NCBI GenBank assembly: GCA_002706765.1
Contig: PAJV01000068.1
Location: 62,001-126,000 of the forward strand
Direction of reading: 5' to 3'
Source of the DNA: Gimesia sp.
Lineage (GTDB): Bacteria; Planctomycetota; Planctomycetia; Planctomycetales; Planctomycetaceae
Length of the DNA: 64,000 nt
Made by a program: the position numbers and the translations under genes. Shown here piece after piece: positions 1 to 64,000 of this stretch; within the stretch, counting starts at the first letter, position 1, and the number at the start of each line of letters is the position of its first letter. The notes below the pieces were generated by a model. That model saw only the letters and a list, made by a program, of their open reading frames with translations. It had not been told where the DNA came from and did not search any database.

Positions 1-2
1 CA

Positions 3-236
3 GACGATTTTATTTTCGATACGCAATTCCTGGCGCAGGCGGTACACTGTGGATTCAAGCTGAGCGACATCCCGGTTCCAGTCCGTTATTTTGAAGAAGC
101 ATCGAGTATCAATTTCAGACGCAGTGCCCGTTATGGGATTCTGACTCTGGCTGTCATGCTGCAATACTGGTTGAACCGTCTGAAGATCTGGAAATCGGAT
201 CTGTTCTCGCAGGACAGGCAGTATATTGTCGATTGA
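3..236 (+). CDS. Family 2 glycosyltransferase, C-terminal fragment (gene starts before the window)
   Basis: An open frame enters from the left edge in frame 3 and runs 77 codons to TGA. The visible part begins [18 protein letters not shown] and continues with a [13 protein letters not shown] stretch, then a short hydrophobic segment ([11 protein letters not shown]). This matches the C-terminal part of bacterial dolichol-phosphate-mannose-synthase-like GT2 enzymes, where the DDF and RYFEEASS motifs lie close to the acceptor region and a membrane-proximal helix follows. These enzymes transfer sugars from nucleotide donors to lipid or cell-envelope acceptors. The nucleotide-binding N-terminus is outside the window, so donor and acceptor cannot be stated. 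The neighbouring gene is convergent, with 11 bp between the two stop codons. Confidence 0.7.
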
Positions 237-247
237 CTGAGGCCTGT

Positions 248-1240
248 TTAATTTTCAGATTTTTGATGCTTTGGAGCCGGCTGAGCCGCATCGTATTCCT
301 TCCAGAATTCATCAGCGGCTTTAACAGTCTCAAAGCTGGTGCCCAGACCTTGAATGGTGGGGTTTTCTCTGATCACGTCCATGCCTTTTGTGATGTTGGC
401 AGGTGTGAATATCAGCCGCTGCAAAGGCATGCCTTTCAGAGGCGTCAAATCGGTGACAGCAGAATTCGCCAGGTTCAGACGTAGAAACTGCATGCCTCTC
501 AAAGGAGAGAGATCGGCGACTTTCGTATCCTGAATATCCAGGCTCTCCAGCAGCATGCCTTTGAGCGGAGACAGGTCCGTAATTTCGGTACTGGGAATCC
601 AGAGTGTTTTAAGAGGCAGTGTATTGACCAGACCCAGGCTTTTGACTTTGGTATCAAACAGATTGAGTTGATTAAGGGGCATGCCCTCCAGTGGGGAAAT
701 GTCCGAAACGGGAGTGTGCTCCATTCTGAGAATACGAATGGGCATACCCTGTAACGGACTGAGATCACTCACAAAGGATCCTTCCAGATAGAGTTCCTGT
801 AGTTTCATTCCTTTCAGAGGACTCAGATCGGTAACCGGACAATGTGTGAGATCCAGGTACTGCAGATCCATGCCTTTCAGCGGGCTTAAGTCGGATACCG
901 GGCAGTTCATCAGATCCAGGAACTGCAGTTTCAGAGCTTTGAGTGCAGAAATATCTTCCACGCCGATCAGTTTGGCTGAAATGATAATCCCTTTTTCTTT
1001 TCCGAATTCCGCATTGTTCTGGTAGTCGGGATTATCTTTTTTCAGGCGTTCGTGAATATCCTGTTCGGAGATGATCACTGGACCGGCAGGAGCGACCGGG
1101 ACGGGGGGATCTGCTTTGGTTGTTTTCGCCTTGTTGTCGGGCGCAGCTTCCTGGCTGCAGCCGTTCACCAGAATGATACTGATAGCAGAAATCAGAAAAG
1201 GGAAAATCAGCTGGCTTGGTTTATACATATTATTCAGCAT
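248..1240 (-). CDS. Leucine-rich-repeat lipoprotein
   Basis: The 330-residue protein starts with a lipoprotein signal: a hydrophobic stretch at about residues 11-25 ends in VNGC, so Cys28 is the likely lipidated residue. A charged, Pro-rich linker follows. From about residue 95 to 285 there are eight or nine tandem repeats of about 23 residues with consensus L-x-x-L-x-L-x-x-x-x-V-x-D-L-S-P-L-K-G-M. One repeat (KSLGLVNTLPLKTL) has lost the DLSPL core. This is an internalin-like LRR solenoid of the kind planctomycetes encode in large numbers. It is probably anchored in the membrane facing the periplasm and binds a protein or polymer; the ligand is unknown. The ribosome-binding site before ATG 1240 is weak, and ATG 1228 is an alternative start that keeps the signal. 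Confidence 0.75.
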   Translation of the reverse strand: MLNNMYKPSQLIFPFLISAISIILVNGCSQEAAPDNKAKTTKADPPVPVAPAGPVIISEQDIHERLKKDNPDYQNNAEFGKEKGIIISAKLIGVEDISALKALKLQFLDLMNCPVSDLSPLKGMDLQYLDLTHCPVTDLSPLKGMKLQELYLEGSFVSDLSPLQGMPIRILRMEHTPVSDISPLEGMPLNQLNLFDTKVKSLGLVNTLPLKTLWIPSTEITDLSPLKGMLLESLDIQDTKVADLSPLRGMQFLRLNLANSAVTDLTPLKGMPLQRLIFTPANITKGMDVIRENPTIQGLGTSFETVKAADEFWKEYDAAQPAPKHQKSEN

Positions 1241-1261
1241 TTCAGTGGAGATGGATTCGAG

Positions 1262-2299
1262 TCAGTTTACAAGTGGCAGACGACGTTCATCGAATAACAG
1301 ACCGAAGCCGGGCCGGTCTGAAACTTCGATCATGCCCTGTTGGATATCCGGTTGTCCTTTGACCCAGGTCATCCAGGGGCGACCGGTCTCTGCCAGTGGC
1401 TGGGAATCCAGGGCAGCGATCGCGTGCAACGCCCAGATTTCGCAACCCCGATGCGGACAGACACGCAAGCCGGCTTCCTGTGCCATTGTGTAGATTTTGA
1501 TCAGTTCCGTCAAACCACCACACCAGTTGACATCAGGCTGGAGCACTGTATGCAGATGCTGTTCGATGAGCGGACGAAACGCTTCTGCAGTAAATTCATG
1601 CTCGCCTCCCGCGATGGGGACTGCCGATTTATCTTTGAGGACTGCGTAGCCGGCCAGATCATCCGGGGAGAGGGGTTCTTCAATCCATTCGATCTGAAAC
1701 GGTTGGATCTCTTGCGCAATGGAGATGGTAGTTTCGATGTCCCATTTCATCCAGGCGTCGACCATCAGTAAAGGAGAAGGGCCGATGCTGTTTCGCGCCT
1801 GCTCAATGGAGGCGACCATCAATTCGCGTTGTTCCGGGGCAGCCACTTTTCCCAGATGTAATTTATAACCGGCATGCTCAGCGGTTGTCGCGAGATCTTC
1901 GGCAGACCAGACCGTGTGATAAGTCGGTATTTTTGTCCCGGGAGTGCCTCCCAGCAGTGCGACCACGGGTTGCTGTACCCGCTTTCCCTGCAGGTCCCAC
2001 AGCGCGAGATCGACTCCGCTGATGGCCATGATGGCAATTCCTTTTCGGCCGAATGCCAGCGTGGCTTGATACATCTCGTCCCAGAGTCGTGAAATCTCCT
2101 CCGGGTTTCTGCCAAGCAGGAGATCGCGGAGAACGGTCGTGACCACGTGTTGTCCTGCCAGACCTCCTCCGCCGACACCATAGCCGGTCAAACCCGCGTC
2201 GGTATCGATGGCGACGAGAATCTGACCCAGGCTGGTACGCCAGTCGGGAGGCGAGTTTGTGCCTACTGGTTGTATTGCGCGGACGTTTGTGATTTTCAT
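1262..2299 (-). CDS. Mandelate racemase/muconate lactonizing enzyme family protein (sugar-acid dehydratase-like)
   Basis: A 345-residue enolase-superfamily enzyme with an N-terminal capping domain (about 1-115) and a C-terminal beta-barrel. The three metal ligands are visible as Asp181 (LMVDAW), Glu207 (WIEEPL) and Glu233 (AGGEHEF). A His-Asp dyad typical of the mandelate racemase subgroup is supplied by His283 (VCPHRGCE) and Asp256 (LQPDVNWCGG). Lys146 lies in GYKLHLGK, where the second-strand lysine normally sits. The PHRG and QPDVNWCGG motifs recall L-rhamnonate and related acid-sugar dehydratases, which dehydrate an aldonic acid to a 2-keto-3-deoxy acid. The substrate cannot be fixed from sequence alone. 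It may be cotranscribed with the LRR lipoprotein 21 bp downstream, though no functional link is evident. Confidence 0.8.
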   Translation of the reverse strand: MKITNVRAIQPVGTNSPPDWRTSLGQILVAIDTDAGLTGYGVGGGGLAGQHVVTTVLRDLLLGRNPEEISRLWDEMYQATLAFGRKGIAIMAISGVDLALWDLQGKRVQQPVVALLGGTPGTKIPTYHTVWSAEDLATTAEHAGYKLHLGKVAAPEQRELMVASIEQARNSIGPSPLLMVDAWMKWDIETTISIAQEIQPFQIEWIEEPLSPDDLAGYAVLKDKSAVPIAGGEHEFTAEAFRPLIEQHLHTVLQPDVNWCGGLTELIKIYTMAQEAGLRVCPHRGCEIWALHAIAALDSQPLAETGRPWMTWVKGQPDIQQGMIEVSDRPGFGLLFDERRLPLVN

Positions 2300-2437
2300 G
2301 CTGCTATTCTACTGAAAAATGATAGAAAAAGCAGGGATCTTAAACGAGATGGTCGGTCAGAATCCGGGGAAATCTGTAACGTAAGATTCAGAAGCGAAGA
2401 CGAGAAAGCAGTGTCGAGCAACAGCAAACAGAAGGGT

Positions 2438-3712
2438 TTATTTTCCTTCTGCAACCTGCTGGTTCTGTGGTTTGGCCTGAACGGGAGCCACCCGGAAGTT
2501 TTTGGGTAGTTTCTCCTTCAGCCAGTCATCCATTTCCTTGGTGACATCGGCATTGATTTTAGGGGTCTCTCCGGGTTGTACGATTGTGGCGATCGGCTTG
2601 ATGACCTGTTTGTAGGCGTCATTGACCACAGTCTGATTGACCTGCTGTTTGACCAATCCGGTATTATCGGCCGCGTTCGCTGGCTTGAATGCCAGATAGA
2701 CATTCCAGAAACAGCGTTTCCACCAGTATCCGGCAGTGTTGGCATTATAAGCCTGAACCATTTTTCTTGTCATGTCCACGATGGAATAGGTGATGAGTTT
2801 GATGTCGGCGTTCGCTTTGAGAGGCAGCTTGCCAATATTCAGGGCCGCAGTGGAACGGACTTCCCAGGTCCGTTTTGGATCACCCATGACATTCAGTAAC
2901 GCGTCGGTAACGATGGGCCGCCGTGCGAGATTATCGGTGATGCCCAACGAACCGAGGGCTTCTACCAGACTGCGCTGATACCATGAGTACTCATTCACGG
3001 ACGGGATCAGTTCGTCAATAATTTCCTCTGCGATTTTGATTCGTAACTGGTTGGTTGCATTCCCCGTCTGTCCGATGCGGGCCAGTCCATTCGCAGCGAC
3101 AATCTTGAGTTCAGTCGGCTGTGTTTTATCGTTCAGAACTTTGATCAGGGGAACATAGGCCATCGTGTAAGCGACACGATCTATTTTCTTGCGTCGGTCT
3201 TCATCACGCAGATCAAGTTGTGAAAGTAACACGACGGCACTGAACCGGACCAGACGATGATTGTCGAGCAGGTCTTCTGCCCGTTTTGTCAGTTCTTCCA
3301 GGTAAAGTTCGCGTGCCTGAAAGTTTCCGGAAACCCGGCCGGAGAACTGAATATCACGCAGGATGTTTGCCCGCAGTTTGTTCAGATCGGTTTCATTTTC
3401 CGGTTTTTTGGGATCCTGCTTGAGAGTCATCAGGTACAGATAATATCGGGCGCCCTCTGCAATCAGCTTTTTGTCTTCGGCTCCATTGATTTTTCCCCCT
3501 CGCAGCAGCTCGTCGAAATCCCGTTGCTTGGTTTTTTGGAAACTGATGGCTTCCTCGGGAGTCATTAACTCTTTGTATACATTGAGCGCATTATCGGCTG
3601 CATTATTCTGGGCGTTGGGTTCTGCCGGTTGCTGGCCGAGAAGTATCGAACTGGAACACAGTAGCAGACCGAATGCCAACAGAGAATGTCTGAATACTCT
3701 GGCGGTCAGCAT
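2438..3712 (-). CDS. Secreted HEAT-repeat-like protein of unknown function
   Basis: The frame opens at 3772, but the better start is ATG 3712 (codon 21). It begins MLTARVFRHSLLAFGLLLCS and forms a clean signal peptide ending near LLGQ; the upstream 20 codons are polar. The mature protein of about 395 residues is helical and charged. It has repeated helix pairs such as RFSAVVLLSQLDLRDEDRR, ELKIVAANGLARIGQ and EVRSTAALNIGKLPL, which look like degenerate HEAT/armadillo repeats. The C-terminus is Gln/Lys-rich. No catalytic motif was seen. It is probably periplasmic and used as a binding scaffold. About 620 bp without a gene separates it from the divergent deacetylase gene. Confidence 0.65.
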   Translation of the reverse strand: MLTARVFRHSLLAFGLLLCSSSILLGQQPAEPNAQNNAADNALNVYKELMTPEEAISFQKTKQRDFDELLRGGKINGAEDKKLIAEGARYYLYLMTLKQDPKKPENETDLNKLRANILRDIQFSGRVSGNFQARELYLEELTKRAEDLLDNHRLVRFSAVVLLSQLDLRDEDRRKKIDRVAYTMAYVPLIKVLNDKTQPTELKIVAANGLARIGQTGNATNQLRIKIAEEIIDELIPSVNEYSWYQRSLVEALGSLGITDNLARRPIVTDALLNVMGDPKRTWEVRSTAALNIGKLPLKANADIKLITYSIVDMTRKMVQAYNANTAGYWWKRCFWNVYLAFKPANAADNTGLVKQQVNQTVVNDAYKQVIKPIATIVQPGETPKINADVTKEMDDWLKEKLPKNFRVAPVQAKPQNQQVAEGK

Positions 3713-4393
3713 TTCAATTTCTGAAAAGGCCTGATACGAGCATATGGATTGTCGCACGGAAAGTTCCTTCATTCAACGTTCTGCTCGAACCCCGGTACAT
3801 TCAGTTGCACAGGGTTTTCTCGGCTTCAATAGGGAGCGTTACATTCAAGGAAAATATTACACAAATAAGGCAAATAACTCTACGGCAGCCGAATAGATTT
3901 CCTGTGATTAAATGCCGACTGCTATTCTGGTTCCGAACGAAGCGGAATGAGGATATGAATCACTGATAATCATACGATAAATAAAGAGCAGATACCAACG
4001 AAATCTGCCATTTTCGAGCAGCAGGTTCAGGGAATGACCGTTCCACTCCCGCTTGTACGGTCAAAATAACTCGGTTGTCGCTGCAGGAATAAATTCCCCT
4101 GTCTTCGGTGGCTCTATTTTATTATCTTACGTTATCGCTTTACCTTACGAACTGTCAAGAATTTTCTCAATCCTGAAGCCGGAATTCTTTTGTCAGTGTG
4201 AAGCGACTCCGGATTTCCAGTGCGAAAGTAAAAGTGAATCAGATTCTACCATGATTGCTGGAAATACAGAAACAGCAACAGTCATTGATTGAGATGAGAA
4301 TGTTCACTTTTCCCGGCTGTCTGAAGCAGTTTATGGCGGTTATCAGGATTCTGAGGATTGGTATGTGATTGGCCTGTCTGAAATGGATATCGT
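3713..4393. other. Intergenic region between divergent genes, no gene recognised
   Basis: About 680 bases between the start codons of the HEAT-like gene and the deacetylase gene, A+T-richer than its surroundings. Short open frames here (for example one at 4053-4292) have no ribosome-binding site and no recognisable protein. A weak inverted repeat, GACCGT (4036-4041) and ACGGTC (4057-4062), is the only structure noticed. The region presumably holds two divergent promoters, but no convincing -35/-10 pair was found. Confidence 0.6.
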
Positions 4394-5326
4394 ATGACAG
4401 TTTATATTCAGAGTAATACATTCTTACGACACCAGACCGGATCCCATCCGGAATGCCCTCTGCGTCTGGAAACGGTGATGAACCAGGTTTCTACGGCAGC
4501 GATTCCCAATCTGCTGATCTTGAATGATCCCCAGACCAGATCGGGAGAGGAGATCTTAAGGGTTCACCCTGAAGCATACTTGAATCAGTTACAGGCATTT
4601 TCAGCAGCGGGCGGGGGCCGCATTGAATCTGATACCGTGATGTCTGCGGACTCTTATCATGTCACCCACTATGCAGCAGGTTGCGCGGTGGAAGCCGTAG
4701 ATCAAGTCATCAACGGACAGGTGAAGCAGGCTTTTTGTGCCATCAGACCACCGGGGCATCACGCACTTTCAGATCGGGCGATGGGGTTTTGTCTGTTGAA
4801 TAATGTGGCCATCGCAGCTCGCCACGCCGTTGACTTTCATGGTTTAAATCGTGTGCTCATCGTTGACTGGGATGTGCATCATGGGAATGGGACTCAAGAT
4901 ATTTTTTACGAAGAAGAAGCCGTCTATTTTTTTTCTGCACACCGGCATCCGTTTTATCCCGGGACCGGACTGGGACATGAAACGGGATCGGGAGCGGGGC
5001 TGGGGACGATCTGGAACCTTCCGCTGGCGTTTGGAATCTCCCGCGAGGACTATTTCTCCGAGTTTGAGCGGATGCTGGAGGATGCAGCCACCCGATGCCA
5101 GCCTGAACTGATTCTGATCAGCGCGGGTTTTGATGCGCACAAGGATGATCCCATTGGTTCACTGGGACTGGAGACTGAGGATTTCGGGACATTAACCCGC
5201 CTGGTGAAAAGGATCGCGGATGAATACTGTGGAGGCCGAATCGTCAGTCTGCTGGAAGGCGGCTATCATCCTCAGAAACTGGCGGAATCAGTGGTCTGCC
5301 ATTTAACGAGCCTGAGCGGAAACTGA
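4394..5326 (+). CDS. Histone deacetylase family protein (AcuC/HdaH-like amidohydrolase)
   Basis: This 310-residue protein is full length for the bacterial arginase/deacetylase fold. The paired catalytic histidines are His122-His123 in RPPGHHA. Zinc ligands are Asp160 and His162 in DWDVHHGNG and Asp247 in SAGFDAH. The transition-state tyrosine is Tyr291 in LEGGYH. GFCLLNNVAIAARHA is the usual strand-helix segment between them. Members remove acetyl or other acyl groups from lysine side chains or from acetylpolyamines. Nothing here distinguishes lysine deacetylase, acetylpolyamine amidohydrolase and AcuC-like roles, although the loop pattern looks closer to class II HDAC-like proteins. No signal peptide, so cytoplasmic. 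It converges on the next gene with 27 bp between stop codons. Confidence 0.88.
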   Translation: MTVYIQSNTFLRHQTGSHPECPLRLETVMNQVSTAAIPNLLILNDPQTRSGEEILRVHPEAYLNQLQAFSAAGGGRIESDTVMSADSYHVTHYAAGCAVEAVDQVINGQVKQAFCAIRPPGHHALSDRAMGFCLLNNVAIAARHAVDFHGLNRVLIVDWDVHHGNGTQDIFYEEEAVYFFSAHRHPFYPGTGLGHETGSGAGLGTIWNLPLAFGISREDYFSEFERMLEDAATRCQPELILISAGFDAHKDDPIGSLGLETEDFGTLTRLVKRIADEYCGGRIVSLLEGGYHPQKLAESVVCHLTSLSGN

Positions 5327-5353
5327 GGCCGTCTCTGCTGGTGAGCACGTTGG

Positions 5354-6382
5354 CTATTTCTGGTAGATCGGCAGGTAGCCTTTATCCAACTGCAGAATCG
5401 TTGCATTGATGGCGGTTGTGTAAACCGGGCCGACATGCCCTTCCATCCAGGCACCGGAGGCGGACTGTTTGCGGAGAATCTGCTTGCCGATATCTTCGAT
5501 ATATTTATCCCAGTCTTTGGTTTCGCCGCGGTACATGACCTGGGCATAATAAAAATGGGCGTAATGCCAGTGGCCAAAATAGCGATTGGAGTTTCCGCCG
5601 GGCCAGATATTCTTTTGACAGAAATCGAGCATGTTTTTCAGGTGATCAGAATCGTATTCACCGGCATTGAACAGGGCGGCACAGGCGGCAGCGGTAATGG
5701 CAGGCCGGGCACCGCCCCCCCGGATACTGTACTGGACGCCCCCTTCCGGAGTCGTGCAGTCGGAAATGTATTTTTTGGCGCGGTCGATGATCTTTTTATC
5801 CACGGGGATGCCGGCATTCCGACAGGCGCGTAATCCCTGGACCTGGGTAATACAGGTGGAACCTTCATCGAAATCATTGCCGTCTTTGGCAGAAACATAT
5901 CCCCAGCCGCCACGGGTTGTCTGGGCGCCCGCGCAGAAGTCGACGGCTTTCATCAGTACTTTTTTCAGTTCTTCGCGGCGGAGTGCGTCTTCTTCTTCGC
6001 CATAAACCTGTGAGAGAAAAACCATGGAATAGCCATGTCCATAGGTGTAATGATAGTCATTTTTATAACCGATCAAACCATTAGGCTGGCTCATTTCCAA
6101 CAGATAATCCACGGCGTTCTGGATGTTCTTCGCGTACTTACCGCGCGTCGTGGTAGAACCTTCTGCCAGCAGAGCATTTCCGGCGAGGGCTGTCATGGCC
6201 ACCCGGTACTGTCCACCATTGGCCTCCCAGTATCCCTGGCGACGCTGTTCCCTGGCAAGGTATTCCAGAGCATTGGAAACCGCCTGCTGAAATTTCGGGT
6301 CACGGTTTTTGGCCGCAATACTATCTGAACTGGACAGGATCAGACCTGTCATTATCAGAACAATTGAAAGCATGAATCGCAT
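5354..6382 (-). CDS. Secreted prenyltransferase/squalene-oxidase-repeat protein
   Basis: The 342-residue product has a signal peptide (about residues 1-23, ending SIAA). The mature part is a run of alpha-alpha hairpins with the terpenoid cyclase/prenyltransferase repeat signature: ALEYLAREQRRQGYWEA, AVDYLLEMSQPNGLIGY, AVDFCAGAQTTRGGWGY and AKKYISDCTTPEGGVQY. Each repeat is a helix followed by a Gly-rich QxxxGxW-like turn. The DxDD motif of real squalene-hopene cyclases is absent, so cyclase activity is unlikely. Exported members of this family are common in planctomycetes and are treated as alpha/alpha-toroid proteins of unknown function. The gene stands alone, with a 121-bp gap to the ferredoxin gene behind it on the same strand. 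Confidence 0.75.
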   Translation of the reverse strand: MRFMLSIVLIMTGLILSSSDSIAAKNRDPKFQQAVSNALEYLAREQRRQGYWEANGGQYRVAMTALAGNALLAEGSTTTRGKYAKNIQNAVDYLLEMSQPNGLIGYKNDYHYTYGHGYSMVFLSQVYGEEEDALRREELKKVLMKAVDFCAGAQTTRGGWGYVSAKDGNDFDEGSTCITQVQGLRACRNAGIPVDKKIIDRAKKYISDCTTPEGGVQYSIRGGGARPAITAAACAALFNAGEYDSDHLKNMLDFCQKNIWPGGNSNRYFGHWHYAHFYYAQVMYRGETKDWDKYIEDIGKQILRKQSASGAWMEGHVGPVYTTAINATILQLDKGYLPIYQK

Positions 6383-6503
6383 CAGTTACTCCCTCTGTAC
6401 AGAGGACCCGGCGCTTGTCATTCACCAGTGCCGGTAATAAATGAGAAGCTCTGAATCGACCGCAGATTGAAAAAAAAAGAGCTTCCCGGGTTTGGGTTTC
6501 GGA

Positions 6504-6863
6504 TTATTTATCAACCCATTCAACAGGTTGAGGTTCGATTTCGGGTTTGGGAATATGTCCTGCATCAGCGCGCCCGCTGCCTTCCAGACGGCTGATTGCC
6601 CGGACGGTCATGTCATGATCGCAGAGAATCTGACAGCTGAGACGGCAGCCTGTGACATCACGTGCTTGGAGAACACTCTTTTCGGCGGCCGTCATTTTAT
6701 CAGGTTCACCATCAAGAAATTCAACACGACATGTCGTACAGCGTGCTGCGCCGCCACAGGCATGTAATTGATCGACTCGGGCATCTTCGGTCAGTGCCAG
6801 TACCAGGCGCTTACCGGATTCCACTTCGAATTCTCCTACATTTTCAACGGTCAGTTTTGGCAT
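6504..6863 (-). CDS. 2Fe-2S ferredoxin
   Basis: A 119-residue plant/adrenodoxin-type ferredoxin. The cluster ligands are Cys36, Cys42, Cys45 (HACGGAARCTTCRVEF) and Cys77 (RLSCQ), the C-x5-C-x2-C-x(n)-C pattern. The AARCTTCRV loop and the RLSCQ motif are typical of the type used as electron donor to oxygenases or reductases. The last about 25 residues form a Pro-rich tail (PKPEIEPQPVEWVDK) not needed for the fold. It is cytoplasmic and its redox partner is not encoded nearby. It is transcribed away from the universal stress gene behind it on the same strand. Start ATG 6863 is preceded by a purine-rich GAGGAAAC stretch, consistent with a ribosome-binding site. Confidence 0.9.
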   Translation of the reverse strand: MPKLTVENVGEFEVESGKRLVLALTEDARVDQLHACGGAARCTTCRVEFLDGEPDKMTAAEKSVLQARDVTGCRLSCQILCDHDMTVRAISRLEGSGRADAGHIPKPEIEPQPVEWVDK

Positions 6864-6986
6864 TGTTTCCTCAGTATTTTCATTGGGGTTGAGTCCGGAG
6901 TTTCTCGTGAATGGATACGCTTCAGTACCTCTACGAGTCTCCTGTGATAATAACTCAATGAATTATAGTGACTGGCAGCAGATTAT

Positions 6987-7457
6987 TTAAGTGGGCATTA
7001 CAAATTCCCGTTCTGGGTGAGATACCGTCAGAACCGGGCAGGGGGCTTTGCGGACCACTTTTTCAGCCACACTACCCAGCAGCATGTGTTTGAGGCCTGT
7101 CCGACCATGTGTTCCGATGACAATCAGGTCGATTTCCGTTTTTTTGGCATAACGGATAATTTCCAGGAATGCGGGCCCGACACAGACTTCACGCACGATT
7201 TTCAGGTTTTCCGTGCCAGGCAGACCGGGCATTTCTTCCAGTTGTTTCTGCGCCAGGCTCTGCATGTCTGCTACCAGATCGTTCATCGATGTTCCCATCA
7301 TATTCGGTTCCGGGAACATGGCGACAGCATCCTGCACTACATTCAGCAGGTGTAATTCGGCATTAAACCGGCTGGCGAGTTCACAGCCGTAAAGCAGCGC
7401 CTGTTGGCCGAATTCACTGAAGTCGGTCGGTACGAGAATTTTCTTCAAATCAATCAT
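6987..7457 (-). CDS. Universal stress protein (UspA family)
   Basis: A single-domain Usp of 156 residues. It begins with KKILVPTDFSEFGQQAL, the first strand plus the conserved Asp that contacts adenine. It carries the ATP-binding glycine motif G-x2-G-x9-G-S/T as GTHGRTGLKHMLLGSVAEKV, followed by CPVLTV. It therefore belongs to the ATP-binding MJ0577-like subclass rather than the non-binding UspA subclass. Such proteins accumulate under starvation, oxidative or oxygen stress and act as dimers in the cytoplasm. The start at ATG 7457 has a strong AAGGAG ribosome-binding site (7464-7469), and a TATAAT-like hexamer on the same strand (7476-7481) could be its -10 element. The leader would then be only about a dozen bases, and no good -35 is visible. 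Confidence 0.9.
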   Translation of the reverse strand: MIDLKKILVPTDFSEFGQQALLYGCELASRFNAELHLLNVVQDAVAMFPEPNMMGTSMNDLVADMQSLAQKQLEEMPGLPGTENLKIVREVCVGPAFLEIIRYAKKTEIDLIVIGTHGRTGLKHMLLGSVAEKVVRKAPCPVLTVSHPEREFVMPT

Positions 7458-7943
7458 GGGGTCACTCCTTGTTTCATTATATCCATTACCTGCAGTCGCT
7501 TCAGAGACCTGTTTTGCACTTATCTCAATCTCTTCCCGGATTCGATCCAGCCGGTTCCCGCTCCAGCCCCGTCACAGAGCCTGTGATTCACAGCAGGTTC
7601 AATCCCTGCAGTTTAACAGATCCGGGAAACTGATTCAGCCGCTACAATCGTTAGTTTAGTGATGTTCCGTACCGTGAAACCGCTTACAGATAATACGATC
7701 GTTAGATCGCAAATAATAGATTTATCAATCACGACACCTGCATTTATGAGAAATCGTTTCAGTAAGAATAAACGGATGGCTGTTGAGTCTATTCTAACTG
7801 ATTATCCACTTTCATATATGCATAAATGGCAGATTTAACCGATTTTTATTCCGTGTGCCATACCACATATTATGAACTTGTCAAATTGGGAAAGTGGTTT
7901 TTTTAATCGGCACTGTCTGATGGACACGGAAAGAGGAACGAAG
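7458..7943. other. Intergenic region, no gene recognised
   Basis: About 490 bases between the divergent Usp gene and the proline-rich lipoprotein gene. It contains a tRNA T-arm-like palindrome at about 7594-7610, rejected as a tRNA because no acceptor, D or anticodon arms fit around it. It also has two close copies of ATCGTTAG near 7646 and 7700. Nothing else was recognised. Confidence 0.55.
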
Positions 7944-9056
7944 ATGTTACAGCCCTATTCGAAAACGATCTCATTATCACTGTGCGTGTTTTCCATGACA
8001 GGGTTAGCTGGCTGCCAGTATGCTCAACAGAAAGTCTATCAGCAGGCTTCCCGTCCCGCTCCTGAGTATCATGAGCAGATGGAAACCACGATTCCCCGAT
8101 ATCAGAGCCCGGGTAATTATCGTCTGGAACCGGCACCTGCACCGCTGGAGGACAGCTTTCCTCCAGCAGCTCCCCCCAGCCTGATTCCTCCCGGACCAGA
8201 GCAGACATCAAACAGGAAGACATCAGATATCCGCCGGGTTTCGGATGAAGCAACCGACGATGATTCTGCTTATTTCAAATCCATGTTTGAAGATGAAGCC
8301 GCATTTGATGCTGAACCGGAAGAGCCGGCCCAAAAGTACCTGGGACTGGTTCCTCACTATTCAACGGTTTCCTCTTCGATGTCGAATAAAGTCAAGCAGA
8401 TGAATGGGAAAGTCAAAGGTTTCTACTCCAGAATGAAATCACATGTAAAAACTCCTGACTGGGTTCGAAAAGTTTCAGGCAGTCATGTCGAAGTCATCGA
8501 AGAAGAAGCATTTGAGGGAGAACTTTCCTGTATCAATTCGAGTCCTGAGTTCGAAGAAGCTGAGATGCCAGAGGAAATGCTGCAGCCGGAACCAGCCAAT
8601 CCTGCACCGACAACACTGCCTGCCCCTCCGCAGAAATTTCAGCCTCAGCCCGAATTGAAATCACAGCAGTTACCCCAACTGCCACCTCCTGGTGAAGCAA
8701 CCAACTTCAACAATTCGTGGAGAGTTTCTGCGATCCGTGAGCCATTGACAGTAGAAGATTTCTCAACTTCCGGAGATCAACTGGAAATGTGGCCTTACTC
8801 GAAACAGGTTCAGCAGCAGCAGGTCCGAAAATTTGAATTTAAAACGGCTACTCCAGTCTCGACACCAGACTTCAGCTCCGAGCAGCCGGCATTCAATCAT
8901 CCCCGGGAACTGTCGGTCCCTTCCATGATTTCACAGGAAGAGTCTGTACCACTGCGAAAAATCAGTCATGAACAGAGCCAGCCTGTAATCCGGACCCAGA
9001 CTGAAAATGTGGTCGAGGATACTCCTGTACTGATCACACCCCGTCAAGTTTACTAA
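7944..9056 (+). CDS. Proline/glutamate-rich lipoprotein of unknown function
   Basis: The frame is open from 7872, but ATG 7944 is the likely start. It is preceded by AGAGGA at the right distance, and the protein then begins with a textbook lipoprotein signal ending LAGC. The mature part of about 350 residues is low-complexity and rich in Pro, Glu, Gln and Ser. It has acidic stretches, several PxPxP segments and no repeated domain or catalytic motif. A basic segment around SNKVKQMNGKVKGFYSRMKSHVKTP interrupts the acidic sequence. It is probably an intrinsically disordered envelope protein. The gene is single and convergent with yidD, 7 bp away. Confidence 0.65.
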   Translation: MLQPYSKTISLSLCVFSMTGLAGCQYAQQKVYQQASRPAPEYHEQMETTIPRYQSPGNYRLEPAPAPLEDSFPPAAPPSLIPPGPEQTSNRKTSDIRRVSDEATDDDSAYFKSMFEDEAAFDAEPEEPAQKYLGLVPHYSTVSSSMSNKVKQMNGKVKGFYSRMKSHVKTPDWVRKVSGSHVEVIEEEAFEGELSCINSSPEFEEAEMPEEMLQPEPANPAPTTLPAPPQKFQPQPELKSQQLPQLPPPGEATNFNNSWRVSAIREPLTVEDFSTSGDQLEMWPYSKQVQQQQVRKFEFKTATPVSTPDFSSEQPAFNHPRELSVPSMISQEESVPLRKISHEQSQPVIRTQTENVVEDTPVLITPRQVY

Positions 9057-9063
9057 CCTGATT

Positions 9064-9315
9064 TCAGGGTGGGTCATAACCTCCAGGGTGAAACGGGTGA
9101 CAGCGACAGATTCGCAGGACCCCTTTGCAGGATCCTCTGATCGCACCATATTTTTTGACGGCCTGAATAAAATATTCGCTGCAAGTCGGGTGGAAACGGC
9201 ACTGTCTGCCTATCAGATGACTGAGTGTCATCTGATAGATGCGAACCAGACCGATCAGTATGCGGGCGGGAAGCTGATACAGCAAGCGGCCGAGTTGCAG
9301 GGCGATCTGTTTCAT
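9064..9315 (-). CDS. yidD: Membrane protein insertion efficiency factor YidD
   Basis: An 83-residue YidD protein. It has the amphipathic N-terminus ([22 protein letters not shown]) and the conserved core [19 protein letters not shown], then [15 protein letters not shown] at the C-terminus. In other bacteria YidD sits at the inner face of the membrane and helps YidC insert proteins. It is the last gene of a minus-strand operon, and its start codon abuts the end of rnpA by one base. The order rnpA-yidD is as in most bacteria, but yidC and rpmH are not adjacent here. Confidence 0.95.
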
Positions 9316-9719
9316 CAGCCAGGTTGCTGCTCCAGACGTCGGTTCAGTTTTTGTGAAAGATATTTGAGGGACTTCTGATATTCTGCCAGATCCCCCTCCC
9401 GATCGGCACGGGGAATGACAACCAGATCGAGGCCTGCAGGCAATCGAGAGTGGATCAGACGGAATGCCTCGCGCAGCAGCCTTTTCTTCCGCGCCCGTCG
9501 AATGGCGTTGCCGTTCTTTTTTGAAACACTGAGGCCCAGCCTGGTGTGCGGGAGTCCGTTTCGAATCGCAAACAGCAGTAGATTCTGATCGCCGGCCCGC
9601 TGTTTCGCAGCATAAACCGCATCGAAATCCTGCTGACTGCGAATGCGATACTCGCTCGGAAAACCGAATGCTTTGACAGAAGTCTTCTGCCGCTGAGAAT
9701 CGTCCTGAGAGCCGGTCAT
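9315..9719 (-). CDS. rnpA: Ribonuclease P protein component
   Basis: The 134-residue protein has the RnpA fold signature: [19 protein letters not shown] near the N-terminus, [28 protein letters not shown] (the RNR-type RNA-binding helix, with the usual RNxxKR variant as RRARKKR), and LDLVVIPR. It binds the RNase P RNA and helps it cleave 5' leaders from pre-tRNAs. The N-terminal about 20 residues are an extra polar extension. Its start overlaps the upstream membrane-protein gene by four bases (ATGA), a sign of translational coupling. No rpmH (ribosomal protein L34) precedes it, unlike the common bacterial rpmH-rnpA arrangement. Confidence 0.93.
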
Positions 9720-10165
9720 GATTCTGTTTTTTCGTCGTCTGTCTCAGCTTCCGTATTGGTTTTCACGGGCGTTTCTGGCTGTTCTTTTTTAGGGGGATGC
9801 ATCTGGTTCGGATAGGGACGCCGAATCATGCTGCGTACCGAATGTCCGAATAAGGAAGTGAAGATCAAAATCCCAATACCGGCGCCGGCCAGAAGCCAGA
9901 CGATCAGGATCATGACACCCAGTTCCCGCGGACGTTCATCTTTTTCAGGTTCTTCTGAATCCGCCTGTTTTGCTGCTGGATCGTCGGGAAGTTCCATGCC
10001 CGGTTGTTCCGACTCGGTAACTGTTGTCGAACCGGATTCCTGCTCCTGTGCTGGTAAGGGCTGGGCTGACAGGCATAGAGTGAGCGAGAACACGCCGCAC
10101 AGTAAGAGCTGGTTGATCCATTTACGGGAGCGGGAAGCGAGTTTCAGTTGCATCGAATTCACCAT
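9716..10165 (-). CDS. Small single-pass membrane protein of unknown function
   Basis: A 149-residue protein with an N-terminal signal or anchor (about residues 15-38, [20 protein letters not shown]). An acidic Glu/Asp-rich periplasmic linker follows, then one transmembrane helix (about 85-107, [19 protein letters not shown]). The cytoplasmic tail is basic at first, then Glu/Thr-rich. No known domain was recognised. It overlaps the dnaJ-like gene upstream by seven bases and rnpA downstream by four, so it is surely expressed with them. Its position in an RNase P/YidD operon might hint at envelope protein biogenesis, but that is inference. Confidence 0.65.
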
Positions 10166-11085
10166 GCTTTCGATCGGGGTGATTCCTGTGGTAAGTCTTT
10201 GAGTTGTTCATACAGGGCTTTTGCCTGATCGCTGAGTGCTTTGGGGGCGACAATTTTGATGGCGCAAATCTGATCGCCGGGCTGCCTGGATTTCTGATCG
10301 ATAATCCCTTTCCCCCGTAGTCGTAATTTGCTGCCACTCGAGGTTCCGGCAGGAATCGTGACTGTCACTTCTCCTTCGGTCAATGTGGGTACATCCACTT
10401 TCGCTCCCAGGGCTGCCTCGGTGAGTGTAATGGGGACTTCCAGTAACAGGTTGCTCCCTTCCCGTTTGAAATAGGGATGTGAACCGACTTTGATCGTCAG
10501 CAGTAAATCGCCCGCCGGGCCGCCATGAACTCCGGGGTTTCCCTGACCACTTAAGCGGATGACGGAACCATTATCGACGCCAGCAGGGATTTTCACCGTG
10601 AGGCGCTCGGCAGTGCCCCCTTTCTGGAGACTGATCTCATGTTCTCCGCCCACGGCAGCCAGGTGGAAGGGAATGTCGATGGAAAGGCGTTTTGATTCCC
10701 CTTTCTGCGGGCGGGGTTGTGCGCGACGGCCTCCACCTCCGCGAAACGCGCCACCAAATAAATCACCTAGATCAATGCCGCCACCACCAAAGAGATCTTC
10801 AAAATCGACCGGTCCCGCACCACCGGCAGACTGGTAATATCCTCCACCGCCGGGGCCTGCCTGCTGGAAAGAATGCCCGAACTGGTCGTATTGTTTTCGC
10901 TTTTTTTCGTCGCGTAATACTTCGTAGGCTTCCTGGACTTCTTTAAACTTCTTGTCAGCCGTTTTGTCATCCGGTGCCATATCGGGATGGTATTGGCGCG
11001 ACAGTTTTCGGTACGCTTTTTTGATTTCATCAGCAGTCGCGCTGCGGGAGATTCCCAGAATATCGTAATAGTCTCGTTTGCTCAT
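10159..11085 (-). CDS. DnaJ-like co-chaperone without zinc finger (CbpA type)
   Basis: 308 residues. A J domain occupies about 1-70, with the essential His33-Pro34-Asp35 tripeptide in QYHPDMAP. A Gly/Phe-rich linker (about 78-125, with repeated GGGG) follows, then two C-terminal substrate-binding beta domains ending in a dimerisation segment. The cysteine-rich CxxCxGxG zinc finger of true DnaJ is absent, so this is a class B J-protein like CbpA. It stimulates the ATPase of a DnaK partner and delivers unfolded clients. It is the first gene of the operon leading to rnpA and yidD. Two inverted repeats lie in the intergenic region upstream. Confidence 0.9.
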
Positions 11086-11137
11086 GGATTTGAAATTCGT
11101 TTGATGTACCAGGCGTCAAATATTGATCGAGAGAGCC

Positions 11138-11206
11138 GGCCATTCGAAATGGCCCTTTCACTCGTAGAATGCTTTCCTGAGAGATGCTCAGCTGGGAGCA
11201 TTCTAC
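11138..11206. promoter_or_regulatory. Two tandem inverted repeats between divergent genes
   Basis: GGCCAT (11138-11143) pairs with ATGGCC (11149-11154) across a five-base TCGAA loop. GTAGAATGCT (11164-11173) pairs perfectly with AGCATTCTAC (11197-11206) across 23 bases. The GTAGAATGC word recurs at 11315-11323, just before the ABC permease start. The repeats lie between the dnaJ-like gene (minus) and the ABC permease (plus). They could be operators or leader hairpins. The spacing and sequence do not match the CIRCE heat-shock operator. Confidence 0.45.
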
Positions 11207-11373
11207 GTTCGAAATTCACTGGTTTTCAAGTTAGCTCAGTCTATAACTGCTTATAAACAGTGCTTTTATTATAAGAATACGAATCTAAATGATTCATTGA
11301 TGGATCGGATCTGCGTAGAATGCCACTACTCGGCACAGGCGGGATCGATTCAACAGACTGGAAAACAGCATTA

Positions 11374-12729
11374 ATGTTAAAATTCGCGATAAAAAATCTT
11401 CTGAGTCGCTCAGTTCGCTCTTTTTTGTGTTTAATGGGTTTAACGATCGCCATTGCCGGTATGGTGGGCCTGTTTTCTATCGCGGGCGGGCTGGAAGAGA
11501 CAGTGTCTCAGACGTTCGGGAAAATCTCAGGCATCGTAGCCATGCAGCCCGGCGCACCAATCCCATTGTTCTCGCGCATTCCGCGGGCCTGGGGAGCCGA
11601 GATCAAAGACGTGCCCGGTGTGGCGATTGTGAACCCGGAAATCTGGTCCCGGGTGAATCTGATTGAAGGGAAACCTGTGATCAGTCCGCCCCGTTTTCTG
11701 TTTGGAACCGATCTGCCCACACGATTAGAGTTGAAACACGGGATTTACCGTGAAGCCATCTATGAAGGTCGGTTTCTGACTCTGGAAGATCGTGGAACCT
11801 TAAATACCGTCATCAGTCGCCAGATTGCCGAGCAGCATGAAAAACAGATTGGTGACCAGATTGAAGTCAATGGCCAGACGATGAATATCGTCGGGCTGTA
11901 CGAGTCGGGGTCGATTCTGCTGGATGTCGCCATCATTCTGGATATTGAAGTGGTACGCGAAATCACGCGGTTCGATCCGGAGAGCGTCAGTTGCTTTTAC
12001 ATCGAACAGTCCGGAGAAATTGGCAATGATGAACTGGTCGAGAAAATAAAAGATCAGTTTCGAGGTCGTGAACTGGCATCCTGGCAGCCGACTGCTCTGG
12101 CTCTGGCCAATTCGTCAAATACGAATCTCCTCCAGGATTTTATAACCGCCATCGATGATGCATTGAAAGGTAATACTCCCACTGAAAAGAATTCCGCCTC
12201 AAAAGCAGGACAGGGTGATTCGAAAGCAGCAATCTCAGATCTGAAAATAGAAAAAACGGAAGCGGAGTCTGCAGAAAGCGCATTGGAAGTCCGTTCTGCT
12301 TCTGACTGGGGCGAACGGCTGGATACGTTTACTGCGGATCTGGATATTTTTCTGGGCCTGATGACGGGGATTGGCGTTCTGATTGCGATGCTGAGTATTA
12401 TCAACACGATGCTGATGAGCGTGATGGAGCGAGTGGTAGACTTTGGAATTCTGAAAGCGAATGGCTGGTCTGATCGGGATGTAATGCTGTTGATCACGGC
12501 GGAAAGTTCTCTGCTGGGTGTGCTGGGCGGTGTGCTGGGAGGGATCCTCGGGCTCATTGCGATCGCCGTCGTCAACTGGAAGTTTGCCAGCCAGGTGCAC
12601 CTGTATGCCAGCCCGGGGTTACTGTTATTTGGTGTGGTCTTCAGTACGCTGCTGGGAGTACTGGGAGGACTGTATCCCGCGATCTGGACGACACGCATGA
12701 CACCGATTGATGCAATACGTCGAGGTTGA
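11374..12729 (+). CDS. ABC transporter permease, MacB/FtsX type
   Basis: The frame is open from 11320, but ATG 11374 gives the usual family start, MLKFAIKNLLSRSVRSFL, right before the first membrane helix. The 451-residue protein has this helix at about 16-40, then a large periplasmic domain (about 45-320) that includes a charged Lys/Glu/Ser-rich insert. Three C-terminal helices follow, with MTGIGVLIAMLSIINTM, VMERVVDFGILKANGWS (the coupling segment) and a TTRMTPIDAIRRG tail. This is the topology of MacB/LolC/FtsX-type mechanotransmission permeases, which work on substrates in the periplasm or outer leaflet. Its ATPase is the next gene. The substrate is not predictable. Confidence 0.88.
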   Translation: MLKFAIKNLLSRSVRSFLCLMGLTIAIAGMVGLFSIAGGLEETVSQTFGKISGIVAMQPGAPIPLFSRIPRAWGAEIKDVPGVAIVNPEIWSRVNLIEGKPVISPPRFLFGTDLPTRLELKHGIYREAIYEGRFLTLEDRGTLNTVISRQIAEQHEKQIGDQIEVNGQTMNIVGLYESGSILLDVAIILDIEVVREITRFDPESVSCFYIEQSGEIGNDELVEKIKDQFRGRELASWQPTALALANSSNTNLLQDFITAIDDALKGNTPTEKNSASKAGQGDSKAAISDLKIEKTEAESAESALEVRSASDWGERLDTFTADLDIFLGLMTGIGVLIAMLSIINTMLMSVMERVVDFGILKANGWSDRDVMLLITAESSLLGVLGGVLGGILGLIAIAVVNWKFASQVHLYASPGLLLFGVVFSTLLGVLGGLYPAIWTTRMTPIDAIRRG

Positions 12730-12783
12730 TCCCGACCCACCGCTGCCAGCGATTTTATTCCGGATTCAGAAAGCAGAGAGAGA

Positions 12784-13470
12784 ATGATTGAAGTTCGAAA
12801 TGTATGGAAGATCCACCAGAGTGGTGAGACGGAAGTGCAGGCATTACAGGGAGTGAGTTGTCGGTTTCCCGGCCAGAAATTTTCGTTTATCCTCGGTCCT
12901 TCCGGAAGCGGCAAAAGTACGCTGCTGTATCTGATGGGAGCGCTGGATACGCCCTCTGCAGGAGAGATATTCGTACAGAACCGTTCGCTTTCCACGCTGA
13001 GCCGGAATGAACGCGATCTCTACCGCCGGGAGAAAGTCGGGTTTGTATTTCAGAATTTCAACCTGTTGAAAAACCTGAATGCGCTGGAAAATGTGCTGGC
13101 TCCTTATCTGCCCCAGGGGGTGACGGCAGATCAGAGACAACGTGCCGAAGCATTACTGCAGCAGGTTGGACTTGGTAACCGGATTACGCATCGCCCCAGT
13201 CAACTTTCGGGGGGAGAGCAGCAGCGTGTCGCGATTGCCCGCGCGCTGTTAAAACGGCCTCTGTTGATTCTGGCTGATGAGCCAACCGGGGAACTCGATA
13301 CCAGAACCGGTGGGGAGATCTTTGATTGCCTGCGAGAGATGAGTGCAGAGTACAAGACGACCGTCGTGATCGTCACGCATGATGAACGCTATATCCGGGA
13401 CTCGGATTATATTCTTCACTTACGTGACGGGAAGGTGGCCGAAGATGAGGCATGCGAACCGGGGGAATAA
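12784..13470 (+). CDS. ABC transporter ATP-binding protein (LolD/MacB type)
   Basis: A 228-residue ATPase with Walker A GPSGSGKST, Q-loop at VGFVFQNFNLL, signature LSGGEQQRVAIARAL, Walker B LLILADEPTGELD and H-loop VTHDERY. The sequence is closest in style to LolD/MacB ATPases, which pair with FtsX-type permeases. It lies 54 bp downstream of such a permease on the same strand and very probably forms a transporter with it. No periplasmic adaptor gene follows. A hairpin terminator for the opposing gene lies immediately beyond its stop codon. Confidence 0.92.
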   Translation: MIEVRNVWKIHQSGETEVQALQGVSCRFPGQKFSFILGPSGSGKSTLLYLMGALDTPSAGEIFVQNRSLSTLSRNERDLYRREKVGFVFQNFNLLKNLNALENVLAPYLPQGVTADQRQRAEALLQQVGLGNRITHRPSQLSGGEQQRVAIARALLKRPLLILADEPTGELDTRTGGEIFDCLREMSAEYKTTVVIVTHDERYIRDSDYILHLRDGKVAEDEACEPGE

Positions 13471-13507
13471 AAAACAGCTGCGATCCAGGACTCATGAATC
13501 GCAGCTG
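13468..13507 (-). terminator. Rho-independent terminator for the minus-strand gene at 13568-14065
   Basis: A perfect 10-bp stem, CAGCTGCGAT (13475-13484) with ATCGCAGCTG (13498-13507), has a 13-base loop. Read on the minus strand it is followed directly by a run of T (the A-run at 13468-13474). There is no T-run on the plus strand, so it serves the minus-strand gene even though it sits against the end of the ABC ATPase gene. Confidence 0.8.
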
Positions 13508-13567
13508 CTCGCGTCGCAAGAAGATTGGTTTCTGTCTATCTGCCTGTTTAACAGGGTGTTTCTAATC

Positions 13568-14065
13568 TCAGACGGTATCGATTTTACCATCGTGTGTTTT
13601 ACGGAACCCGGGTCCTGCCTCTTGAGGGGGAGTGGCATAGACATTCAGACGTACGATTTCCAGGTCTGTCAGGTGTCCTTCAATCGTGATGTAGGCAGAG
13701 GAAGGATCGCTGCTTTTCGTGGAGTCGGACTGTTCCAGGAAATTAAAGTGGAACCGGTTGACCGACTCGAAACGATCCAGGAGTTGCAGTAAATCAAACT
13801 GGAAGCTGGCGGCGATGAACTGTCCGTCCCGCTGACCTCCTACAATTTCCGTGCTGCCGAGAAACAGGCCCACTTCCCAGCATTCTTCTGTAAACTGACA
13901 GTCGAAGCCGACACGGCCGACTTCGTCAAAAGGATTAAAAATGTCGGCGATCTCATCGACAAAATCATTGATCCATGAGGGACGACAATTAAGGTTAGAT
14001 GGTTCTGAAGCAAAGTTTTCCATTTGTTTCATCAGGTGTTGAATCGGCAAGTGTGAGTGGGCCAA
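13568..14065 (-). CDS. Hypothetical cytoplasmic protein
   Basis: A 165-residue acidic protein with no signal peptide, membrane segment or recognised motif. The composition is that of a folded domain: WINDFVDEIADIFNPFDEVGRVGFDCQF and the FDLLQLLDRFESVNRFHFNF region look like alternating helices and strands, and the C-terminal third is more polar. The frame opens with TTG at 14065, preceded by GGAG eight bases upstream, so a TTG start is credible. ATG 14032 or 14023 are alternatives that remove up to 14 residues. It is a single gene with its own terminator. Function unknown. Confidence 0.6.
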   Translation of the reverse strand: MAHSHLPIQHLMKQMENFASEPSNLNCRPSWINDFVDEIADIFNPFDEVGRVGFDCQFTEECWEVGLFLGSTEIVGGQRDGQFIAASFQFDLLQLLDRFESVNRFHFNFLEQSDSTKSSDPSSAYITIEGHLTDLEIVRLNVYATPPQEAGPGFRKTHDGKIDTV

Positions 14066-14496
14066 CGTTGTTTCTCCGTCTCGGTCTTTGGGGTCTCTGA
14101 GTTGTTGACAGGCAATGCAGTTCTGGTGAGCGAAAACACTCTCATTCTGTAGAGTTATGTATCGGGGAAATCCTTAGAACGACCACACAACATTTCATGG
14201 CTTCTGAAGAGATGGTTTGTATCAGGTGTGTGTCGGTGCAAAATTGCCGAACCGGACTGTCATGCCTTTCTCTCTACTTGCCGGGACAGTATTGATCAGT
14301 CCGATTGTGAAGCCTGACAGGGGTGTCATTCAAGTTGGATTATGCCAGATCAACGACCTGAAAACCGGTCGAATTCCCGATTTAAGATGATTGCAGTTGA
14401 AGTTGAGACAAAAATTGTAATTGCGAATAAAAAAAGAAAATCCACTGGACCGATCTGTTCAGCAGGTCGGGTACCTTGTTCCTGCCTGCTGATCGT
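14066..14496. other. Intergenic region, no gene recognised
   Basis: About 430 bases between the divergent hypothetical gene and the argB promoter. One small hairpin, CGACC (14354-14358) with GGTCG (14367-14371), was noticed. No open frame with a credible start or product. Confidence 0.55.
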
Positions 14497-14524
14497 TTGA
14501 CACTAACTTCAAGTCACTTACAAT
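14497..14524 (+). promoter_or_regulatory. Sigma-70-type promoter for argB
   Basis: A perfect -35 box TTGACA (14497-14502) is followed after 16 bp by TACAAT (14519-14524), five of six matches to the -10 consensus. Transcription would begin near 14531. The TTG at 14532 is therefore unlikely to be the argB start, and the GTG at 14592 would lie behind a leader of about 60 bases. Confidence 0.65.
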
Positions 14525-14591
14525 AGCTACCTTGTCTCAGGGTAACAGATCTGGAAGTGTTGATGTGTCCGGGAAGGATGAAAGGTTCATT

Positions 14592-15467
14592 GTGGAAGAT
14601 GCCGTTCGTAAAACAGCCGTATTGATCGAAGCGTTAAGCTGGATTCGTCGATTTCGTGGCCGGTATGTTGTGATTAAGCTGGGGGGAAGTGCGCTGGAAG
14701 AAGAAGCAGCCGTCAAAAGTTTTCTGACCGATGTGATCTTCATGCGGACGGTAGGCATGCATCCGATTCTGGTACACGGTGGCGGAAAAGCAATCAGCCA
14801 GGCGATGAACTCAGCGGGGATTGAGCCCCGTTTCGTAAACGGACGCCGCTTCACTGATGAGCAGACTCTGGAGATTGCCACCGATGTGCTTGCCAATCAG
14901 ATCAGTGCTTCGCTGGTTGAGGAAATCCAGTCACAGGGAGCTAAAGCGGAAGCCCTGCATTTTGGAACCCGTAACTGTCTGAGTGGGGAGCAACTGACTC
15001 TGCAGGCAGAAGACGGCTCAGACGTCGATCTCGGGCATGTAGGCTATGTGACAGGCGTCGATCAGGATCTGCTGGCGGAAGTCTGTCAGTCTGATGCGAT
15101 CCCGGTCATCCCTTCCGTAGCCCTGGATGCGTCAGGACAGAAGCTGAATGTGAATGCCGATACAGCGGCGGCTGCCCTGGCCCGGATTCTGAAAGCCGAA
15201 AAACTGGTCTTCCTGAGTGATGTGCCCGGAATTTTCCTGGATCGGCACGACCCGCAAACACTGGTTTCCCATCTGGAGACGCAACGTTGTCGCGCACTCA
15301 TAGCTGACGGAACGATCGATGCCGGAATGGTTCCCAAGGTCGATGCTGCCCTGGAAGCGCTTGCCAGCGGTGTGGGCAAGGTGCATATCGTTGATGCCCG
15401 GCTGCCGCATTCGATCCTGCTGGAAATCTATTCCGATAAAGGGATCGGGACAGAGATTGTCAAATAA
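14592..15467 (+). CDS. argB: Acetylglutamate kinase
   Basis: The enzyme phosphorylates N-acetyl-L-glutamate, the second step of the cyclic or linear arginine pathway, in the cytoplasm. The frame opens at TTG 14532, but GTG 14592 is preferred. It has a GAAAGG ribosome-binding site just upstream, it lies a sensible distance from a strong promoter, and the resulting 291-residue protein begins [18 protein letters not shown], as ArgB proteins usually do. Motifs are [11 protein letters not shown] (phosphate binding), [10 protein letters not shown] (substrate glycine loop), a substrate Arg in [10 protein letters not shown] and [13 protein letters not shown] near the nucleotide site. The protein lacks the long N-terminal helix of hexameric, arginine-inhibited forms, so its regulation is uncertain. 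No other arg genes are adjacent. Confidence 0.94.
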
Positions 15468-15472
15468 GTCGC

Positions 15473-15967
15473 TCACGGCTCTTTGATCAGGGGAGTGGCA
15501 TCTGCGTCCATAACGGGTTCTGATTTGGAAAATCCGATTTCCGGATGCCGAATCAGCCCTCCCCAGTGGGCGGCAGCACTCCAGAAAACAGCAATGGCAA
15601 TCGTACCTGTCAGGATGAGCATACGCTGCCAGCGGGGGATCGTTTCCCCCTGAAAGCCCTGGAGCAGGGCATTTCCCACGACCATCGCCAGCACGACCAT
15701 CGCTAACAGACAGGAACGCGCCAGCATCGCATGGAATTCAACCGTCTCTGTATTCAGTACGACCTGCTGTTCCAGCATTTCATAGGCGAGGGGACCGGAA
15801 AAGTAAGCGACTGTTGCGATCAGCAGGACTGTCAGTAACAGCCAGCAGCAGATTTGAAACAGACGCTCATCGCGAAAGATCCACGCCAGCAGAAACAGGA
15901 TCGACAGGCCCCAGCAGCCGATAATGGGGACGTGGACCGTCATCAGGTGGACCTGAGCGGCGTTCAT
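15473..15967 (-). CDS. Multi-pass membrane protein, DUF2231-like
   Basis: A 164-residue integral membrane protein with four hydrophobic helices (about 10-28, 38-56, 84-104 and 117-137). The N-terminal HLMTVHVPIIGCWGLSIL and the later VEFHAMLARSCLLAM place histidines near helix ends, as in DUF2231 membrane proteins, which may bind haem. Assignment to that family is tentative. Its start codon overlaps the stop codon of the upstream gene by four bases, so the two are translationally coupled and probably form one complex. It ends 5 bp from argB, tail to tail. Confidence 0.55.
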   Translation of the reverse strand: MNAAQVHLMTVHVPIIGCWGLSILFLLAWIFRDERLFQICCWLLLTVLLIATVAYFSGPLAYEMLEQQVVLNTETVEFHAMLARSCLLAMVVLAMVVGNALLQGFQGETIPRWQRMLILTGTIAIAVFWSAAAHWGGLIRHPEIGFSKSEPVMDADATPLIKEP

Positions 15968-16929
15968 TTTCGACCTGTCTCAATGGCTTTGCTGGGATCA
16001 ATGCCTTTGTCGACCTGGCTGTAATCGAGTTCGCTGCCCCCCATGCTGTGGGGGATGAGGTAGCAGACCGTCATGACGATCGTGGCTGTGAAGACCGCCG
16101 CCCGTCCGATCTTCGTATTTTTCTTATAGGGGTTGAGGCCGATGACCGAGCAGGCGAAAACCCATGCCAGGAACATGAACAGCATTTTGTTGTCAGTCCA
16201 GTCACCTCCCAGAGGAAAGCCGGTCCAGTATTCACCGAATGCATATTTCTGGACCATTGGCCCCAGGATCATGCCTCCGACTGTCATGCCACACAGCGTG
16301 GCCCAGGCCAGTTGACGCATATTATAGGGAGCGAAGAGCGCAGCCAGGCCGGAACGCATCCCCAGTAAGATGGAAATAATCATCAATGTCACATGGGGGA
16401 TCAGAACGCCATCCGGGACAGGATCTTTAAAACGGATGACGACATTGTCGTCTTTGTTCTCGGGAAGCCGCAGTGGCTGACCGGCGATTTCTGCTTCAAT
16501 GTAATACTCGAGCTTTCCCGCTGCCGGCTGTTTGGGTAGGTCCCCTTCAAGCTGAGTCCTGTTTTCCCGGGTTTCGATTTTCATGGGGACGGGAGTAAAA
16601 TCGTCGTCAGTACGGAATCGTTTATAGAAGAGGGTAGCGGTTGCCGTTTTCGCTTCAGCCTGGGGGACAGGGACTTCCACAGTGGCGTCGCCCGTCGATT
16701 CATGCGTCCGAATGAGTTTCGCGACCATATTTTCTGTAACCGCTACCTTCATAGGATAAGTGGGACCTGTGGCGCGCTGATAAATCATCGCGGAGGCAGC
16801 CAGAATTACTGCCAGAAACCAGAGTGCGGTTCGCTTCAGGAGCCGCGTTTTCACCGGAGGGGGCAGTTCAGCGTTAACATCTTGTGATTCTTTGGTTTCG
16901 GGCTGGTCTGATTTCTGATTTTCTTCCAT
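15964..16929 (-). CDS. Membrane protein of unknown function with periplasmic beta domain
   Basis: The frame opens at 16953, but ATG 16929 (MEENQKSDQPETKE) has a GGGA-containing ribosome-binding site and is the likelier start, giving 321 residues. A polar cytoplasmic N-terminus is followed by one helix (about 38-56, ALWFLAVILAASAMIY). A periplasmic domain of about 120 residues with several beta strands comes next. Three or four C-terminal helices follow (LIPHVTLMIISILLGM, LAWATLCGMTVGGMIL, MLFMFLAWVFACSVIGL and AVFTATIVMTVCYLI). The His in VLIPHVTLM and in YLIPHSMGG could bind metal or haem. It overlaps the DUF2231-like gene by four bases. The pair looks respiratory or redox-related, but that is inference. 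Confidence 0.6.
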   Translation of the reverse strand: MEENQKSDQPETKESQDVNAELPPPVKTRLLKRTALWFLAVILAASAMIYQRATGPTYPMKVAVTENMVAKLIRTHESTGDATVEVPVPQAEAKTATATLFYKRFRTDDDFTPVPMKIETRENRTQLEGDLPKQPAAGKLEYYIEAEIAGQPLRLPENKDDNVVIRFKDPVPDGVLIPHVTLMIISILLGMRSGLAALFAPYNMRQLAWATLCGMTVGGMILGPMVQKYAFGEYWTGFPLGGDWTDNKMLFMFLAWVFACSVIGLNPYKKNTKIGRAAVFTATIVMTVCYLIPHSMGGSELDYSQVDKGIDPSKAIETGRK

Positions 16930-17107
16930 CGGAGTCCCTTTTTTCTCAAGCATCGTGAATTCTTTATTCGTAGTGTCTTATAAGCAGGCCACGATTGCAA
17001 TTCTATACTGTGTCTCGGTAGGATCAAATAGTACAGAAAAGTAACAAAACCTGCCTGATCGCCACTCTCCTTATTGATTCACAATCATTCTGCTGCGAAT
17101 ATCAAAT

Positions 17108-19063
17108 ATGACCATGCGAGTTGCCAATACAGTCTGCGATTTTGAGAGACTGCCTGGTCCGAAGAACCGGTATCAACTTCTGTTTTTGTTCTGCCTGTCT
17201 CTGTTGATCGGGGGACTTTTTCCCGCGACGAGTGAGGCACATCCGATTTCTGTCAGCCAGGAAAATGTGTATGTGAAGCGGGATAAAGTTCTGATCTCGA
17301 TGCAGATTTATGTAGAAGATCTGTACTTCTTTCAGAAACTGGAACCCGACGAAGAGAATATTGTTTCCCAGGCGAAAATCAAAAAAGCCATCGAACAGCA
17401 TAAACAGTTCCTGCTGGACCGTCTGCTGGTGCGCGATATCAATGGAGAGAAACTGCAGGGGAAAGTGGTTTCCGTCGATGACTCTTCAGTGAAGCCTGAA
17501 GGGGTTGCGATGAGCGACCTGATGCAGTTTACGCTGGTCTTTGAACTGGAATACCCACTGGAAAAACCACCCGAGTTTCTTACGTTCAGCCAGCAACTGG
17601 TCGATTCCAACGCGGGTTTCCCGGCGATGGTTCAGTTCAATCTGAAACAGGAAGGTTCTGAAACTCCTTACGCCGTAGCCATGAAGCCTCGCGAGCCGCA
17701 GACGATTCGGTTTAACTGGGAACATCCTCCGTTAGATCCAGATGCATCGGAAGCAGACTGGCAGGCGTGGCTCAAAGATCGACGCGAGGAGACGCTCGGC
17801 ATTACCAGCTACGGAACGATCTATTCATTTCTGTACATCGAAGATTTCGAAGTCAGGCACGAAATTCTGATACCGCTGGCAACACTGGAGTCATTCTTCA
17901 CACTCGAGAAAAAAAATCCGGACTTTCTTTCGGTCGCAGAGCAGGAAGCGTCCCGTGCCAGAATTGAGGAGTACTTTGCGAAAGCCAATCCGATTGAGAT
18001 CGATGGAATCACGGTGAAACCAGAGGTTTCCCGGCTTGATTTTTATGGTCTCGATTTCACCGACTTTGCCAAACGAGCCGAGAAAAAGCGTGTGAGTGTC
18101 GCCAATGCTCGCGTCGGGATCATTCTGACTTACAGTACCAAAGGGACGCCCGATACAGTCAAAGTGACCTGGGATATGTTTAATCGGAGTGTCTGGAGTG
18201 TGGAAGCGGTCTGCTTTGCTTTTGACCAGTCTTATAAGCCGGTGTTTTCCAAGCTGGAGCGGAACAGTGAGTTCATGTGGGAAAACCCGGGACGCAAAGT
18301 CAGCCTGGATGTGAATCCGGTCGCTGTCACGCTGGAGCCACGACCGGTGTGGACGATCCCGGTTGTGAGTGGCTTCGGTTTTCTGTTGGGGCTCATGATG
18401 TGTCTGAGCCTGGTTCGGCGGGGGCACTCCCGCAAGAGGACCCTGACCGCTGCTGCAATTCTGTTTTTTGTCAGTCTGCTCTGCCTGCCGCTGGCCCAGG
18501 TCAGTTTTGCCAGTCCACTGCAACCCGTACCTGAGATTTCGACTGAGAAAGCGGAAGCTGTTTTTAAAACGCTGCATAAGAACATTTATCGATCGTTTGA
18601 CTATCACTCTGACAGTGATGTGTATGATGCCCTGGCGAAGAGTGCCGAGGGTTCATTCCTGGAGACCCTCTATCGACAGATCAACCAGAGCCTGAAAATG
18701 CAGGAACAGGGAGGCGCCATCGCGCGTGTGACTGATGTTGACTGGGAAGTCATTGAATTGCAAACCGACCGAAATCAGAATAATCAAGATCTGAAGGACG
18801 AACGCAGTTTCGCCGTAAAATCAACCTGGACCGTTGCAGGCACGGTCGAACACTGGGGGCATATTCATACGCGTACCAACCAGTATGAAGGCATCTTTTA
18901 TCTGGAACCGGTGGAGGGCACATGGAAGCTGACCGGCATGGATCTACTGGATGAGCAGCGACTGCGCTTTCAGACCAGCCTGCGTGAAGTGAAAGAGGAA
19001 GCACCTGTGAATACCGAAGAGTCGACTCCCTCAAAAAAGACCGCTGATAAGAGTTCGCCATGA
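17108..19063 (+). CDS. Large exported membrane protein, first gene of an unusual ABC operon
   Basis: 651 residues. A signal peptide at about 22-43 ends near SEA, so the mature protein starts HPISVSQENVYV. This HP-leading exported N-terminus recalls the periplasmic extensions on HupE/UreJ-type metal proteins, although no HupE helices follow. A periplasmic domain rich in beta strands runs to about residue 410. Two helices follow (about 415-433 and 441-460) with a basic loop between them, and then a second exported domain of about 190 residues ending in a Lys/Ser-rich tail. No catalytic motif was recognised. Its stop codon overlaps the ABC ATPase start (ATGA), so it belongs to a five-gene operon with a transporter and a ZnuA-like lipoprotein. 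It may be an accessory or substrate-presenting subunit. Confidence 0.65.
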   Translation: MTMRVANTVCDFERLPGPKNRYQLLFLFCLSLLIGGLFPATSEAHPISVSQENVYVKRDKVLISMQIYVEDLYFFQKLEPDEENIVSQAKIKKAIEQHKQFLLDRLLVRDINGEKLQGKVVSVDDSSVKPEGVAMSDLMQFTLVFELEYPLEKPPEFLTFSQQLVDSNAGFPAMVQFNLKQEGSETPYAVAMKPREPQTIRFNWEHPPLDPDASEADWQAWLKDRREETLGITSYGTIYSFLYIEDFEVRHEILIPLATLESFFTLEKKNPDFLSVAEQEASRARIEEYFAKANPIEIDGITVKPEVSRLDFYGLDFTDFAKRAEKKRVSVANARVGIILTYSTKGTPDTVKVTWDMFNRSVWSVEAVCFAFDQSYKPVFSKLERNSEFMWENPGRKVSLDVNPVAVTLEPRPVWTIPVVSGFGFLLGLMMCLSLVRRGHSRKRTLTAAAILFFVSLLCLPLAQVSFASPLQPVPEISTEKAEAVFKTLHKNIYRSFDYHSDSDVYDALAKSAEGSFLETLYRQINQSLKMQEQGGAIARVTDVDWEVIELQTDRNQNNQDLKDERSFAVKSTWTVAGTVEHWGHIHTRTNQYEGIFYLEPVEGTWKLTGMDLLDEQRLRFQTSLREVKEEAPVNTEESTPSKKTADKSSP

Positions 19064-19731
19064 TCCGCTTTCAACAGCTCCAGTTCCGATACCCGCACTC
19101 TGCCTTTCAACTGAATATCCCTCAACTGGAAGTCAGGGAAGCAGAAAAGGTCGCCGTGGTTGGGCCGAGTGGCTGTGGGAAAACGACTCTATTGAATCTG
19201 ATCTCAGGTATCCTGGTTCCCGATCAGGGCACACTGATTTCCTGCGATGTCGACTTGAATCAACTTAATGACAGTCAGAGACGCAATTATCGAATCTCGA
19301 AAATCGGATTTGTCTTTCAGGAATTTGAGTTAATTGACTACCTGAATGTTCGCGAAAATATTCTGCTCCCGTACTATATCAATCAGGCGTTGAAGCTGGA
19401 TCAGAGTGTCGAAGCCCGTGCAAGGGACCTGGCAGCTTCCATGCAGATCGACCAATACCTGGCAGGTCGGATCGATCAGATCTCGCAAGGAGAACGCCAG
19501 CGGGTCGCCATCTGCCGGGCACTCTTACCACAGCCGCAAATACTGTTAGCCGATGAGCCAACAGGGAATCTGGATCCCGCAAACAAACGACTGATACGGG
19601 ATCTGCTGCTGGAACATGCCACACGGACCAATGCCACGTTGATTATGGTTACTCACGATGATCGTCTGCTGGATCAGTTCGACCGAACCATTGACATTGA
19701 ACAGTTTCATGAAGTGGTATCAAAGTCATGA
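19060..19731 (+). CDS. ABC transporter ATP-binding protein (LolD/MacB type)
   Basis: A 223-residue ATPase with Walker A GPSGCGKTT, Q-loop IGFVFQEFELID, signature ISQGERQRVAICRALL, Walker B ILLADEPTGNLD and H-loop VTHDDRLLD. The signature has ISQGE where LSGGE is usual; SQGE is a permitted variant. The start overlaps the upstream gene by four bases and its stop overlaps the permease start by four bases, so the three are translated together. The type predicts an FtsX-like partner, which is exactly the next gene, and not the ZnuC-type partner that the downstream ZnuA-like gene might suggest. Confidence 0.92.
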   Translation: MIRFQQLQFRYPHSAFQLNIPQLEVREAEKVAVVGPSGCGKTTLLNLISGILVPDQGTLISCDVDLNQLNDSQRRNYRISKIGFVFQEFELIDYLNVRENILLPYYINQALKLDQSVEARARDLAASMQIDQYLAGRIDQISQGERQRVAICRALLPQPQILLADEPTGNLDPANKRLIRDLLLEHATRTNATLIMVTHDDRLLDQFDRTIDIEQFHEVVSKS

Positions 19732-20906
19732 GTGGGATTTTCAGGCTGACAATCCGCTATCTGCTGTATAACAGGCTGAAGTCGATTACGCTGGTGCTGT
19801 GTGTTTCGCTGGCAATATTATTGCCGGTGCTGCTGCAGTTTGGAGTCACACAGTTTGAACAGGATCTGATGGCACGGGCTCACGCAACGCCCCTGGTGGC
19901 GGGGATGAAGGGAAGCCGTTTTGACCTGGCATTGCAGAGCATGTATTTCAGCCAGGCTGACCTGGAAACGACTTCAATGCAGGAAGTCGAAACGATACAG
20001 GAAACAGGCTACGCTCTGCCAATTCCTCTGGCGGTGCGTTTCACTGCGCAGCAGGCGCCGATTGCGGGAACCACGCTGGATTATTTTGAGTTCCGCAAAC
20101 TTGAGGTCGCTGACGGTACGAGTCTCCAGCGACTGGGTGACTGTGTAGTCGGAGCGAATGTCGCAGACAGACTGCAGTTGAAGCCGGGGGACCGGTTAAT
20201 GTCCGATCCCTTGAATGTATTTGATCTGTCAGGCAACTATCCACTCAAGATGAGAGTGGCAGGCGTGCTGGCCCAGGCGTTTTCACCCGATGACGATGCC
20301 GTGTTCGTCGATTTGAAAACGGAATGGATTATCTCCGGTATCGGGCACGGACATCAGAGTATTGATGCGGAAACCGATAAAGACCTGGTATTACAACAGC
20401 AGGGCCAGAGCACCGTAGCGAACGCCGCGGTTCCCCAGTTCAATGAAGTGACCGAAGAGAATCTGGCTTCATTCCATTTTCATGGTGATATCGAGTCTTT
20501 TCCCGTGACATCCATGATCCTGGTTCCCCATGATCCGAAATCGGAAGTGCTGCTGCTGGGAATGTATGATACGAAAGAGTCGGCAATCCAGCTGATACGA
20601 CCAGTCGAGATCGTTAATGAATTACTGCAGCTGGTCTTTCGTATCAAACAGTTGTTCGATGCGAATACACTGCTGGTTTCGATTTCGGTAGGTTTACTGC
20701 TGGCGCTGGTATTCATTCTGTCATTGAGATTACGCCAGCGGGAACGACAGACGATGTTTCAGCTGGGCTGCAGCCGTTCTACAATCTGGAAACTGCAGCT
20801 GACTGAACTCTGTTTCATCCTGGCAGCCAGTCTGGTCATCGTTGCTGTTTTGACTTTAGTGTTGAGAGTGTATATCCATCAGTTAATGCGTATGTGGTTT
20901 ATTTAG
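19728..20906 (+). CDS. FtsX-like ABC transporter permease
   Basis: 392 residues with the four-helix FtsX/MacB topology. One helix lies near the N-terminus (about 17-38, SITLVLCVSLAILLPVLLQF), a large periplasmic domain spans about 45-300, and helices follow at about 315-335 and 358-385. RLRQRERQTMFQLGCSRSTIWKLQL is the coupling segment between helices. It has one helix fewer at the C-terminus than MacB, so the last helix pair is minimal. It is coupled by four-base overlap to its ATPase and is followed 9 bp later by the ZnuA-like lipoprotein gene. Permeases of this class do not usually import metal, so the pairing with a metal-binding-protein fold is odd. Confidence 0.85.
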   Translation: MSGIFRLTIRYLLYNRLKSITLVLCVSLAILLPVLLQFGVTQFEQDLMARAHATPLVAGMKGSRFDLALQSMYFSQADLETTSMQEVETIQETGYALPIPLAVRFTAQQAPIAGTTLDYFEFRKLEVADGTSLQRLGDCVVGANVADRLQLKPGDRLMSDPLNVFDLSGNYPLKMRVAGVLAQAFSPDDDAVFVDLKTEWIISGIGHGHQSIDAETDKDLVLQQQGQSTVANAAVPQFNEVTEENLASFHFHGDIESFPVTSMILVPHDPKSEVLLLGMYDTKESAIQLIRPVEIVNELLQLVFRIKQLFDANTLLVSISVGLLLALVFILSLRLRQRERQTMFQLGCSRSTIWKLQLTELCFILAASLVIVAVLTLVLRVYIHQLMRMWFI

Positions 20907-20914
20907 TGGTGTAA

Positions 20915-21868
20915 ATGATGCAACCCATATTTAAAATATCGGTTTTATGCCTTGTCCTGGCTGTTTCTGGCTGTCAGTCGCAAACGGAAGAAATCCAACG
21001 GCCGGTAGCAGAGGAGGGGCCTCGACTGGTGGTCGTGGTCAATTATCCGCTGCAGTTTATCGTCGAATCACTGGCAGGACCGGAATTTCAGATTCTGAAT
21101 CCGGTTCCCCCCGCTGAAGATCCGGAAACCTGGCTGCCCGGCGATGCGACAATTCAGACCATACAACAGGCAGACCTCATCGTAACGAATGGTGCTGACT
21201 TTGCAGACTGGGTTAAAAAACTCTCTCTGCCTCGCTCAAAGGTCTTACGCAGTTCGCTCGCGATCAAGGATGCGTTGATTACTGTTCCTGATTTTGAAGT
21301 GCACAGCCATGGTTCAGGGGGGGCACACTCGCATGCAGGGACGGTTGCTTTTTTCTGGCTGGACCCGCAACTTATGGCAAGGCAGGCTGAGGCGATTGCA
21401 GAGCGATTGATCAAACTGAATCCCCCATCAGAAAACGAGATCAGAGCCAACCTGGAAAAACTCAACGATTCACTGAAACCGATAAATGAGCAGTTGGATC
21501 AGATTCAGGAAGACTATCCGGGACTGGAATGGTATTCCCGTCGACCCGTGTATCAATATCTGGCGAGGCGCTGTGACTGGACGATGTTTCATCTGCACTG
21601 GAAATCAAATGAGGCCCCGAACACGGAGGACTGGAAACGGCTCAAGGCTTTACAGGAACAGAAGAAGATATCCCTGATGTTGTGTGAAACGGAGCCAGCC
21701 GAAGAACTGGTCCACAAATTAGCAGAACAGGGAATTACAGTATTCACACTGAACCCGCTGACGGTGGCTCCGGCACAGGGGGATTATGTCAGTAACATGC
21801 AGCAGCAGTTAACCCATCTGCAAACGTTTCTCAAACAACAACAAAAATCATCCACTCCAGAAAATTAA
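20915..21868 (+). CDS. ZnuA/TroA-like lipoprotein with altered metal ligands
   Basis: A 317-residue lipoprotein (lipobox VSGC, Cys20) with the fold signature of cluster A-I substrate-binding proteins: QQADLIVTNGADFADWVKK, FFWLDPQLMARQAEAIAERL, PVYQYLARRCDW and ITVFTLNPL. A His-rich loop (HSHGSGGAHSHAG, residues 130-142) sits where ZnuA has its His/Asp loop. Compared from memory with E. coli ZnuA, the four usual zinc-ligand positions read Asp69 (or Glu68), Phe146, Arg210 and Asn280 instead of His, His, His and Asp. High-affinity zinc binding at the normal site is therefore doubtful. The His loop could still bind metal. It is encoded in an operon with an FtsX-type transporter, not with ZnuB. 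Confidence 0.8.
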   Translation: MMQPIFKISVLCLVLAVSGCQSQTEEIQRPVAEEGPRLVVVVNYPLQFIVESLAGPEFQILNPVPPAEDPETWLPGDATIQTIQQADLIVTNGADFADWVKKLSLPRSKVLRSSLAIKDALITVPDFEVHSHGSGGAHSHAGTVAFFWLDPQLMARQAEAIAERLIKLNPPSENEIRANLEKLNDSLKPINEQLDQIQEDYPGLEWYSRRPVYQYLARRCDWTMFHLHWKSNEAPNTEDWKRLKALQEQKKISLMLCETEPAEELVHKLAEQGITVFTLNPLTVAPAQGDYVSNMQQQLTHLQTFLKQQQKSSTPEN

Positions 21869-21870
21869 TA

Positions 21871-22389
21871 ATGATGCAGATTCGTTTTGAACAAACTGCG
21901 GATAACGCCGCAATCAGAACGGTACACGAAGCAGCGTTCGGTCAACCTGCGGAAGCGGATCTGGTGGATTGCCTGAGAGCGGCTTGTCCGGAGCAGATTT
22001 CCCTGGTGGCCCTCAGCGAGGATCATCAGCTGATAGGGCACATCCTGTTGACTCCCGCGAAAATCCACTATACAGACGATTCGAAGATCAACGGGTGGGG
22101 GCTGGCACCATTGGGCGTTTTACCTGAGTTTCAAAAGCAGAGAGTCGGGTCTGAATTAGTACAGGCAGGACTGCAGGAGCTACAAAAACGAGGGCAGCAG
22201 TTTGTGATTGTGCTGGGGCATCCCGAGTATTATCTCCGTTTCGGCTTTGAACCAGCATGGATTTATGGACTTTCCTGTGACTTTACCGGTGAAAACCGGG
22301 ATGCGTTTATGATCCATTTTCTGGGTTGGGACCGTTTCCAGGAGAAACCGGGAAGAGCCCTGTATCATCCGGTTTTTTACTCGCCGTAA
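21871..22389 (+). CDS. GNAT family N-acetyltransferase
   Basis: A 172-residue single-domain acetyltransferase resembling the YhbS/YpeA group. The acetyl-CoA motif A is LAPLGVLPEFQKQRVGSELVQAGLQEL, with the Q/R-x-x-G-x-G/A-like loop as KQRVGS. Motif B follows with QFVIVLGHPEYYLRFGFEPAW, the common GHPxYYxRFGF stretch. It transfers an acetyl group from acetyl-CoA to an amine; the target is unknown. It begins 2 bp after the ZnuA-like gene and is the last gene of that operon. Whether it acts on the transporter system or is a passenger is unclear. The N-terminal Met is doubled, so the start is certain to within one codon. Confidence 0.87.
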   Translation: MMQIRFEQTADNAAIRTVHEAAFGQPAEADLVDCLRAACPEQISLVALSEDHQLIGHILLTPAKIHYTDDSKINGWGLAPLGVLPEFQKQRVGSELVQAGLQELQKRGQQFVIVLGHPEYYLRFGFEPAWIYGLSCDFTGENRDAFMIHFLGWDRFQEKPGRALYHPVFYSP

Positions 22390-22646
22390 TTACTACGACT
22401 GATTCATTTATACTGGAATTTTGTTTCTGCTTTCGGGGAAAGTGAGTTGAACTCAGTTGAGAGAGTAGGAAGTACCGATGTAAGGTATATAATAAGGAGT
22501 GAATCATGGAATCCGGGAACGGGTTCCATGACGCGTTTTTCGAATCCGCTGGGCCCTGCCTCAGGAAGGTCCATGCTGAAGATTTGTTGAAAACGCTCGT
22601 GTATCATCAAGGAGCTTCACCAGACGTAAAAATCCGAAAGGTTTAA

Positions 22647-22886
22647 ATGATGCAAACAGCTTTACAGGTTTTGGATCGAGAGTATCTCGAAGCCCGTTGT
22701 GCCCTGGTAGAACTTGCGGCGACCTTGGATCGCATTGACCGGGCTCACGATCATGAAGAAGGGTCGGGACCCCTGCAGGATTCCCGGCTGGATCTCCTGA
22801 GTGAGGCCATCGCCCTTTTGCAAGAGGAGAGCCATCTGCCCAATCGATCAGAGCGGATGCTGTTGCTCTTCTCAGATCTCGACTAG
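22647..22886 (+). CDS. Small alpha-helical hypothetical protein
   Basis: 79 residues, acidic and strongly helical, with heptad-like leucines (REYLEARCALVELAATLDRID, then RLDLLSEAIALLQEES). A short Gly/His/Glu-rich turn lies in the middle (AHDHEEGSGPL). No signal peptide or cysteine pair. Codon use resembles the neighbours and the frame has a plausible AAAGG ribosome-binding site shortly before the start, so it is probably a real gene. It lies 161 bp upstream of the TatD-like gene on the same strand. Function unknown. Confidence 0.5.
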   Translation: MMQTALQVLDREYLEARCALVELAATLDRIDRAHDHEEGSGPLQDSRLDLLSEAIALLQEESHLPNRSERMLLLFSDLD

Positions 22887-23047
22887 TGTCTTATCAGACC
22901 TGGCATGGCATTTTGGTCGAAATGGTCCGCACGCTCGGTAGTGTGTTCGCCTGACATCGGCCACCTGTCAACACAGGATTGATGGACCAGTGGTCGAACC
23001 GAATTCCTCCCTGCCCGCTTCAATCAGATTTTATCAGTGAGACGATT

Positions 23048-23899
23048 ATGCAAATCATTCAACCTCATTATCACGCTATTGCCCGCACAGCCCAGGACTA
23101 CGAACGCATGGCCATGTCCGGCGTTGTTGCCGTTGCGGAACCCGCATTCTGGGCCGGCTTTGATCGCCTGTACCCGGAAACGTTTCTGGATTACTTTCAC
23201 CAGATCAGTGAATTTGAACCGACCCGAGCTGCCGAATATGGCATCAAACATTACTGCTGGGTTGCCGTGAATCCCAAAGAAGCAGAGAACCCGGAACTCA
23301 GTCGTGAAGTACTCAAGCATATGCCTGAGTTTTATAAAAAGCCCACCGTACTGGGGGTGGGGGAAATCGGTTTCCACAAAACGACTAAAAACGAAGAAGA
23401 AATATTCGAAGCCCAGGTCGAGCAGGCCATCAAGTATGATCAGCTGATTCTGATTCATACTCCCCACCTGCAGGATAAAGTACGTGGCACCAAACGGACA
23501 CTCGAAGTGCTGTCCCACATGAATGTCAATCCGGAACGGGTCTGGATTGACCATGTGGAAGAACACACGATCCGCGAGCCTCTGGAAGCTGGTTACTGGG
23601 TCGGATTTACTTTGTATCCCATCACCAAGTGTACTCCCAGACGGGCCGTTGACATGCTGGAAATGTACGGTCACGAACGTATTCTGGTGAATTCCTCAGC
23701 CGACTGGGGACCCAGCGATCCATTCACACTTCAGGAGTGTGTCGTGCAGTACCGGGCTCGCGGGTATTCCGTTCAGGATGCCATCGAGGTCTTTCACAAC
23801 AACCCGGCTCGATTCCTGGGGCAGAATCCCAAGTTTGATATCAAGCCCGTTCGACTGGAGACGATCGAAGAGGACAGTGCAAATTTAGTACAGAATTAA
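23048..23899 (+). CDS. TatD-like metal-dependent hydrolase
   Basis: The frame is open from 22979, but ATG 23048 gives the family start MQIIQPHYHAIART, with the first metal pair at His7 and His9. The 283-residue TIM-barrel continues with Glu in VLGVGEIGFHK, His in LILIHTPH, His in VWIDHVEEH and Asp in NSSADWGPSD, which completes a two-metal amidohydrolase site. The protein resembles the TatD-like hydrolase encoded in ebo clusters (EboB in cyanobacteria) more than nuclease TatD, judging by the HYH start and the SADWGPSDP stretch. That comparison is from memory. No other ebo-type genes (UbiA-like prenyltransferase, dehydroquinate-synthase-like) are adjacent. Cytoplasmic; substrate unknown. Confidence 0.8.
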   Translation: MQIIQPHYHAIARTAQDYERMAMSGVVAVAEPAFWAGFDRLYPETFLDYFHQISEFEPTRAAEYGIKHYCWVAVNPKEAENPELSREVLKHMPEFYKKPTVLGVGEIGFHKTTKNEEEIFEAQVEQAIKYDQLILIHTPHLQDKVRGTKRTLEVLSHMNVNPERVWIDHVEEHTIREPLEAGYWVGFTLYPITKCTPRRAVDMLEMYGHERILVNSSADWGPSDPFTLQECVVQYRARGYSVQDAIEVFHNNPARFLGQNPKFDIKPVRLETIEEDSANLVQN

Positions 23900-23921
23900 C
23901 TCTGAGATTCAGTTTTGAAAT

Positions 23922-23963
23922 AAAAAACAGGAGCAGGGATTCGTCCGGATGCTCCTGTTTTTT
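23922..23963. terminator. Bidirectional Rho-independent terminator
   Basis: A 13-bp inverted repeat, AAAAAACAGGAGC (23922-23934) with GCTCCTGTTTTTT (23951-23963), has a 16-base loop. It lies between the stop codons of the convergent TatD-like and MogA-like genes. The arms themselves supply A and T tracts, so it can end transcription on both strands. Confidence 0.9.
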
Positions 23964-23971
23964 TATTGCGC

Positions 23972-24514
23972 CTATTTCTTTTTAGGGCGAAACGCTTTGA
24001 GTCGAGCTTCATCTGTTTCCAGAAAAGGACCTTCGAGCAGATCAATACAATAGGGCACAGCGGGGAACACCGCGTCCAGGCATTCCTGAATCGCTTTGGG
24101 TTGACCGGGTAAGTTGATGATCAGCGTTCCACCTCGGATGACAGCTGTCTGCCGGGACAGGATCGCGGTTGGTACTTTTTCGAGCGAGACTTTTCGCATC
24201 AGTTCCCCGAATCCCGGCATCTCTTTTTCAGAGACAGCGAGTGTCGCTTCGGGTGTGATATCCCGTTTCGCCGGGCCGGTCCCGCCCGTGGTCACAACCA
24301 GGCAGCACTGCTCCTGGTCACAAAGATCTTTCAGAGTTTTCGTGATTGTCTGCAGTTCATCGGGAATGACGCGTGCGACAGGCAGCCAGTCACTGGTCAG
24401 GACTTCCGAAAGATAGTCCTGGATCGCAGGACCTCCGCGGTCTTCATATTCTCCGCGGCTGGCGCGGTCGGAAACCGTTACAATTCCAATGCGGGCAATA
24501 TTTGAATGTGGCAC
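23972..24514 (-). CDS. mog: Molybdopterin adenylyltransferase-like protein (MogA/MoaB family)
   Basis: The frame is open from 24598, but GTG 24514 gives a start typical of the family (VPHSNIARIGIVTVSDRAS) and 180 residues. Motifs are VSDRASRGEYEDRGGP at the N-terminus and VVTTGGTGPAKRDITPEA, the molybdopterin-binding TGGTG loop. INLPGQPKAIQECLDAVFPA follows where MogA has the LPGKPxSI segment. In the pathway it adenylates molybdopterin before molybdate insertion. It starts 38 bp or more downstream of the NuoM-like gene on the same strand and could be the last gene of the inorganic-carbon operon. A functional link is not evident. ATG 24565 is another possible start. A strong terminator follows its stop codon. 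Confidence 0.88.
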   Translation of the reverse strand: MPHSNIARIGIVTVSDRASRGEYEDRGGPAIQDYLSEVLTSDWLPVARVIPDELQTITKTLKDLCDQEQCCLVVTTGGTGPAKRDITPEATLAVSEKEMPGFGELMRKVSLEKVPTAILSRQTAVIRGGTLIINLPGQPKAIQECLDAVFPAVPYCIDLLEGPFLETDEARLKAFRPKKK

Positions 24515-24636
24515 AGGGAAACTTTCTGTTAGCAAAATATCAAGTAACTTCTGCCACAATACCATATAACCGGTCAGCCCGATTCGCAAGGCAAGCAATC
24601 CAGGACCAGATCTGTCTGCTTAAAACCGAAATCCTT

Positions 24637-26118
24637 TCACTCGCTATTATGATGAGTGCTGATCACAGGTGGTTGTGCAGCGGGTAGCTCTGTCTTGGCC
24701 CCCTTTGCATCTGACGTGGAATGCTGAAAAACAGAGCCACGTTGTTGAATCAGTTCTTTTGCAGCGTGATAACGGGATGCCACACCGAACTGTGGATAAA
24801 GCCCCCCACCCAGAATGAGCGCGACCAGGATCAGAATTGCGATATGTTCAGAAACACGGGCCCTCAGCGAGATAGATGCGACATGGCGTGTACCGGTAAA
24901 GACCCGAAAATAGGCACGTAAAATTGCGATGCTGTTTAAAGCCGCCGCAATCAATACTGCTGTTCCCACCAGTGGATAAACTTCAATAGCGCCTTCCACC
25001 AGTAACTCCGTTGCAATGAACCCCAGGGTCCCGGGGAAACCGATTGAGGCGAGTCCTGTAACGAGAAACAGTGCCGCCAGAGTCGGTGTATGCTCGTAAA
25101 GCCCATGGTATTTTGTAAGAGAAATCTGTCCAATGCGTGCTTCCACTGAACGAAAGGTTAACGCAAAACCTGCCAGGGAAATACCGACTGAAATCCAGAC
25201 ACACAGTCCACCGGTCAATCCCAGGGGAGTTGCCATTTCCAGGCCTACCAGTACCAGAGAAGAATGGCTAAGAAACAGATAGCAGAAAAATCGTCGTGCT
25301 TCTTTCTGTACTAATGCCATGCCGGCAGCATAGACAGCCGTGGTCAGAGAAATCAGTGCGATACCCTGGAGAGCCCAGTCAGGCGCGATCGGATATACGA
25401 GTCGCATGACGGCATACGCTCCTGTCATTGGCGTGACAAACAGCAAGGCCGTTCCAAAAGTGACTTTTTCAAACAGATCTGTCATCCAGCAGTGCAGCGG
25501 TACGATTCCACTCCGCAACAGAGCGGCAGTGGTGAGCAGGGCACCGGCCATCAGTGTGATAGCATCATGCGCGTTTCCGAAACCAGACAGAACTCCTCCT
25601 GATACCAGTAAGGCGACAAAGAGACCCATATGCAGTACATAAACGCGGGGAGATTCTCTATGCGATTTGATTTCCAGGTAAGGCGGGATCGTTGCTACTG
25701 AAAGCAGGGAGATAATCACCCAGGGTTCCCGACTGCTGAGCGTTGCTAATAGAATGGCTTCCGATAACAGAGTCCTGCTGAATGAGAAGCGGTGTCCTTT
25801 GGTTTTTAAAGTAGAAAGTACGGTCAGCAGATACAGCAGCGCACCCAGAGGGAGTAACGGGGCGCTCAATTCGTCTACAATGAAGATGTCTTTATCCCAG
25901 AGTAGTTTTGTAAGACGGAAATGATCTGCCGCTGCAAAGGTCTGCAGACTGACAAAGTCTATCCAGCCGACGACTGTGTTCAGAAAGACGAGGGTGCAGA
26001 TGATAAGACAGCGTTTGTAGGCAATATCACGATTCTGTGTCGTCTTAAGCCAGAGTGAACCAGCCAGAGAAATCAGGATCGATATCTCCATCCAGGGAAG
26101 GTGAAGTTCAGGAATCAT
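24637..26118 (-). CDS. NuoM/NuoN-like proton-conducting membrane subunit
   Basis: 493 residues with about 13-14 hydrophobic helices and the proton-conducting transporter domain of complex I and Mrp antiporters. The lumenal loop [23 protein letters not shown] corresponds to the AxxPFHxWLPDAxxxAPTP segment of NuoM/N, strongly diverged. [19 protein letters not shown] matches the KRLLAYSSISHxG helix. Its start overlaps the end of the NuoL-like DabB gene by four bases, so the two are coupled. Canonical DAB pumps have one NuoL-like subunit, so a second antiporter-like subunit is an addition. It may form an extra ion channel with DabA/DabB, drawing on the proton or sodium gradient. It ends 38 bp before the longest form of the MogA-like gene. 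Confidence 0.85.
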
Positions 26119-27506
26119 AGGTAATCCTCCATCGAGTCAGAACGTGTTTTGATCGGATCCGACTTTTTGGATTCATTGCCGGTGAGCAGTTTGTTCCAGC
26201 GGCGTTCCATGTTATCACACCAACAGAACAGGGAGATAAACGGACGGACGATGAACTGGTCGCTCAAGACATCCAGGTAACCCCGTTCGAGCGAAAATCG
26301 ATAGAGTCGGTTGCGATATTGTTCTGGAATCACCCGAATAAAAATTGATTTCTTATGGGAAAGCGGGGAGCCAATCGCATTTTCCAGCGTGTGATAATCG
26401 TGCAGTAAAGTAGGGGCTCGCAGTAGTTGCAGCGTTCGCAGGCAGGCATGACCGATGATGTGAATCAGTGCAATGTAGCGTAGCCCACAGCCGATTTCGA
26501 CAACAATAATACCCACCTGGGTCAGAGAGGCGAACGCCAGGGCACTTTTGATATCTGTCTGCACCCGGGCTACCAGGGTTCCATAGATTGCTGAGATCAA
26601 CCCGAGCAAGATGACGGCGATTCTTAACGTCAGGGACAGTTCGAGAATCGGGCTGACTCGTAACAGCAGGTAGGCTCCCAGGTGGACAGACAGAGAGCCA
26701 TAAAAAATCGCGCTGGATGGGGTGGGCCCTTCCATGGCTCGAGGCAGCCAGCTGGAGAACGGGACGAGTGCTGATTTTCCGGCGGCGGCAATTAACAGCA
26801 GTATTCCGACAATCAGGGCATGTTGTTCGGTAATCGTCGCATGACCGTCGGGCCATGAACCGGTTCCCATCAGGCCTACGAAATCACCGGCTCCCGTTAA
26901 ATGGTGCAGCATCAATGCGGCTAACAGAAAAGCGGCATCCGCAATCCGGTAAATGGTCCAGATGCGCATTCCATTTCGAACCGGGTTGACTTTTTCATGA
27001 AAAAAAGCAACCAGTAATGCCGAAGACAGACCGACGAGTTCCCATCCGAAAAAGAGCGTCTCAATCGTACCTGCCAGTGAAGAGACCACCATGCCAAGTA
27101 GAAAAATGGAATAACAGACGAAGAAGCGATTGTAGCCGGGGTCGCGGTGCAGATAGCGGCTGGCGAATGCCCCCACGGTACCACAGAGAATAAATGAAAG
27201 GATACAGAAGGGAATCGAGAGACGATCAAAAATAAATTTCAAATGAAAGTGAAAATGCTGTTCAGGAATAACCACCCAGTTACCAAGCTCAATCGGGACA
27301 TATCTTATTCCATAAGACAGCATCAGTCCCAGGATCGTCATGGAGGCAAACAGGCCAATCAAGACCAGTGTCTGGGTGGCGCGAGCGATTATTCGTTCCC
27401 CGACTGGTCTGCCAATCAGAGATGTGATGCCGAGGATCGCGAACAGCAGTGCAGGGCTGGCTACGACACACACGCCTGAAAAGTGAAATACAGTATCAGA
27501 GTTCAT
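26115..27506 (-). CDS. dabB: DabB, NuoL-like ion-channel subunit of the inorganic carbon pump
   Basis: 463 residues and about 12 membrane helices with the NuoL/NdhF proton-translocation core. It has [21 protein letters not shown], with the conserved Glu in the WELVG motif, then [36 protein letters not shown] and [22 protein letters not shown], each with the expected lysine or histidine. It lacks the long C-terminal lateral helix of true NuoL (about 600 residues), as DabB proteins do. DabB lets protons or sodium flow and drives DabA, which captures CO2 or bicarbonate. The gene starts 62 bp after dabA and overlaps the NuoM-like gene by four bases. Confidence 0.9.
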
Positions 27507-27568
27507 GGTGATCCAGATGTCTAATTCAGAACTGAGGAAATCGATTTACGGTAAACATCTCTTGTTTC

Positions 27569-30500
27569 TCATGGCGAAGTCTGATGTTCCCGGATGGAAG
27601 CAAACCCCAGATGATCGCGCCAGCCACGATACCAGTGGATGGAGGAGTCTACGGTCGGAATCTCTTGCGTCTCCGGCAGGTAGGGCTGAAATCTTCCCCG
27701 ATGAAATAAATGGATCTGGGACGTTTCCACATCGAAAACTGCCAGTTGGACCCAGTTGCCCTGTACGAGCCGGGCAATCGACTGATTGTCGGCAATAATA
27801 CGATTCATCGCATCGACCGTGGTTTCAATCACGAACAGCAGGCGAACGGGTTCGTGAATCTCGACCATCTGTAAAGGCAGACCGGGACGCAGATCACTGG
27901 CCGCTCCATCCATCACGCCTAGCAGTGATGTAATATTGTGAGCGAGTTTGGTACCACAACCATATCCAAAGGAATCCACATAAGAAAAAAAGTATTCCAG
28001 GTTAATCCCGGCACAGACGGGAATCACGGCCTGGAGCGTACGTTCCAGAATGGAGCCGTCCGCATCATCTTGACTTGGATCATAAGAGGTCAGGAATGCA
28101 CGACGGTCCAGAAACAGACCCCGACTCCATTTCCTGCGGCCGACAAAGCATAATGCATTCGTGGCATGACCGCATTCCGGTCGCGTCTGAGACAAATCTT
28201 CCGCACGGCCCTCAACATGTCGCAGTGCTTCATTCACAGAGAGAGCGAGTTCAGCAGATTCAAATCGGCGACAACGTTCATGCGCACTGCCAGCTCGCGC
28301 CTGGTTAAACTGTTTTTCCACTTTCGCGAATAATTTACGCTGCGAAGACGGGAGCCCGTCGAGGTCGTACCAGGTGACGCTGTCATCGCAGGTGTTATGA
28401 TAGCAGCCTATAAAAGAGGAATTGTCTGGAATCATGAACTGACGATCGGCAAGGATCCTTCTGACTCGTGGATCGTTCGCCATTTGTGCAAATGCACGGG
28501 CATTCGGACCGCCACGACCTCCTCCACATGCGCCACAGTCGTAAGCGGCTTTATGGGGATTATTCAGGCTGGCCGATCCGTGCCCGCAAATGACCACCAG
28601 TGGTGAAAACAGTTCGGATCTGGAAAGCCCGATTGCCTTGAGTCCCCCTTCGACAATGACTGCCATTTCCTCAATGGAATAGCCAAGCTGTTCCTCCTGG
28701 GAGCCCGGTCGGGAGTCAATTCGTTCCAGTCGTAGCTGCGTGCCTGGGGGCTGCACAATGCGATTGAATATTCTGCGAACCTGTGCCGTTGTACGGGGGA
28801 ACAGAATTCTGGCAACCAGGGGAAATGCAGCCAGTGATCCCAGGATCCCCGTTAAAAAGCCTCCAATAAAAGTTCGCGTTCCGACATGGGCCTGATGAAT
28901 GGCCCGTCCAATTCGCCGCCGCGTCTCAGCCCGTCGTCGGCTGACCTGTTCAAAGGAATGCAGCGTTTCTTCCTGGACATAATGTACGGGCTTGATATTC
29001 ACCGGACAGAGTGGGGTGAAGTGTGCATCTGCTGCGCCTCGGTAGTACATGGCAACGCCGAAGAAACCCGCAATGCCGAATGTTTCACACTCAGGTGCAA
29101 TTTCTTCCAGGTGGCGGCGGAACGATTCTTCGCGATCGTCAATACAGCAGACAACCTGATATGCGGGAGCAGTTAATCGGGAAGTATTGATTTGATCCTG
29201 CTGAATTCGAAGACGGCTCGAGTGCGTGGAGACCGCATCGAGTGTTTCATTGCGATATTTTCTCTCAAAAGCCAGGTGATAAATACGACGACGCTCAAGG
29301 CTGGAAAATGCCTCAATCTCTTTGATGAGAGTCGACCACTGTGTCTGGGAAAGGTGGAGTAGATCTTCCGGGTTCCAGCCCCGAACCTGGGCAAGCTGAA
29401 AGATCGTAAAAGCACGCTGACTGGTCTGACAGAATTTCTGTTTACCCGTCTGGTTGAGAATAGCTGTCCGCAGCGAATCCAACTGGCCTGTTTCGTCGTA
29501 CGAATGCTTCATGACATGTTCGATGACCAGTCTGTCCAGTATCAGCCGGATCGCCAGAAATCCGATCAGGGTGTCAGCAGGCGCTGGTTGTGGCATCCAC
29601 TCTGCATTGGTTTCCATTTGCCACAGCATACCAGCCCAGCCACGCAATGCTAAAAGTGATTGAGATATATAGGCTTCCCGCTCATCAGCAGTGACTCCCA
29701 GCAGGGAAAGTGATTCTGCAATAGATTCGAGAGGACCAGTGTCTGATGACTCCAGTCTCTGGATTTCACGATCTAAGCCTTTCAGTTCGATAGCCGGACT
29801 GATCCTGGAATCGGCATACACTTGAAAAAAAGCATGATAGAATCCCAGATTCCGCTGAGGTAAAGACCAGGAACTGATCCCCTGATCAAGAAATGCAGCA
29901 CAAAATCGTATCAGGACATCGTGTACAATCAGGTCCGTATCCATATCAGTAACTCGCAGCAGCAGATCCCGGTGTCTGAGCGGTTGAGACGGCTGCTTAG
30001 AGGGAGCGTTTATCTTTTGTGCTCCTGTAGAACAGACACGCCACAGAAAATGTAATACAAAAGCTTCCCATTTTCTGTCATTCCATTTTTCAATCGAAGA
30101 TTTCCCGAACTGATCGAACAGGCTGTTCAGGATTTGTTCGTGTCCCTGTTGATTATCCGAAGCTCCGTTCAGAAACTCACGCATGATCCAGTGCCGCGTT
30201 GCGGTAATGGTCTGCTCCCGGACCACCGGATCGACTTCCTGGCGGAAATGACGTAAGGCATCCGTTTGAGCGATGAACCAGCGGAGTTCAGATACCGGTC
30301 CGGAATGCAGCGGAAACTGCAACATCGCCAGACGGAGCGCAAACCGCGTACCGAAGCCACCAATTAATATTTCGGAACTTTCGCCAAGGTCGTCCAGTAA
30401 AACGGCTTCGAGGTCCTGGATACGAATCCGCCCGTTATCCAGTTTTTTCCGGTATCGATCTTCCGACAAAAACGGATGGCACCCGAAAGTTCGACCTCCT

Positions 30501-30694
30501 GCGACGACGCCTTCTTCAAATGGCAGGTCTTCAAAAGCGTGCAGAGTGTTATGGTGTACGAAGACAGTGATCGGCCCTTGGGCCGGCAAATAATGAGCCG
30601 TATGCTCGATCAAATGTCGGAGATCAACAGAGTCATCCTCAGACACAGGGGGAACGGTTTGTTGATCTGAAGCTTGATGGGCGGATTGATTCAT
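27569..30694 (-). CDS. dabA: DabA (DUF2309), zinc-dependent CO2-hydrating subunit of the inorganic carbon pump
   Basis: A 1041-residue UPF0753/DUF2309 protein. All four catalytic positions known from Halothiobacillus DabA2 have a match: Cys517 and Asp519 in VVCCIDDREESF, then His705 in VVICGHGS and Cys720 in AYDCGACGGG. The His-to-Cys spacing of 15 residues equals that of the reference enzyme. DabA has a beta-carbonic-anhydrase-like zinc site. It is proposed to hydrate CO2 vectorially to trap bicarbonate in the cytoplasm, powered by DabB. The protein is soluble and membrane-associated, apart from one hydrophobic segment near residue 611. It is the first gene of a minus-strand operon with dabB and a NuoM-like gene. 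An unrelated beta-carbonic anhydrase lies about 1 kb away, divergently oriented. Confidence 0.93.
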   Translation of the reverse strand: MNQSAHQASDQQTVPPVSEDDSVDLRHLIEHTAHYLPAQGPITVFVHHNTLHAFEDLPFEEGVVAGGRTFGCHPFLSEDRYRKKLDNGRIRIQDLEAVLLDDLGESSEILIGGFGTRFALRLAMLQFPLHSGPVSELRWFIAQTDALRHFRQEVDPVVREQTITATRHWIMREFLNGASDNQQGHEQILNSLFDQFGKSSIEKWNDRKWEAFVLHFLWRVCSTGAQKINAPSKQPSQPLRHRDLLLRVTDMDTDLIVHDVLIRFCAAFLDQGISSWSLPQRNLGFYHAFFQVYADSRISPAIELKGLDREIQRLESSDTGPLESIAESLSLLGVTADEREAYISQSLLALRGWAGMLWQMETNAEWMPQPAPADTLIGFLAIRLILDRLVIEHVMKHSYDETGQLDSLRTAILNQTGKQKFCQTSQRAFTIFQLAQVRGWNPEDLLHLSQTQWSTLIKEIEAFSSLERRRIYHLAFERKYRNETLDAVSTHSSRLRIQQDQINTSRLTAPAYQVVCCIDDREESFRRHLEEIAPECETFGIAGFFGVAMYYRGAADAHFTPLCPVNIKPVHYVQEETLHSFEQVSRRRAETRRRIGRAIHQAHVGTRTFIGGFLTGILGSLAAFPLVARILFPRTTAQVRRIFNRIVQPPGTQLRLERIDSRPGSQEEQLGYSIEEMAVIVEGGLKAIGLSRSELFSPLVVICGHGSASLNNPHKAAYDCGACGGGRGGPNARAFAQMANDPRVRRILADRQFMIPDNSSFIGCYHNTCDDSVTWYDLDGLPSSQRKLFAKVEKQFNQARAGSAHERCRRFESAELALSVNEALRHVEGRAEDLSQTRPECGHATNALCFVGRRKWSRGLFLDRRAFLTSYDPSQDDADGSILERTLQAVIPVCAGINLEYFFSYVDSFGYGCGTKLAHNITSLLGVMDGAASDLRPGLPLQMVEIHEPVRLLFVIETTVDAMNRIIADNQSIARLVQGNWVQLAVFDVETSQIHLFHRGRFQPYLPETQEIPTVDSSIHWYRGWRDHLGFASIREHQTSP

Positions 30695-30739
30695 GATTTT
30701 TCACTGCATAAAATTCAGAAATTCGAAATACCTCTGGGT

Positions 30740-30767
30740 ATTCCATACTTGCTGTTTGCACTGTCAA
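30740..30767 (-). promoter_or_regulatory. Candidate sigma-70 promoter of dabA
   Basis: Read on the minus strand, a perfect -35 box TTGACA (30762-30767) is followed after 16 bp by TGGAAT (30740-30745), four of six matches to the -10 consensus. It is placed about 45 bases before the dabA start codon. The weak -10 suggests an activated or low-level promoter. Confidence 0.4.
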
Positions 30768-31002
30768 AGTAGACACGAAGCGATTGTCCGGAGCCATTTC
30801 AGAGCTGCGAAATGGTTTAAAACACTTCAATCAGGGCAGGAGCAAGAAGATCATGATCGAGCAGGATCATGAGAGCGCGCGTTGCAGGTATGAGAACCAG
30901 TGGAGTGTCATTTTAAAATTTGGGTTGATAGATATCACGAGAGTGCGACAACGGAGCACGTAAACAACACCCCCAACCCTCAATTTCCAGCTTGACAAAG
31001 CA

Positions 31003-31311
31003 CTAGCAGCAAAAAATGTCGACTGGCGGTGCGCGCGAGCAATCCGGACTCTGTGAGACTGATGAGGGGACGTGAGTCAGTTTCAGATGCAGGAAATCAA
31101 ATGAATGGTCGGGATAGGAATCGGCAGTTCCCGCCCTGAACAGGTGGAATGACAGATCCCATTTTTTCATTTTTGCAAAGGATTCAGTCTCTTCGAATTT
31201 CTCAAAAGGCTGTTCGACTGGAATGTCCCGTGGTTCTTCCTGAGAGACCAGAGTCAATGCAGTGCTGAAGGAAACCCCTAAAAAGAGAATATGTAAAACA
31301 AAGAGTTTCAT
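31003..31311 (-). CDS. Possible small secreted protein
   Basis: The frame opens at 31341, and ATG 31311 gives MKLFVLHILFLGVSFSTAL, a convincing signal peptide. A 75-80-residue mature part is rich in Glu, Phe and Ser (EEPRDIPVEQPFEKFEE) and ends with two cysteines. GGA lies about 7 bases before the start, a weak ribosome-binding site. No family was recognised, and the C-terminal half reads like unselected sequence, so the gene may be spurious or short-lived. If real it is exported. Confidence 0.35.
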   Translation of the reverse strand: MKLFVLHILFLGVSFSTALTLVSQEEPRDIPVEQPFEKFEETESFAKMKKWDLSFHLFRAGTADSYPDHSFDFLHLKLTHVPSSVSQSPDCSRAPPVDIFCC

Positions 31312-31731
31312 CAAAGATTCCAGCAGGATGATGTCGTTCAACAGCTTCCGTTGCCACGGATTTGATCAGAGCCGTGATGAGGACACCATACTGAAAAATT
31401 ATACTAACGCATTTGAGTGCGCTAATATAATAGTTACACTGGGTAACTGCAAGTTCGTTTTCAGTGATTCTGGCACCCTCATAGCATGCTTCAGGGAGAG
31501 GCCAGAGATCACATTCACATTCGGTCTGGCCAATATGAGTGGACACCGGCTGGATTATGAGAAGGGGCAGCTTGAGTTTTGAGGTCCCTAAAAAGCAATG
31601 CTTCTAGCCCTTGATCACTGTCTGTATGTGTAATATTGTTCTGGTAGAAATCATCTGACTAACAGCAAGGTCATTTGAATAAAATTCTGTCAGGAACAGA
31701 TAATAATAACTCAGGTTTTGGGAGCAGGCAG

Positions 31732-32397
31732 ATGCAAAAACTAGTTGATGGGATACATGAGTTTCAAAGGAATTATTTCAGCCAGGATCAGAAACTTTTT
31801 GAGACGTTAGCGGAAGGTCAAAGTCCGCTGGCCTTATTCATTACCTGTTCAGATTCGAGAATCAATCCGAACTATTTGACTCAAACCAGGCCGGGAGAAC
31901 TGTTCATTCTGCGCACTGCTGGAAATATTGTGCCCTCGTATGGAGCCGTCCATGGAGGGGAAGCAGCGACAATTGAATATGCAGTAAGTGCTTTGAATGT
32001 CAAAGATATTATTGTCTGCGGTCACTCCCATTGTGGTGCTATGGCGGGTTTACTGAATCCGCAGCTTGTTGAAAAAATGCCCGCAGTCAAAGCCTATCTG
32101 GAACACGCAGAATCAACTCGTAGAATTGTTTCTGAAAACTATGAACATCTGACGGATCCGGATAAACGACTTATTTTAACAGTAGAAGAAAATGTGCTGG
32201 TTCAGATCGAAAACCTGAAGACCCACCCTTCGGTTGCTGCTGCCATCAGTCGGGGAAGTTTAAAGCTGCATGCCTGGGTCTATAAATTCGAAACGGGTGA
32301 TGTCTTCAACTTTAATCCGGACGAAGGACAGTACCTGCCCCTGGAAAACGTCGTCGCAGCCGACGTGAATCTGGATAGAACACTGCCTCCGATTTAG
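31732..32397 (+). CDS. Beta-class carbonic anhydrase
   Basis: It interconverts CO2 and bicarbonate. The frame is open from a TTG at 31675, but ATG 31732, with GGGAGCAGG before it, begins [16 protein letters not shown] as beta-CAs do, giving 221 residues. Zinc ligands are Cys39 (ITCSDSRI), His98 and Cys101 (CGHSHCGAM), and the catalytic Asp41-Arg43 dyad is present. [13 protein letters not shown] is the conserved middle motif. No signal peptide, so cytoplasmic. It lies divergent from dabA across about 1 kb. A free cytoplasmic carbonic anhydrase next to a DAB pump would dissipate an accumulated bicarbonate pool unless the two are used under different conditions, so the neighbourhood implies anaplerotic CO2 supply rather than a carboxysome system. 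Confidence 0.94.
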
Positions 32398-32454
32398 CAA
32401 TGGTGAAATGCGACGCGTTTTAGCTGCTGTTTCTACTGGAGTCTAAACCGGATG

Positions 32455-32487
32455 AAGCACTCTTGGATTAGTTCTGAGAGTGCTTTT
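32455..32487. terminator. Terminator between convergent genes
   Basis: AAGCACTCT (32455-32463) pairs with AGAGTGCTT (32477-32485) across 13 bases and is followed by a short T-run on the plus strand. It lies between the carbonic anhydrase and FwdA stop codons. The arms resemble the CIRCE operator core, but the spacing and position argue for a terminator. Confidence 0.7.
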
Positions 32488-32511
32488 GTGCTTGCGTCAG
32501 ACGGATACAGC

Positions 32512-34176
32512 TTAAGGTTTTGCGCAGGCGATTTCTTCTGCCTGGGGAACTTCCTGGCTGTCGATCTGGTAGTTTCGGAAACGAATCGAATAGTTCTCGT
32601 TGAACCAGCTTTCGATGTGGGGCAGAAATTCCTGATCAAAGTCAGGCGAAGTGTAGTACGTTTTGCCGAACGCATGCGCCTGGATTTCGCCGTCCGCGAC
32701 AACCTGTTGACCGTCTTTGTAGACCCAGCGGGGACGCTCGAACATTTCCTGTCGATTTTGCTGTGGAGCATAGATGGTAATGTCAGCGTGGGCACCCACT
32801 CCCAGGTGTCCTTTGTCTTTCATGCCCAGAACCCGCGCGGGAGCCGCCCGGGTGATGATGGCAATTTCATACAGTGAATATTCCCGTTCGAGATCAGCCA
32901 GCACGCTGCGTTCACGAATCGCTTCGGGCATCCGGGACAGAAATTCCAGGCGGAAGCTGCGATCCATCAGTAGATAGATGATTTCCGGATAATGATAAAA
33001 GGCACCGCCATTCGGATGGTCGCTGGTCATGATGACCCGCCACGGATCTTCCATCAACAGATACCATTCCAGTGCAATCGCCCATTGAACTGCGTTGATC
33101 AGACTTTTCTGCGGTCGATATTCGATGGGAATCACGCCGCAACTGCTCTCCAGTTCGCAGTCGGCCGTATACCATTTATTTCGGTTGATGTTATGCAGAA
33201 ACTGGCTGAAAGGTGTGTCACCGGTCATCGAGAGCGTGGTACCGGGATTGATATGTCCCACGTCCACCGTGATGTTTTCGTGCGTATTGACATAATCCAC
33301 CAGTTTTTGAGTCGCCGAGGAAAAACTGGCTGGATCGTTGGGATCGCCGTCGTACGAATGGAACTGGACGTGCGCTAAATGCCCGCGATGCCCCTCCAAT
33401 GACTCCATCGTATTCAGGGTGGTTTCCCAGTTTCCGGGGATCCCCAGGTTATTACAGTGGATGTGCACAGAGTGAGGCAGCTGCAGACGGTCTGCAGTGC
33501 CAGCCAGACCACGTACAATTTCTCGAGGCGTGACGCCGAAATTCTGGACTGGCGAATCAAGTTCCTTGATCGACTTGCGGCTGATCTGCTTCCAGTCTTC
33601 GACACCTCCGGGATTGACAATTTTAATGGTGTATCCCTTGGCTGATTCCAGCAGCCAGGCGCAGTAGGCATCAAGGGCGTTCTGGTCCTGGTTCCGCAGA
33701 TGTTTCATCACAAAGTGATTGTTGCCGAACAGCAGGTAGAAGCCTTTATCCAGAATCGGCGTGTCCTGCAGTTCCTCGTGAGCATGACGGGCATGCAGTC
33801 CCGGAATGGCAGCATCCATGGCTGTCGTGTAACCAATGCTGGCAAACAGATAGCCAGTGGCGAAGGTGCTGGGGACAACGCCGCCTGTTCCCGATCGAGT
33901 GTGTTCGCCGCGATAGATGGGGGGCGCTGTGCGTTTCAGGTCCGGCGTCATTTTGCGACCCGCATTGACTTTAGGGCCGGCAATATGGCAGTGCATATCG
34001 ATGCCCCCCGGCATCACAACGTAGCCGGTAGCATCCAGTGTCTTTCCCGAGAACGAATCGGCGTTGGGGGGACGGTCGATAATTTTACCATCCTGAATCC
34101 ACAGGTCGCGGACTTCGCCATTGACTCCATTTGCCGGATCGTAAATCGTTCCATTTTTAATGCGGGACAAAGACAC
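32512..34176 (-). CDS. fwdA: Formylmethanofuran dehydrogenase/formyltransferase-hydrolase subunit A (FwdA/FhcA)
   Basis: A 554-residue amidohydrolase subunit. The binuclear metal site is formed by His62 and His64 (GGIDMHCHIAGP), a probable carboxylated Lys185 (YTIKIVNPGG), histidines in SVHIHCNNLG and HLAHVQFHSY, and the Asp in MTSDHPNGGAF. Planctomycetes use this protein in the tetrahydromethanopterin-linked C1 pathway. There the FhcABCD complex hydrolyses formylmethanofuran (or its analogue) to formate, detoxifying formaldehyde; in methanogens the reverse occurs. It starts with GTG at 34176, with GAAGG upstream. Its only C1-type neighbour in the window is the FmdB-like gene just upstream, so fhcB, fhcC and fhcD must lie elsewhere. 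Confidence 0.92.
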   Translation of the reverse strand: MSLSRIKNGTIYDPANGVNGEVRDLWIQDGKIIDRPPNADSFSGKTLDATGYVVMPGGIDMHCHIAGPKVNAGRKMTPDLKRTAPPIYRGEHTRSGTGGVVPSTFATGYLFASIGYTTAMDAAIPGLHARHAHEELQDTPILDKGFYLLFGNNHFVMKHLRNQDQNALDAYCAWLLESAKGYTIKIVNPGGVEDWKQISRKSIKELDSPVQNFGVTPREIVRGLAGTADRLQLPHSVHIHCNNLGIPGNWETTLNTMESLEGHRGHLAHVQFHSYDGDPNDPASFSSATQKLVDYVNTHENITVDVGHINPGTTLSMTGDTPFSQFLHNINRNKWYTADCELESSCGVIPIEYRPQKSLINAVQWAIALEWYLLMEDPWRVIMTSDHPNGGAFYHYPEIIYLLMDRSFRLEFLSRMPEAIRERSVLADLEREYSLYEIAIITRAAPARVLGMKDKGHLGVGAHADITIYAPQQNRQEMFERPRWVYKDGQQVVADGEIQAHAFGKTYYTSPDFDQEFLPHIESWFNENYSIRFRNYQIDSQEVPQAEEIACAKP

Positions 34177-34233
34177 AGCGGACCTTCAAGAAGCAGAGGA
34201 TTTTATCGAGTAGCGCGTTGACAGAAAGGGAAG

Positions 34234-34488
34234 TTAATGACGGCAGCAGTTGGAGCGACCACAGCCAGGATCAGCCATCGGCAGCTGGGATTTCTTGTTT
34301 GAACTTTCCCCTTTGAATAACAGTCCCCCTGAAATCAGGCGTTCCACCGGGGCCGATTCACAAGTCCCGTTTAAGGGGAGGTTCGCTTTTTGACAGACTT
34401 CGCCCCAGGTCTGAAACGATTCTGACATGCGGTGGCTGACTTCTACTGTTTTTCCGTTTGCTTCACAGAAATATTCATAAGTAATCAT
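34234..34488 (-). CDS. FmdB-like small protein with an incomplete zinc ribbon
   Basis: 84 residues. It keeps the FmdB family frame (ITYEYFCEANGKTVEVSHRMSE at the start, PVERLISGGLLFKG at the end), but the first zinc knuckle YEYxCxxCG has become YEYFCEANG. The second is stretched to CQKANLPLNGTC. A new cysteine-rich tail, DPGCGRSNCCRH, closes the protein. FmdB was first named as a regulatory protein in methylotroph formamidase operons. It lies 57 bp upstream of fwdA on the same strand, with the sugar importer genes upstream of it. A regulatory or chaperone role in the C1 system is a guess. Confidence 0.7.
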   Translation of the reverse strand: MITYEYFCEANGKTVEVSHRMSESFQTWGEVCQKANLPLNGTCESAPVERLISGGLLFKGESSNKKSQLPMADPGCGRSNCCRH

Positions 34489-34518
34489 GTTGTTTGATCC
34501 ATTGATAATCTGTCGGGT

Positions 34519-35508
34519 TTATCCGCTGTACATTCCGGATTGCTGGTTGGCTCTGCGTTTTTGTGCATAGCGTTTCACAAGCTCGTCAGTAATCACGCCG
34601 ACTAAAATTACTGCTCCAATGATAGCAAATTCCAGTTGGGAGGGAATCCCCAGCATGGTAATTGAATTTCGAAGAACCCGCATCAAAGCCGCCCCGATCA
34701 CAACACCCAGAATACTGCCTTCACCACCCCGGATGCTGCAACCTCCCAGAACGGCTGCTGCAATCGCGTACAATTCGTAAAAGTTGCCGATTCCCTCGGG
34801 TTGTACGGAGTTGATATCCAAGGCAAACAGGACCCCGCCGACTCCGGCCAGAAACGAACAGATCACATATGCCATGATCACCGTCCGGTCGGTATTGATG
34901 CCGGAATAACGGGCGGCCGCTTCATTGTTTCCGATGGCTTTCAGATAGCGGCCAAAAATCGTTTTATTCAGCAGGAAAGCAGCCAGCAGAGCCAAACCGA
35001 GCATGATTAAGAACGGCACAGGCAGCTTGAATCCTTCGATGAAGGGGAGATCGATTTTACCAGTCGCCAGATAGCGGAGTCCCGCATGAGCCGTACCGAA
35101 GCCCTGGGTTTGATCCTCGGTAATCCCCCGGGCGACACCCCGATAGATCAACAGGCCACACAGGGTCACGATAAAGGGTTGCAGTTTCAGTTTGGTAATC
35201 AGTAAACCATGTGCGAGGCCGATACAGATAGAGAGGACTCCGACGAGCAAGAAGGCGAGCGGAACGGGAACCCCTTTGGCCAGCAGGTATGGCAGCATGG
35301 TTCCAATCAGGCAGATCACCGAACCGATCGACAGATCAATGCCGCCGGAAATGATGACAAAGGCGACGCCAATACTGATAATTCCAAACAGGGATGTGAG
35401 TCGCGTCACATTCTGAATGTTATACGCAGACACAAAGTTCTGATTCGAGATGGCAGTCACGCCGCAGACAACAATCAGTAAGATTAAAATTCCCAGTATT
35501 TTTTTCAT
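34519..35508 (-). CDS. Ribose/sugar ABC transporter permease (RbsC type)
   Basis: A 329-residue integral membrane protein of the RbsC/XylH/AraH family with about 8-10 helices. It has the family motifs SIGVAFVIISGGIDLSIGSVICL near the N-terminus, LLIYRGVARGITEDQTQGF in the middle and AAAVLGGCSIRGGEGSILGVVIGAALM near the C-terminus. It should form the membrane channel of a pentose or similar sugar importer with the RbsA-like ATPase encoded 39 bp upstream. It ends 30 bp before the FmdB-like gene, so the importer and the C1 genes might share a transcript. Confidence 0.92.
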   Translation of the reverse strand: MKKILGILILLIVVCGVTAISNQNFVSAYNIQNVTRLTSLFGIISIGVAFVIISGGIDLSIGSVICLIGTMLPYLLAKGVPVPLAFLLVGVLSICIGLAHGLLITKLKLQPFIVTLCGLLIYRGVARGITEDQTQGFGTAHAGLRYLATGKIDLPFIEGFKLPVPFLIMLGLALLAAFLLNKTIFGRYLKAIGNNEAAARYSGINTDRTVIMAYVICSFLAGVGGVLFALDINSVQPEGIGNFYELYAIAAAVLGGCSIRGGEGSILGVVIGAALMRVLRNSITMLGIPSQLEFAIIGAVILVGVITDELVKRYAQKRRANQQSGMYSG

Positions 35509-35547
35509 GATTCTGATTCTCAGGTATGATTTCAGCTTAGATGATCA

Positions 35548-37080
35548 TTACGTCTGACTGTGGCTGAAAGTCTGGCCGGTCGCCAGTTGCATGATGGCCT
35601 CCTCGCTAAATTCATCGCGGGAGAGTTCGCCAGTCATTTGTCCCTCATGCATGACCAGCACACGGTCAGAGATACCGCGGATTTCTTCCAGATCGCTACT
35701 GACAAACAGGACCGCCATGCCTTGAGAGGCCAGTTGATTCATCAGTGTGTAGATTTCTTCTTTCGCACCAATATCAACGCCGCGGGTGGGTTCGTCGAGC
35801 AGCAATACGCGGGGATTCATGGCCAGCCATTTTCCCAGCACGACCTTCTGTTGATTTCCGCCAGATAAAAACTGCACGATCTGACTATCGCTGGGAGTTT
35901 TGATATTCATCACCGCGATCATCTCTTCGGAGATGTTGCGTTCCTGATTAAAATTAATTCTACCCAGTGATTTTCGATCGCGCGTCAGGCTGGCCAGACT
36001 CATGTTTTCGCGGACTGCCATCTCCAGCACCAGCCCCTGTAGTTTACGGTCTTCGGGTACCAGTGCCAGACCCGCTCGGATTGCATCCCGCGGTGAATTG
36101 ATCTGTACTTCCTGTCCGGCAACAGAGATGGAACCACTGAGAGGAGAGTCGATGCCAAACAGCACCTGCAGCAGTTCTGTACGGCCTGCTCCGACCAGTC
36201 CTGAAATACCAACAATTTCATTCTGCCTGATCGAAAAGTTGATGAAGTGGGACGGATAGGCGGGGGTACGGAGCTGTTTGACTTCCAGAACGACCTGACC
36301 GGGCTCATGGGGCGTATGCGGAAAAAACTGGGAGACATTCCTGCCCACCATTAATTGCACCATCCGTTCATGGGAGATCGAGGCACGGTCCAGATCGCCT
36401 GCGTTTTCGCCATCGCGTAAGACGACGACACGATCGGCCAGGTCGTTGACCTCGCCCAGCCGATGGGAAATGTAAATCACACTGACCCCTCGCGCCTTCA
36501 GTTCCCGGATGACGGCAAACAGGGCCTCCGATTCGTGCAGAGAAAGGGATGAGGTGGGTTCATCCATAATCAGGATTCGGGCATTGATCGAAAGAGCCTT
36601 GGCAATTTCGACCATCTGTTGCTGCCCGACGGTCAGATCACCTACCAGGGTTTGCGGAGGAAGATTCAGCCCCACCTGCTTTAGCAGCTTTTCGGATTCG
36701 ACGTAAGTCTGCTGCTGGTTAATCACATTCCAGGAAGCGGGCTCACGTCCCAGAAAAATATTGGCTGCGATGTCCAGATTTTCACAGAGGTTCAACTCCT
36801 GGTGAATCAGGGCGATCCCATGCTCCAACGCAGCCTCTACGTCGGAGATTGAGACTTCTGCTCCTTCAATCAGCAGTTTCCCCGAATCCGGAGGCTGGAC
36901 ACCCGCCAGGATTTTCATCAGCGTACTTTTACCGGCACCATTTTCACCAATGACAGCCAGTACTTCCCCATGGTTTAACGACAGGCTGACCTGGCTCAAG
37001 GCTTTAATGCCAGGAAACTGTTTGGAGATCTGAGCTACTTCGAGAAGTGGTGCCGGATGAGTCGTGGCAGGACTACTCAT
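35548..37080 (-). CDS. Ribose/sugar ABC transporter ATP-binding protein (RbsA type)
   Basis: 510 residues with two fused ABC domains. The N-terminal one has Walker [10 protein letters not shown], signature [15 protein letters not shown] and Walker [13 protein letters not shown]. The C-terminal one has the usual degenerate Walker A ([11 protein letters not shown]), signature [15 protein letters not shown] and Walker [14 protein letters not shown]. This is the standard RbsA/MglA/XylG layout in which one site is inactive. It energises sugar uptake through the RbsC-like permease. Its start codon overlaps the end of the substrate-binding protein gene by eight bases, so the two are coupled. Confidence 0.95.
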
Positions 37081-38215
37081 CCTTCTGCGGTTCTTTCTGC
37101 TGTTGTGGGTAACGGGGGTCTGGTGTTGCTCCCGGATCAGTTTTCATTGCAGATTTTATTGTCTCGTTTACGGTTTGCCCCGGATCCTTTTTCGCAGAAT
37201 CGTCGAGCAGTGATTTCAGTTCGATCCAGAACTCCTCAACATTGTCCTTACGGATTTTGCGAGCCGGAATGTGCAGAATTTCGTTCTCCGGGATCACCGA
37301 CTTGTCACCGTTGGCGAGTGCTTTCAAAACGCGTACCGATTCGTAGCCGTACTGGTAAGGGTTTTGAACGACAGTGCCTACGACCGTACCATCCATGATT
37401 CCCTGCAGGCTGGCTTCATTTTCGTCAAATGAGACAACCTTGATTTCTTTCAGTTTCCCGGCGTCACGAATCGCCTCCAGGCAGAGCGGGGGATTGTAAG
37501 CAAACAGACCGACCATGCATTTTAAATTGGGATGATTGGCAATCGCGTCTTCCGCATTCGCTTTGGCTTGCGGATGGTCGAAGTCGTCAGTACGGGTATC
37601 CAGAATAGAGTATTTGTCATTCTTGATGACCTCACCTGGTTTGTCGTAGCGTGAACCGTCGTGCGAGCGATCCATCAGTTCGTCAATCACACCCTGCCTG
37701 CGTTGACGGGCATTGGCCTGACCCAGACGCCCTACAAACAGCATGACCTCGCCTCCATCCGGCAGGGCTTCTTTGACCAGTTCTCCACACATGCGACCGG
37801 CGGTGTAGTTATCCATGCCGATATAGCACTGACGTGGGCTTTCCGGTGCGTCGGAATCTTGAGTGATCAGAATCGATCGCGCGGCGATTTCTTTTAACAG
37901 CTCATTTTGATTTTCCGGATCAATCGGGCTGATCGCAATTCCATCGACGTTTTGAGCCAGCAGTTCCTGAACCATTCGTTTCTGATCCGCCACACCCTGG
38001 GGGGGCATTCTCACTTCGACATTCACATCCAGGTCTTCACCCGCTTTTTCAGCACCTCTCTGGGCAATCACCCAGAACGGGTCGACTCCGTTTGTGACGA
38101 AGGCAACTGTTTTTTTACCGTTCCCTTTCTGCTGGTTACAGGCGGGTAACAGGAGTGAGATACTAAAGATTATTGCAAAAAGGCAGCAGTTCCGAATCAA
38201 TTCGCGACAGGTCAT
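37073..38215 (-). CDS. Sugar ABC transporter substrate-binding lipoprotein (RbsB type)
   Basis: 380 residues starting at ATG 38215 (a TTG directly before it extends the frame by one codon), with GGAG nine bases upstream. The lipobox LPAC at about residue 26 marks a lipoprotein. Periplasmic binding protein family 1 (LacI/RbsB) motifs are [55 protein letters not shown] and [15 protein letters not shown]. The C-terminal about 40 residues are a Lys/Pro/Gln-rich tail. The exact sugar is not predictable; inositol, ribose and xylose binders look alike at this level. It is the first gene of the importer operon. Confidence 0.92.
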
Positions 38216-38565
38216 CAAGTGAGGCTCCTTGTTTATATTGTGCGTACGATCAGCTCAAAGAATTGAGAAGAATTATGATGAATCACTCCCGTATATGATG
38301 CAATGATTTCGTACAAATTTCGAGTTCGCCTGCGGGAAATCAAAAAATAAAAATGGATACAGACGAGTTTTCAATGCATAATCCAGCTGTTATGATGAAG
38401 AAATCGCTCTATTTTAACAGCCGAAATCCGATATCTGAAACTTTTCCCTATTGTCAATCTGTTCAACAGCGATGCTGGCAGATTGCTTTCGATCCAGTTG
38501 ACAATACCACATTTCCGTTCCACTGCAATTCTATTTCCAATTGATCACGAATCAGGGGCAGCTAC
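38216..38565. other. Divergent intergenic region, no gene recognised
   Basis: 350 bases between the sugar-importer operon and the PVC-type haem-binding gene. A TTGACA at 38498-38503 has no -10 at the right distance. An AGGGG ribosome-binding site precedes 38566. No credible open frame or palindrome was seen. Confidence 0.5.
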
Positions 38566-41490
38566 ATGATTCAAGTAATTCAATCGTTGTGTTTCGCCAT
38601 CAGCTTGATGCTGCTTTCTCAAACCTTGATGGCCGCCGACGCTACTGAGGCTCCATCAACTCAGACATGGACTTTTGAGAATCAGGACCATGGCTGGACT
38701 GCTTACACAGATTGCCAGCTGTCGGTCAAAGATCATCTGCTGCAGGTCAACAGTACCGGCAAAGATCCCCACTTCGGTCGCGAGTTAAAATCAGCTGCCG
38801 GCTGGAAACAGGTCAAATTAAAACTGCGGGCCGACTTTCCACTGAAAGGCGAGGTCTATTGGAAAACAGAGAAAAATAACAGCTATGCGGACCAGCGTTC
38901 TGAACGATTCGATTTGAAGAAAAAGAACACCGACTGGCAGGAACTCTCATTTGTATTCTACGCCGATTCGGAAATGACCGGCCTGCGCATTGATCCGGCC
39001 AGTCAGACAGGATTGATCGAGATCGAATCGATCTCACTGGGAAATACCGAAGCGCCCCGCTCCGCAACAGCAACCCCAGCAGACCAGATCAAACTGCTCA
39101 AAGATTTCAAAGTGGAATTACTGTATTCAGTTCCCACTGAAGTCCAGGGTTCGTGGGTGAGTATGACCATTGATCCCAAAGGACGTCTGATTACTTCCGA
39201 TCAGTACGGGGACCTGTATCGCATTACGCCAGCGAAAATTGGCTTTGAAGTAAATAACACTCAGGTGGAAAAACTGAAGGTCGATATGGGCATGGCGCAC
39301 GGACTGCTGTATGCCTTCGACAGTCTGTATGCCGTTGTGAATGGTGGGAAGGAACGACCTTCGGGCCTGTATCGCCTCAAAGATACCAACGGCGATGATC
39401 AGTTTGACGAAGTAAAATTCCTGCGCGAAATTAAAGGAGGCGGAGAGCATGGACCGCATGCCATCATTCTTTCGCCCGATAAAAAATCGCTCTATATCGC
39501 TGCGGGAAATCATACCGACCTGCCCGATCCCGAAAAATCGCTGGTTCCCCGTAACTGGGGCGAGGATCTGCTGCTGCATCGGTTGTGGGATGCCCGCGGT
39601 CATGCTGCCGGTAAACTGGCGCCGGGTGGCTGGATCTGCCGTACCGATCCGGAAGGGAAAGAATTTGAAGTCATCAGTACTGGATTCCGGAACGAATATG
39701 ACATCGCCTTTAATCCGGAAGGGGAACTGTTTACTTATGATGCCGACATGGAATGGGATGTGGGCTCTCCCTGGTATCGTCCAACCCGTGTTAACCACGT
39801 AACCAGCGGGAGTGAATTCGGCTGGCGATCGGGGACGGGGAAATGGCCCGACTATTATCCCGACAGTCTGCCGGCAGTGGTAAATATTGGTCAGGGATCA
39901 CCGACGGGAATTATCTTTGGGACCGGGGCGAAGTTTCCTGCGAAATATCAGGAGGCGTTATTCATTTCAGACTGGAGTTACGGGATTATTTATGCCGTCC
40001 ACCTGAAGCCTGAAGGATCATCCTATACCGCGACGTACGAAAAGTTTGCTTCCGCTACGCCTCTGCCTGTGACCGATCTGGTCGTCAGTCCTGTGGATGG
40101 TGCGTTTTACTTTACGATTGGCGGTCGACGCACGCAGTCCGGTTTATATCGTATTACTTATACAGGCGATGAATCGACGGCTCCTGCAGAACCAGATCCA
40201 GATGCGCTCGCCGGTTTGCGGGAATTACGCCGTGACCTGGAAGAACTGCATGGACAAAAGGATGAAACGATTGTCTATTCGGTCTGGCCTTACCTGGGAC
40301 ATGTAGATCGGCACATCCGCTTCGCTGCCCGGATTGCCCTTGAGCACCAGCCTGTCGAACAATGGCAGAACTGTGTGCTGCTGGAAAATGATCCGAGTAC
40401 GCTCATCACAGCTGGAATCGCACTGGCACGCAATGGGAGCCCGGCATTCAAAACGCCGTTAGTGAATGTATTGAAAAAACTGGACTGGAAGAAACTCTCA
40501 GACACTCAGAAAATAGATCTGCTGCGGTTGTATCAGCTGGTGTTTATTCGGCTCGGAGCACCGACAGAAAAAGAACGTCTGGATGTGCTGGCGCAGATTA
40601 ACAAGGCATATCCGGCTGACAATTCCTTTATGAATCGTGAGCTGAGCCGGGTACTGGTTTATCTAAATGCGCCCCAGGTCATTGAACGGACTCTGGAACT
40701 GCAGGACAAAGCGCTCACACAGGAAGAACAGATTCATTATGCGAAGGTGCTGATGAATCAGAGAACAGGCTGGAATGACAAACTGCGAAAGAAATATTTC
40801 GAGTGGTATCTCAAGTCAACCGCCCATAAAGGGGGGATGTCGTTCAATAAATTCCTGGTCAATATTCGGGCAGAAGCGATTAAAAACCTGTCTGATGCGG
40901 AAAAGGAAATGTTAAAACCTGTTCTGGAAGTGAACCTCGAAAAGGCAGAACCGATAGCAGAAGGGCCGCCGCGACCTTTCGTAAAGAAATGGACGGTGGA
41001 TGAATTACTGAATGCGGAAGTCAGCGATGATTCACAAAGAAACTTCGAACAGGGACGCAGGATGTTTGCCGCTGCCACCTGTTTTAAATGTCATCGCTTT
41101 GCCGGAGAGGGAGGCACTATTGGCCCCGATCTGACCGGGGCAGGGGGCCGTTTCAATGCACAGAACCTGCTGGAGTCGATCATTGAGCCCTCGAAGGTCA
41201 TCTCAGATCAGTATGCCTCGACCATGTTCATCCTGGATGATGGTCGCGTGGTCAATGGTCGTGTAATTAATCTCAATGGAAAAAACCTGATGGTGCTTAC
41301 GGATATGGCCAATCCCAGTAATCTGACTTCGATTGACCGTGATACTGTCGAAGAAATGCTGCCTTCCAAATCATCCATGATGCCTACGGGACTCATCGAT
41401 ACACTCACGAAAGAAGAAGCACTCGACCTGCTCGCTTTCTTACGCTCCGGCGGAGATCCCCAGCATCCCCTGTTTCAGAAGAAGGAGTAA
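38566..41490 (+). CDS. PVC-type haem-binding membrane-dehydrogenase-like protein
   Basis: A 974-residue exported protein with a signal peptide ending near LMAADA (about residue 26). A carbohydrate-binding-like beta domain follows (about 35-165). Next comes a six-bladed propeller similar to glucose/sorbosone dehydrogenase (about 180-530, with PDGWxxR-like RPSGLYRLKDTNGDD and FNPEGELFTYDADMEWD, where Asp and Glu could bind calcium). A helical HEAT-like region spans about 545-800. The C-terminus is a c-type cytochrome domain with CFKCH at 839-843 and the remote haem ligand probably a Met in the MMPTGL stretch. Such proteins are a planctomycete speciality, thought to oxidise sugars in the periplasm or bind polysaccharide. 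The next gene on the strand encodes a Tat protein. Confidence 0.85.
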   Translation: MIQVIQSLCFAISLMLLSQTLMAADATEAPSTQTWTFENQDHGWTAYTDCQLSVKDHLLQVNSTGKDPHFGRELKSAAGWKQVKLKLRADFPLKGEVYWKTEKNNSYADQRSERFDLKKKNTDWQELSFVFYADSEMTGLRIDPASQTGLIEIESISLGNTEAPRSATATPADQIKLLKDFKVELLYSVPTEVQGSWVSMTIDPKGRLITSDQYGDLYRITPAKIGFEVNNTQVEKLKVDMGMAHGLLYAFDSLYAVVNGGKERPSGLYRLKDTNGDDQFDEVKFLREIKGGGEHGPHAIILSPDKKSLYIAAGNHTDLPDPEKSLVPRNWGEDLLLHRLWDARGHAAGKLAPGGWICRTDPEGKEFEVISTGFRNEYDIAFNPEGELFTYDADMEWDVGSPWYRPTRVNHVTSGSEFGWRSGTGKWPDYYPDSLPAVVNIGQGSPTGIIFGTGAKFPAKYQEALFISDWSYGIIYAVHLKPEGSSYTATYEKFASATPLPVTDLVVSPVDGAFYFTIGGRRTQSGLYRITYTGDESTAPAEPDPDALAGLRELRRDLEELHGQKDETIVYSVWPYLGHVDRHIRFAARIALEHQPVEQWQNCVLLENDPSTLITAGIALARNGSPAFKTPLVNVLKKLDWKKLSDTQKIDLLRLYQLVFIRLGAPTEKERLDVLAQINKAYPADNSFMNRELSRVLVYLNAPQVIERTLELQDKALTQEEQIHYAKVLMNQRTGWNDKLRKKYFEWYLKSTAHKGGMSFNKFLVNIRAEAIKNLSDAEKEMLKPVLEVNLEKAEPIAEGPPRPFVKKWTVDELLNAEVSDDSQRNFEQGRRMFAAATCFKCHRFAGEGGTIGPDLTGAGGRFNAQNLLESIIEPSKVISDQYASTMFILDDGRVVNGRVINLNGKNLMVLTDMANPSNLTSIDRDTVEEMLPSKSSMMPTGLIDTLTKEEALDLLAFLRSGGDPQHPLFQKKE

Positions 41491-41637
41491 TTCCAGGCAA
41501 AGTCCTTTTCAAGCCAGATGCAATAATGATCTGGTCAGAGGATGGATCAGAATCAAAGGGGATCAAGTTTCTATGTAAATAGAGCATACTGATATTTGAA
41601 TCGATAACCTGCATCCGAAAAGGGCCAAAGTGAAACG

Positions 41638-42903
41638 ATGAAGAATCCCAGAATGATGACTCGCAGAGACTGGCTGGCAGGGGTAGCCGCCTGTGGTGCC
41701 ATGTCTCAGCGTGCGCTGGCGGCTTCTGCAAAGTCAGTCAAAATGAAGTCCGTTGCCGCGGTGGTATCCATCTACGAACCGATAACACATAGCGATGTGC
41801 TGATTGGGAAAATTCTGGAAGGTTGGAAGCAGGATGGTGCAACCGGGCCGGCTTTAAAGTTATCTTCTCTGTATGTGGATCAGGTTTCCGATCAGGATCT
41901 GTCCCGTAAAATGGCTGCGAAATATAATGTACCGATCTTTGATTCAATCGAAAAAGCAGTTACGGTTGGAACAGACCGGATTCCCGTTGATGGCGTGATC
42001 AGCATCGGCGAACATGGCGACTATCCCCTTAATGACAAAGGGCAACAGCTGTATCCACGTCGTCGTTTTTTCAAAGAGATCACCGATACCTTTCAGAAAT
42101 ACAACCGCGTTGTCCCTGTCTTTAATGACAAACATCCAGGCCCCGTCTGGGCTGATGCAAAATGGATGTATGATCGTGCTCAGGAAATGCAGGTTCCCTT
42201 CATGGCTGGCTCATCACTTCCCCTGACATATCGGAAACCCGAACTCGATATACCGCCGGGATCGGAAATCGAAGCTGCGGTGGGAATCGGCTATTCCGAA
42301 CTCGACAGGTATGGCTTTCATGCACTCGAGTGTTTTCAATGCCTGGTCGAGAGACGACAGGGGGCAGAAAGTGGTGTGGAGTGGGTGCAATATTTAGAAG
42401 GGGACGCCATGTGGAAGGTTCTTGATGATGGCTTCGTATCCCGGGATGTCTTCGATGCCGCCCTGGCAGCAGTTCCCAAAGTAAGACAGGGGGATGTGCG
42501 AGATGATCCGGACGCCGGACTGTTTCTTTTCAAGTACAACGACGGGTTCGTGGGGGCCTTGTTCATGTTGCAGTCGGTGAATCGTACTTCGGTTGCGCTC
42601 ACGCTCAAGGGGCAAGCGAAACCTGTCGCCACTCAGTTTGAAGAACGAACCGAACCGGCACATCCGCACTTTGCGTATCTGTTAAAGAGTATCGAACGCA
42701 TGATCCACACGGGCCGTCCCAGCTATCCTGTCGAACGAACATTGTTAACCAGTGGTATTCTCGACCGGGCTCTGACCTCACGACTTCAGGACGGTCAAAA
42801 GCTGGAAACTCCCGAACTGGCGATTCGTTACCAACCCGTCGCTTATCCCCACGCACCCCTGCCGGATTTGAATGCTGACCCATCTCAGCAGTTAGCCAGA
42901 TAG
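41638..42903 (+). CDS. Tat-exported protein of unknown function
   Basis: 421 residues with a twin-arginine signal ([21 protein letters not shown]) at the N-terminus. ATG 41638 and the double ATG at 41653/41656 are all possible starts. The mature part has an alpha/beta look with [35 protein letters not shown] and [17 protein letters not shown]. The His, Asp and Glu residues resemble those in secreted dehydrogenase-like proteins of planctomycetes, but the Rossmann GxGxxG motif is not evident. It lies 147 bp downstream of the haem-binding protein gene and may be cotranscribed with it. Function unknown. Confidence 0.7.
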
Positions 42904-42920
42904 AGCGTTCAGGTATAGAA

Positions 42921-45842
42921 TCACTTCACTCTCTCTGCTGGTCTCTGGTTCGAACTGGTAGCCAGTTTGTCTTTGTGTTTCACGTGCAGGAGTACCGGGA
43001 TGGATGTCTGGTTGCCTTCCTGGTCGGCTCGCAGATGAAACAATCGCGTTGTTTCAGGGACCCACTTGGCGGCGGTCAGATAAAATGTCCGTTCATTCTG
43101 GTTGTCCAGAAGTAAAAGACCATTCAACCCGATGTTATCCACATAGACGCCGTGGGGCAGATTGCGACCTGCGTACTCACGACCGAAACCGACGACTCCC
43201 TGGTATCCATTTCGCAACAGCAGCACCCGGGCTGAAATTGTCTCGCCGGGATGGATAGTCAATTCAATGGGTTTGTCGGGGAATTCGGCAATGTTGTCTC
43301 CGGCGACATCCAGTTTGTTGGTGTCCATTGTCACCATACGAATAATCAGTTTTGGTTTTTCGAGCAGTCTGATCTGCCCCAGTGGATTCACGGGATGAGT
43401 GATATCTTTGCCGCCGATTTTTGCCGTTGCGGTAACCGAAACAGACTGATAGCGACTGTCATCGGGCTGCGGAGCGACCAGCGGGCCTGAAGTCTCGGGG
43501 ACGGGATCCGCGGAAACGACGCCGTATGCCCGGTCGTGTCCTGCCTGGATAATCAGCGGGCTGGTGACATGAAAACCGGGGGGGACATCGGCAATATCGA
43601 CTCGAATGGGGCCATCAAAGCCGTCGATGCGATCTGCGACGACTTCGATTTCTTTTCCACTGCCGGCGTTGACCTTGGGATTGGCTCCTTGAAGGGTCAC
43701 TTTGAAGTCGGGCTGGCGGGGACGAACGGTCAGATCGTAATGAAAGTCTTTCCCCTGAAATCCTCGAACATCAGAGACGCGTACATAGTAGCTACCATCC
43801 CGGGGAGCTTTGAAAATCAGCCTTGAATCGTCACCCAGTTCCCGTCTGCCGTCATCATTATTTTCATAATAGACGGTAAAAACGGGGAGTCCGTTGGGGG
43901 GGAGTTCCGTGCCGACCGGATGGGGTTCCACGATGTAGCAGGGTTCATGCAGCGCGTGAGTAATTGGGCTGGTTCCAAAATAGGTGTAGCGTTTTCCGCC
44001 ACTGCCGGGATAGACGTTAAATCCTGAATCGGGACCACGCGGGTAGAGCCAGAGTTTGACCACTTCACCGTTGCAGTACAGGTATTCATTCAATTCCATT
44101 TCCTGCCAGTTCTGAATACGGAAATCATTGACGATATTCGAATCCTTACCGCGAAAAGTGAAATAGGAATCGCGAACAGCTCGCAGCAGAACCCGGGGGA
44201 TCTGCTTGCCTTCTGCATCGAGGACTTCAATTTTGGAATCGAGTTTGGATTTCTTGCGGGCCGCATTTGTTTCAATGAGCCATTCCTGGCCTGCCTTGGA
44301 TTCGAAGCGATACAGATCCAGATCGGGCTGCTCTGGCTTTTCTGAGGAGATGACTCCACTGACCACGACCGCAGCTGCATCCAGTTTCGTGGCATCGACC
44401 GGCTGGTTATTGGGTTCCTGTTCTTTGAGCGAGACGGTTTTGACAGGCGGATCGGCCGGGATGCTTAACTTGCTGCTGGCTACCGCTGTTGTGTTTTGTG
44501 TTTCGGCTGCTGGAGAAGAGAGCTGTTCCGGTAACCGGATCGTCTCTAGCAGGCCGTTGCTGTAACCCACGAGAGTCTCTTTGGAATCAGGGGAAAACAC
44601 GACCGAGGTCGGGAGGGCAGGCAGGTTTTCTTTGACGTTCAACAGCAGCAACTGGCCGGCATCCCAGATTTTCAGCGACTGATCATCAGAGATGGAGGCC
44701 AGCAGTTTGCCGTCTGGGGAGAGAGCTATTTGTGTGACCGGGCTCTCATGCGCAAAGCGGGCGTAGATTAAAGGGTTGATTTTTGCAGAGGTCCGGGAAA
44801 TCAGTCGCCATTTGCGGATCCGGTTGTCAGCGCCCGCGGCGAGGATGAAATTGCCATCCGGACTGAAGGTGACCGAATACTGCTCCTTGAGGGGCTGGCT
44901 GAGGGTGTCCAGTCGCTGTCCCGAGGAAACCTGCCAGACTTTCACGGTGGCGTCAGCAGAAGCACTGGCCAGAGTGCTGCTGTCCGGACTGAAAGCCAAG
45001 TCGAAAATCGCACCGTTATGGCCGGTCAGAGCACGGACCTGTTTTCCCGTGGCGACGTCCCAGAGAAGAATGTTATGATCGTAACTGCCTGTCGCCAGCC
45101 ATTTTTTATCTGGGCTGATTTGAGCCGCATACAGAACGTCTTTATGTCCTGAGAATTCCTGCAGCTTCTTACCGGTGGCGACATCCCAGATTGCGGCCTG
45201 ACCAAATAAACCGGTGGTTCCCGAAGCCGTGATCATCCATTTGCCATCGGTGGTGAATTGCACAGAATTGACTTTACCGGGAAGCCCCTGCAATTTCTGA
45301 CTCTGATTCGCGGATTTGCCTTGAAGTTGTACTTCTTCAAAACGCGCCACTGCCTTTAACTGATTCGCGTCGGACCAGGCGAGTGAGGTGATCGGCTTTT
45401 CTGCTGATTTCGCCGGAGCAATGTCAGGCACCATCAATTCCATCCGAGCGGGTTCTGCTCCCGAGGGGCCTTTGGCTCCCTGATTGACCCATTCCACCAA
45501 CAGGGCTATTTCAGTGTCGGTCAGTTTTTCGCCACTGTCTTCCGGCGGCATGACTGGTTTGGCTTCCCCCTTGATCATGCGGATCAGTCGGCTGCTTCCG
45601 CTGTCGCCGGGTAAGACTGCCGGTCCATGCTTGCCCCCTTTGAGCAGTCCCTGATAGGAGTCGATAGCAAATTTCCCTTCGGGATCATCCACACTGTGAC
45701 AGCCTTCACAGTATTTGCGGAACAGAGGCGCGATCTGTTTCGGGTAATCTACCTGTTTTTCTGCAGCACTCAGTGAGTCAGGCAGACTGACCAGCAGGCA
45801 GAGCGAACAGAGCAACATCAGTTTTTCAGGAACGTTTATCAT
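42921..45842 (-). CDS. PSCyt1/WD40 exported protein
   Basis: The frame opens at TTG 45854; ATG 45842 with an AGG site is the likely start, giving 973 residues. A signal peptide comes first, then a Planctomycete cytochrome c domain with YCEGCH near residue 45, then about seven WD40 blades (about 170-440), for example LLWDVATGKQVRALTGHNGA and SPDGKLLASISDDQSLKIWD. The C-terminal half contains a bacterial pre-peptidase-like beta domain and an Ig-like segment. It is the third of three genes in a minus-strand block with DUF1501 and DUF1549/1553 partners. That combination occurs across planctomycetes, where the propeller and haem domains are thought to act together at the cell surface. Function is not demonstrated. 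Confidence 0.85.
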   Translation of the reverse strand: MINVPEKLMLLCSLCLLVSLPDSLSAAEKQVDYPKQIAPLFRKYCEGCHSVDDPEGKFAIDSYQGLLKGGKHGPAVLPGDSGSSRLIRMIKGEAKPVMPPEDSGEKLTDTEIALLVEWVNQGAKGPSGAEPARMELMVPDIAPAKSAEKPITSLAWSDANQLKAVARFEEVQLQGKSANQSQKLQGLPGKVNSVQFTTDGKWMITASGTTGLFGQAAIWDVATGKKLQEFSGHKDVLYAAQISPDKKWLATGSYDHNILLWDVATGKQVRALTGHNGAIFDLAFSPDSSTLASASADATVKVWQVSSGQRLDTLSQPLKEQYSVTFSPDGNFILAAGADNRIRKWRLISRTSAKINPLIYARFAHESPVTQIALSPDGKLLASISDDQSLKIWDAGQLLLLNVKENLPALPTSVVFSPDSKETLVGYSNGLLETIRLPEQLSSPAAETQNTTAVASSKLSIPADPPVKTVSLKEQEPNNQPVDATKLDAAAVVVSGVISSEKPEQPDLDLYRFESKAGQEWLIETNAARKKSKLDSKIEVLDAEGKQIPRVLLRAVRDSYFTFRGKDSNIVNDFRIQNWQEMELNEYLYCNGEVVKLWLYPRGPDSGFNVYPGSGGKRYTYFGTSPITHALHEPCYIVEPHPVGTELPPNGLPVFTVYYENNDDGRRELGDDSRLIFKAPRDGSYYVRVSDVRGFQGKDFHYDLTVRPRQPDFKVTLQGANPKVNAGSGKEIEVVADRIDGFDGPIRVDIADVPPGFHVTSPLIIQAGHDRAYGVVSADPVPETSGPLVAPQPDDSRYQSVSVTATAKIGGKDITHPVNPLGQIRLLEKPKLIIRMVTMDTNKLDVAGDNIAEFPDKPIELTIHPGETISARVLLLRNGYQGVVGFGREYAGRNLPHGVYVDNIGLNGLLLLDNQNERTFYLTAAKWVPETTRLFHLRADQEGNQTSIPVLLHVKHKDKLATSSNQRPAERVK

Positions 45843-45923
45843 CAGAGACCTCAAGTCGGCGCTTTAATAGAAAAATCTCGATCAGTATGAGAAGATCAGT
45901 ATGAGAATGAGTTCAGCAGTCGA

Positions 45924-48437
45924 TCAATGGTTGAACAGAAATTCGCGGCTGCTGAGGACGCCCCAGAACAGATCTTCCACTGCCTGGCGTTTCTCGGCGG
46001 GCGGAGTCTCCTGGAGGACTTGCAACAGCTTGTTTTGTTCTTCCGCTGTCGGCTGACGGGAAAGACAGAGCAGATAAATTTCTGCAATCAGTTCTTTATC
46101 TGATTTTTTCGCATCCAGCATTTTTGTGACGCGGCTGGCTTTGTCTTTGAGTTTGTTATTGATTGTATCCCCGTTAGTCAGATGCAGCACCTGAACCATG
46201 GTGGGTTCTTCCGTCCGCTCGCATTCACAGGTAATCATTCTTTCGTTACGACCAAACGTTTTCAGGAAGTACGAAATAACCGAGGAGTCGTACAGCTGAA
46301 TCGCCCGGGTTCCCTTGGGATAGAAGTCGGTTTTCTGAGGGTTCGGCTCATAGTACATTGTGAATTCTGAGGGGACATCGGTCACCTGCGAAATCGCATC
46401 CAGCAGGACTTCCGCCATCATGCGACGGGGATAGTAACGGGAATAAAAGCGTTTCTCATCCTTATTCTCGGGGAGTGGTTGACTGCTGCGCTGATAAGCG
46501 GCGGACTGAAGAATGATTTTCATTAATGCTTTCAGATCAAAGTCATGATCCACCAGATAGTCGGAAGCAGCTGCTAAAAGTTCTTCATTGCTGGCCGGGT
46601 TGGATTCCCGCATATCATCGACTGCTTCCACCAGTCCTACACCGAAATAATTTGCCCAGACACGATTTGTAATCGCGCGGCTGAAAAAGTCGTTGTCTTT
46701 CGAAGTCAGCCACTCAGCCAGGTAAACGCGGCGGTCTTCGGGTGAATCGATGTCGATCGGCGTGCCGTCCAGCGGCGTTGGCGGTTGTGGTTTTCCCGTG
46801 AGGGGTTGGACCAGATCCCCTTCAGTGGCAACAAACAGGGTGCGTATGCCATCGCCGGCACTTTGCGCGCCCCCCCAGCCTTTCGCACGAACGCGGGAGA
46901 AGAAATTGGCCATCGCGTAGTACTGGTTGTTGGTCCATTTTTCGAGAGGATGATTGTGACATTTGGCGCAGCCAATCGACAGACCCAGAAATGCCTGGCT
47001 GACATTTTCTGTCATCGATTCCGGATCCTGGTGGATGGCATAAAAGTTGGTCGCCCCGTTTTCAATACTGCTGCCCTGGGAGGTGATCAGTTCACGCACC
47101 ATTTTATCCCAGGGAGTATTCTGTTTCACGTGCTCGCGAATCCAGCCATGATAGGCTTTGACGGGCTCGGGTCTGATCAGGGCTCCATTCACCAGCAGCA
47201 GGTCAGACCATTTGTAAGTCCAGTAGTCGATAAAATCCGGACGGTCCAGCAGACGATTGATCAGCTGGTTTCGTTTATCCTGACTCTGATCCGTAACAAA
47301 AGCCTGAACTTCTTCCGGGGTGGGCAGTGTACCGATCGTATCGACATACGCGCGGCGGATGAAGTCGGCGTCATTCGACTGGGGGGAAGGGGGCAGGTTC
47401 AGGCGTTTCAACTGTTTGATGACCAGTTCATCAATAAAATTATTTCGGGGTGATTTTGCATAGGTTTCAGGAGCAATTTCCTGCGGATAGGGCGAGGTGA
47501 TTTTTGAAATCGCGATTTTACTGGAATAATTACAGACGATGGCTCCTTCGCCGTATCCAGTGACCTGGATGGTGCCTGCTGCATCAACCGAAGCGACACT
47601 TTCATTCACTGAGGAAAAGCTGGTCCAGCGCGTCACATCACGGACAGACTGATCCGAGTAGTGTGCCTGAACGAGAATATGCTGTGTCTGTCCTTTCGTA
47701 AGAATCGAGCGACTGGGTAAGACTTCCAGGCGTTCAATTACAGGATCGACTTTTTCTGGTGCCGTTGCTCCCTGAGCGATCCATTCTGACAGAATACGGT
47801 ATTCAGGCGAATCCGTTTCGAAACGCACGCCCCCTTTATGGGGAACGGCTCCGGTGGGCTTGATCAAAACCAGGCTGCGTGCCGGATCGGAAAGTTCAAT
47901 CCGCCTGCCCCGCGACTGTTTAGCGATGGTGTAATAATCGCCGAGGACATCATAGGCTTTGAGCGAGAGGCGAAATCCCCCTTTTCCGGCAAGCGCACCG
48001 TGACAGGGGCCTGAATTGCAACCGGCCTTGGTCAGGATCGGTTGCACATCGTTCCGAAAACTCCACGCATGGGGAATTTCGATCCCCGAGACAGTGACGG
48101 TACTCTTCGCTTCCTGCTTACCTGAGCGTGCTGTAATCACTGCGGTTCCATTCCCGACCGGGACCAGTATGGAGTCGCTGATGATTACGACATCCGGATT
48201 ACTCGAAGCCAGTGTCACTTTGTCTCTGACCGGACCGGAGATTTCACCATTGGTCATTTGCTGGATTAACAGACCATGCCGCGCTTCCCTGCTGTTGAGC
48301 TGAATCTGTTCTGGCAGCAGTACCATTCGATTGCTGGATTCTGCTGCCGAAATGGATTTCTGAACCAGACTGGAACTCAAGAAAACCAGCAGGCAGATCA
48401 GGAGACTAAATCGGTTTATTTGTTTCGGGTAAGACAT
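45924..48437 (-). CDS. DUF1549/DUF1553 protein with BID_2 Ig-like domain
   Basis: 837 residues with a signal peptide (about 1-31) and an Ig-like BID_2 domain (about 40-120, IQLNSREARHGLLIQ and NGTAVITARSG). A cytochrome-like segment follows with C140-x4-C145-H146 (AGCNSGPCHGA), the planctomycete CX4CH variant. DUF1549 spans about 340-550, including CAKCHNHPLEKW, an ordinary CXXCH. DUF1553 covers about 580-830. Two potential haem sites are therefore present. The role of DUF1549/1553 is unknown. Its partner DUF1501 gene is upstream on the same strand and the WD40 gene lies 81 bp downstream. Confidence 0.88.
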   Translation of the reverse strand: MSYPKQINRFSLLICLLVFLSSSLVQKSISAAESSNRMVLLPEQIQLNSREARHGLLIQQMTNGEISGPVRDKVTLASSNPDVVIISDSILVPVGNGTAVITARSGKQEAKSTVTVSGIEIPHAWSFRNDVQPILTKAGCNSGPCHGALAGKGGFRLSLKAYDVLGDYYTIAKQSRGRRIELSDPARSLVLIKPTGAVPHKGGVRFETDSPEYRILSEWIAQGATAPEKVDPVIERLEVLPSRSILTKGQTQHILVQAHYSDQSVRDVTRWTSFSSVNESVASVDAAGTIQVTGYGEGAIVCNYSSKIAISKITSPYPQEIAPETYAKSPRNNFIDELVIKQLKRLNLPPSPQSNDADFIRRAYVDTIGTLPTPEEVQAFVTDQSQDKRNQLINRLLDRPDFIDYWTYKWSDLLLVNGALIRPEPVKAYHGWIREHVKQNTPWDKMVRELITSQGSSIENGATNFYAIHQDPESMTENVSQAFLGLSIGCAKCHNHPLEKWTNNQYYAMANFFSRVRAKGWGGAQSAGDGIRTLFVATEGDLVQPLTGKPQPPTPLDGTPIDIDSPEDRRVYLAEWLTSKDNDFFSRAITNRVWANYFGVGLVEAVDDMRESNPASNEELLAAASDYLVDHDFDLKALMKIILQSAAYQRSSQPLPENKDEKRFYSRYYPRRMMAEVLLDAISQVTDVPSEFTMYYEPNPQKTDFYPKGTRAIQLYDSSVISYFLKTFGRNERMITCECERTEEPTMVQVLHLTNGDTINNKLKDKASRVTKMLDAKKSDKELIAEIYLLCLSRQPTAEEQNKLLQVLQETPPAEKRQAVEDLFWGVLSSREFLFNH

Positions 48438-48597
48438 CGAGCACTTCTCTTACTGAAATTTAATGGAAGTCGCGTGAGGAATCGAGGGATGTAAAACAAG
48501 TGGTCCAGGCAGACGACAGCGCCTGCTCTGGCTCACGATTCGTTTCATCGCATTATATATTTTGATCAGCAGGAGTGATCGGCTGATTCAAGGTCGT

Positions 48598-49974
48598 TTA
48601 AAACAGCTCACGGATTTCATGCTTGCCCACATCCACAATGGGGAAGGGACGGCCTGAAGGACCGGGCAGAACCGTATGCAGATCAAAGCCCAGGCTGTGA
48701 TAAACGGTGGCTGCCAGATCACCGGGGGAGACAGGCTGATCAGCGGGAACACCGCCAATGGGATCGCTGCTGCCCACCACGCGTCCCCCCTGAACTCCAC
48801 CGCCGGCAAAGTAACAGGTGAAACATTGAGGCCAGTGATCCCGGCCTCCTGCGGGATTGACTTTGGGTGTTCTTCCGAATTCAGCCACATTACAGACCAG
48901 GGTTTCATCCAGCATGCCTCGATCGTACAAATCTTCGATCAGGGCGCTGTAAGCCTGGTCATACATGGGGGCCACAATATTTTTCATACCTTCAATCGAG
49001 GTGAACGGCTTGGAACCGTGGATATCCCAGGTAACTTCATTAAAGACAGTCAGGAACGTATTGATGGTAACAAACCGCACGCCGGATTCGACCAGTCGCC
49101 GTGCCAGCAGGCAGCATTGCCCGAAGCGGTTCATACCGTATCGTTCGCGGACTTTTTTGGGTTCTTTCGAGAGTTCGAAGGCTTCGCGGGCTTCCTTACT
49201 GGTCATCAGCCGGTAGGCGGAATGGAAGTTTCCATTAAGGAGTTTCGCGTCTTCCGTTGATTCAAAATAATTGATTGTATCGTCCACGACTTCGCGGATT
49301 TTTTTACGTCGTTCCAGGCGGGCAGTGCCGATCTCTTTGGGAGGCAGCATGTCGGGAACTTTAAAATTGGGTTGAGAAGGATCCGCCATCAAAGCGAATG
49401 GGTCGTGTGCTTTTCCCAGGAATCCGCCAGCCTGTCCGTTAGGAAGATTTCCGCCGCCACGTCCCATGGTTTCGGGGAGTACGACATTCGCCGGCAGATC
49501 GGTTTTACGACCGCGGAGATAATCTACGACTGAACCGATGTGGGGAGTGTTAATACCGCCGGTAAACAGGCGGCCGGTCTGCATCATCTGCCAGCCAGCA
49601 TCATGCACGGCAGCTGCATTATGGTAGCAGGAACGCACGAGCGAGAACTTGTCAGCAACTTTTGCGTGCAGAGGCAGAATCTCGGAGATGTCGATATCGG
49701 GGGAAGCGGTCTTGATCGGTTTGAAGGGCCCGCGTATTTCTGCCGGGGCCTCCGGTTTCATGTCAAAAGTATCTAACTGACTGGGGGCTCCCAGGTTGAA
49801 AATCATGATCGCGGAACGATTGTCGTTTTTTTTATCAACGAGCCCCTGTTCTTTGGCTTCGAGATATTGGGGCAGCGAGAGCCCCATGGCTCCCAGAGTT
49901 CCCACCTGTAGAAAGTCTCTGCGTGTGACGCCGCTACAGGTATGTGCCGTGCCTCGACCGGTAAACTTCAGCAT
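48598..49974 (-). CDS. DUF1501 Tat-exported protein (sulfatase-like fold)
   Basis: The frame opens with TTG at 49986; ATG 49974, with GGGGTG before it, is the likelier start (458 residues). A Tat signal is seen in SGVTRRDFLQVGTLGAMGLSL. The DUF1501 core follows: SAIMIFNLGAPSQLDTFDMKPEAP, then VRSCYHNAAAVHDAGWQMMQTGRLF, FVTINTFLTVF and DETLVCNVAEFGRTPKVNPAGGRDHW. These carry the Asp and His residues that resemble the alkaline phosphatase/sulfatase metal site. It is the first gene of the block with the DUF1549/1553 and WD40 proteins, 160 bp upstream of the second. The activity is unproven. Confidence 0.9.
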   Translation of the reverse strand: MLKFTGRGTAHTCSGVTRRDFLQVGTLGAMGLSLPQYLEAKEQGLVDKKNDNRSAIMIFNLGAPSQLDTFDMKPEAPAEIRGPFKPIKTASPDIDISEILPLHAKVADKFSLVRSCYHNAAAVHDAGWQMMQTGRLFTGGINTPHIGSVVDYLRGRKTDLPANVVLPETMGRGGGNLPNGQAGGFLGKAHDPFALMADPSQPNFKVPDMLPPKEIGTARLERRKKIREVVDDTINYFESTEDAKLLNGNFHSAYRLMTSKEAREAFELSKEPKKVRERYGMNRFGQCCLLARRLVESGVRFVTINTFLTVFNEVTWDIHGSKPFTSIEGMKNIVAPMYDQAYSALIEDLYDRGMLDETLVCNVAEFGRTPKVNPAGGRDHWPQCFTCYFAGGGVQGGRVVGSSDPIGGVPADQPVSPGDLAATVYHSLGFDLHTVLPGPSGRPFPIVDVGKHEIRELF

Positions 49975-50181
49975 AATGCACCCCAATCATATGGATTTCA
50001 ACACAGAGTCGATTTGATTCCTGGATTATCAGCTCTGAATTGCGGTTCAGTTTCGAAACTGAAAATAGACGAACCACGAAAATCATTTAAAAAAACGCTG
50101 ATTCGTTTATTTTCGCATATCGTAGACTCTCAGATCAATGTCGTCTTGTAGAAAACGCGCATAAATTTGTATTATTTACGC

Positions 50182-50943
50182 ATGTTCAATTCTCAGAAAT
50201 TCCGTGATGATTTTTTGAAACGGCTGGATAACAAGCTCCATCTGGAAGAGTTGTTTAATTACATCCCCGATGCCTACTTTTTCGCGAAGGATGCCCAGGG
50301 GCGTTTTATAAATATCAGTCACACCTGGATGGACATCCGCGCGATTCCCCGCGAAGAAGACATTATTGGTAAAACCGACTTTGACATTCATCCCAAGGAT
50401 CTTGCAGAACAATATGTGGCTGAAGATCAACGGGTGATGGAGTCGGCCAGTCCGCTGCCCAATCAGGTCTGGTTGATTCCCGACCGTCACGGAAATCTCA
50501 AATGGTATCTATGCAGCAAAATTCCCCTCTTCGGCGATGGTGGTAAGGTCATCGGTGTCGCGGGTGTCCTGCGGGATATTAAAGTCGCCGGCACCGAGTT
50601 CCAGTCGTATCAGGAACTGGATAAAGTCATTGCGTATGTTCTGGAGCATTACCAGGAACGGATTCAGATTTCCGATCTGGCGAACTTGATGTATTTGTCA
50701 GTCAGTCAGTTTGATCGGAAGTTCAAAAAACTGTATCAGATCACCCCCCAGAAATATATTTTACGTGTGAGAATCAACGCCGCCTGTCAGTCATTGACAC
50801 GAACCGAAAAACGGGTTTCAGAAATTGCGCTGGAGTCGGGCTTTTATGATCAGAGTTATTTCACTAAACAATTTGTGAACCTGATGGGCATTTCTCCTTC
50901 CGAGTATCGAAAAAAATTTAAGGCCACCGAATCGAGCTCTTAG
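50182..50943 (+). CDS. PAS-domain AraC-family transcription regulator
   Basis: ATG 50182 is the likely start (an upstream TTG at 50167 keeps the frame open), giving 253 residues. A single PAS domain occupies about 22-135 (LFNYIPDAYFFAKDAQGRFINIS, then GKTDFDIHPKDLAEQY and GVAGVLRDIK). A two-motif AraC helix-turn-helix follows (about 150-245), with ISDLANLMYLSVSQFDRKFKKL and VSEIALESGFYDQSYFTKQFVNLMGISPSEYRKKF. Planctomycetes often place such regulators beside DUF1501/PSCyt genes, as here between two such blocks. The PAS pocket has no obvious haem or flavin ligand. No ribosome-binding site precedes the ATG, and a TATTAT at 50170-50175 sits seven bases before it, so the message may be nearly leaderless. 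Confidence 0.88.
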   Translation: MFNSQKFRDDFLKRLDNKLHLEELFNYIPDAYFFAKDAQGRFINISHTWMDIRAIPREEDIIGKTDFDIHPKDLAEQYVAEDQRVMESASPLPNQVWLIPDRHGNLKWYLCSKIPLFGDGGKVIGVAGVLRDIKVAGTEFQSYQELDKVIAYVLEHYQERIQISDLANLMYLSVSQFDRKFKKLYQITPQKYILRVRINAACQSLTRTEKRVSEIALESGFYDQSYFTKQFVNLMGISPSEYRKKFKATESSS

Positions 50944-50965
50944 TATCTGTTACGAATGAACTGCC

Positions 50966-52453
50966 TTACGCAATAATATCATTGATTACGTGGCCGCCTA
51001 CATCCGTCAAACGGAATCGTCGTCCGCTGTAGAGATAAGTCAGTTTTTCATGATCCATGCCCAGCAGTCTCAAAATGGTGGCGTGCAGGTCATTCACGTG
51101 GACTTTATTCTCCGCCGCTTTGAAGCCGATCTCATCGGTGGCACCATAGCTGGTTCCCGCTTTGACTCCGCCCCCTGCCAGCCAGGTGGTGAAAGCGTGT
51201 GGATTGTGATCGCGGCCCGGCGTGGCGCCTTTCTGGGCGATGGGCAGTCGTCCAAATTCACCACCCCAGATCACCAGGGTTTCATTGAGCAGGCCCCGCG
51301 CTTCCAGGTCAGCCAGTAATGCTGCGATGGGCTGGTCGGTTTCTTCAGCGAATCCGCTGTGGTTGCCTTTGATATCTGAGTGGCCATCCCAGCTCCGCTG
51401 GTTTTCCATGCCGCCGGAATAGATCTGCACAAAGCGAGTGCCCCGTTCAACCATCCGCCGTGCAATCAGACACTGTTTGGCAAAGTGTTCACACTTCTTA
51501 TTGCCAATCCCATACTGTTCCTGGAGATGTTTCGGTTCCTGGGCAATATCAAGGGCTTCGGGTGCGGCGCTCTGCATCCGGTAGGCCAGTTCGAAGCTTT
51601 CAATGCGTGCTGCCAGTTCCTGATCACCGTCATTTTGCTGCAGATGCTGACGATTGAGCGATTTCAGCAAATCCAGTTGAGAACGCTGTCGTCCTTTTTC
51701 GGTGAGGACAGCGGGAGGCTGCAGATTATCAATTGGTTCACCCGTCGGTCGCAAATAGGTTCCCTGGTAAACACTGGGCAGAAAACCGGCTCCCCAGTTC
51801 AGGCTCTGTCCTTTGGGTAACCCACGTCCCAGCGGGTCGGACATCACAACAAATGCGGGCAGGCTGTTACTTTCAGAACCGAGTCCATAAGTGACCCAGG
51901 AACCGACACAGGGGTAACCCATTTTGGGCAGTCCGCTATTCATCATAAACAGGGCAGGGCTGTGGTTATTCGATTCCGTATGACCTGAGTGAATGAAGGC
52001 CATTTTGTCGACGTGTTGTGCCATGTTCGGGAAAATCTCGGAGACCCACTTTCCCGATTCACCATACTGTTTGAACTTGAACGGGCTTTTCATGAGAGGC
52101 CCGACCGAATTCTGAAAGAAGCCGGTTTTGTTGTCGAAACCTTCCAGCGCGACTCCATCCCGTTTTTCCAGTTCGGGTTTATAATCCCAGGTATCGACCT
52201 GGCTGGGACCGCCGTTGATAAACAGCCAGATGACTGCCTTGGCTTTGGGCGGGAAGTGAGTCGACTTCGGCGCCAGTGGATTGGTGGCCTGCATCGAAGG
52301 AGCGGCTGCTGACTGTTCCAGCACTCCCTCCTGTTGCAGAAGGCTGAGCAGTCCGAGTGTCCCCAGACCGCTGCCCGCGCGTTTGAGCAACTGTCGGCGG
52401 GCCATTAACTGGTTCAGTGAAATTGTCGGTAATTCGCTGGATGAAGGTCTCAT
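50966..52453 (-). CDS. DUF1501 Tat-exported protein (sulfatase-like fold)
   Basis: The frame opens with TTG at 52468; ATG 52453 with AGAGG eight bases before it is the better start (495 residues). A Tat signal is visible as LMARRQLLKRAGSGLGTLGLLSLL. The core is typical: AVIWLFINGGPSQVDTWDYKPELEKRDG, FIHSGHTESNNHSPALFMMNSG, GTRFVQIYSGGMENQRSWDGHSDIKGNH and ETLVIWGGEFGRLPIAQKGATPGRDHNPHAF. This is a second, only distantly similar DUF1501 protein. It starts 69 bp downstream of the PSCyt1/DUF1549/DUF1553 gene on the same strand. The two are normally a functional pair. Confidence 0.92.
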   Translation of the reverse strand: MRPSSSELPTISLNQLMARRQLLKRAGSGLGTLGLLSLLQQEGVLEQSAAAPSMQATNPLAPKSTHFPPKAKAVIWLFINGGPSQVDTWDYKPELEKRDGVALEGFDNKTGFFQNSVGPLMKSPFKFKQYGESGKWVSEIFPNMAQHVDKMAFIHSGHTESNNHSPALFMMNSGLPKMGYPCVGSWVTYGLGSESNSLPAFVVMSDPLGRGLPKGQSLNWGAGFLPSVYQGTYLRPTGEPIDNLQPPAVLTEKGRQRSQLDLLKSLNRQHLQQNDGDQELAARIESFELAYRMQSAAPEALDIAQEPKHLQEQYGIGNKKCEHFAKQCLIARRMVERGTRFVQIYSGGMENQRSWDGHSDIKGNHSGFAEETDQPIAALLADLEARGLLNETLVIWGGEFGRLPIAQKGATPGRDHNPHAFTTWLAGGGVKAGTSYGATDEIGFKAAENKVHVNDLHATILRLLGMDHEKLTYLYSGRRFRLTDVGGHVINDIIA

Positions 52454-52522
52454 CTCAAAGCCTCTCAATATGAACTTCGTCTGGATAACGGTTTCGCAGG
52501 TGTCGTGTGTGTAACGGTTGCT

Positions 52523-55500
52523 TCAGTTCGGGTAGATGAATTCGTTGGTGCTGAGTAACGCATGAGTGAAATCCGTTAACGCCAGCAGTCTGGCATTTTC
52601 TTTTTTCTCTTTCTGGTAGGACGTCTCATGCTGACGAATAAACTCGAGCGAGATCGCGGTTTCGCTGTCTGTCGGATTTCTCCCTAAAGCGATCTGGTAG
52701 GCGTTCTGAATGTTTTTTTCGAGTGAATCCGGATGTTGTTTAAGAATCCGTTCTGCGAATGAACCGGCGCTCTTCCGGATGAAATCGGCGTTCATAAACA
52801 GCAATGCCTGCGGGGCAATGGTCGTGCTGGAACGTTGGCCGATACTGACGAGTGCCTCGGGGGCATCAAAGAGCTGCATCATCGGGATCAACTGGCTGCG
52901 TTTGATTTTGAAATAGATGCTGCGTCGCTGGTTGTCCTGCTGCAGTGATCCGGGGCCATACATGGTCGGGTCCAGTTGATTGCCCACATACAGAATCGCA
53001 TCGCGGATCACTTCCCCTTCCAGTCGTTGCGGTGAGTGTCGCCAGTAACGTTTGTTCTCCGGATCGACTTTCGCTTTGGCTGGATCAAAATCCGTTGACT
53101 GCCGATAGGTGGCGCTCAGCATGATTTCTTTATGGAGTGGCTTTAACTGCCAGTCGTATTTGATAAGTTGATTTGCCAGGTATTCCAGCAACTCGGGATG
53201 CGTGGGGCGGTCTCCCTGTAATCCGAAGTCGTTGGGAGTGGCGACAATTCCCGTTCCGATATGATGTTGCCAGAGTCGATTAGCCATCACGCGTGCCAAC
53301 AGCGCCCCTGCGCCCTGTTGGGTATCGGTCATCCAGTTCGCCAGCGAAGTGCGGCGGTAGGATGTGGTAGCGGATTCGGGAGGTGCTTCAATCCAGGACT
53401 CTTCCTGCTGAGGGGTACGCATGAGGACCTGCAGGAATCCCTGGCTGGCGACTTTGCCTTTCTGATCCGTGTCTCCCCGTGTGAGATGATAGGTTTCTTC
53501 GAAGAAGTCTTTTCCCTGGGTATGATGCCGGACAGGTTTAATATCCGGACCTTCACTGCAGATCATGACTTTCGTCAAAGCCGGTTGCGGCTCGGTTTTC
53601 AGATGCGTTTCGACTTTCTCTTTCAGAGTGATCCACTGGGGATCCTGTTGTTCAAACTGACGCTTCAAGATTTCTTTCTGAGCTGCGGACAGTTTTTCCG
53701 GTTTTCCTTCCTGGACAAATTGCAGTGCCTGCGAAAGTGCTTCGGGACTGCCATTGCCGGTTTTTATTTCGGAGACCGTGGTGTTGCTGACGGAAAAACG
53801 GGGACGACCGATACTGTGATTCACATTGTTTGTGAACGACATGCTGATGGTCAGTTCGGTTTCGCCAGCCTGGTCCAGTGGTTTTTCCAGATCGAAAATG
53901 ACTGCCTGATCTTTGCCGATGCCACCCAGGTCGACGGCCCAGCCCGATCCGTATTGGCCGTCGATGGCGCTGGCAGCAGAAAGCGTGGTCTGATTCTGCT
54001 CATGCGTTGCACGGGCATTCGTGAGTTTGAGTTCTACAGCAGTCGCTTTTTTATCCTCAACGGATTTCGCGTTGACTTTGAAGGCAGTCAGGGAAAAGTT
54101 CCCGTTGACCGCACGACCCGGACCCTGTTTGGGCAGAGAGCGATGTGAGAGTGCTTCCAGTCGAATGGACCGGATGGGATTTACACTGGTACGTAACGTG
54201 AAAGTATAACTGTCCTGGTTGATATTCGGACCACTGACGAGGACCGAGCCATCGTCCAGTTTTTCAAAGCGGGCTTTGCCTTTTGAAGTATGGCCAATCA
54301 CTTCGGGTACAATCCATTCATCAAGCTGAACTGTCGCCGCTTTGCCTGACTGCAGCCATTTTATGAATGCCGGTTCCACCGATGACGTTTCATACTCCTG
54401 CAATGCTTTGACCAGCGGCGCGTGTGCCTGATCGAATACTGCTTTATCTTTTTGGTATTGTTCGGGATCCAGGTCGAGTTCGATTTCCGTACGCACCGTG
54501 GTCGTAAATGTGGAAAGCATCCGGTAATAGTCGTTAGCGGGAATAGGATCAAATTTGTGATCATGGCAGCGCGCACAGCCGACGCTCAGCCCCAGCATGG
54601 CCAGGCTGGTTGTATTGAGCATATCGTCGAGCGCGTCATAGCGGGTGCGTTCAACTTCATTGGCCGTAATCTGAGTCGGGAAGACGCCAGCACCCAGAAA
54701 GCCGGTTGCCATTAGCGCCAGCGGGTTATCCGGGTCAATTTCATCACCGGCCAACTGCCATTTCACAAACTGATCGTAGGGCATATCCTGGTTTAGGGCT
54801 TTGATCACAAAGTCGCGGTAATGGTAAGCATAATTACGATCGTAATCGTGTTCGAAGCCGTGACTCTCTGCAAAGCGGGCGATGTCCAGCCAGTGGCGGG
54901 CCCAGCGTTCGCCGTAATGCGGGCTGTCCAGTAACCGGTCGATCAACTTTTCATAAGCATCGGGAGACTGGTCTGCCAGGAACTCTTCGATTTCTGCCGG
55001 TGTGGGGGGCAGGCCGATCAGATCAAAATAAGCGCGACGGATATAGACGCGTTTACTGACCTCGTCATTGGGGCTCAGTCCTTTTTCCTGTTGCTGTGCA
55101 AGAATGAACTGGTCGATATTATTATGAGCCCACTCATTCTGTTTCACCTGGGGAATAGCAGGCTGATGCAGCGGCTGGAACGACCAGAATTTCCGGTCAT
55201 CACTGCTGACTTGCATTGCTCCATCATCAGCGGCTCCCGATGTCGCCAGCGCTTTATCGAAGGGAGCCCCGAGATCAATCCATTTTGACAGAGTGGCAAT
55301 TTCTTTCTCAGAGAGTTTCGGTTCTTTGAGAGGCATATAGGGTTCTTCACGGTGTTCGACCAGCGCCATCAGGTAGCTGTCTTTCGCCGTCTTGTCGATC
55401 ATGCCACTTTCCAGCAGTTTTTTGCGATTTGAGAGATCGAAATCTCCCTTTATCGATTTGCCTCCATGACATTTCAGGCATTTGGCAACGAGCAGGGGAC

Positions 55501-55645
55501 GGACTTCTTTTTTGAAGAGCTCCAGTCCCTGCTGCATCCGGCGGGCATGGTCGGCTGGCAGATCGGTTTTCTTTTCTGCTGCCGGGAGAGAGTCTGTGAA
55601 AACTATTCCCGGTATCATTGTGAGCGCGATTAGAAGATTTCGCAT
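52523..55645 (-). CDS. PSCyt1-DUF1549-DUF1553 exported protein
   Basis: The frame opens at 55738, but ATG 55645 (GAGG upstream) gives the signal peptide MRNLLIALTMIPGIVFTDSL and 1040 residues. A Planctomycete cytochrome c domain has CLKCH (Cys56 to His60). DUF1549 follows at about 175-385, with HYGERWARHWLDIARFAES and CARCHDHKFDPI. A beta-sandwich, LamG-like middle occupies about 440-620, and DUF1553 lies at about 745-1010 (LANWMTDTQQGAGALLARVMANRLWQ). Two possible haem sites. It lies 93 bp downstream of the FecR/LamG gene, so the sigma factor, FecR/LamG, this gene and the DUF1501 gene may form one operon. Confidence 0.92.
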   Translation of the reverse strand: MRNLLIALTMIPGIVFTDSLPAAEKKTDLPADHARRMQQGLELFKKEVRPLLVAKCLKCHGGKSIKGDFDLSNRKKLLESGMIDKTAKDSYLMALVEHREEPYMPLKEPKLSEKEIATLSKWIDLGAPFDKALATSGAADDGAMQVSSDDRKFWSFQPLHQPAIPQVKQNEWAHNNIDQFILAQQQEKGLSPNDEVSKRVYIRRAYFDLIGLPPTPAEIEEFLADQSPDAYEKLIDRLLDSPHYGERWARHWLDIARFAESHGFEHDYDRNYAYHYRDFVIKALNQDMPYDQFVKWQLAGDEIDPDNPLALMATGFLGAGVFPTQITANEVERTRYDALDDMLNTTSLAMLGLSVGCARCHDHKFDPIPANDYYRMLSTFTTTVRTEIELDLDPEQYQKDKAVFDQAHAPLVKALQEYETSSVEPAFIKWLQSGKAATVQLDEWIVPEVIGHTSKGKARFEKLDDGSVLVSGPNINQDSYTFTLRTSVNPIRSIRLEALSHRSLPKQGPGRAVNGNFSLTAFKVNAKSVEDKKATAVELKLTNARATHEQNQTTLSAASAIDGQYGSGWAVDLGGIGKDQAVIFDLEKPLDQAGETELTISMSFTNNVNHSIGRPRFSVSNTTVSEIKTGNGSPEALSQALQFVQEGKPEKLSAAQKEILKRQFEQQDPQWITLKEKVETHLKTEPQPALTKVMICSEGPDIKPVRHHTQGKDFFEETYHLTRGDTDQKGKVASQGFLQVLMRTPQQEESWIEAPPESATTSYRRTSLANWMTDTQQGAGALLARVMANRLWQHHIGTGIVATPNDFGLQGDRPTHPELLEYLANQLIKYDWQLKPLHKEIMLSATYRQSTDFDPAKAKVDPENKRYWRHSPQRLEGEVIRDAILYVGNQLDPTMYGPGSLQQDNQRRSIYFKIKRSQLIPMMQLFDAPEALVSIGQRSSTTIAPQALLFMNADFIRKSAGSFAERILKQHPDSLEKNIQNAYQIALGRNPTDSETAISLEFIRQHETSYQKEKKENARLLALTDFTHALLSTNEFIYPN

Positions 55646-55738
55646 CAATGCCTCGTTGTTAGGAAGTTCCAGCTGGTGAGAATTCAGGGAGTGACCATCG
55701 GATATCACCATGTCACAACAATTGGTAAATGAAATCAA

Positions 55739-57388
55739 TCAGGAATTCGGTTTTCCCGACTGGTATAACTGCAATATTTCTTCAGCAGGTAACGCGCGAC
55801 CGAACAGAGCAAATTCGTCCAGACGCCCGTTTAGACTGCGGATGGAGTGGGCCCCCGTATGTTCCTGCGGTCGCCAGTTACCGATCTCAGCAGGGCCGAT
55901 GACCAGGGGGACCGGGTTTTCGATTTTATGGTGGCTGACCGCGACGCCGTCCAGGTAGTGTACGACTTCCCGTTTCTGATGATCATATACGGTCACCAGA
56001 AAGATCCAGCGTCCCAGGTCGGTCGGCTGCAGCACCACGGGAGAAAAATAGTTCTTGCCGGGCCCCGTTTTGACACCCAGGATCATTTCGCCTTTGTCGC
56101 TGAGTTGCCAGTGCGGGTTGCCGGGATTGTATCCGTCAGTCAGCATTAACGAACTGAGCCAGCGATCAAAGCCTTCGATACGGACCCAGGCCATAAAGGT
56201 CAGCGACTGGTATTCTCCGGGAATATGAGTGCGTACCCGGTCGCTGGTTCGCTTGAATTCCAGGCTGCGTTTTTGTGGCCAGCGTCCCGAAGTCCACTGA
56301 CAGCCGACGATGGCTCCGTTTGTAGACGATGAGGGCTTCTGCTGGCTCTTGTTATTGAGGGTGCGGAGCCAGTTAGATGATTCTTCAAAATCATAATATG
56401 CGATGATGGAAGGGTCGGCCTTCAGCATGGTATTCTGTTCCTGCCAGCGTTTGAACTGCTGTGCCTGCTGCTGTTCGACCAGTTGTGACAGCTCTTCTGA
56501 ATCGATGAAAGGTAACATTGCTTTCTGAAGTCGATCAATTGTACCCCGCTGATTGAACTGTACTCCTTCCCCGGTGGTCAAACTCTGAATGTTCGCTTGT
56601 GTTGACTGGCTGTCCGGAGAATGCAGTTCTACTTTACCGTCGATGACCTGCACCTGTCCGCTGCCGGACTGATCCAGTGAGAGAGTAAACTCGGTTCCCA
56701 GGTCAACGACGTTTAACCGGGATGTTTCCATCGTGAACCCGTGGGCCTGTTCGGGGACAGACGCGCGTACTTTTCCGTATTGGCAGAATGCTTTCAGCGG
56801 GGAGATCAGTTTTACCGCCGCCGGGCCTTCGATCAGAATTGAAGCACCGCTGATCAGTTCTACCTGGATGGTGCCCTGTTTCAGTTTCAGCCAGCCGGCA
56901 GAAAGCCCCGCACCAGCTTGCAGATTACGGCTGGTGTCCCACTCGACGCCGACGGCTTGGGTTAACAGAGCGATATGATCTGTTTGAGGCGTACTGATTT
57001 CATTGGATTGATTTTCCGGGGCAGTGTCCGCGATGGATGGCAGGTTGTCGGGTCTGGTGTTCCAGCCGGCATAATAAGCCAGCGAGAGCAGGAGTGTCGC
57101 CGCGATCAGTGAAGAACCCAGTATCAATAGAAAGCGGGTTGTGTTCAATGGGGAGGGAGGATTGTCCGTTGGGGGCTGAGGAATCCAGTCTTCCGATGCT
57201 GTTGTTTCGTTCGCCCAGGAAGCGAGTCCGTTATGCACGTGCATGTAGTCGATATAAAGTTGACGCTGTTCGGGATCCGCTGCAAGCAGTTGTTCCAACT
57301 GCTGCTGTTGCTCGTCGCTGATAGTGCCCTGCAGAAAAGCGTCGATCAGTCGTATCGTCTGGTTGTCAGGCGTTGTATTCTGGTTCAT
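55739..57388 (-). CDS. FecR/LamG-domain membrane protein, likely anti-sigma partner
   Basis: 549 residues. A cytoplasmic N-terminal zinc-free anti-sigma-like segment (about 1-60, LIDAFLQGTISDEQQQQLEQLL) is followed by one transmembrane helix (about 85-107). A periplasmic FecR domain covers about 165-275, with ISGASILIEGPAAVKLISP and DLGTEFTLSLDQSGSGQVQVIDGKVEL. A LamG/concanavalin-like domain occupies about 355-545, including DGVAVSHHKIENPVP and GRLDEFALFGRALPAEEI. Proteins of this architecture in planctomycetes control the ECF sigma encoded immediately upstream. The start overlaps the sigma stop codon by four bases. A signal sensed by the LamG domain, probably a carbohydrate, is plausible but unproven. 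Confidence 0.9.
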   Translation of the reverse strand: MNQNTTPDNQTIRLIDAFLQGTISDEQQQQLEQLLAADPEQRQLYIDYMHVHNGLASWANETTASEDWIPQPPTDNPPSPLNTTRFLLILGSSLIAATLLLSLAYYAGWNTRPDNLPSIADTAPENQSNEISTPQTDHIALLTQAVGVEWDTSRNLQAGAGLSAGWLKLKQGTIQVELISGASILIEGPAAVKLISPLKAFCQYGKVRASVPEQAHGFTMETSRLNVVDLGTEFTLSLDQSGSGQVQVIDGKVELHSPDSQSTQANIQSLTTGEGVQFNQRGTIDRLQKAMLPFIDSEELSQLVEQQQAQQFKRWQEQNTMLKADPSIIAYYDFEESSNWLRTLNNKSQQKPSSSTNGAIVGCQWTSGRWPQKRSLEFKRTSDRVRTHIPGEYQSLTFMAWVRIEGFDRWLSSLMLTDGYNPGNPHWQLSDKGEMILGVKTGPGKNYFSPVVLQPTDLGRWIFLVTVYDHQKREVVHYLDGVAVSHHKIENPVPLVIGPAEIGNWRPQEHTGAHSIRSLNGRLDEFALFGRALPAEEILQLYQSGKPNS

Positions 57389-57954
57389 GATCCCATCTCC
57401 GCAGAGTGGAGTGTCTGTTGCATGCAGTCCATAAGCTTCAGACGCAGGCGAGAAAGTTTCTTATAGAGTGCCTCGCAGGAACGTCCTGTCTGTTCAGCCA
57501 CTTCTTTGATGCTGTGGCTCCCTTGATAGCAGTCCTGGATGAGTTTCCGGCTCTCGACATCCAGCTTCTGAATACAGTTCTGCAATGCCCGTTGTCTGTG
57601 TTCGGCTTCCGGTAATGAAGTTGACTGTTGTGCTGCAATGAGTGACAGGATTTCATCCGAAAAATAATGTCGATCCCGGCTCTGGACCCGTTGAAAGTTT
57701 TTCACTTCATAAAAGGCAATCCCGCAGGCCCAGGAAGTAAAACTCTGTGTATCGTCAAACGTATCCCATTTCCTCCAGAGCACCAGGCAGGTTTGCTGGA
57801 ATACATCGTCGGCGTCGGTCTGGTGAGGCAGCAGTGTGCCGATAAAGCCTCGGATCAGACTGTGATGTCGAGCCAGCAGCGAAACAAATTGTTCATGAGG
57901 GGGCTGATTCATGGTGGTGTCTGTATCGAATTGTGTTTCCTGAGACAGTTCCAT
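57385..57954 (-). CDS. RNA polymerase ECF sigma factor, planctomycete type
   Basis: 189 residues with sigma region 2 (about 30-90: HHSLIRGFIGTLLPHQTDADDVFQQTCLVLWRKWDTFDD) and region 4 (about 125-180, with the helix-turn-helix LIQDCYQGSHSIKEVAEQTGRSCEALYKKLSRLRLKLMDC). The DADDVFQQTCLVLWRKW stretch is the classic -10-recognition helix of the planctomycete ECF group (Rhodopirellula baltica type). Start is ATG 57954 or in-frame ATG 57912 (MNQPPHEQF), since the first 14 residues are polar. Its target promoters are probably those of this gene cluster. It overlaps the FecR/LamG gene by four bases. Confidence 0.92.
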   Translation of the reverse strand: MELSQETQFDTDTTMNQPPHEQFVSLLARHHSLIRGFIGTLLPHQTDADDVFQQTCLVLWRKWDTFDDTQSFTSWACGIAFYEVKNFQRVQSRDRHYFSDEILSLIAAQQSTSLPEAEHRQRALQNCIQKLDVESRKLIQDCYQGSHSIKEVAEQTGRSCEALYKKLSRLRLKLMDCMQQTLHSAEMGS

Positions 57955-58174
57955 ACTGGTGATCGTACGCCCGAATCACAACTGGACGGAGAGAAACCTC
58001 ACTTTTTGGAACTGGTTTCTGATGAGTTCGTATTAAAATCTGTAAGTTTGCCTGCGGAGTGACTTTATCGCATCTGATTTTAGAACGATTATTTTGAAAG
58101 TATCTCCGTTTTGTGAAGCGTCCTCTCCTCCATTCCACTATACAGAAATTATAGCAGAACTGACGCTGATTCTA

Positions 58175-58187
58175 TTGCGAATCGCAA
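58175..58187. promoter_or_regulatory. Perfect 13-bp palindrome upstream of the lipid cluster, candidate operator
   Basis: TTGCGAATCGCAA is a perfect odd palindrome (TTGCGA, central A, TCGCAA). It lies in the 381-base intergenic region (57955-58335) between the divergent sigma gene and the ketoacyl synthase gene, about 150 bp before the latter. The symmetry is what a dimeric repressor would need. No regulator gene is adjacent on the lipid side. The rest of this intergenic region shows no other structure. Confidence 0.45.
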
Positions 58188-58335
58188 ATCTGAATTGCTG
58201 CGCCACTTGCGAGTTTACAGTAGAACGGGTAATCTCCTTGGGTTAATATTTATCATATCCTCTGCCCGGCCTTTGCGGTCGAGTGGCTTATGAACCTTCA
58301 TTGCTTTAATAAATCGATCAGAGTGGTATAAATCC

Positions 58336-59586
58336 ATGCAGGCATCAATGGATGATCAAAGCAGAATCGTCATTACAGGGATCGGTTTAACCGCTCCGAA
58401 TGGCAACAATCTGGATGAATTTCGGCAAAGTCTACTGGCAGGTCGTTCGGGAGTTGTGGACTACAACATCCGTTATATGGGAGATGTACTCGCCGGCGTC
58501 TGTAATTTTGATGAATTACGCTACCAGAAACGAAAAGAAGTCCGCCGCGGAACGCGTGCCGGTTCCATCGCCGTTTACTGTGCGAATGAAGCCGTCAACC
58601 AGTCCGGTCTGGACTGGGAGAACGTGGCCCGCGATCGTGTCGGCGTTTATCTGGGGATCACCGAGCATGGGAATGTCGAGACAGAAAACGAAGTCTACGA
58701 AATTTCCCAGTTCGATTATGACACCAAAGTCTGGTCACATCATCACAATCCGCGGACCGTCGCGAATAATCCAGCCGGAGAGGTCACGCTCAACCTGGGA
58801 ATTACCGGACCGCATCTGACGCTGGGCGCTGCCTGTGCTGCAGGAAATGCGGGGTTCATTCAAGGTGTACAGATGCTGCGTCTGAATGAAGTCGATATGG
58901 CCTTGTGTGGCGGTGTTTCAGAGAGTATTCATACATTTGGTATTTTTGCCAGCTTCCAGAGCCAGGGAGCTTTGGCCGTGCATGAAGATCCGACTAAAGC
59001 CTGCCGACCCTTCGATGTGAAGCGGAACGGGATCGTGGTCGCCGAGGGGGGCGCCGTCTGTACGCTGGAGCGTCTGCCTGATGCATTGGCTCGCGGTGCC
59101 ACTATTTATGCTGAAATTATCGGCTATGCAATGAATTCCGATGCCAGTGATTTCGTGCTCCCGAATGCAACGCGGCAGGCAGAGTGCATTCATCTGGCGC
59201 TCAAACGGGCTGGTTTAAAGCCGGAAGATATTGATATCGTCAGTAGTCATGCCACGGCAACTCACCAGGGGGATATCGAGGAAGCCAAGGCGCTCGCCAG
59301 TGTGTTTGGTGATTGTCCCAATCTGGCGATCAACAATACCAAGAGTTTTATCGGACACGCGATGGGCGCTGCCGGCGCACTGGAGATGCTGGGGAACCTG
59401 CCCGCCTTCGAAGACGGGATTGCTCACGCGACGTTGAATCTTGATGAAATCGATCCGGAGTGCAAATTGCCTCAACTGGTTCCTAACGAGCCACGTCAGA
59501 TGGAACGAGTGGAATGTATTCTGAATAATTCATTTGGAATGCTGGGAATCAATTCGGTTCTGATCGTAAAAAAATATTCTGCCTGA
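58336..59586 (+). CDS. Beta-ketoacyl-ACP synthase, FabF-like, first gene of lipid cluster
   Basis: A 416-residue thiolase-fold condensing enzyme. The catalytic cysteine is Cys167 in LGAACAAGNAGF, histidines are His305 (SSHATATHQGD) and His341 (NNTKSFIGHAMGAAGALE), and Lys336 is present, so the triad is complete. The active-site surroundings differ a little from housekeeping FabF (ACAAGN instead of ACATSN, SSHATATHQGD instead of NAHGTSTPxGD). It therefore probably extends an unusual acyl chain on the dedicated carrier protein encoded downstream. The N-terminal strand RIVITGIGLTAPNGNN is typical. Spacing to the carrier protein gene is 326 bp, longer than usual for an operon. Confidence 0.93.
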   Translation: MQASMDDQSRIVITGIGLTAPNGNNLDEFRQSLLAGRSGVVDYNIRYMGDVLAGVCNFDELRYQKRKEVRRGTRAGSIAVYCANEAVNQSGLDWENVARDRVGVYLGITEHGNVETENEVYEISQFDYDTKVWSHHHNPRTVANNPAGEVTLNLGITGPHLTLGAACAAGNAGFIQGVQMLRLNEVDMALCGGVSESIHTFGIFASFQSQGALAVHEDPTKACRPFDVKRNGIVVAEGGAVCTLERLPDALARGATIYAEIIGYAMNSDASDFVLPNATRQAECIHLALKRAGLKPEDIDIVSSHATATHQGDIEEAKALASVFGDCPNLAINNTKSFIGHAMGAAGALEMLGNLPAFEDGIAHATLNLDEIDPECKLPQLVPNEPRQMERVECILNNSFGMLGINSVLIVKKYSA

Positions 59587-59912
59587 TCAGACTGTTCAAC
59601 GGCAACCTGCGGCGCTATAACCGGGCAAGAGTCTTCTCCTTGAAGAACTGTGTTAACCCATCGTAAAACATGATTCTCTCTGGATTTTCTGAAAAACTCT
59701 GCTTTCTTCAGGCCTGAGTCGGTTTAAATCCAATATTAGATCGGGTTATAGTATTCCTGATGAGGGGCGGGTTTTTGGAACCCGGCTTCTAGCGGGGAGA
59801 TTCTTTGTTTGTTATAAGGGGCTTCCCACGACCGGGTTTCCCCGTGATCTTTGTGAGCTTCGCTGCACGAAATCGACGTTATTGGATTTTTTTGAAAGTT
59901 TGGAGTTTCTGC
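59587..59912. other. Intergenic region with one hairpin, no gene recognised
   Basis: 326 bases between the ketoacyl synthase and carrier protein genes. CGGGTT (59768-59773) pairs with AACCCG (59779-59784) across five bases, with no T-run after it. A GGAG ribosome-binding site for the carrier gene lies at 59902-59905. The length allows an internal promoter, but no convincing one was seen. Confidence 0.5.
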
Positions 59913-60176
59913 ATGGCGCCGGAACAAATCAGATCGGTAATCTTGGATATCTTGTCTCGTATTGCTCCCGATGAAGATCTTTCGGATCTGGACGACAGTG
60001 TTCCTTTCCGGGAGCAGATGGAACTGGACAGCATGGATTTTCTGGATATTGTCATGGAGTTACGCAAACTCTATCGTGTACAGATTCCCGAAGAAGACTA
60101 TGGTGAACTGGTAACCATGGACAGCACTGTCACCTACCTGACACCACTCTTGAAGGATGCGGAAAGCACCGTCTGA
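59913..60176 (+). CDS. Acyl carrier protein
   Basis: The frame opens at 59805 but ATG 59913, with GGAG seven bases upstream, gives an 87-residue carrier starting MAPEQIRSVILDILSRIAPD. Ser40 in ELDSMDFLDIVMEL is the phosphopantetheine attachment site (the DSxD/x motif has Met instead of Leu after the Ser). The fold is a four-helix bundle, acidic throughout. It is not the housekeeping ACP of fatty acid synthesis, whose usual neighbours (fabD, fabG) are missing. It probably serves the condensing enzyme and FabZ-like dehydratase of this cluster. Confidence 0.88.
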   Translation: MAPEQIRSVILDILSRIAPDEDLSDLDDSVPFREQMELDSMDFLDIVMELRKLYRVQIPEEDYGELVTMDSTVTYLTPLLKDAESTV

Positions 60177-60197
60177 ATCCCGTAAAATCCCTCCGCC

Positions 60198-61583
60198 ATG
60201 ACCTACGATTCAATCATTATCGGTGCCGGCCTGTCTGGGCTGGCCGCTGGGATCCGGCTGGCTTATTATGGGAAGCGGGTCTGTATTCTGGAAAGGCACA
60301 CCACCATTGGTGGCCTGAATTCCTTCTATCGACTGCGCGGGCGGAATCATGATGTCGGCCTGCATGCGATTACCAATTATTCTCCCCCCGGCGGAAAACG
60401 GGGGCCACTCAATAAGATTCTCAGGCAACTCCGCTTCAGCTGGGAAGACTTTGACCTCAGCCCCCAGTTCGGTTCTTCGGTGGTGTTCCCCGGACATACA
60501 CTGCGATTTAATAACGAGTTTGCATATTTCGAAGCTGAGATTGCAGCGCAGTTTCCCAGCCAGATTGATGGCTTTCGCCGTCTGGTCGCGGAAATAGACT
60601 CCCATAACATCGGCGACCTGGGACAGACCTGGATTTCCGCCCGGGCGCGTATGGCAGAGCATATATCCGACCCACTGTTGATCAACATGCTGCTCTGTCC
60701 GCTGATGTTTTATGGCAGCCCGTCAGAGCATGATATGGATTTCAACCAGTTCGTGATCATGTTTCGCAGCATCTACCAGGAAGGTTTTGCCCGTCCTTAC
60801 AAAGGTGTGCGGTTGATTCTGAAGAACCTGGTGAAAAAGTTTAAATCGCTGGGGGGCGAACTGAAATTACGAGCGGGAGTTCAGCAACTGGTCACAGACG
60901 GCAAGCACGTTTCAGGTGTCGTCCTGGATGATGGCCAGGTGCTTGAAGCGAAAAATGTGCTCTCTTCTGCAGGATCCGCGGAGACGCTGCAACTGTGTGG
61001 CGCAGATGTTCCTGTGGACGATCGTTTTACGCCCGGGGAAATTTCTTTCGTCGAAACCATTTCCGTACTCGATCAGCAACCAGCGGAATTCGGTCACGAC
61101 GAAACCATCGTGTTCTATAACGATTCCGAAGACTTTTACTACGAGCAGTCGAAAAACCCGGTTGATGTTCGCAGTGGGATTATCTGCTCGCCGAATAATT
61201 TTCAATATGACCAGCCGCTGGAAGAGGGTTCCATCCGTATTACCGCACTGGCAAATCCGGGGTACTGGATGAACCTTCCGGAAGACGAATACATCGAAGC
61301 CAAAAAGTACTGGTACGATCAGATCCTGGAATCCTCGCTGCGATTTATTCCTGACTTCCGTCCGCATGTGATCGACGTCGATACGTTTACGCCCCGTACC
61401 ATCAAAAAATTCACCGGGCATATCAATGGCTGTGTTTATGGGGCACCCCGGAAAATTCTGGATGGTACAACTCCCTTCGACAATTTATTCCTCTGTGGTA
61501 CAGACCAGGGATTTCTGGGCATCATCGGTTCGATGCTGTCGGGAATCAGTATTGCCAACCTGCATTTACTGAACGCGAAGTAA
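60198..61583 (+). CDS. CrtI-like FAD-dependent oxidoreductase/desaturase, copy 1
   Basis: A 461-residue protein with an N-terminal dinucleotide motif (SIIIGAGLSGLAAGIRLAYYG, then ERHTTIGGLNS) and a C-terminal FAD motif of the phytoene-desaturase family (NLFLCGTDQGFLGIIGSMLSG). In carotenoid enzymes this type dehydrogenates or isomerises long polyene chains. Carotenogenic genes (crtB, crtE) are absent here, and a ketoacyl synthase and carrier protein are neighbours, so acyl chains are the likelier substrate. The start is 21 bp after the carrier stop. It shares only the general family pattern with the second CrtI-like protein, so the two probably do different steps. Confidence 0.85.
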   Translation: MTYDSIIIGAGLSGLAAGIRLAYYGKRVCILERHTTIGGLNSFYRLRGRNHDVGLHAITNYSPPGGKRGPLNKILRQLRFSWEDFDLSPQFGSSVVFPGHTLRFNNEFAYFEAEIAAQFPSQIDGFRRLVAEIDSHNIGDLGQTWISARARMAEHISDPLLINMLLCPLMFYGSPSEHDMDFNQFVIMFRSIYQEGFARPYKGVRLILKNLVKKFKSLGGELKLRAGVQQLVTDGKHVSGVVLDDGQVLEAKNVLSSAGSAETLQLCGADVPVDDRFTPGEISFVETISVLDQQPAEFGHDETIVFYNDSEDFYYEQSKNPVDVRSGIICSPNNFQYDQPLEEGSIRITALANPGYWMNLPEDEYIEAKKYWYDQILESSLRFIPDFRPHVIDVDTFTPRTIKKFTGHINGCVYGAPRKILDGTTPFDNLFLCGTDQGFLGIIGSMLSGISIANLHLLNAK

Positions 61584-61828
61584 ACATTCCAGTCTGCGAG
61601 GTGCTGTACTCTTGCTTCGATGTAAGGCAAAACGACGCGATTATTTCCGTTCCTCCGTGGTGAATTGTCACACTTTTGTCACAGCATCCTGATTTACTGC
61701 CGTTTAGTAGACAAAGGCCTTGTTTTACGATAAACAGGAGATGCAAAACTTGCCATTCATGCAGGAACAGTGAACCGTTGCTGTCCCCTCTTTTTCTTCT
61801 GCTACACTCAATACAACGCTGAATCATT

Positions 61829-63256
61829 ATGGCCAAAGATTTTCTGAAAGATACTCAAGACGAATATGATGTGATTGTGATCGGCAGTGGTCTGGCAGGC
61901 ATGACTTCTGCCAACATCCTCGCCCGCCAGGGATATTCGGTACTGCTCCTTGAACATCATTACCAGCTGGGAGGCATGGCTACCTGGTTCAAGCGTCAGA
62001 ATGGTCATATCTTTGATATTTCCCTGCATGGCTTCCCGTATGGAATGCTCAAGAGCTGTCGAAAATACTGGACCCAGGAAATCGCCGATTCCATCGTGCC
62101 TCTCCGTGGCGTCCGTTTTGAAAATCCACAGTTCTCACTCGAAACCACATTCACCCGCGAGGACTTCACGCGTCTGCTGATTGAAAAATTCAGTATTGAA
62201 CCTGAGACCGTCAAAAGCTTTTTTGATACCGCCCGTAAGATGAACTTCTTCGATGACCAGGGGAAAACCACCCGCGAACTCTTCGAAGAATTCTTTCCCG
62301 GCCGCGATGACGTCGTTCGACTGTTGATGGAACCGATTTCCTATGCCAACGGTTCCACACTGGAAGACCCCGCGATTACCTACGGAATTGTCTTCTCCAA
62401 CTTCATGCAGAAAGGCGTCTACACGTTCCGTGGTGGCACAGACCGCCTGGTGAAGCTGATTAAAGCCGAAATGGAAAAGAATGGCGTCGATGTGCGCATC
62501 CGCACCCAGGTCGAGAAAGTCGAAGTCAGTCCCGATCGTCGTGTGACGGGAGTTGTGGTCAACGGAAAGCGGATTGGCTGTAAAGCCATCATGTCGAATT
62601 CGAACATCAAAGGTACAATTCTTAATCTGGTCGGCGAAGAGCACTTCGATCCGGAATTCATCGAAGAGACCAAAGCCGTGCGTCTGAATAACAGCAGTAC
62701 GCAGGTTTATATCGCTCTCAAGCCCGGTGATGAACTCAACTTCTGCGGTGATCTGCTGTTCCATTCCGAGCATAACGGCTTCGACATCAAAGCCATGCTC
62801 AGCAAAGAAGTCAGCAGTCGTACATTCTCGTTTTATTATCCGGAAACACGTCCGGGCAGCGATCGTTCTCTGATCGTCTCATCCACGAACGCGAACTTCA
62901 GTGACTGGGCCGACCTCCCCGAAGAACAGTATGAAGCCGACAAAAATCATCTGATCGAAACCACTCTCGATTGCCTCGAGCAGTATGTTCCCAACATTCG
63001 CGACCGGGTGGATCACCTCGAAGCTTCGACACCGCGAACGTTTCAGCGCTACACACAGCATCTGCAGGGCGCATCATTCGGCACCAAGTTTGAAGGTCTC
63101 AAAGTCAGTAAGGAACTGCCCGAACAGATCGAAGGTCTGTATCATGCCGGTTCGGTGGGAATTATCATGTCCGGCTGGCTGGGAGCCGTCAACTACGGCG
63201 TGATCGTCAGTAATGATGTGGATAAATATCTGACCCCCGCTGCCGCCCGCATTTAG
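61829..63256 (+). CDS. CrtI-like FAD-dependent oxidoreductase/desaturase, copy 2
   Basis: 475 residues. The FAD-binding N-terminus has [22 protein letters not shown], then [15 protein letters not shown]. The Rossmann end at the C-terminus reads [22 protein letters not shown]. It lies 245 bp after copy 1; that gap holds a short repeat of TTGTCACA but no gene. It is more similar to typical phytoene desaturases/isomerases in the region around [24 protein letters not shown] (the pairing loop before the substrate tunnel) than copy 1 is. It probably introduces or moves double bonds in a chain assembled on the cluster's carrier protein. Confidence 0.87.
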
Positions 63257-63302
63257 TTCTTGCCGAATCTGAATATAAACAAATACGAAACGGAATGTTC
63301 TC

Positions 63303-63728
63303 GTGAATCTGGATGATATCAAAGCCTGTATACCTCACCGCGAACCATTTTTGTGGCTCGACGAAGTCGTATCGATCGAAGAAAACAGCATCCACGCCCG
63401 CAAGTTTGTCTCACCTGAAATCGATATCTTTCAGGGACACTATCCCGATCATCCGGTTCTGCCTGGCGTGATCCTCTGTGAAGCCGCCATGCAGGCTGCA
63501 GCCGTTTTTATTGCGAAAACCGATGCCCCCGAGGCAGGTAAAGTTCCCGTTGCCACTCGCTTGAACAACACCAAATTCCGCCGCATGGTCAAGCCGGGAG
63601 AAACGATCGAGATTCTGGTCTCGCTGACCGAAAAGCTGGGCGGTGCTTACTTTTTTACCGGTAAAATCTCGGTGGGAAAAGAGACGGCAGTGCGGCTCGA
63701 ATTTGCAGTGACCGCGGCTGACGGCTGA
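63303..63728 (+). CDS. FabZ-like 3-hydroxyacyl-ACP dehydratase
   Basis: A 141-residue hotdog-fold dehydratase beginning with GTG at 63303. His46 and Glu60 are the catalytic pair in the motif GHYPDHPVLPGVILCEAAMQ. The IPHREPFLWLDEV opening is the substrate-tunnel segment of the FabZ family. It removes water from 3-hydroxyacyl chains on a carrier protein to give 2-enoyl chains, which explains its place beside a ketoacyl synthase, an ACP and two desaturase-like enzymes. No ketoreductase is encoded in the visible cluster, so the reductase must be supplied by fabG elsewhere. Confidence 0.9.
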   Translation: MNLDDIKACIPHREPFLWLDEVVSIEENSIHARKFVSPEIDIFQGHYPDHPVLPGVILCEAAMQAAAVFIAKTDAPEAGKVPVATRLNNTKFRRMVKPGETIEILVSLTEKLGGAYFFTGKISVGKETAVRLEFAVTAADG

Positions 63729-63731
63729 ATA

Positions 63732-63999
63732 TCATTTCCGGGCTGACTGATCTTCAATCCGATACAGGAAATGCTCGGTTCTGAGAATCAGTGACTTGCC
63801 TGCCACCGCCAGTGAAGCGACACAGCCTTCCTCCAGTTTATTCGAAGCCAGTTCCTTGTATTCTTTTCCGGGGAGAAACACCCGCGTCACACCTTCGCGA
63901 TCGGGGGCGTAGATCTTACCATCTGCATAAATGGGAGACGCGGAAAACGAACTGCGGTCCATACGTTCTTTCCAGACCTCATCTCCCGTCTCTGCATCC
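63732..63999 (-). CDS. PQQ-binding-like beta-propeller protein, C-terminal fragment
   Basis: An open frame enters from the right edge on the minus strand and ends at TAA-type stop 63732. The visible part (about 88 residues) reads DAETGDEVWKERMDR, then SASPIYADGKIYAPDREGVTRVF and GKSLILRTEHFLYRIE. These are propeller blades with the Trp-docking ETGDEVW signature of PQQ/BamB-type repeat proteins. The N-terminus is outside the window, so export and any catalytic role are unknown. It converges on the FabZ-like gene with 3 bp between stops. Confidence 0.7.
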   Translation of the reverse strand, partial: DAETGDEVWKERMDRSSFSASPIYADGKIYAPDREGVTRVFLPGKEYKELASNKLEEGCVASLAVAGKSLILRTEHFLYRIEDQSARK

Positions 64000-64000
64000 A

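Follow-up and report, generated by a model that had tools for sequence, protein, structure and literature searches.

The window, the stretch of 64,000 nucleotides of Gimesia sp. DNA analyzed here, carries five open reading frames (ORFs) on the plus strand between positions 58336 and 63728. The first encodes a FabF-like beta-ketoacyl-ACP synthase (KS) of 416 amino acids (58336-59586; Pfam ketoacyl-synt, 6e-38) and is followed by a gene for an acyl carrier protein (ACP) of 87 amino acids, counted from its ATG start (59913-60176; PF00550 PP-binding, 6.9e-7). Next come two FAD oxidoreductases of the CrtI superfamily, OX1 (60198-61583; 461 amino acids) and OX2 (61829-63256; 475 amino acids), both with the Pfam domains NAD_binding_8 and Amino_oxidase, and finally a FabZ-like 3-hydroxyacyl-ACP dehydratase (DH) of 141 amino acids with a GTG start (63303-63728; PF07977 FabA domain, 1e-19). 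The catalytic triad of KS (Cys167/His305/His341) is intact, and the phosphopantetheine serine of ACP (Ser40) as well as His46 and Glu60 of DH are in place; the hallmarks of type II fatty acid synthase (FAS) elongation, namely the Cys-His-His set of KS, the ACP serine and the His/Glu pair of FabZ, are thus all present. ORF listing, Pfam and residue check hence bear out the five plus-strand genes and the catalytic residues named in the earlier note. The longest ORF covering ACP opens ahead of the ATG, at a TTG codon at position 59805.

Against curated NCBIfam models, KS reaches 315.2 bits with the FabF model TIGR03150, below the cut-off of 493.75, and its five other matches in its own genome are all at most 33% identical. 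DH scores 107.2 bits with the FabZ model NF000582 (cut-off 113) and matches solved FabZ structures. Gaps of 326 bases between KS and ACP and of 245 bases between OX1 and OX2 indicate that the five genes do not form one tight operon. A consensus scan of positions 57900-64000 was uninformative, with 9 promoter-like sites (5.2 in shuffles, sd 2.6) and 5 terminator-like sites (5.8 in shuffles, sd 2.5).

The best NCBIfam model for OX1 is the carotenoid isomerase TIGR02730, at 77.9 bits far below the cut-off of 586.9. OX2 scores best with CrtD (TIGR02733; 111.3 bits, cut-off 549.7), followed by the carotenoid isomerase at 94.8 bits. Sequence searches of solved structures returned two matches for OX1 and none for OX2 at 1e-8. 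Foldseek placed 4dgk, a CrtI, and 4rep, a carotenoid desaturase, at the top for the AF2 model of OX1 (pLDDT 88.2), and 4rep and 5mog for that of OX2 (pLDDT 87.2). In a tree, both proteins branch away from three annotated CrtI proteins.

The five genes are part of a conserved planctomycete module. OX2 was detected in 66 of 294 Planctomycetota genomes (E<=1e-60) and a KS orthologue in 64 (E<=1e-100), all of which also have OX2; the two lie within 10 kb of each other in 39 of these 64, a count from which broken contigs may hide some cases. The earlier note had asked whether the genes co-occur elsewhere, and KS and OX2 do so in 64 of the 66 OX2 genomes. Based on a tblastn-derived gene order, two sets were surveyed: 21 regions of 11.8-20 kb, comprising the window's own and 20 relatives chosen for having OX2, and 80 named loci, many of which end at contig breaks. 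The complete set of five genes occurs in 7 of the regions and in 19 of the loci. This co-occurrence argues that the set is more than a chance neighborhood. FabG adjoins OX2 in 6 of the 21 regions, and a FabI-like gene is part of the run in 8; among the 80 loci, for which identity cut-offs were chosen by us and weaker matches dropped, the respective numbers are 3 and 29. In both surveys, FabG, FabI-like and ole genes were each called by identity to a single query (46-65% for the OleD matches of the 21-region set). Pfam found no ketoreductase (KR) or enoyl reductase (ER) partner among the window's five proteins. The absence of fabD and fabG reported earlier accordingly holds for the five genes, but "self-contained" is not quite the right term, as the runs of some relatives hold FabG or a FabI-like gene. 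The data support the idea of a conserved planctomycete gene set that is dedicated to acyl-ACP assembly and equipped with two CrtI-like flavoproteins.

Genes of the OleABCD pathway accompany the module. OleA is found in 106 and OleC in 110 of the 294 genomes. All OX2 genomes but one (65 of 66) carry the pair, compared with OleA in 41 of 228 OX2-negative genomes. In 32 of the 66, OleA or OleC is no more than 20 kb away from OX2 or KS, with no such case in the 15 genomes of the window's own family (f1) or the 12 of a second family (f34). The sole OX2 genome without the OleA and OleC pair (G273) is 80% complete and its OX2 is partial. An ole gene is present in 16 of the 80 named loci; one (L054) reads end of oleA, oleB, oleC, oleD, KS, ACP, OX1, OX2, DH, FabI, and another (L057) reads KS, ACP, OX1, OX2, DH, FabI, oleB, oleC, oleD. 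In the window's own genome (G000), homologues of OleA, OleB, OleC and OleD were all found, in dispersed positions. OleA, on contig C50, passes NF006720 (406.2 bits, cut-off 285), and OleB (C76:474842) is 52% identical to the ole-linked OleB of L054. OleC and OleD are adjacent on C76; OleC passes the broader NF006754 (714 bits, cut-off 478), followed by olefin beta-lactone synthetase models below their cut-offs, and the best model for OleD is a 2-alkyl-3-oxoalkanoate reductase, also below cut-off. The best solved matches of a cluster-linked OleA are 3fk5, 3row and their kin, which we take to be X. campestris OleA. A literature search by titles and opened passages, with most subscription journals outside its scope, returned no tie between the planctomycete cluster and Ole.

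The distribution of the module is complementary to that of PfaD, an enoyl reductase used here as the marker of the multidomain Pfa polyunsaturated fatty acid (PUFA) synthases. PfaD was found in 43 of the 294 genomes by TIGR02814, which also matched the control genome of Bacillus subtilis, so that it serves as a marker only and is not specific to PUFA synthases; neither G000 nor any of the 66 OX2 genomes gave a match. Among the 106 OleA genomes, 65 have OX2, 38 have PfaD, none has both and three have neither, and the 112 genomes with OleA or OleC divide into 65, 43, 0 and 4. Five PfaD genomes are without OleA and one is without OleC, and in 19 of the 43 no more than 25 kb separate PfaD from OleA or OleC. 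An OleA tree, built with proteins from 41 of the 106 OleA genomes, keeps the 21 OX2-type and the 19 Pfa-type sequences apart, each group set off by a branch supported at 100/100, and the clades follow supplier type even within two families that have both. Because this split is clean, few independent events lie behind the correlation of OX2, Ole and PfaD, and Fisher values therefore overstate it.

These comparisons lead us to propose, with a probability of about 0.7, that the five genes encode the core of a polyunsaturated acyl synthase of dissociated, type II-like build, which replaces Pfa as the feeder of OleABCD, the product probably being a polyene hydrocarbon such as C31:9. Polyunsaturation of the chain is suggested by the apparent replacement of Pfa, as seen in the alternation and the OleA clades. 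In this model, KS would elongate a chain carried on the private ACP; FabG, within the cluster of some relatives, would perform the ketoreductase step; and FabZ together with a FabI-like enoyl reductase would finish the cycle. The latter is encoded in the cluster of other relatives and, in G000, at C69:65560-66354 by a gene 67% identical to the cluster type, a second FabI-like gene being 30% identical. OX1 and OX2 would set double bonds on the carrier-bound chain, and a dedicated OleA would take the polyunsaturated acyl group, from which OleB, OleC and OleD would form a long polyene hydrocarbon by head-to-head joining; the most likely product would be hentriacontanonaene (C31:9), made from two 16:4 chains. 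Sukovich et al., in 2010, reportedly tested a Planctomyces and found C31:9 to be its commonest product. The earlier guess of a polyene fits the linkage to Ole, and nothing was found for the polycyclic alternative offered with it.

For OX1 and OX2, redox-neutral isomerization is the preferred putative chemistry. By chain arithmetic in two-carbon steps, 16:4n-3 would need trans-2 to cis-3 isomerization at C6 and C12, trans-2 to cis-2 isomerization at C8 and C14, and full reduction at C4, C10 and C16; two kinds of isomerization plus full reductions would match two flavoenzymes and one enoyl reductase. Counting against the model, we know of no CrtI-superfamily enzyme that acts on an ACP-bound acyl chain. 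So does the listing of C16:0 and C16:1 as major fatty acids of Gimesia in a passage of PMC4334474. On the other hand, C31:8 and C31:9 are known from Planctomycetes according to part of PMC2649909, and olefins in this group are mentioned in a passage of PMC7158056.

The strongest competitor, less likely than not but to be taken seriously, is that OX1 and OX2 are true desaturases, introducing double bonds by oxidation once the acyl-ACP chain has been formed; the link to Ole would be unchanged and the chemistry would differ. The best model of OX2 is a desaturase (CrtD), the nearest solved folds are carotenoid desaturases, and desaturation was proposed for the Kuenenia and Desulfotalea clusters (Rattray et al., 2009; part of PMC2649909). 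The same text, however, regards the introduction of the first double bond into a saturated lipid as the harder job for enzymes of this kind, the top score of OX1 is to an isomerase model, and a dedicated KS and DH, with KR or ER beside the flavoproteins in relatives, suggest that the bonds are set during chain growth. It is unlikely that the cluster supplies Ole with a chain that is special but not polyunsaturated, such as a chain of uncommon length or a mono- or di-unsaturated one, in which case the hydrocarbon would not be C31:9. What is directly shown is the link to Ole, and some Ole systems take ordinary type II FAS chains (from a passage of PMC6463001); yet the alternation with PfaD and the C31:9 reported in Planctomycetes (PMC2649909, in part) favor the same kind of precursor, and two flavoproteins are otherwise hard to explain.

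Common descent with the anammox pathway, yielding a ladderane-type or polycyclic lipid, appears very improbable. As described in part of PMC4790861, kuste3603-3608 encode ACP, FabZ, FabF, a non-canonical FabF, a phytoene desaturase and a SAM radical enzyme, and this gene order was also found in anammox-like genomes. The resemblance in FabF/ACP/CrtI/FabZ composition drawn in the earlier note is therefore real, but a close relation to the ladderane set is not upheld: the CrtI-like proteins of anammox-like genomes share about 22-26% identity with OX1 and OX2 and fall into other clades, and the OX2, OleA, OleC and PfaD matches include no genome of f44, an anammox-like family represented by 13. Moreover, radical SAM/B12 proteins (PF04055) adjoin the CrtI-like gene in all three anammox-like loci scanned and PF04055 has no match among the window's five proteins, and the hydrazine synthase model (PF18582) is silent in G000. 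The CrtI clades, the radical SAM context and the host led us to reject membership in a ladderane cluster; judged by sequence, the comparison holds for enzyme classes only. Hardly more credible is a pathway to carotenoids or other isoprenoids that has a FAS-like neighborhood by chance: although OX1 and OX2 belong to the CrtI superfamily, this role was rejected on their scores far under the CrtI, CrtD and isomerase cut-offs, their separation from the three annotated CrtI proteins and the description of three Gimesia species as white (in a passage of PMC7716864), and the KS, ACP and FabZ partners are conserved.

If the proposal is right, the cluster might represent a third way of making methylene-interrupted polyunsaturated acyl chains, to be set alongside Pfa megasynthases and the desaturases that depend on oxygen. 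For this wider view we see about even odds: a dissociated, oxygen-free acyl-ACP system in which two CrtI-superfamily flavoproteins would act as position- and geometry-specific enoyl-ACP isomerases (or desaturases), with an OleA lineage of its own and swappable with the Pfa module in planctomycete evolution. C31:9 has been reported in planctomycetes, yet 65 of the 106 OleA genomes, those with OX2, are without PfaD, and the cluster is a testable candidate for the missing supplier. A PUFA-type synthase built in this way from small separate proteins would be expected to pose fewer difficulties than Pfa in expression and engineering. The unsolved ladderane problem, namely the role of CrtI-like flavoproteins on carrier-bound acyl chains, also gains a practical point of comparison in this cluster.

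Four known systems invite comparison. With the OleABCD head-to-head hydrocarbon pathway, the cluster is connected by the four homologues in its own genome and by ole genes nearby in about half of the OX2 genomes, but it would be the upstream supplier and not itself part of Ole. The Pfa PUFA synthase (PfaA-E), whose marker PfaD occurs in the complementary set of Ole-bearing planctomycetes, is proposed to do the same job of delivering polyunsaturated acyl chains to OleABCD; Pfa is built of multidomain proteins in the manner of a type I PKS, whereas the cluster consists of separate small proteins, and two flavoproteins would stand in place of the isomerizing domains of Pfa. The carotenoid flavoproteins CrtI, CrtD and CrtISO share fold and superfamily with OX1 and OX2, which differ in scores far below the curated cut-offs, separate clades and acyl-ACP enzyme partners. 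Finally, the proposed ladderane or anaerobic PUFA clusters of Kuenenia and Desulfotalea psychrophila, the latter compared here by its published description, combine FabF, ACP, FabZ and phytoene-desaturase-like proteins as the five genes do. Unlike the five genes, they include radical SAM enzymes, and the Kuenenia cluster has additional KS paralogues whose active sites are altered; D. psychrophila produces C31:8 and C31:9 without a polyketide PUFA synthase (all according to part of PMC2649909).

The earlier note had placed a ketoacyl synthase (KS), an acyl carrier protein (ACP), two oxidoreductases (OX1 and OX2) and a FabZ-like dehydratase (DH) on the plus strand at 58336-63728, and all five genes and the catalytic residues named for them were found in place. 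Sequence and predicted fold both assign OX1 and OX2 to the CrtI superfamily of FAD oxidoreductases: their AF2 models (pLDDT 88.2 and 87.2, respectively) have the carotenoid desaturases 4dgk, 4rep and 5mog among their best Foldseek matches. Both proteins score far below the curated cut-offs of the CrtI, CrtD and carotenoid isomerase models, and their mutual identity is only 22%. The source genome comprises 7.9 Mb, with the window on contig C68; the closest OX2 among the named records listed, from which the genome's own records were possibly excluded, stems from an uncultured Gimesia (94% identity), which indicates that the host belongs to Gimesia or a near relative. By eye, a minus-strand run at 50966-57954 resembles a DUF1501 / DUF1549-DUF1553 pair, accompanied by a FecR-like/LamG protein and an ECF sigma factor. 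Such pairs are common in planctomycetes.

In a sample of 294 Planctomycetota genomes, OX2 was detected in 66 (E<=1e-60) and KS in 64 (E<=1e-100), all of which carry OX2, so that KS is missing at this threshold from only two OX2 genomes (G184 and G273). The two genes lie within 10 kb of each other in 39 of the 64. Named genomes contain at least 536 OX2 relatives, and 80 of these were taken as named loci (76 with planctomycete names, one "bacterium" and three with names of other phyla). Three loci labelled Deltaproteobacteria (L132), Dehalococcoidia (L142) and Nitrospinaceae (L156) encode an OX2 of 65% identity with at least two partner genes, which in L142 are adjoined by OleA; they may represent either mislabelled bins or transfer beyond the phylum.

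Gene order was compared by tblastn in 21 regions (the window's own and 20 relatives picked for OX2) and the 80 named loci, and followed, complete or in part, KS-ACP-OX1-OX2-(FabG)-FabZ-(FabI-like). All five window genes occur together in 7/21 regions and 19/80 named loci, FabG adjoins OX2 in six and three, respectively, and a FabI-like gene lies near OX2 in eight and 29. Four loci (L052, L058, L060 and L061) contain OX2 but lack KS, ACP, OX1 and DH in its vicinity; KS is present elsewhere in their genomes (G274, G241, G094 and G156). In the window's genome, a FabI-like orthologue sharing 67% identity with the G121 protein is encoded on a different contig, adjoined by a second FabI-like gene (30%). 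Consequently, activities absent from the window cluster exist in this genome, though unlinked.

In several relatives, genes of the OleABCD head-to-head hydrocarbon pathway lie next to the set. The fullest examples are L054 (the end of oleA, oleB, oleC, oleD, KS, ACP, OX1, OX2, DH, FabI) and L057 (KS to FabI, then oleB, oleC, oleD). The ole gene names are supported by family models: OleA scores above the NF006720 cut-off, OleC exceeds the broad NF006754 cut-off and next matches olefin beta-lactone synthetases below their strict cut-offs, and OleD best matches 2-alkyl-3-oxoalkanoate reductases, likewise below strict cut-offs. In 32 of the 66 genomes, OleA or OleC lies no more than 20 kb from OX2 or KS, distributed by family as 0/15 in f1 (the window's family), 0/12 in f34 and 32/39 elsewhere, and an ole gene was found in 16/80 named loci. 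In the window's genome, OleA is located on contig C50, OleC-OleD on C76 and OleB far along C76. A link between the cluster and Ole is very probable.

The same 294 genomes contain OleA in 106 cases, OleC in 110 and PfaD, a marker of the multidomain polyunsaturated-fatty-acid synthase Pfa, in 43; since the PfaD model also matched a Bacillus subtilis control, PfaD alone is no proof of such a synthase. An identical 65 of the 66 OX2 genomes carry OleA and OleC. The 106 OleA genomes divide into 65 with OX2, 38 with PfaD, none with both and three with neither (G003, G141 and G282), and the 112 with OleA or OleC into 65, 43, none and four. The Ole-bearing genomes with neither are G003, G076, G141 and G282. 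Five PfaD genomes lack OleA and one lacks OleC; in 19/43, PfaD is no more than 25 kb away from OleA or OleC. OX2 extends across 10 family labels and PfaD across 22; f1 and f48 contain both types, never in the same genome. For example, G216 and G283 (f1) exhibit PfaD without OX2 or KS, and G216 carries oleABCD together.

A tree of 41 of the 106 OleA proteins, picked to span families (20 from OX2 genomes, 19 from PfaD genomes, that of G141 and the window genome's own), places the 21 OX2-type and the 19 Pfa-type proteins each to one side of a 100/100 branch. OleA of G216 and G283 groups with the Pfa type and that of G277 (f48) with the OX2 type; OleA accordingly travels with its supplier. OleA of G141, where no PfaD was found, lies beside G110 inside the Pfa clade; PfaD may be absent from this assembly rather than from the genome. 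As OleA is split by supplier, the correlation of OX2, PfaD and Ole rests on few events, and Fisher values for co-occurrence are therefore not readable as probabilities.

Formation of the C31:9 hydrocarbon in Shewanella requires Pfa; the chain condensed there by OleA is predicted to be 16:4n-3 (PMC6463001, PMC4882568, in excerpt). Pfa-like genes were suggested as olefin feeders in a planctomycete as well (PMC3098273, in excerpt). According to PMC2649909 (in excerpt), which refers to the Schlesneria and Singulisphaera descriptions, Planctomycetes are known to contain C31:8 and C31:9. Most simply, a cluster that replaces Pfa and is linked to the same pathway would deliver the same kind of precursor, and we put the probability of a polyunsaturated product at about 0.75. 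By our own arithmetic, a 16:4n-3 chain would demand two kinds of isomerisation and three full reductions, which matches two flavoenzymes plus one enoyl reductase and proves nothing; isomerisation is slightly favored over desaturation as the flavoprotein chemistry. For Kuenenia and Desulfotalea, Rattray et al. had already put forward an anaerobic PUFA route of the FASII type that employs phytoene-dehydrogenase-like enzymes (PMC2649909, in excerpt); the general concept therefore has a precedent. The literature searched yielded no description of this module in planctomycetes, of its connection to Ole, of the alternation with Pfa or of the OleA clades.

The earlier note had pointed to similar FabF/ACP/CrtI/FabZ sets in anammox planctomycetes. 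A hydrazine synthase alpha model matched 57/294 genomes, several matches being many-copy domains in other planctomycetes (including at least three OX2 genomes); a match to this model by itself hence does not identify anammox bacteria. Outside the anammox-like family, G145, G160, G277 and G290 each show the HZS_alpha domain in at least 16 places, mostly in large ORFs. The anammox-like set was taken as the 13 matching f44 genomes, whose ORFs mostly measure about 810-830 aa and occur in one or two copies. Their loci follow the order ACP-FabZ-KS-KS-CrtI-radical SAM in L175 (by Pfam) and in L178 and L180 (by similarity and a radical SAM match). The same order is given for kuste3603-3608 (PMC4790861, in excerpt), which supports the anammox-like assignment of f44. 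Two loci labelled Candidatus Kuenenia stuttgartiensis (L083 and L084) encode an OX2 80% identical to that of the window, unlike the f44 genomes, and these labels are probably wrong. "Ladderane" clusters have also been called in non-anammox bacteria, where their function is possibly unknown (PMC9902471, in excerpt). A Pseudalkalibacillus plasmid (L182:2992-4497) carries KAS III, a HAD-IIIC phosphatase, ACP, E2, a FAD oxidoreductase, enoyl-CoA hydratase and FabZ; this oxidoreductase is about 30% identical to anammox CrtI-like proteins and nearer to them than OX1 or OX2 is. The OX2 model scored at most 108 bits in 15 anammox-like genomes (13 f44 and two f75). In the CrtI-like tree, where the joining of OX1 and OX2 is possibly a long-branch effect, the anammox-like proteins form clades separate from both.
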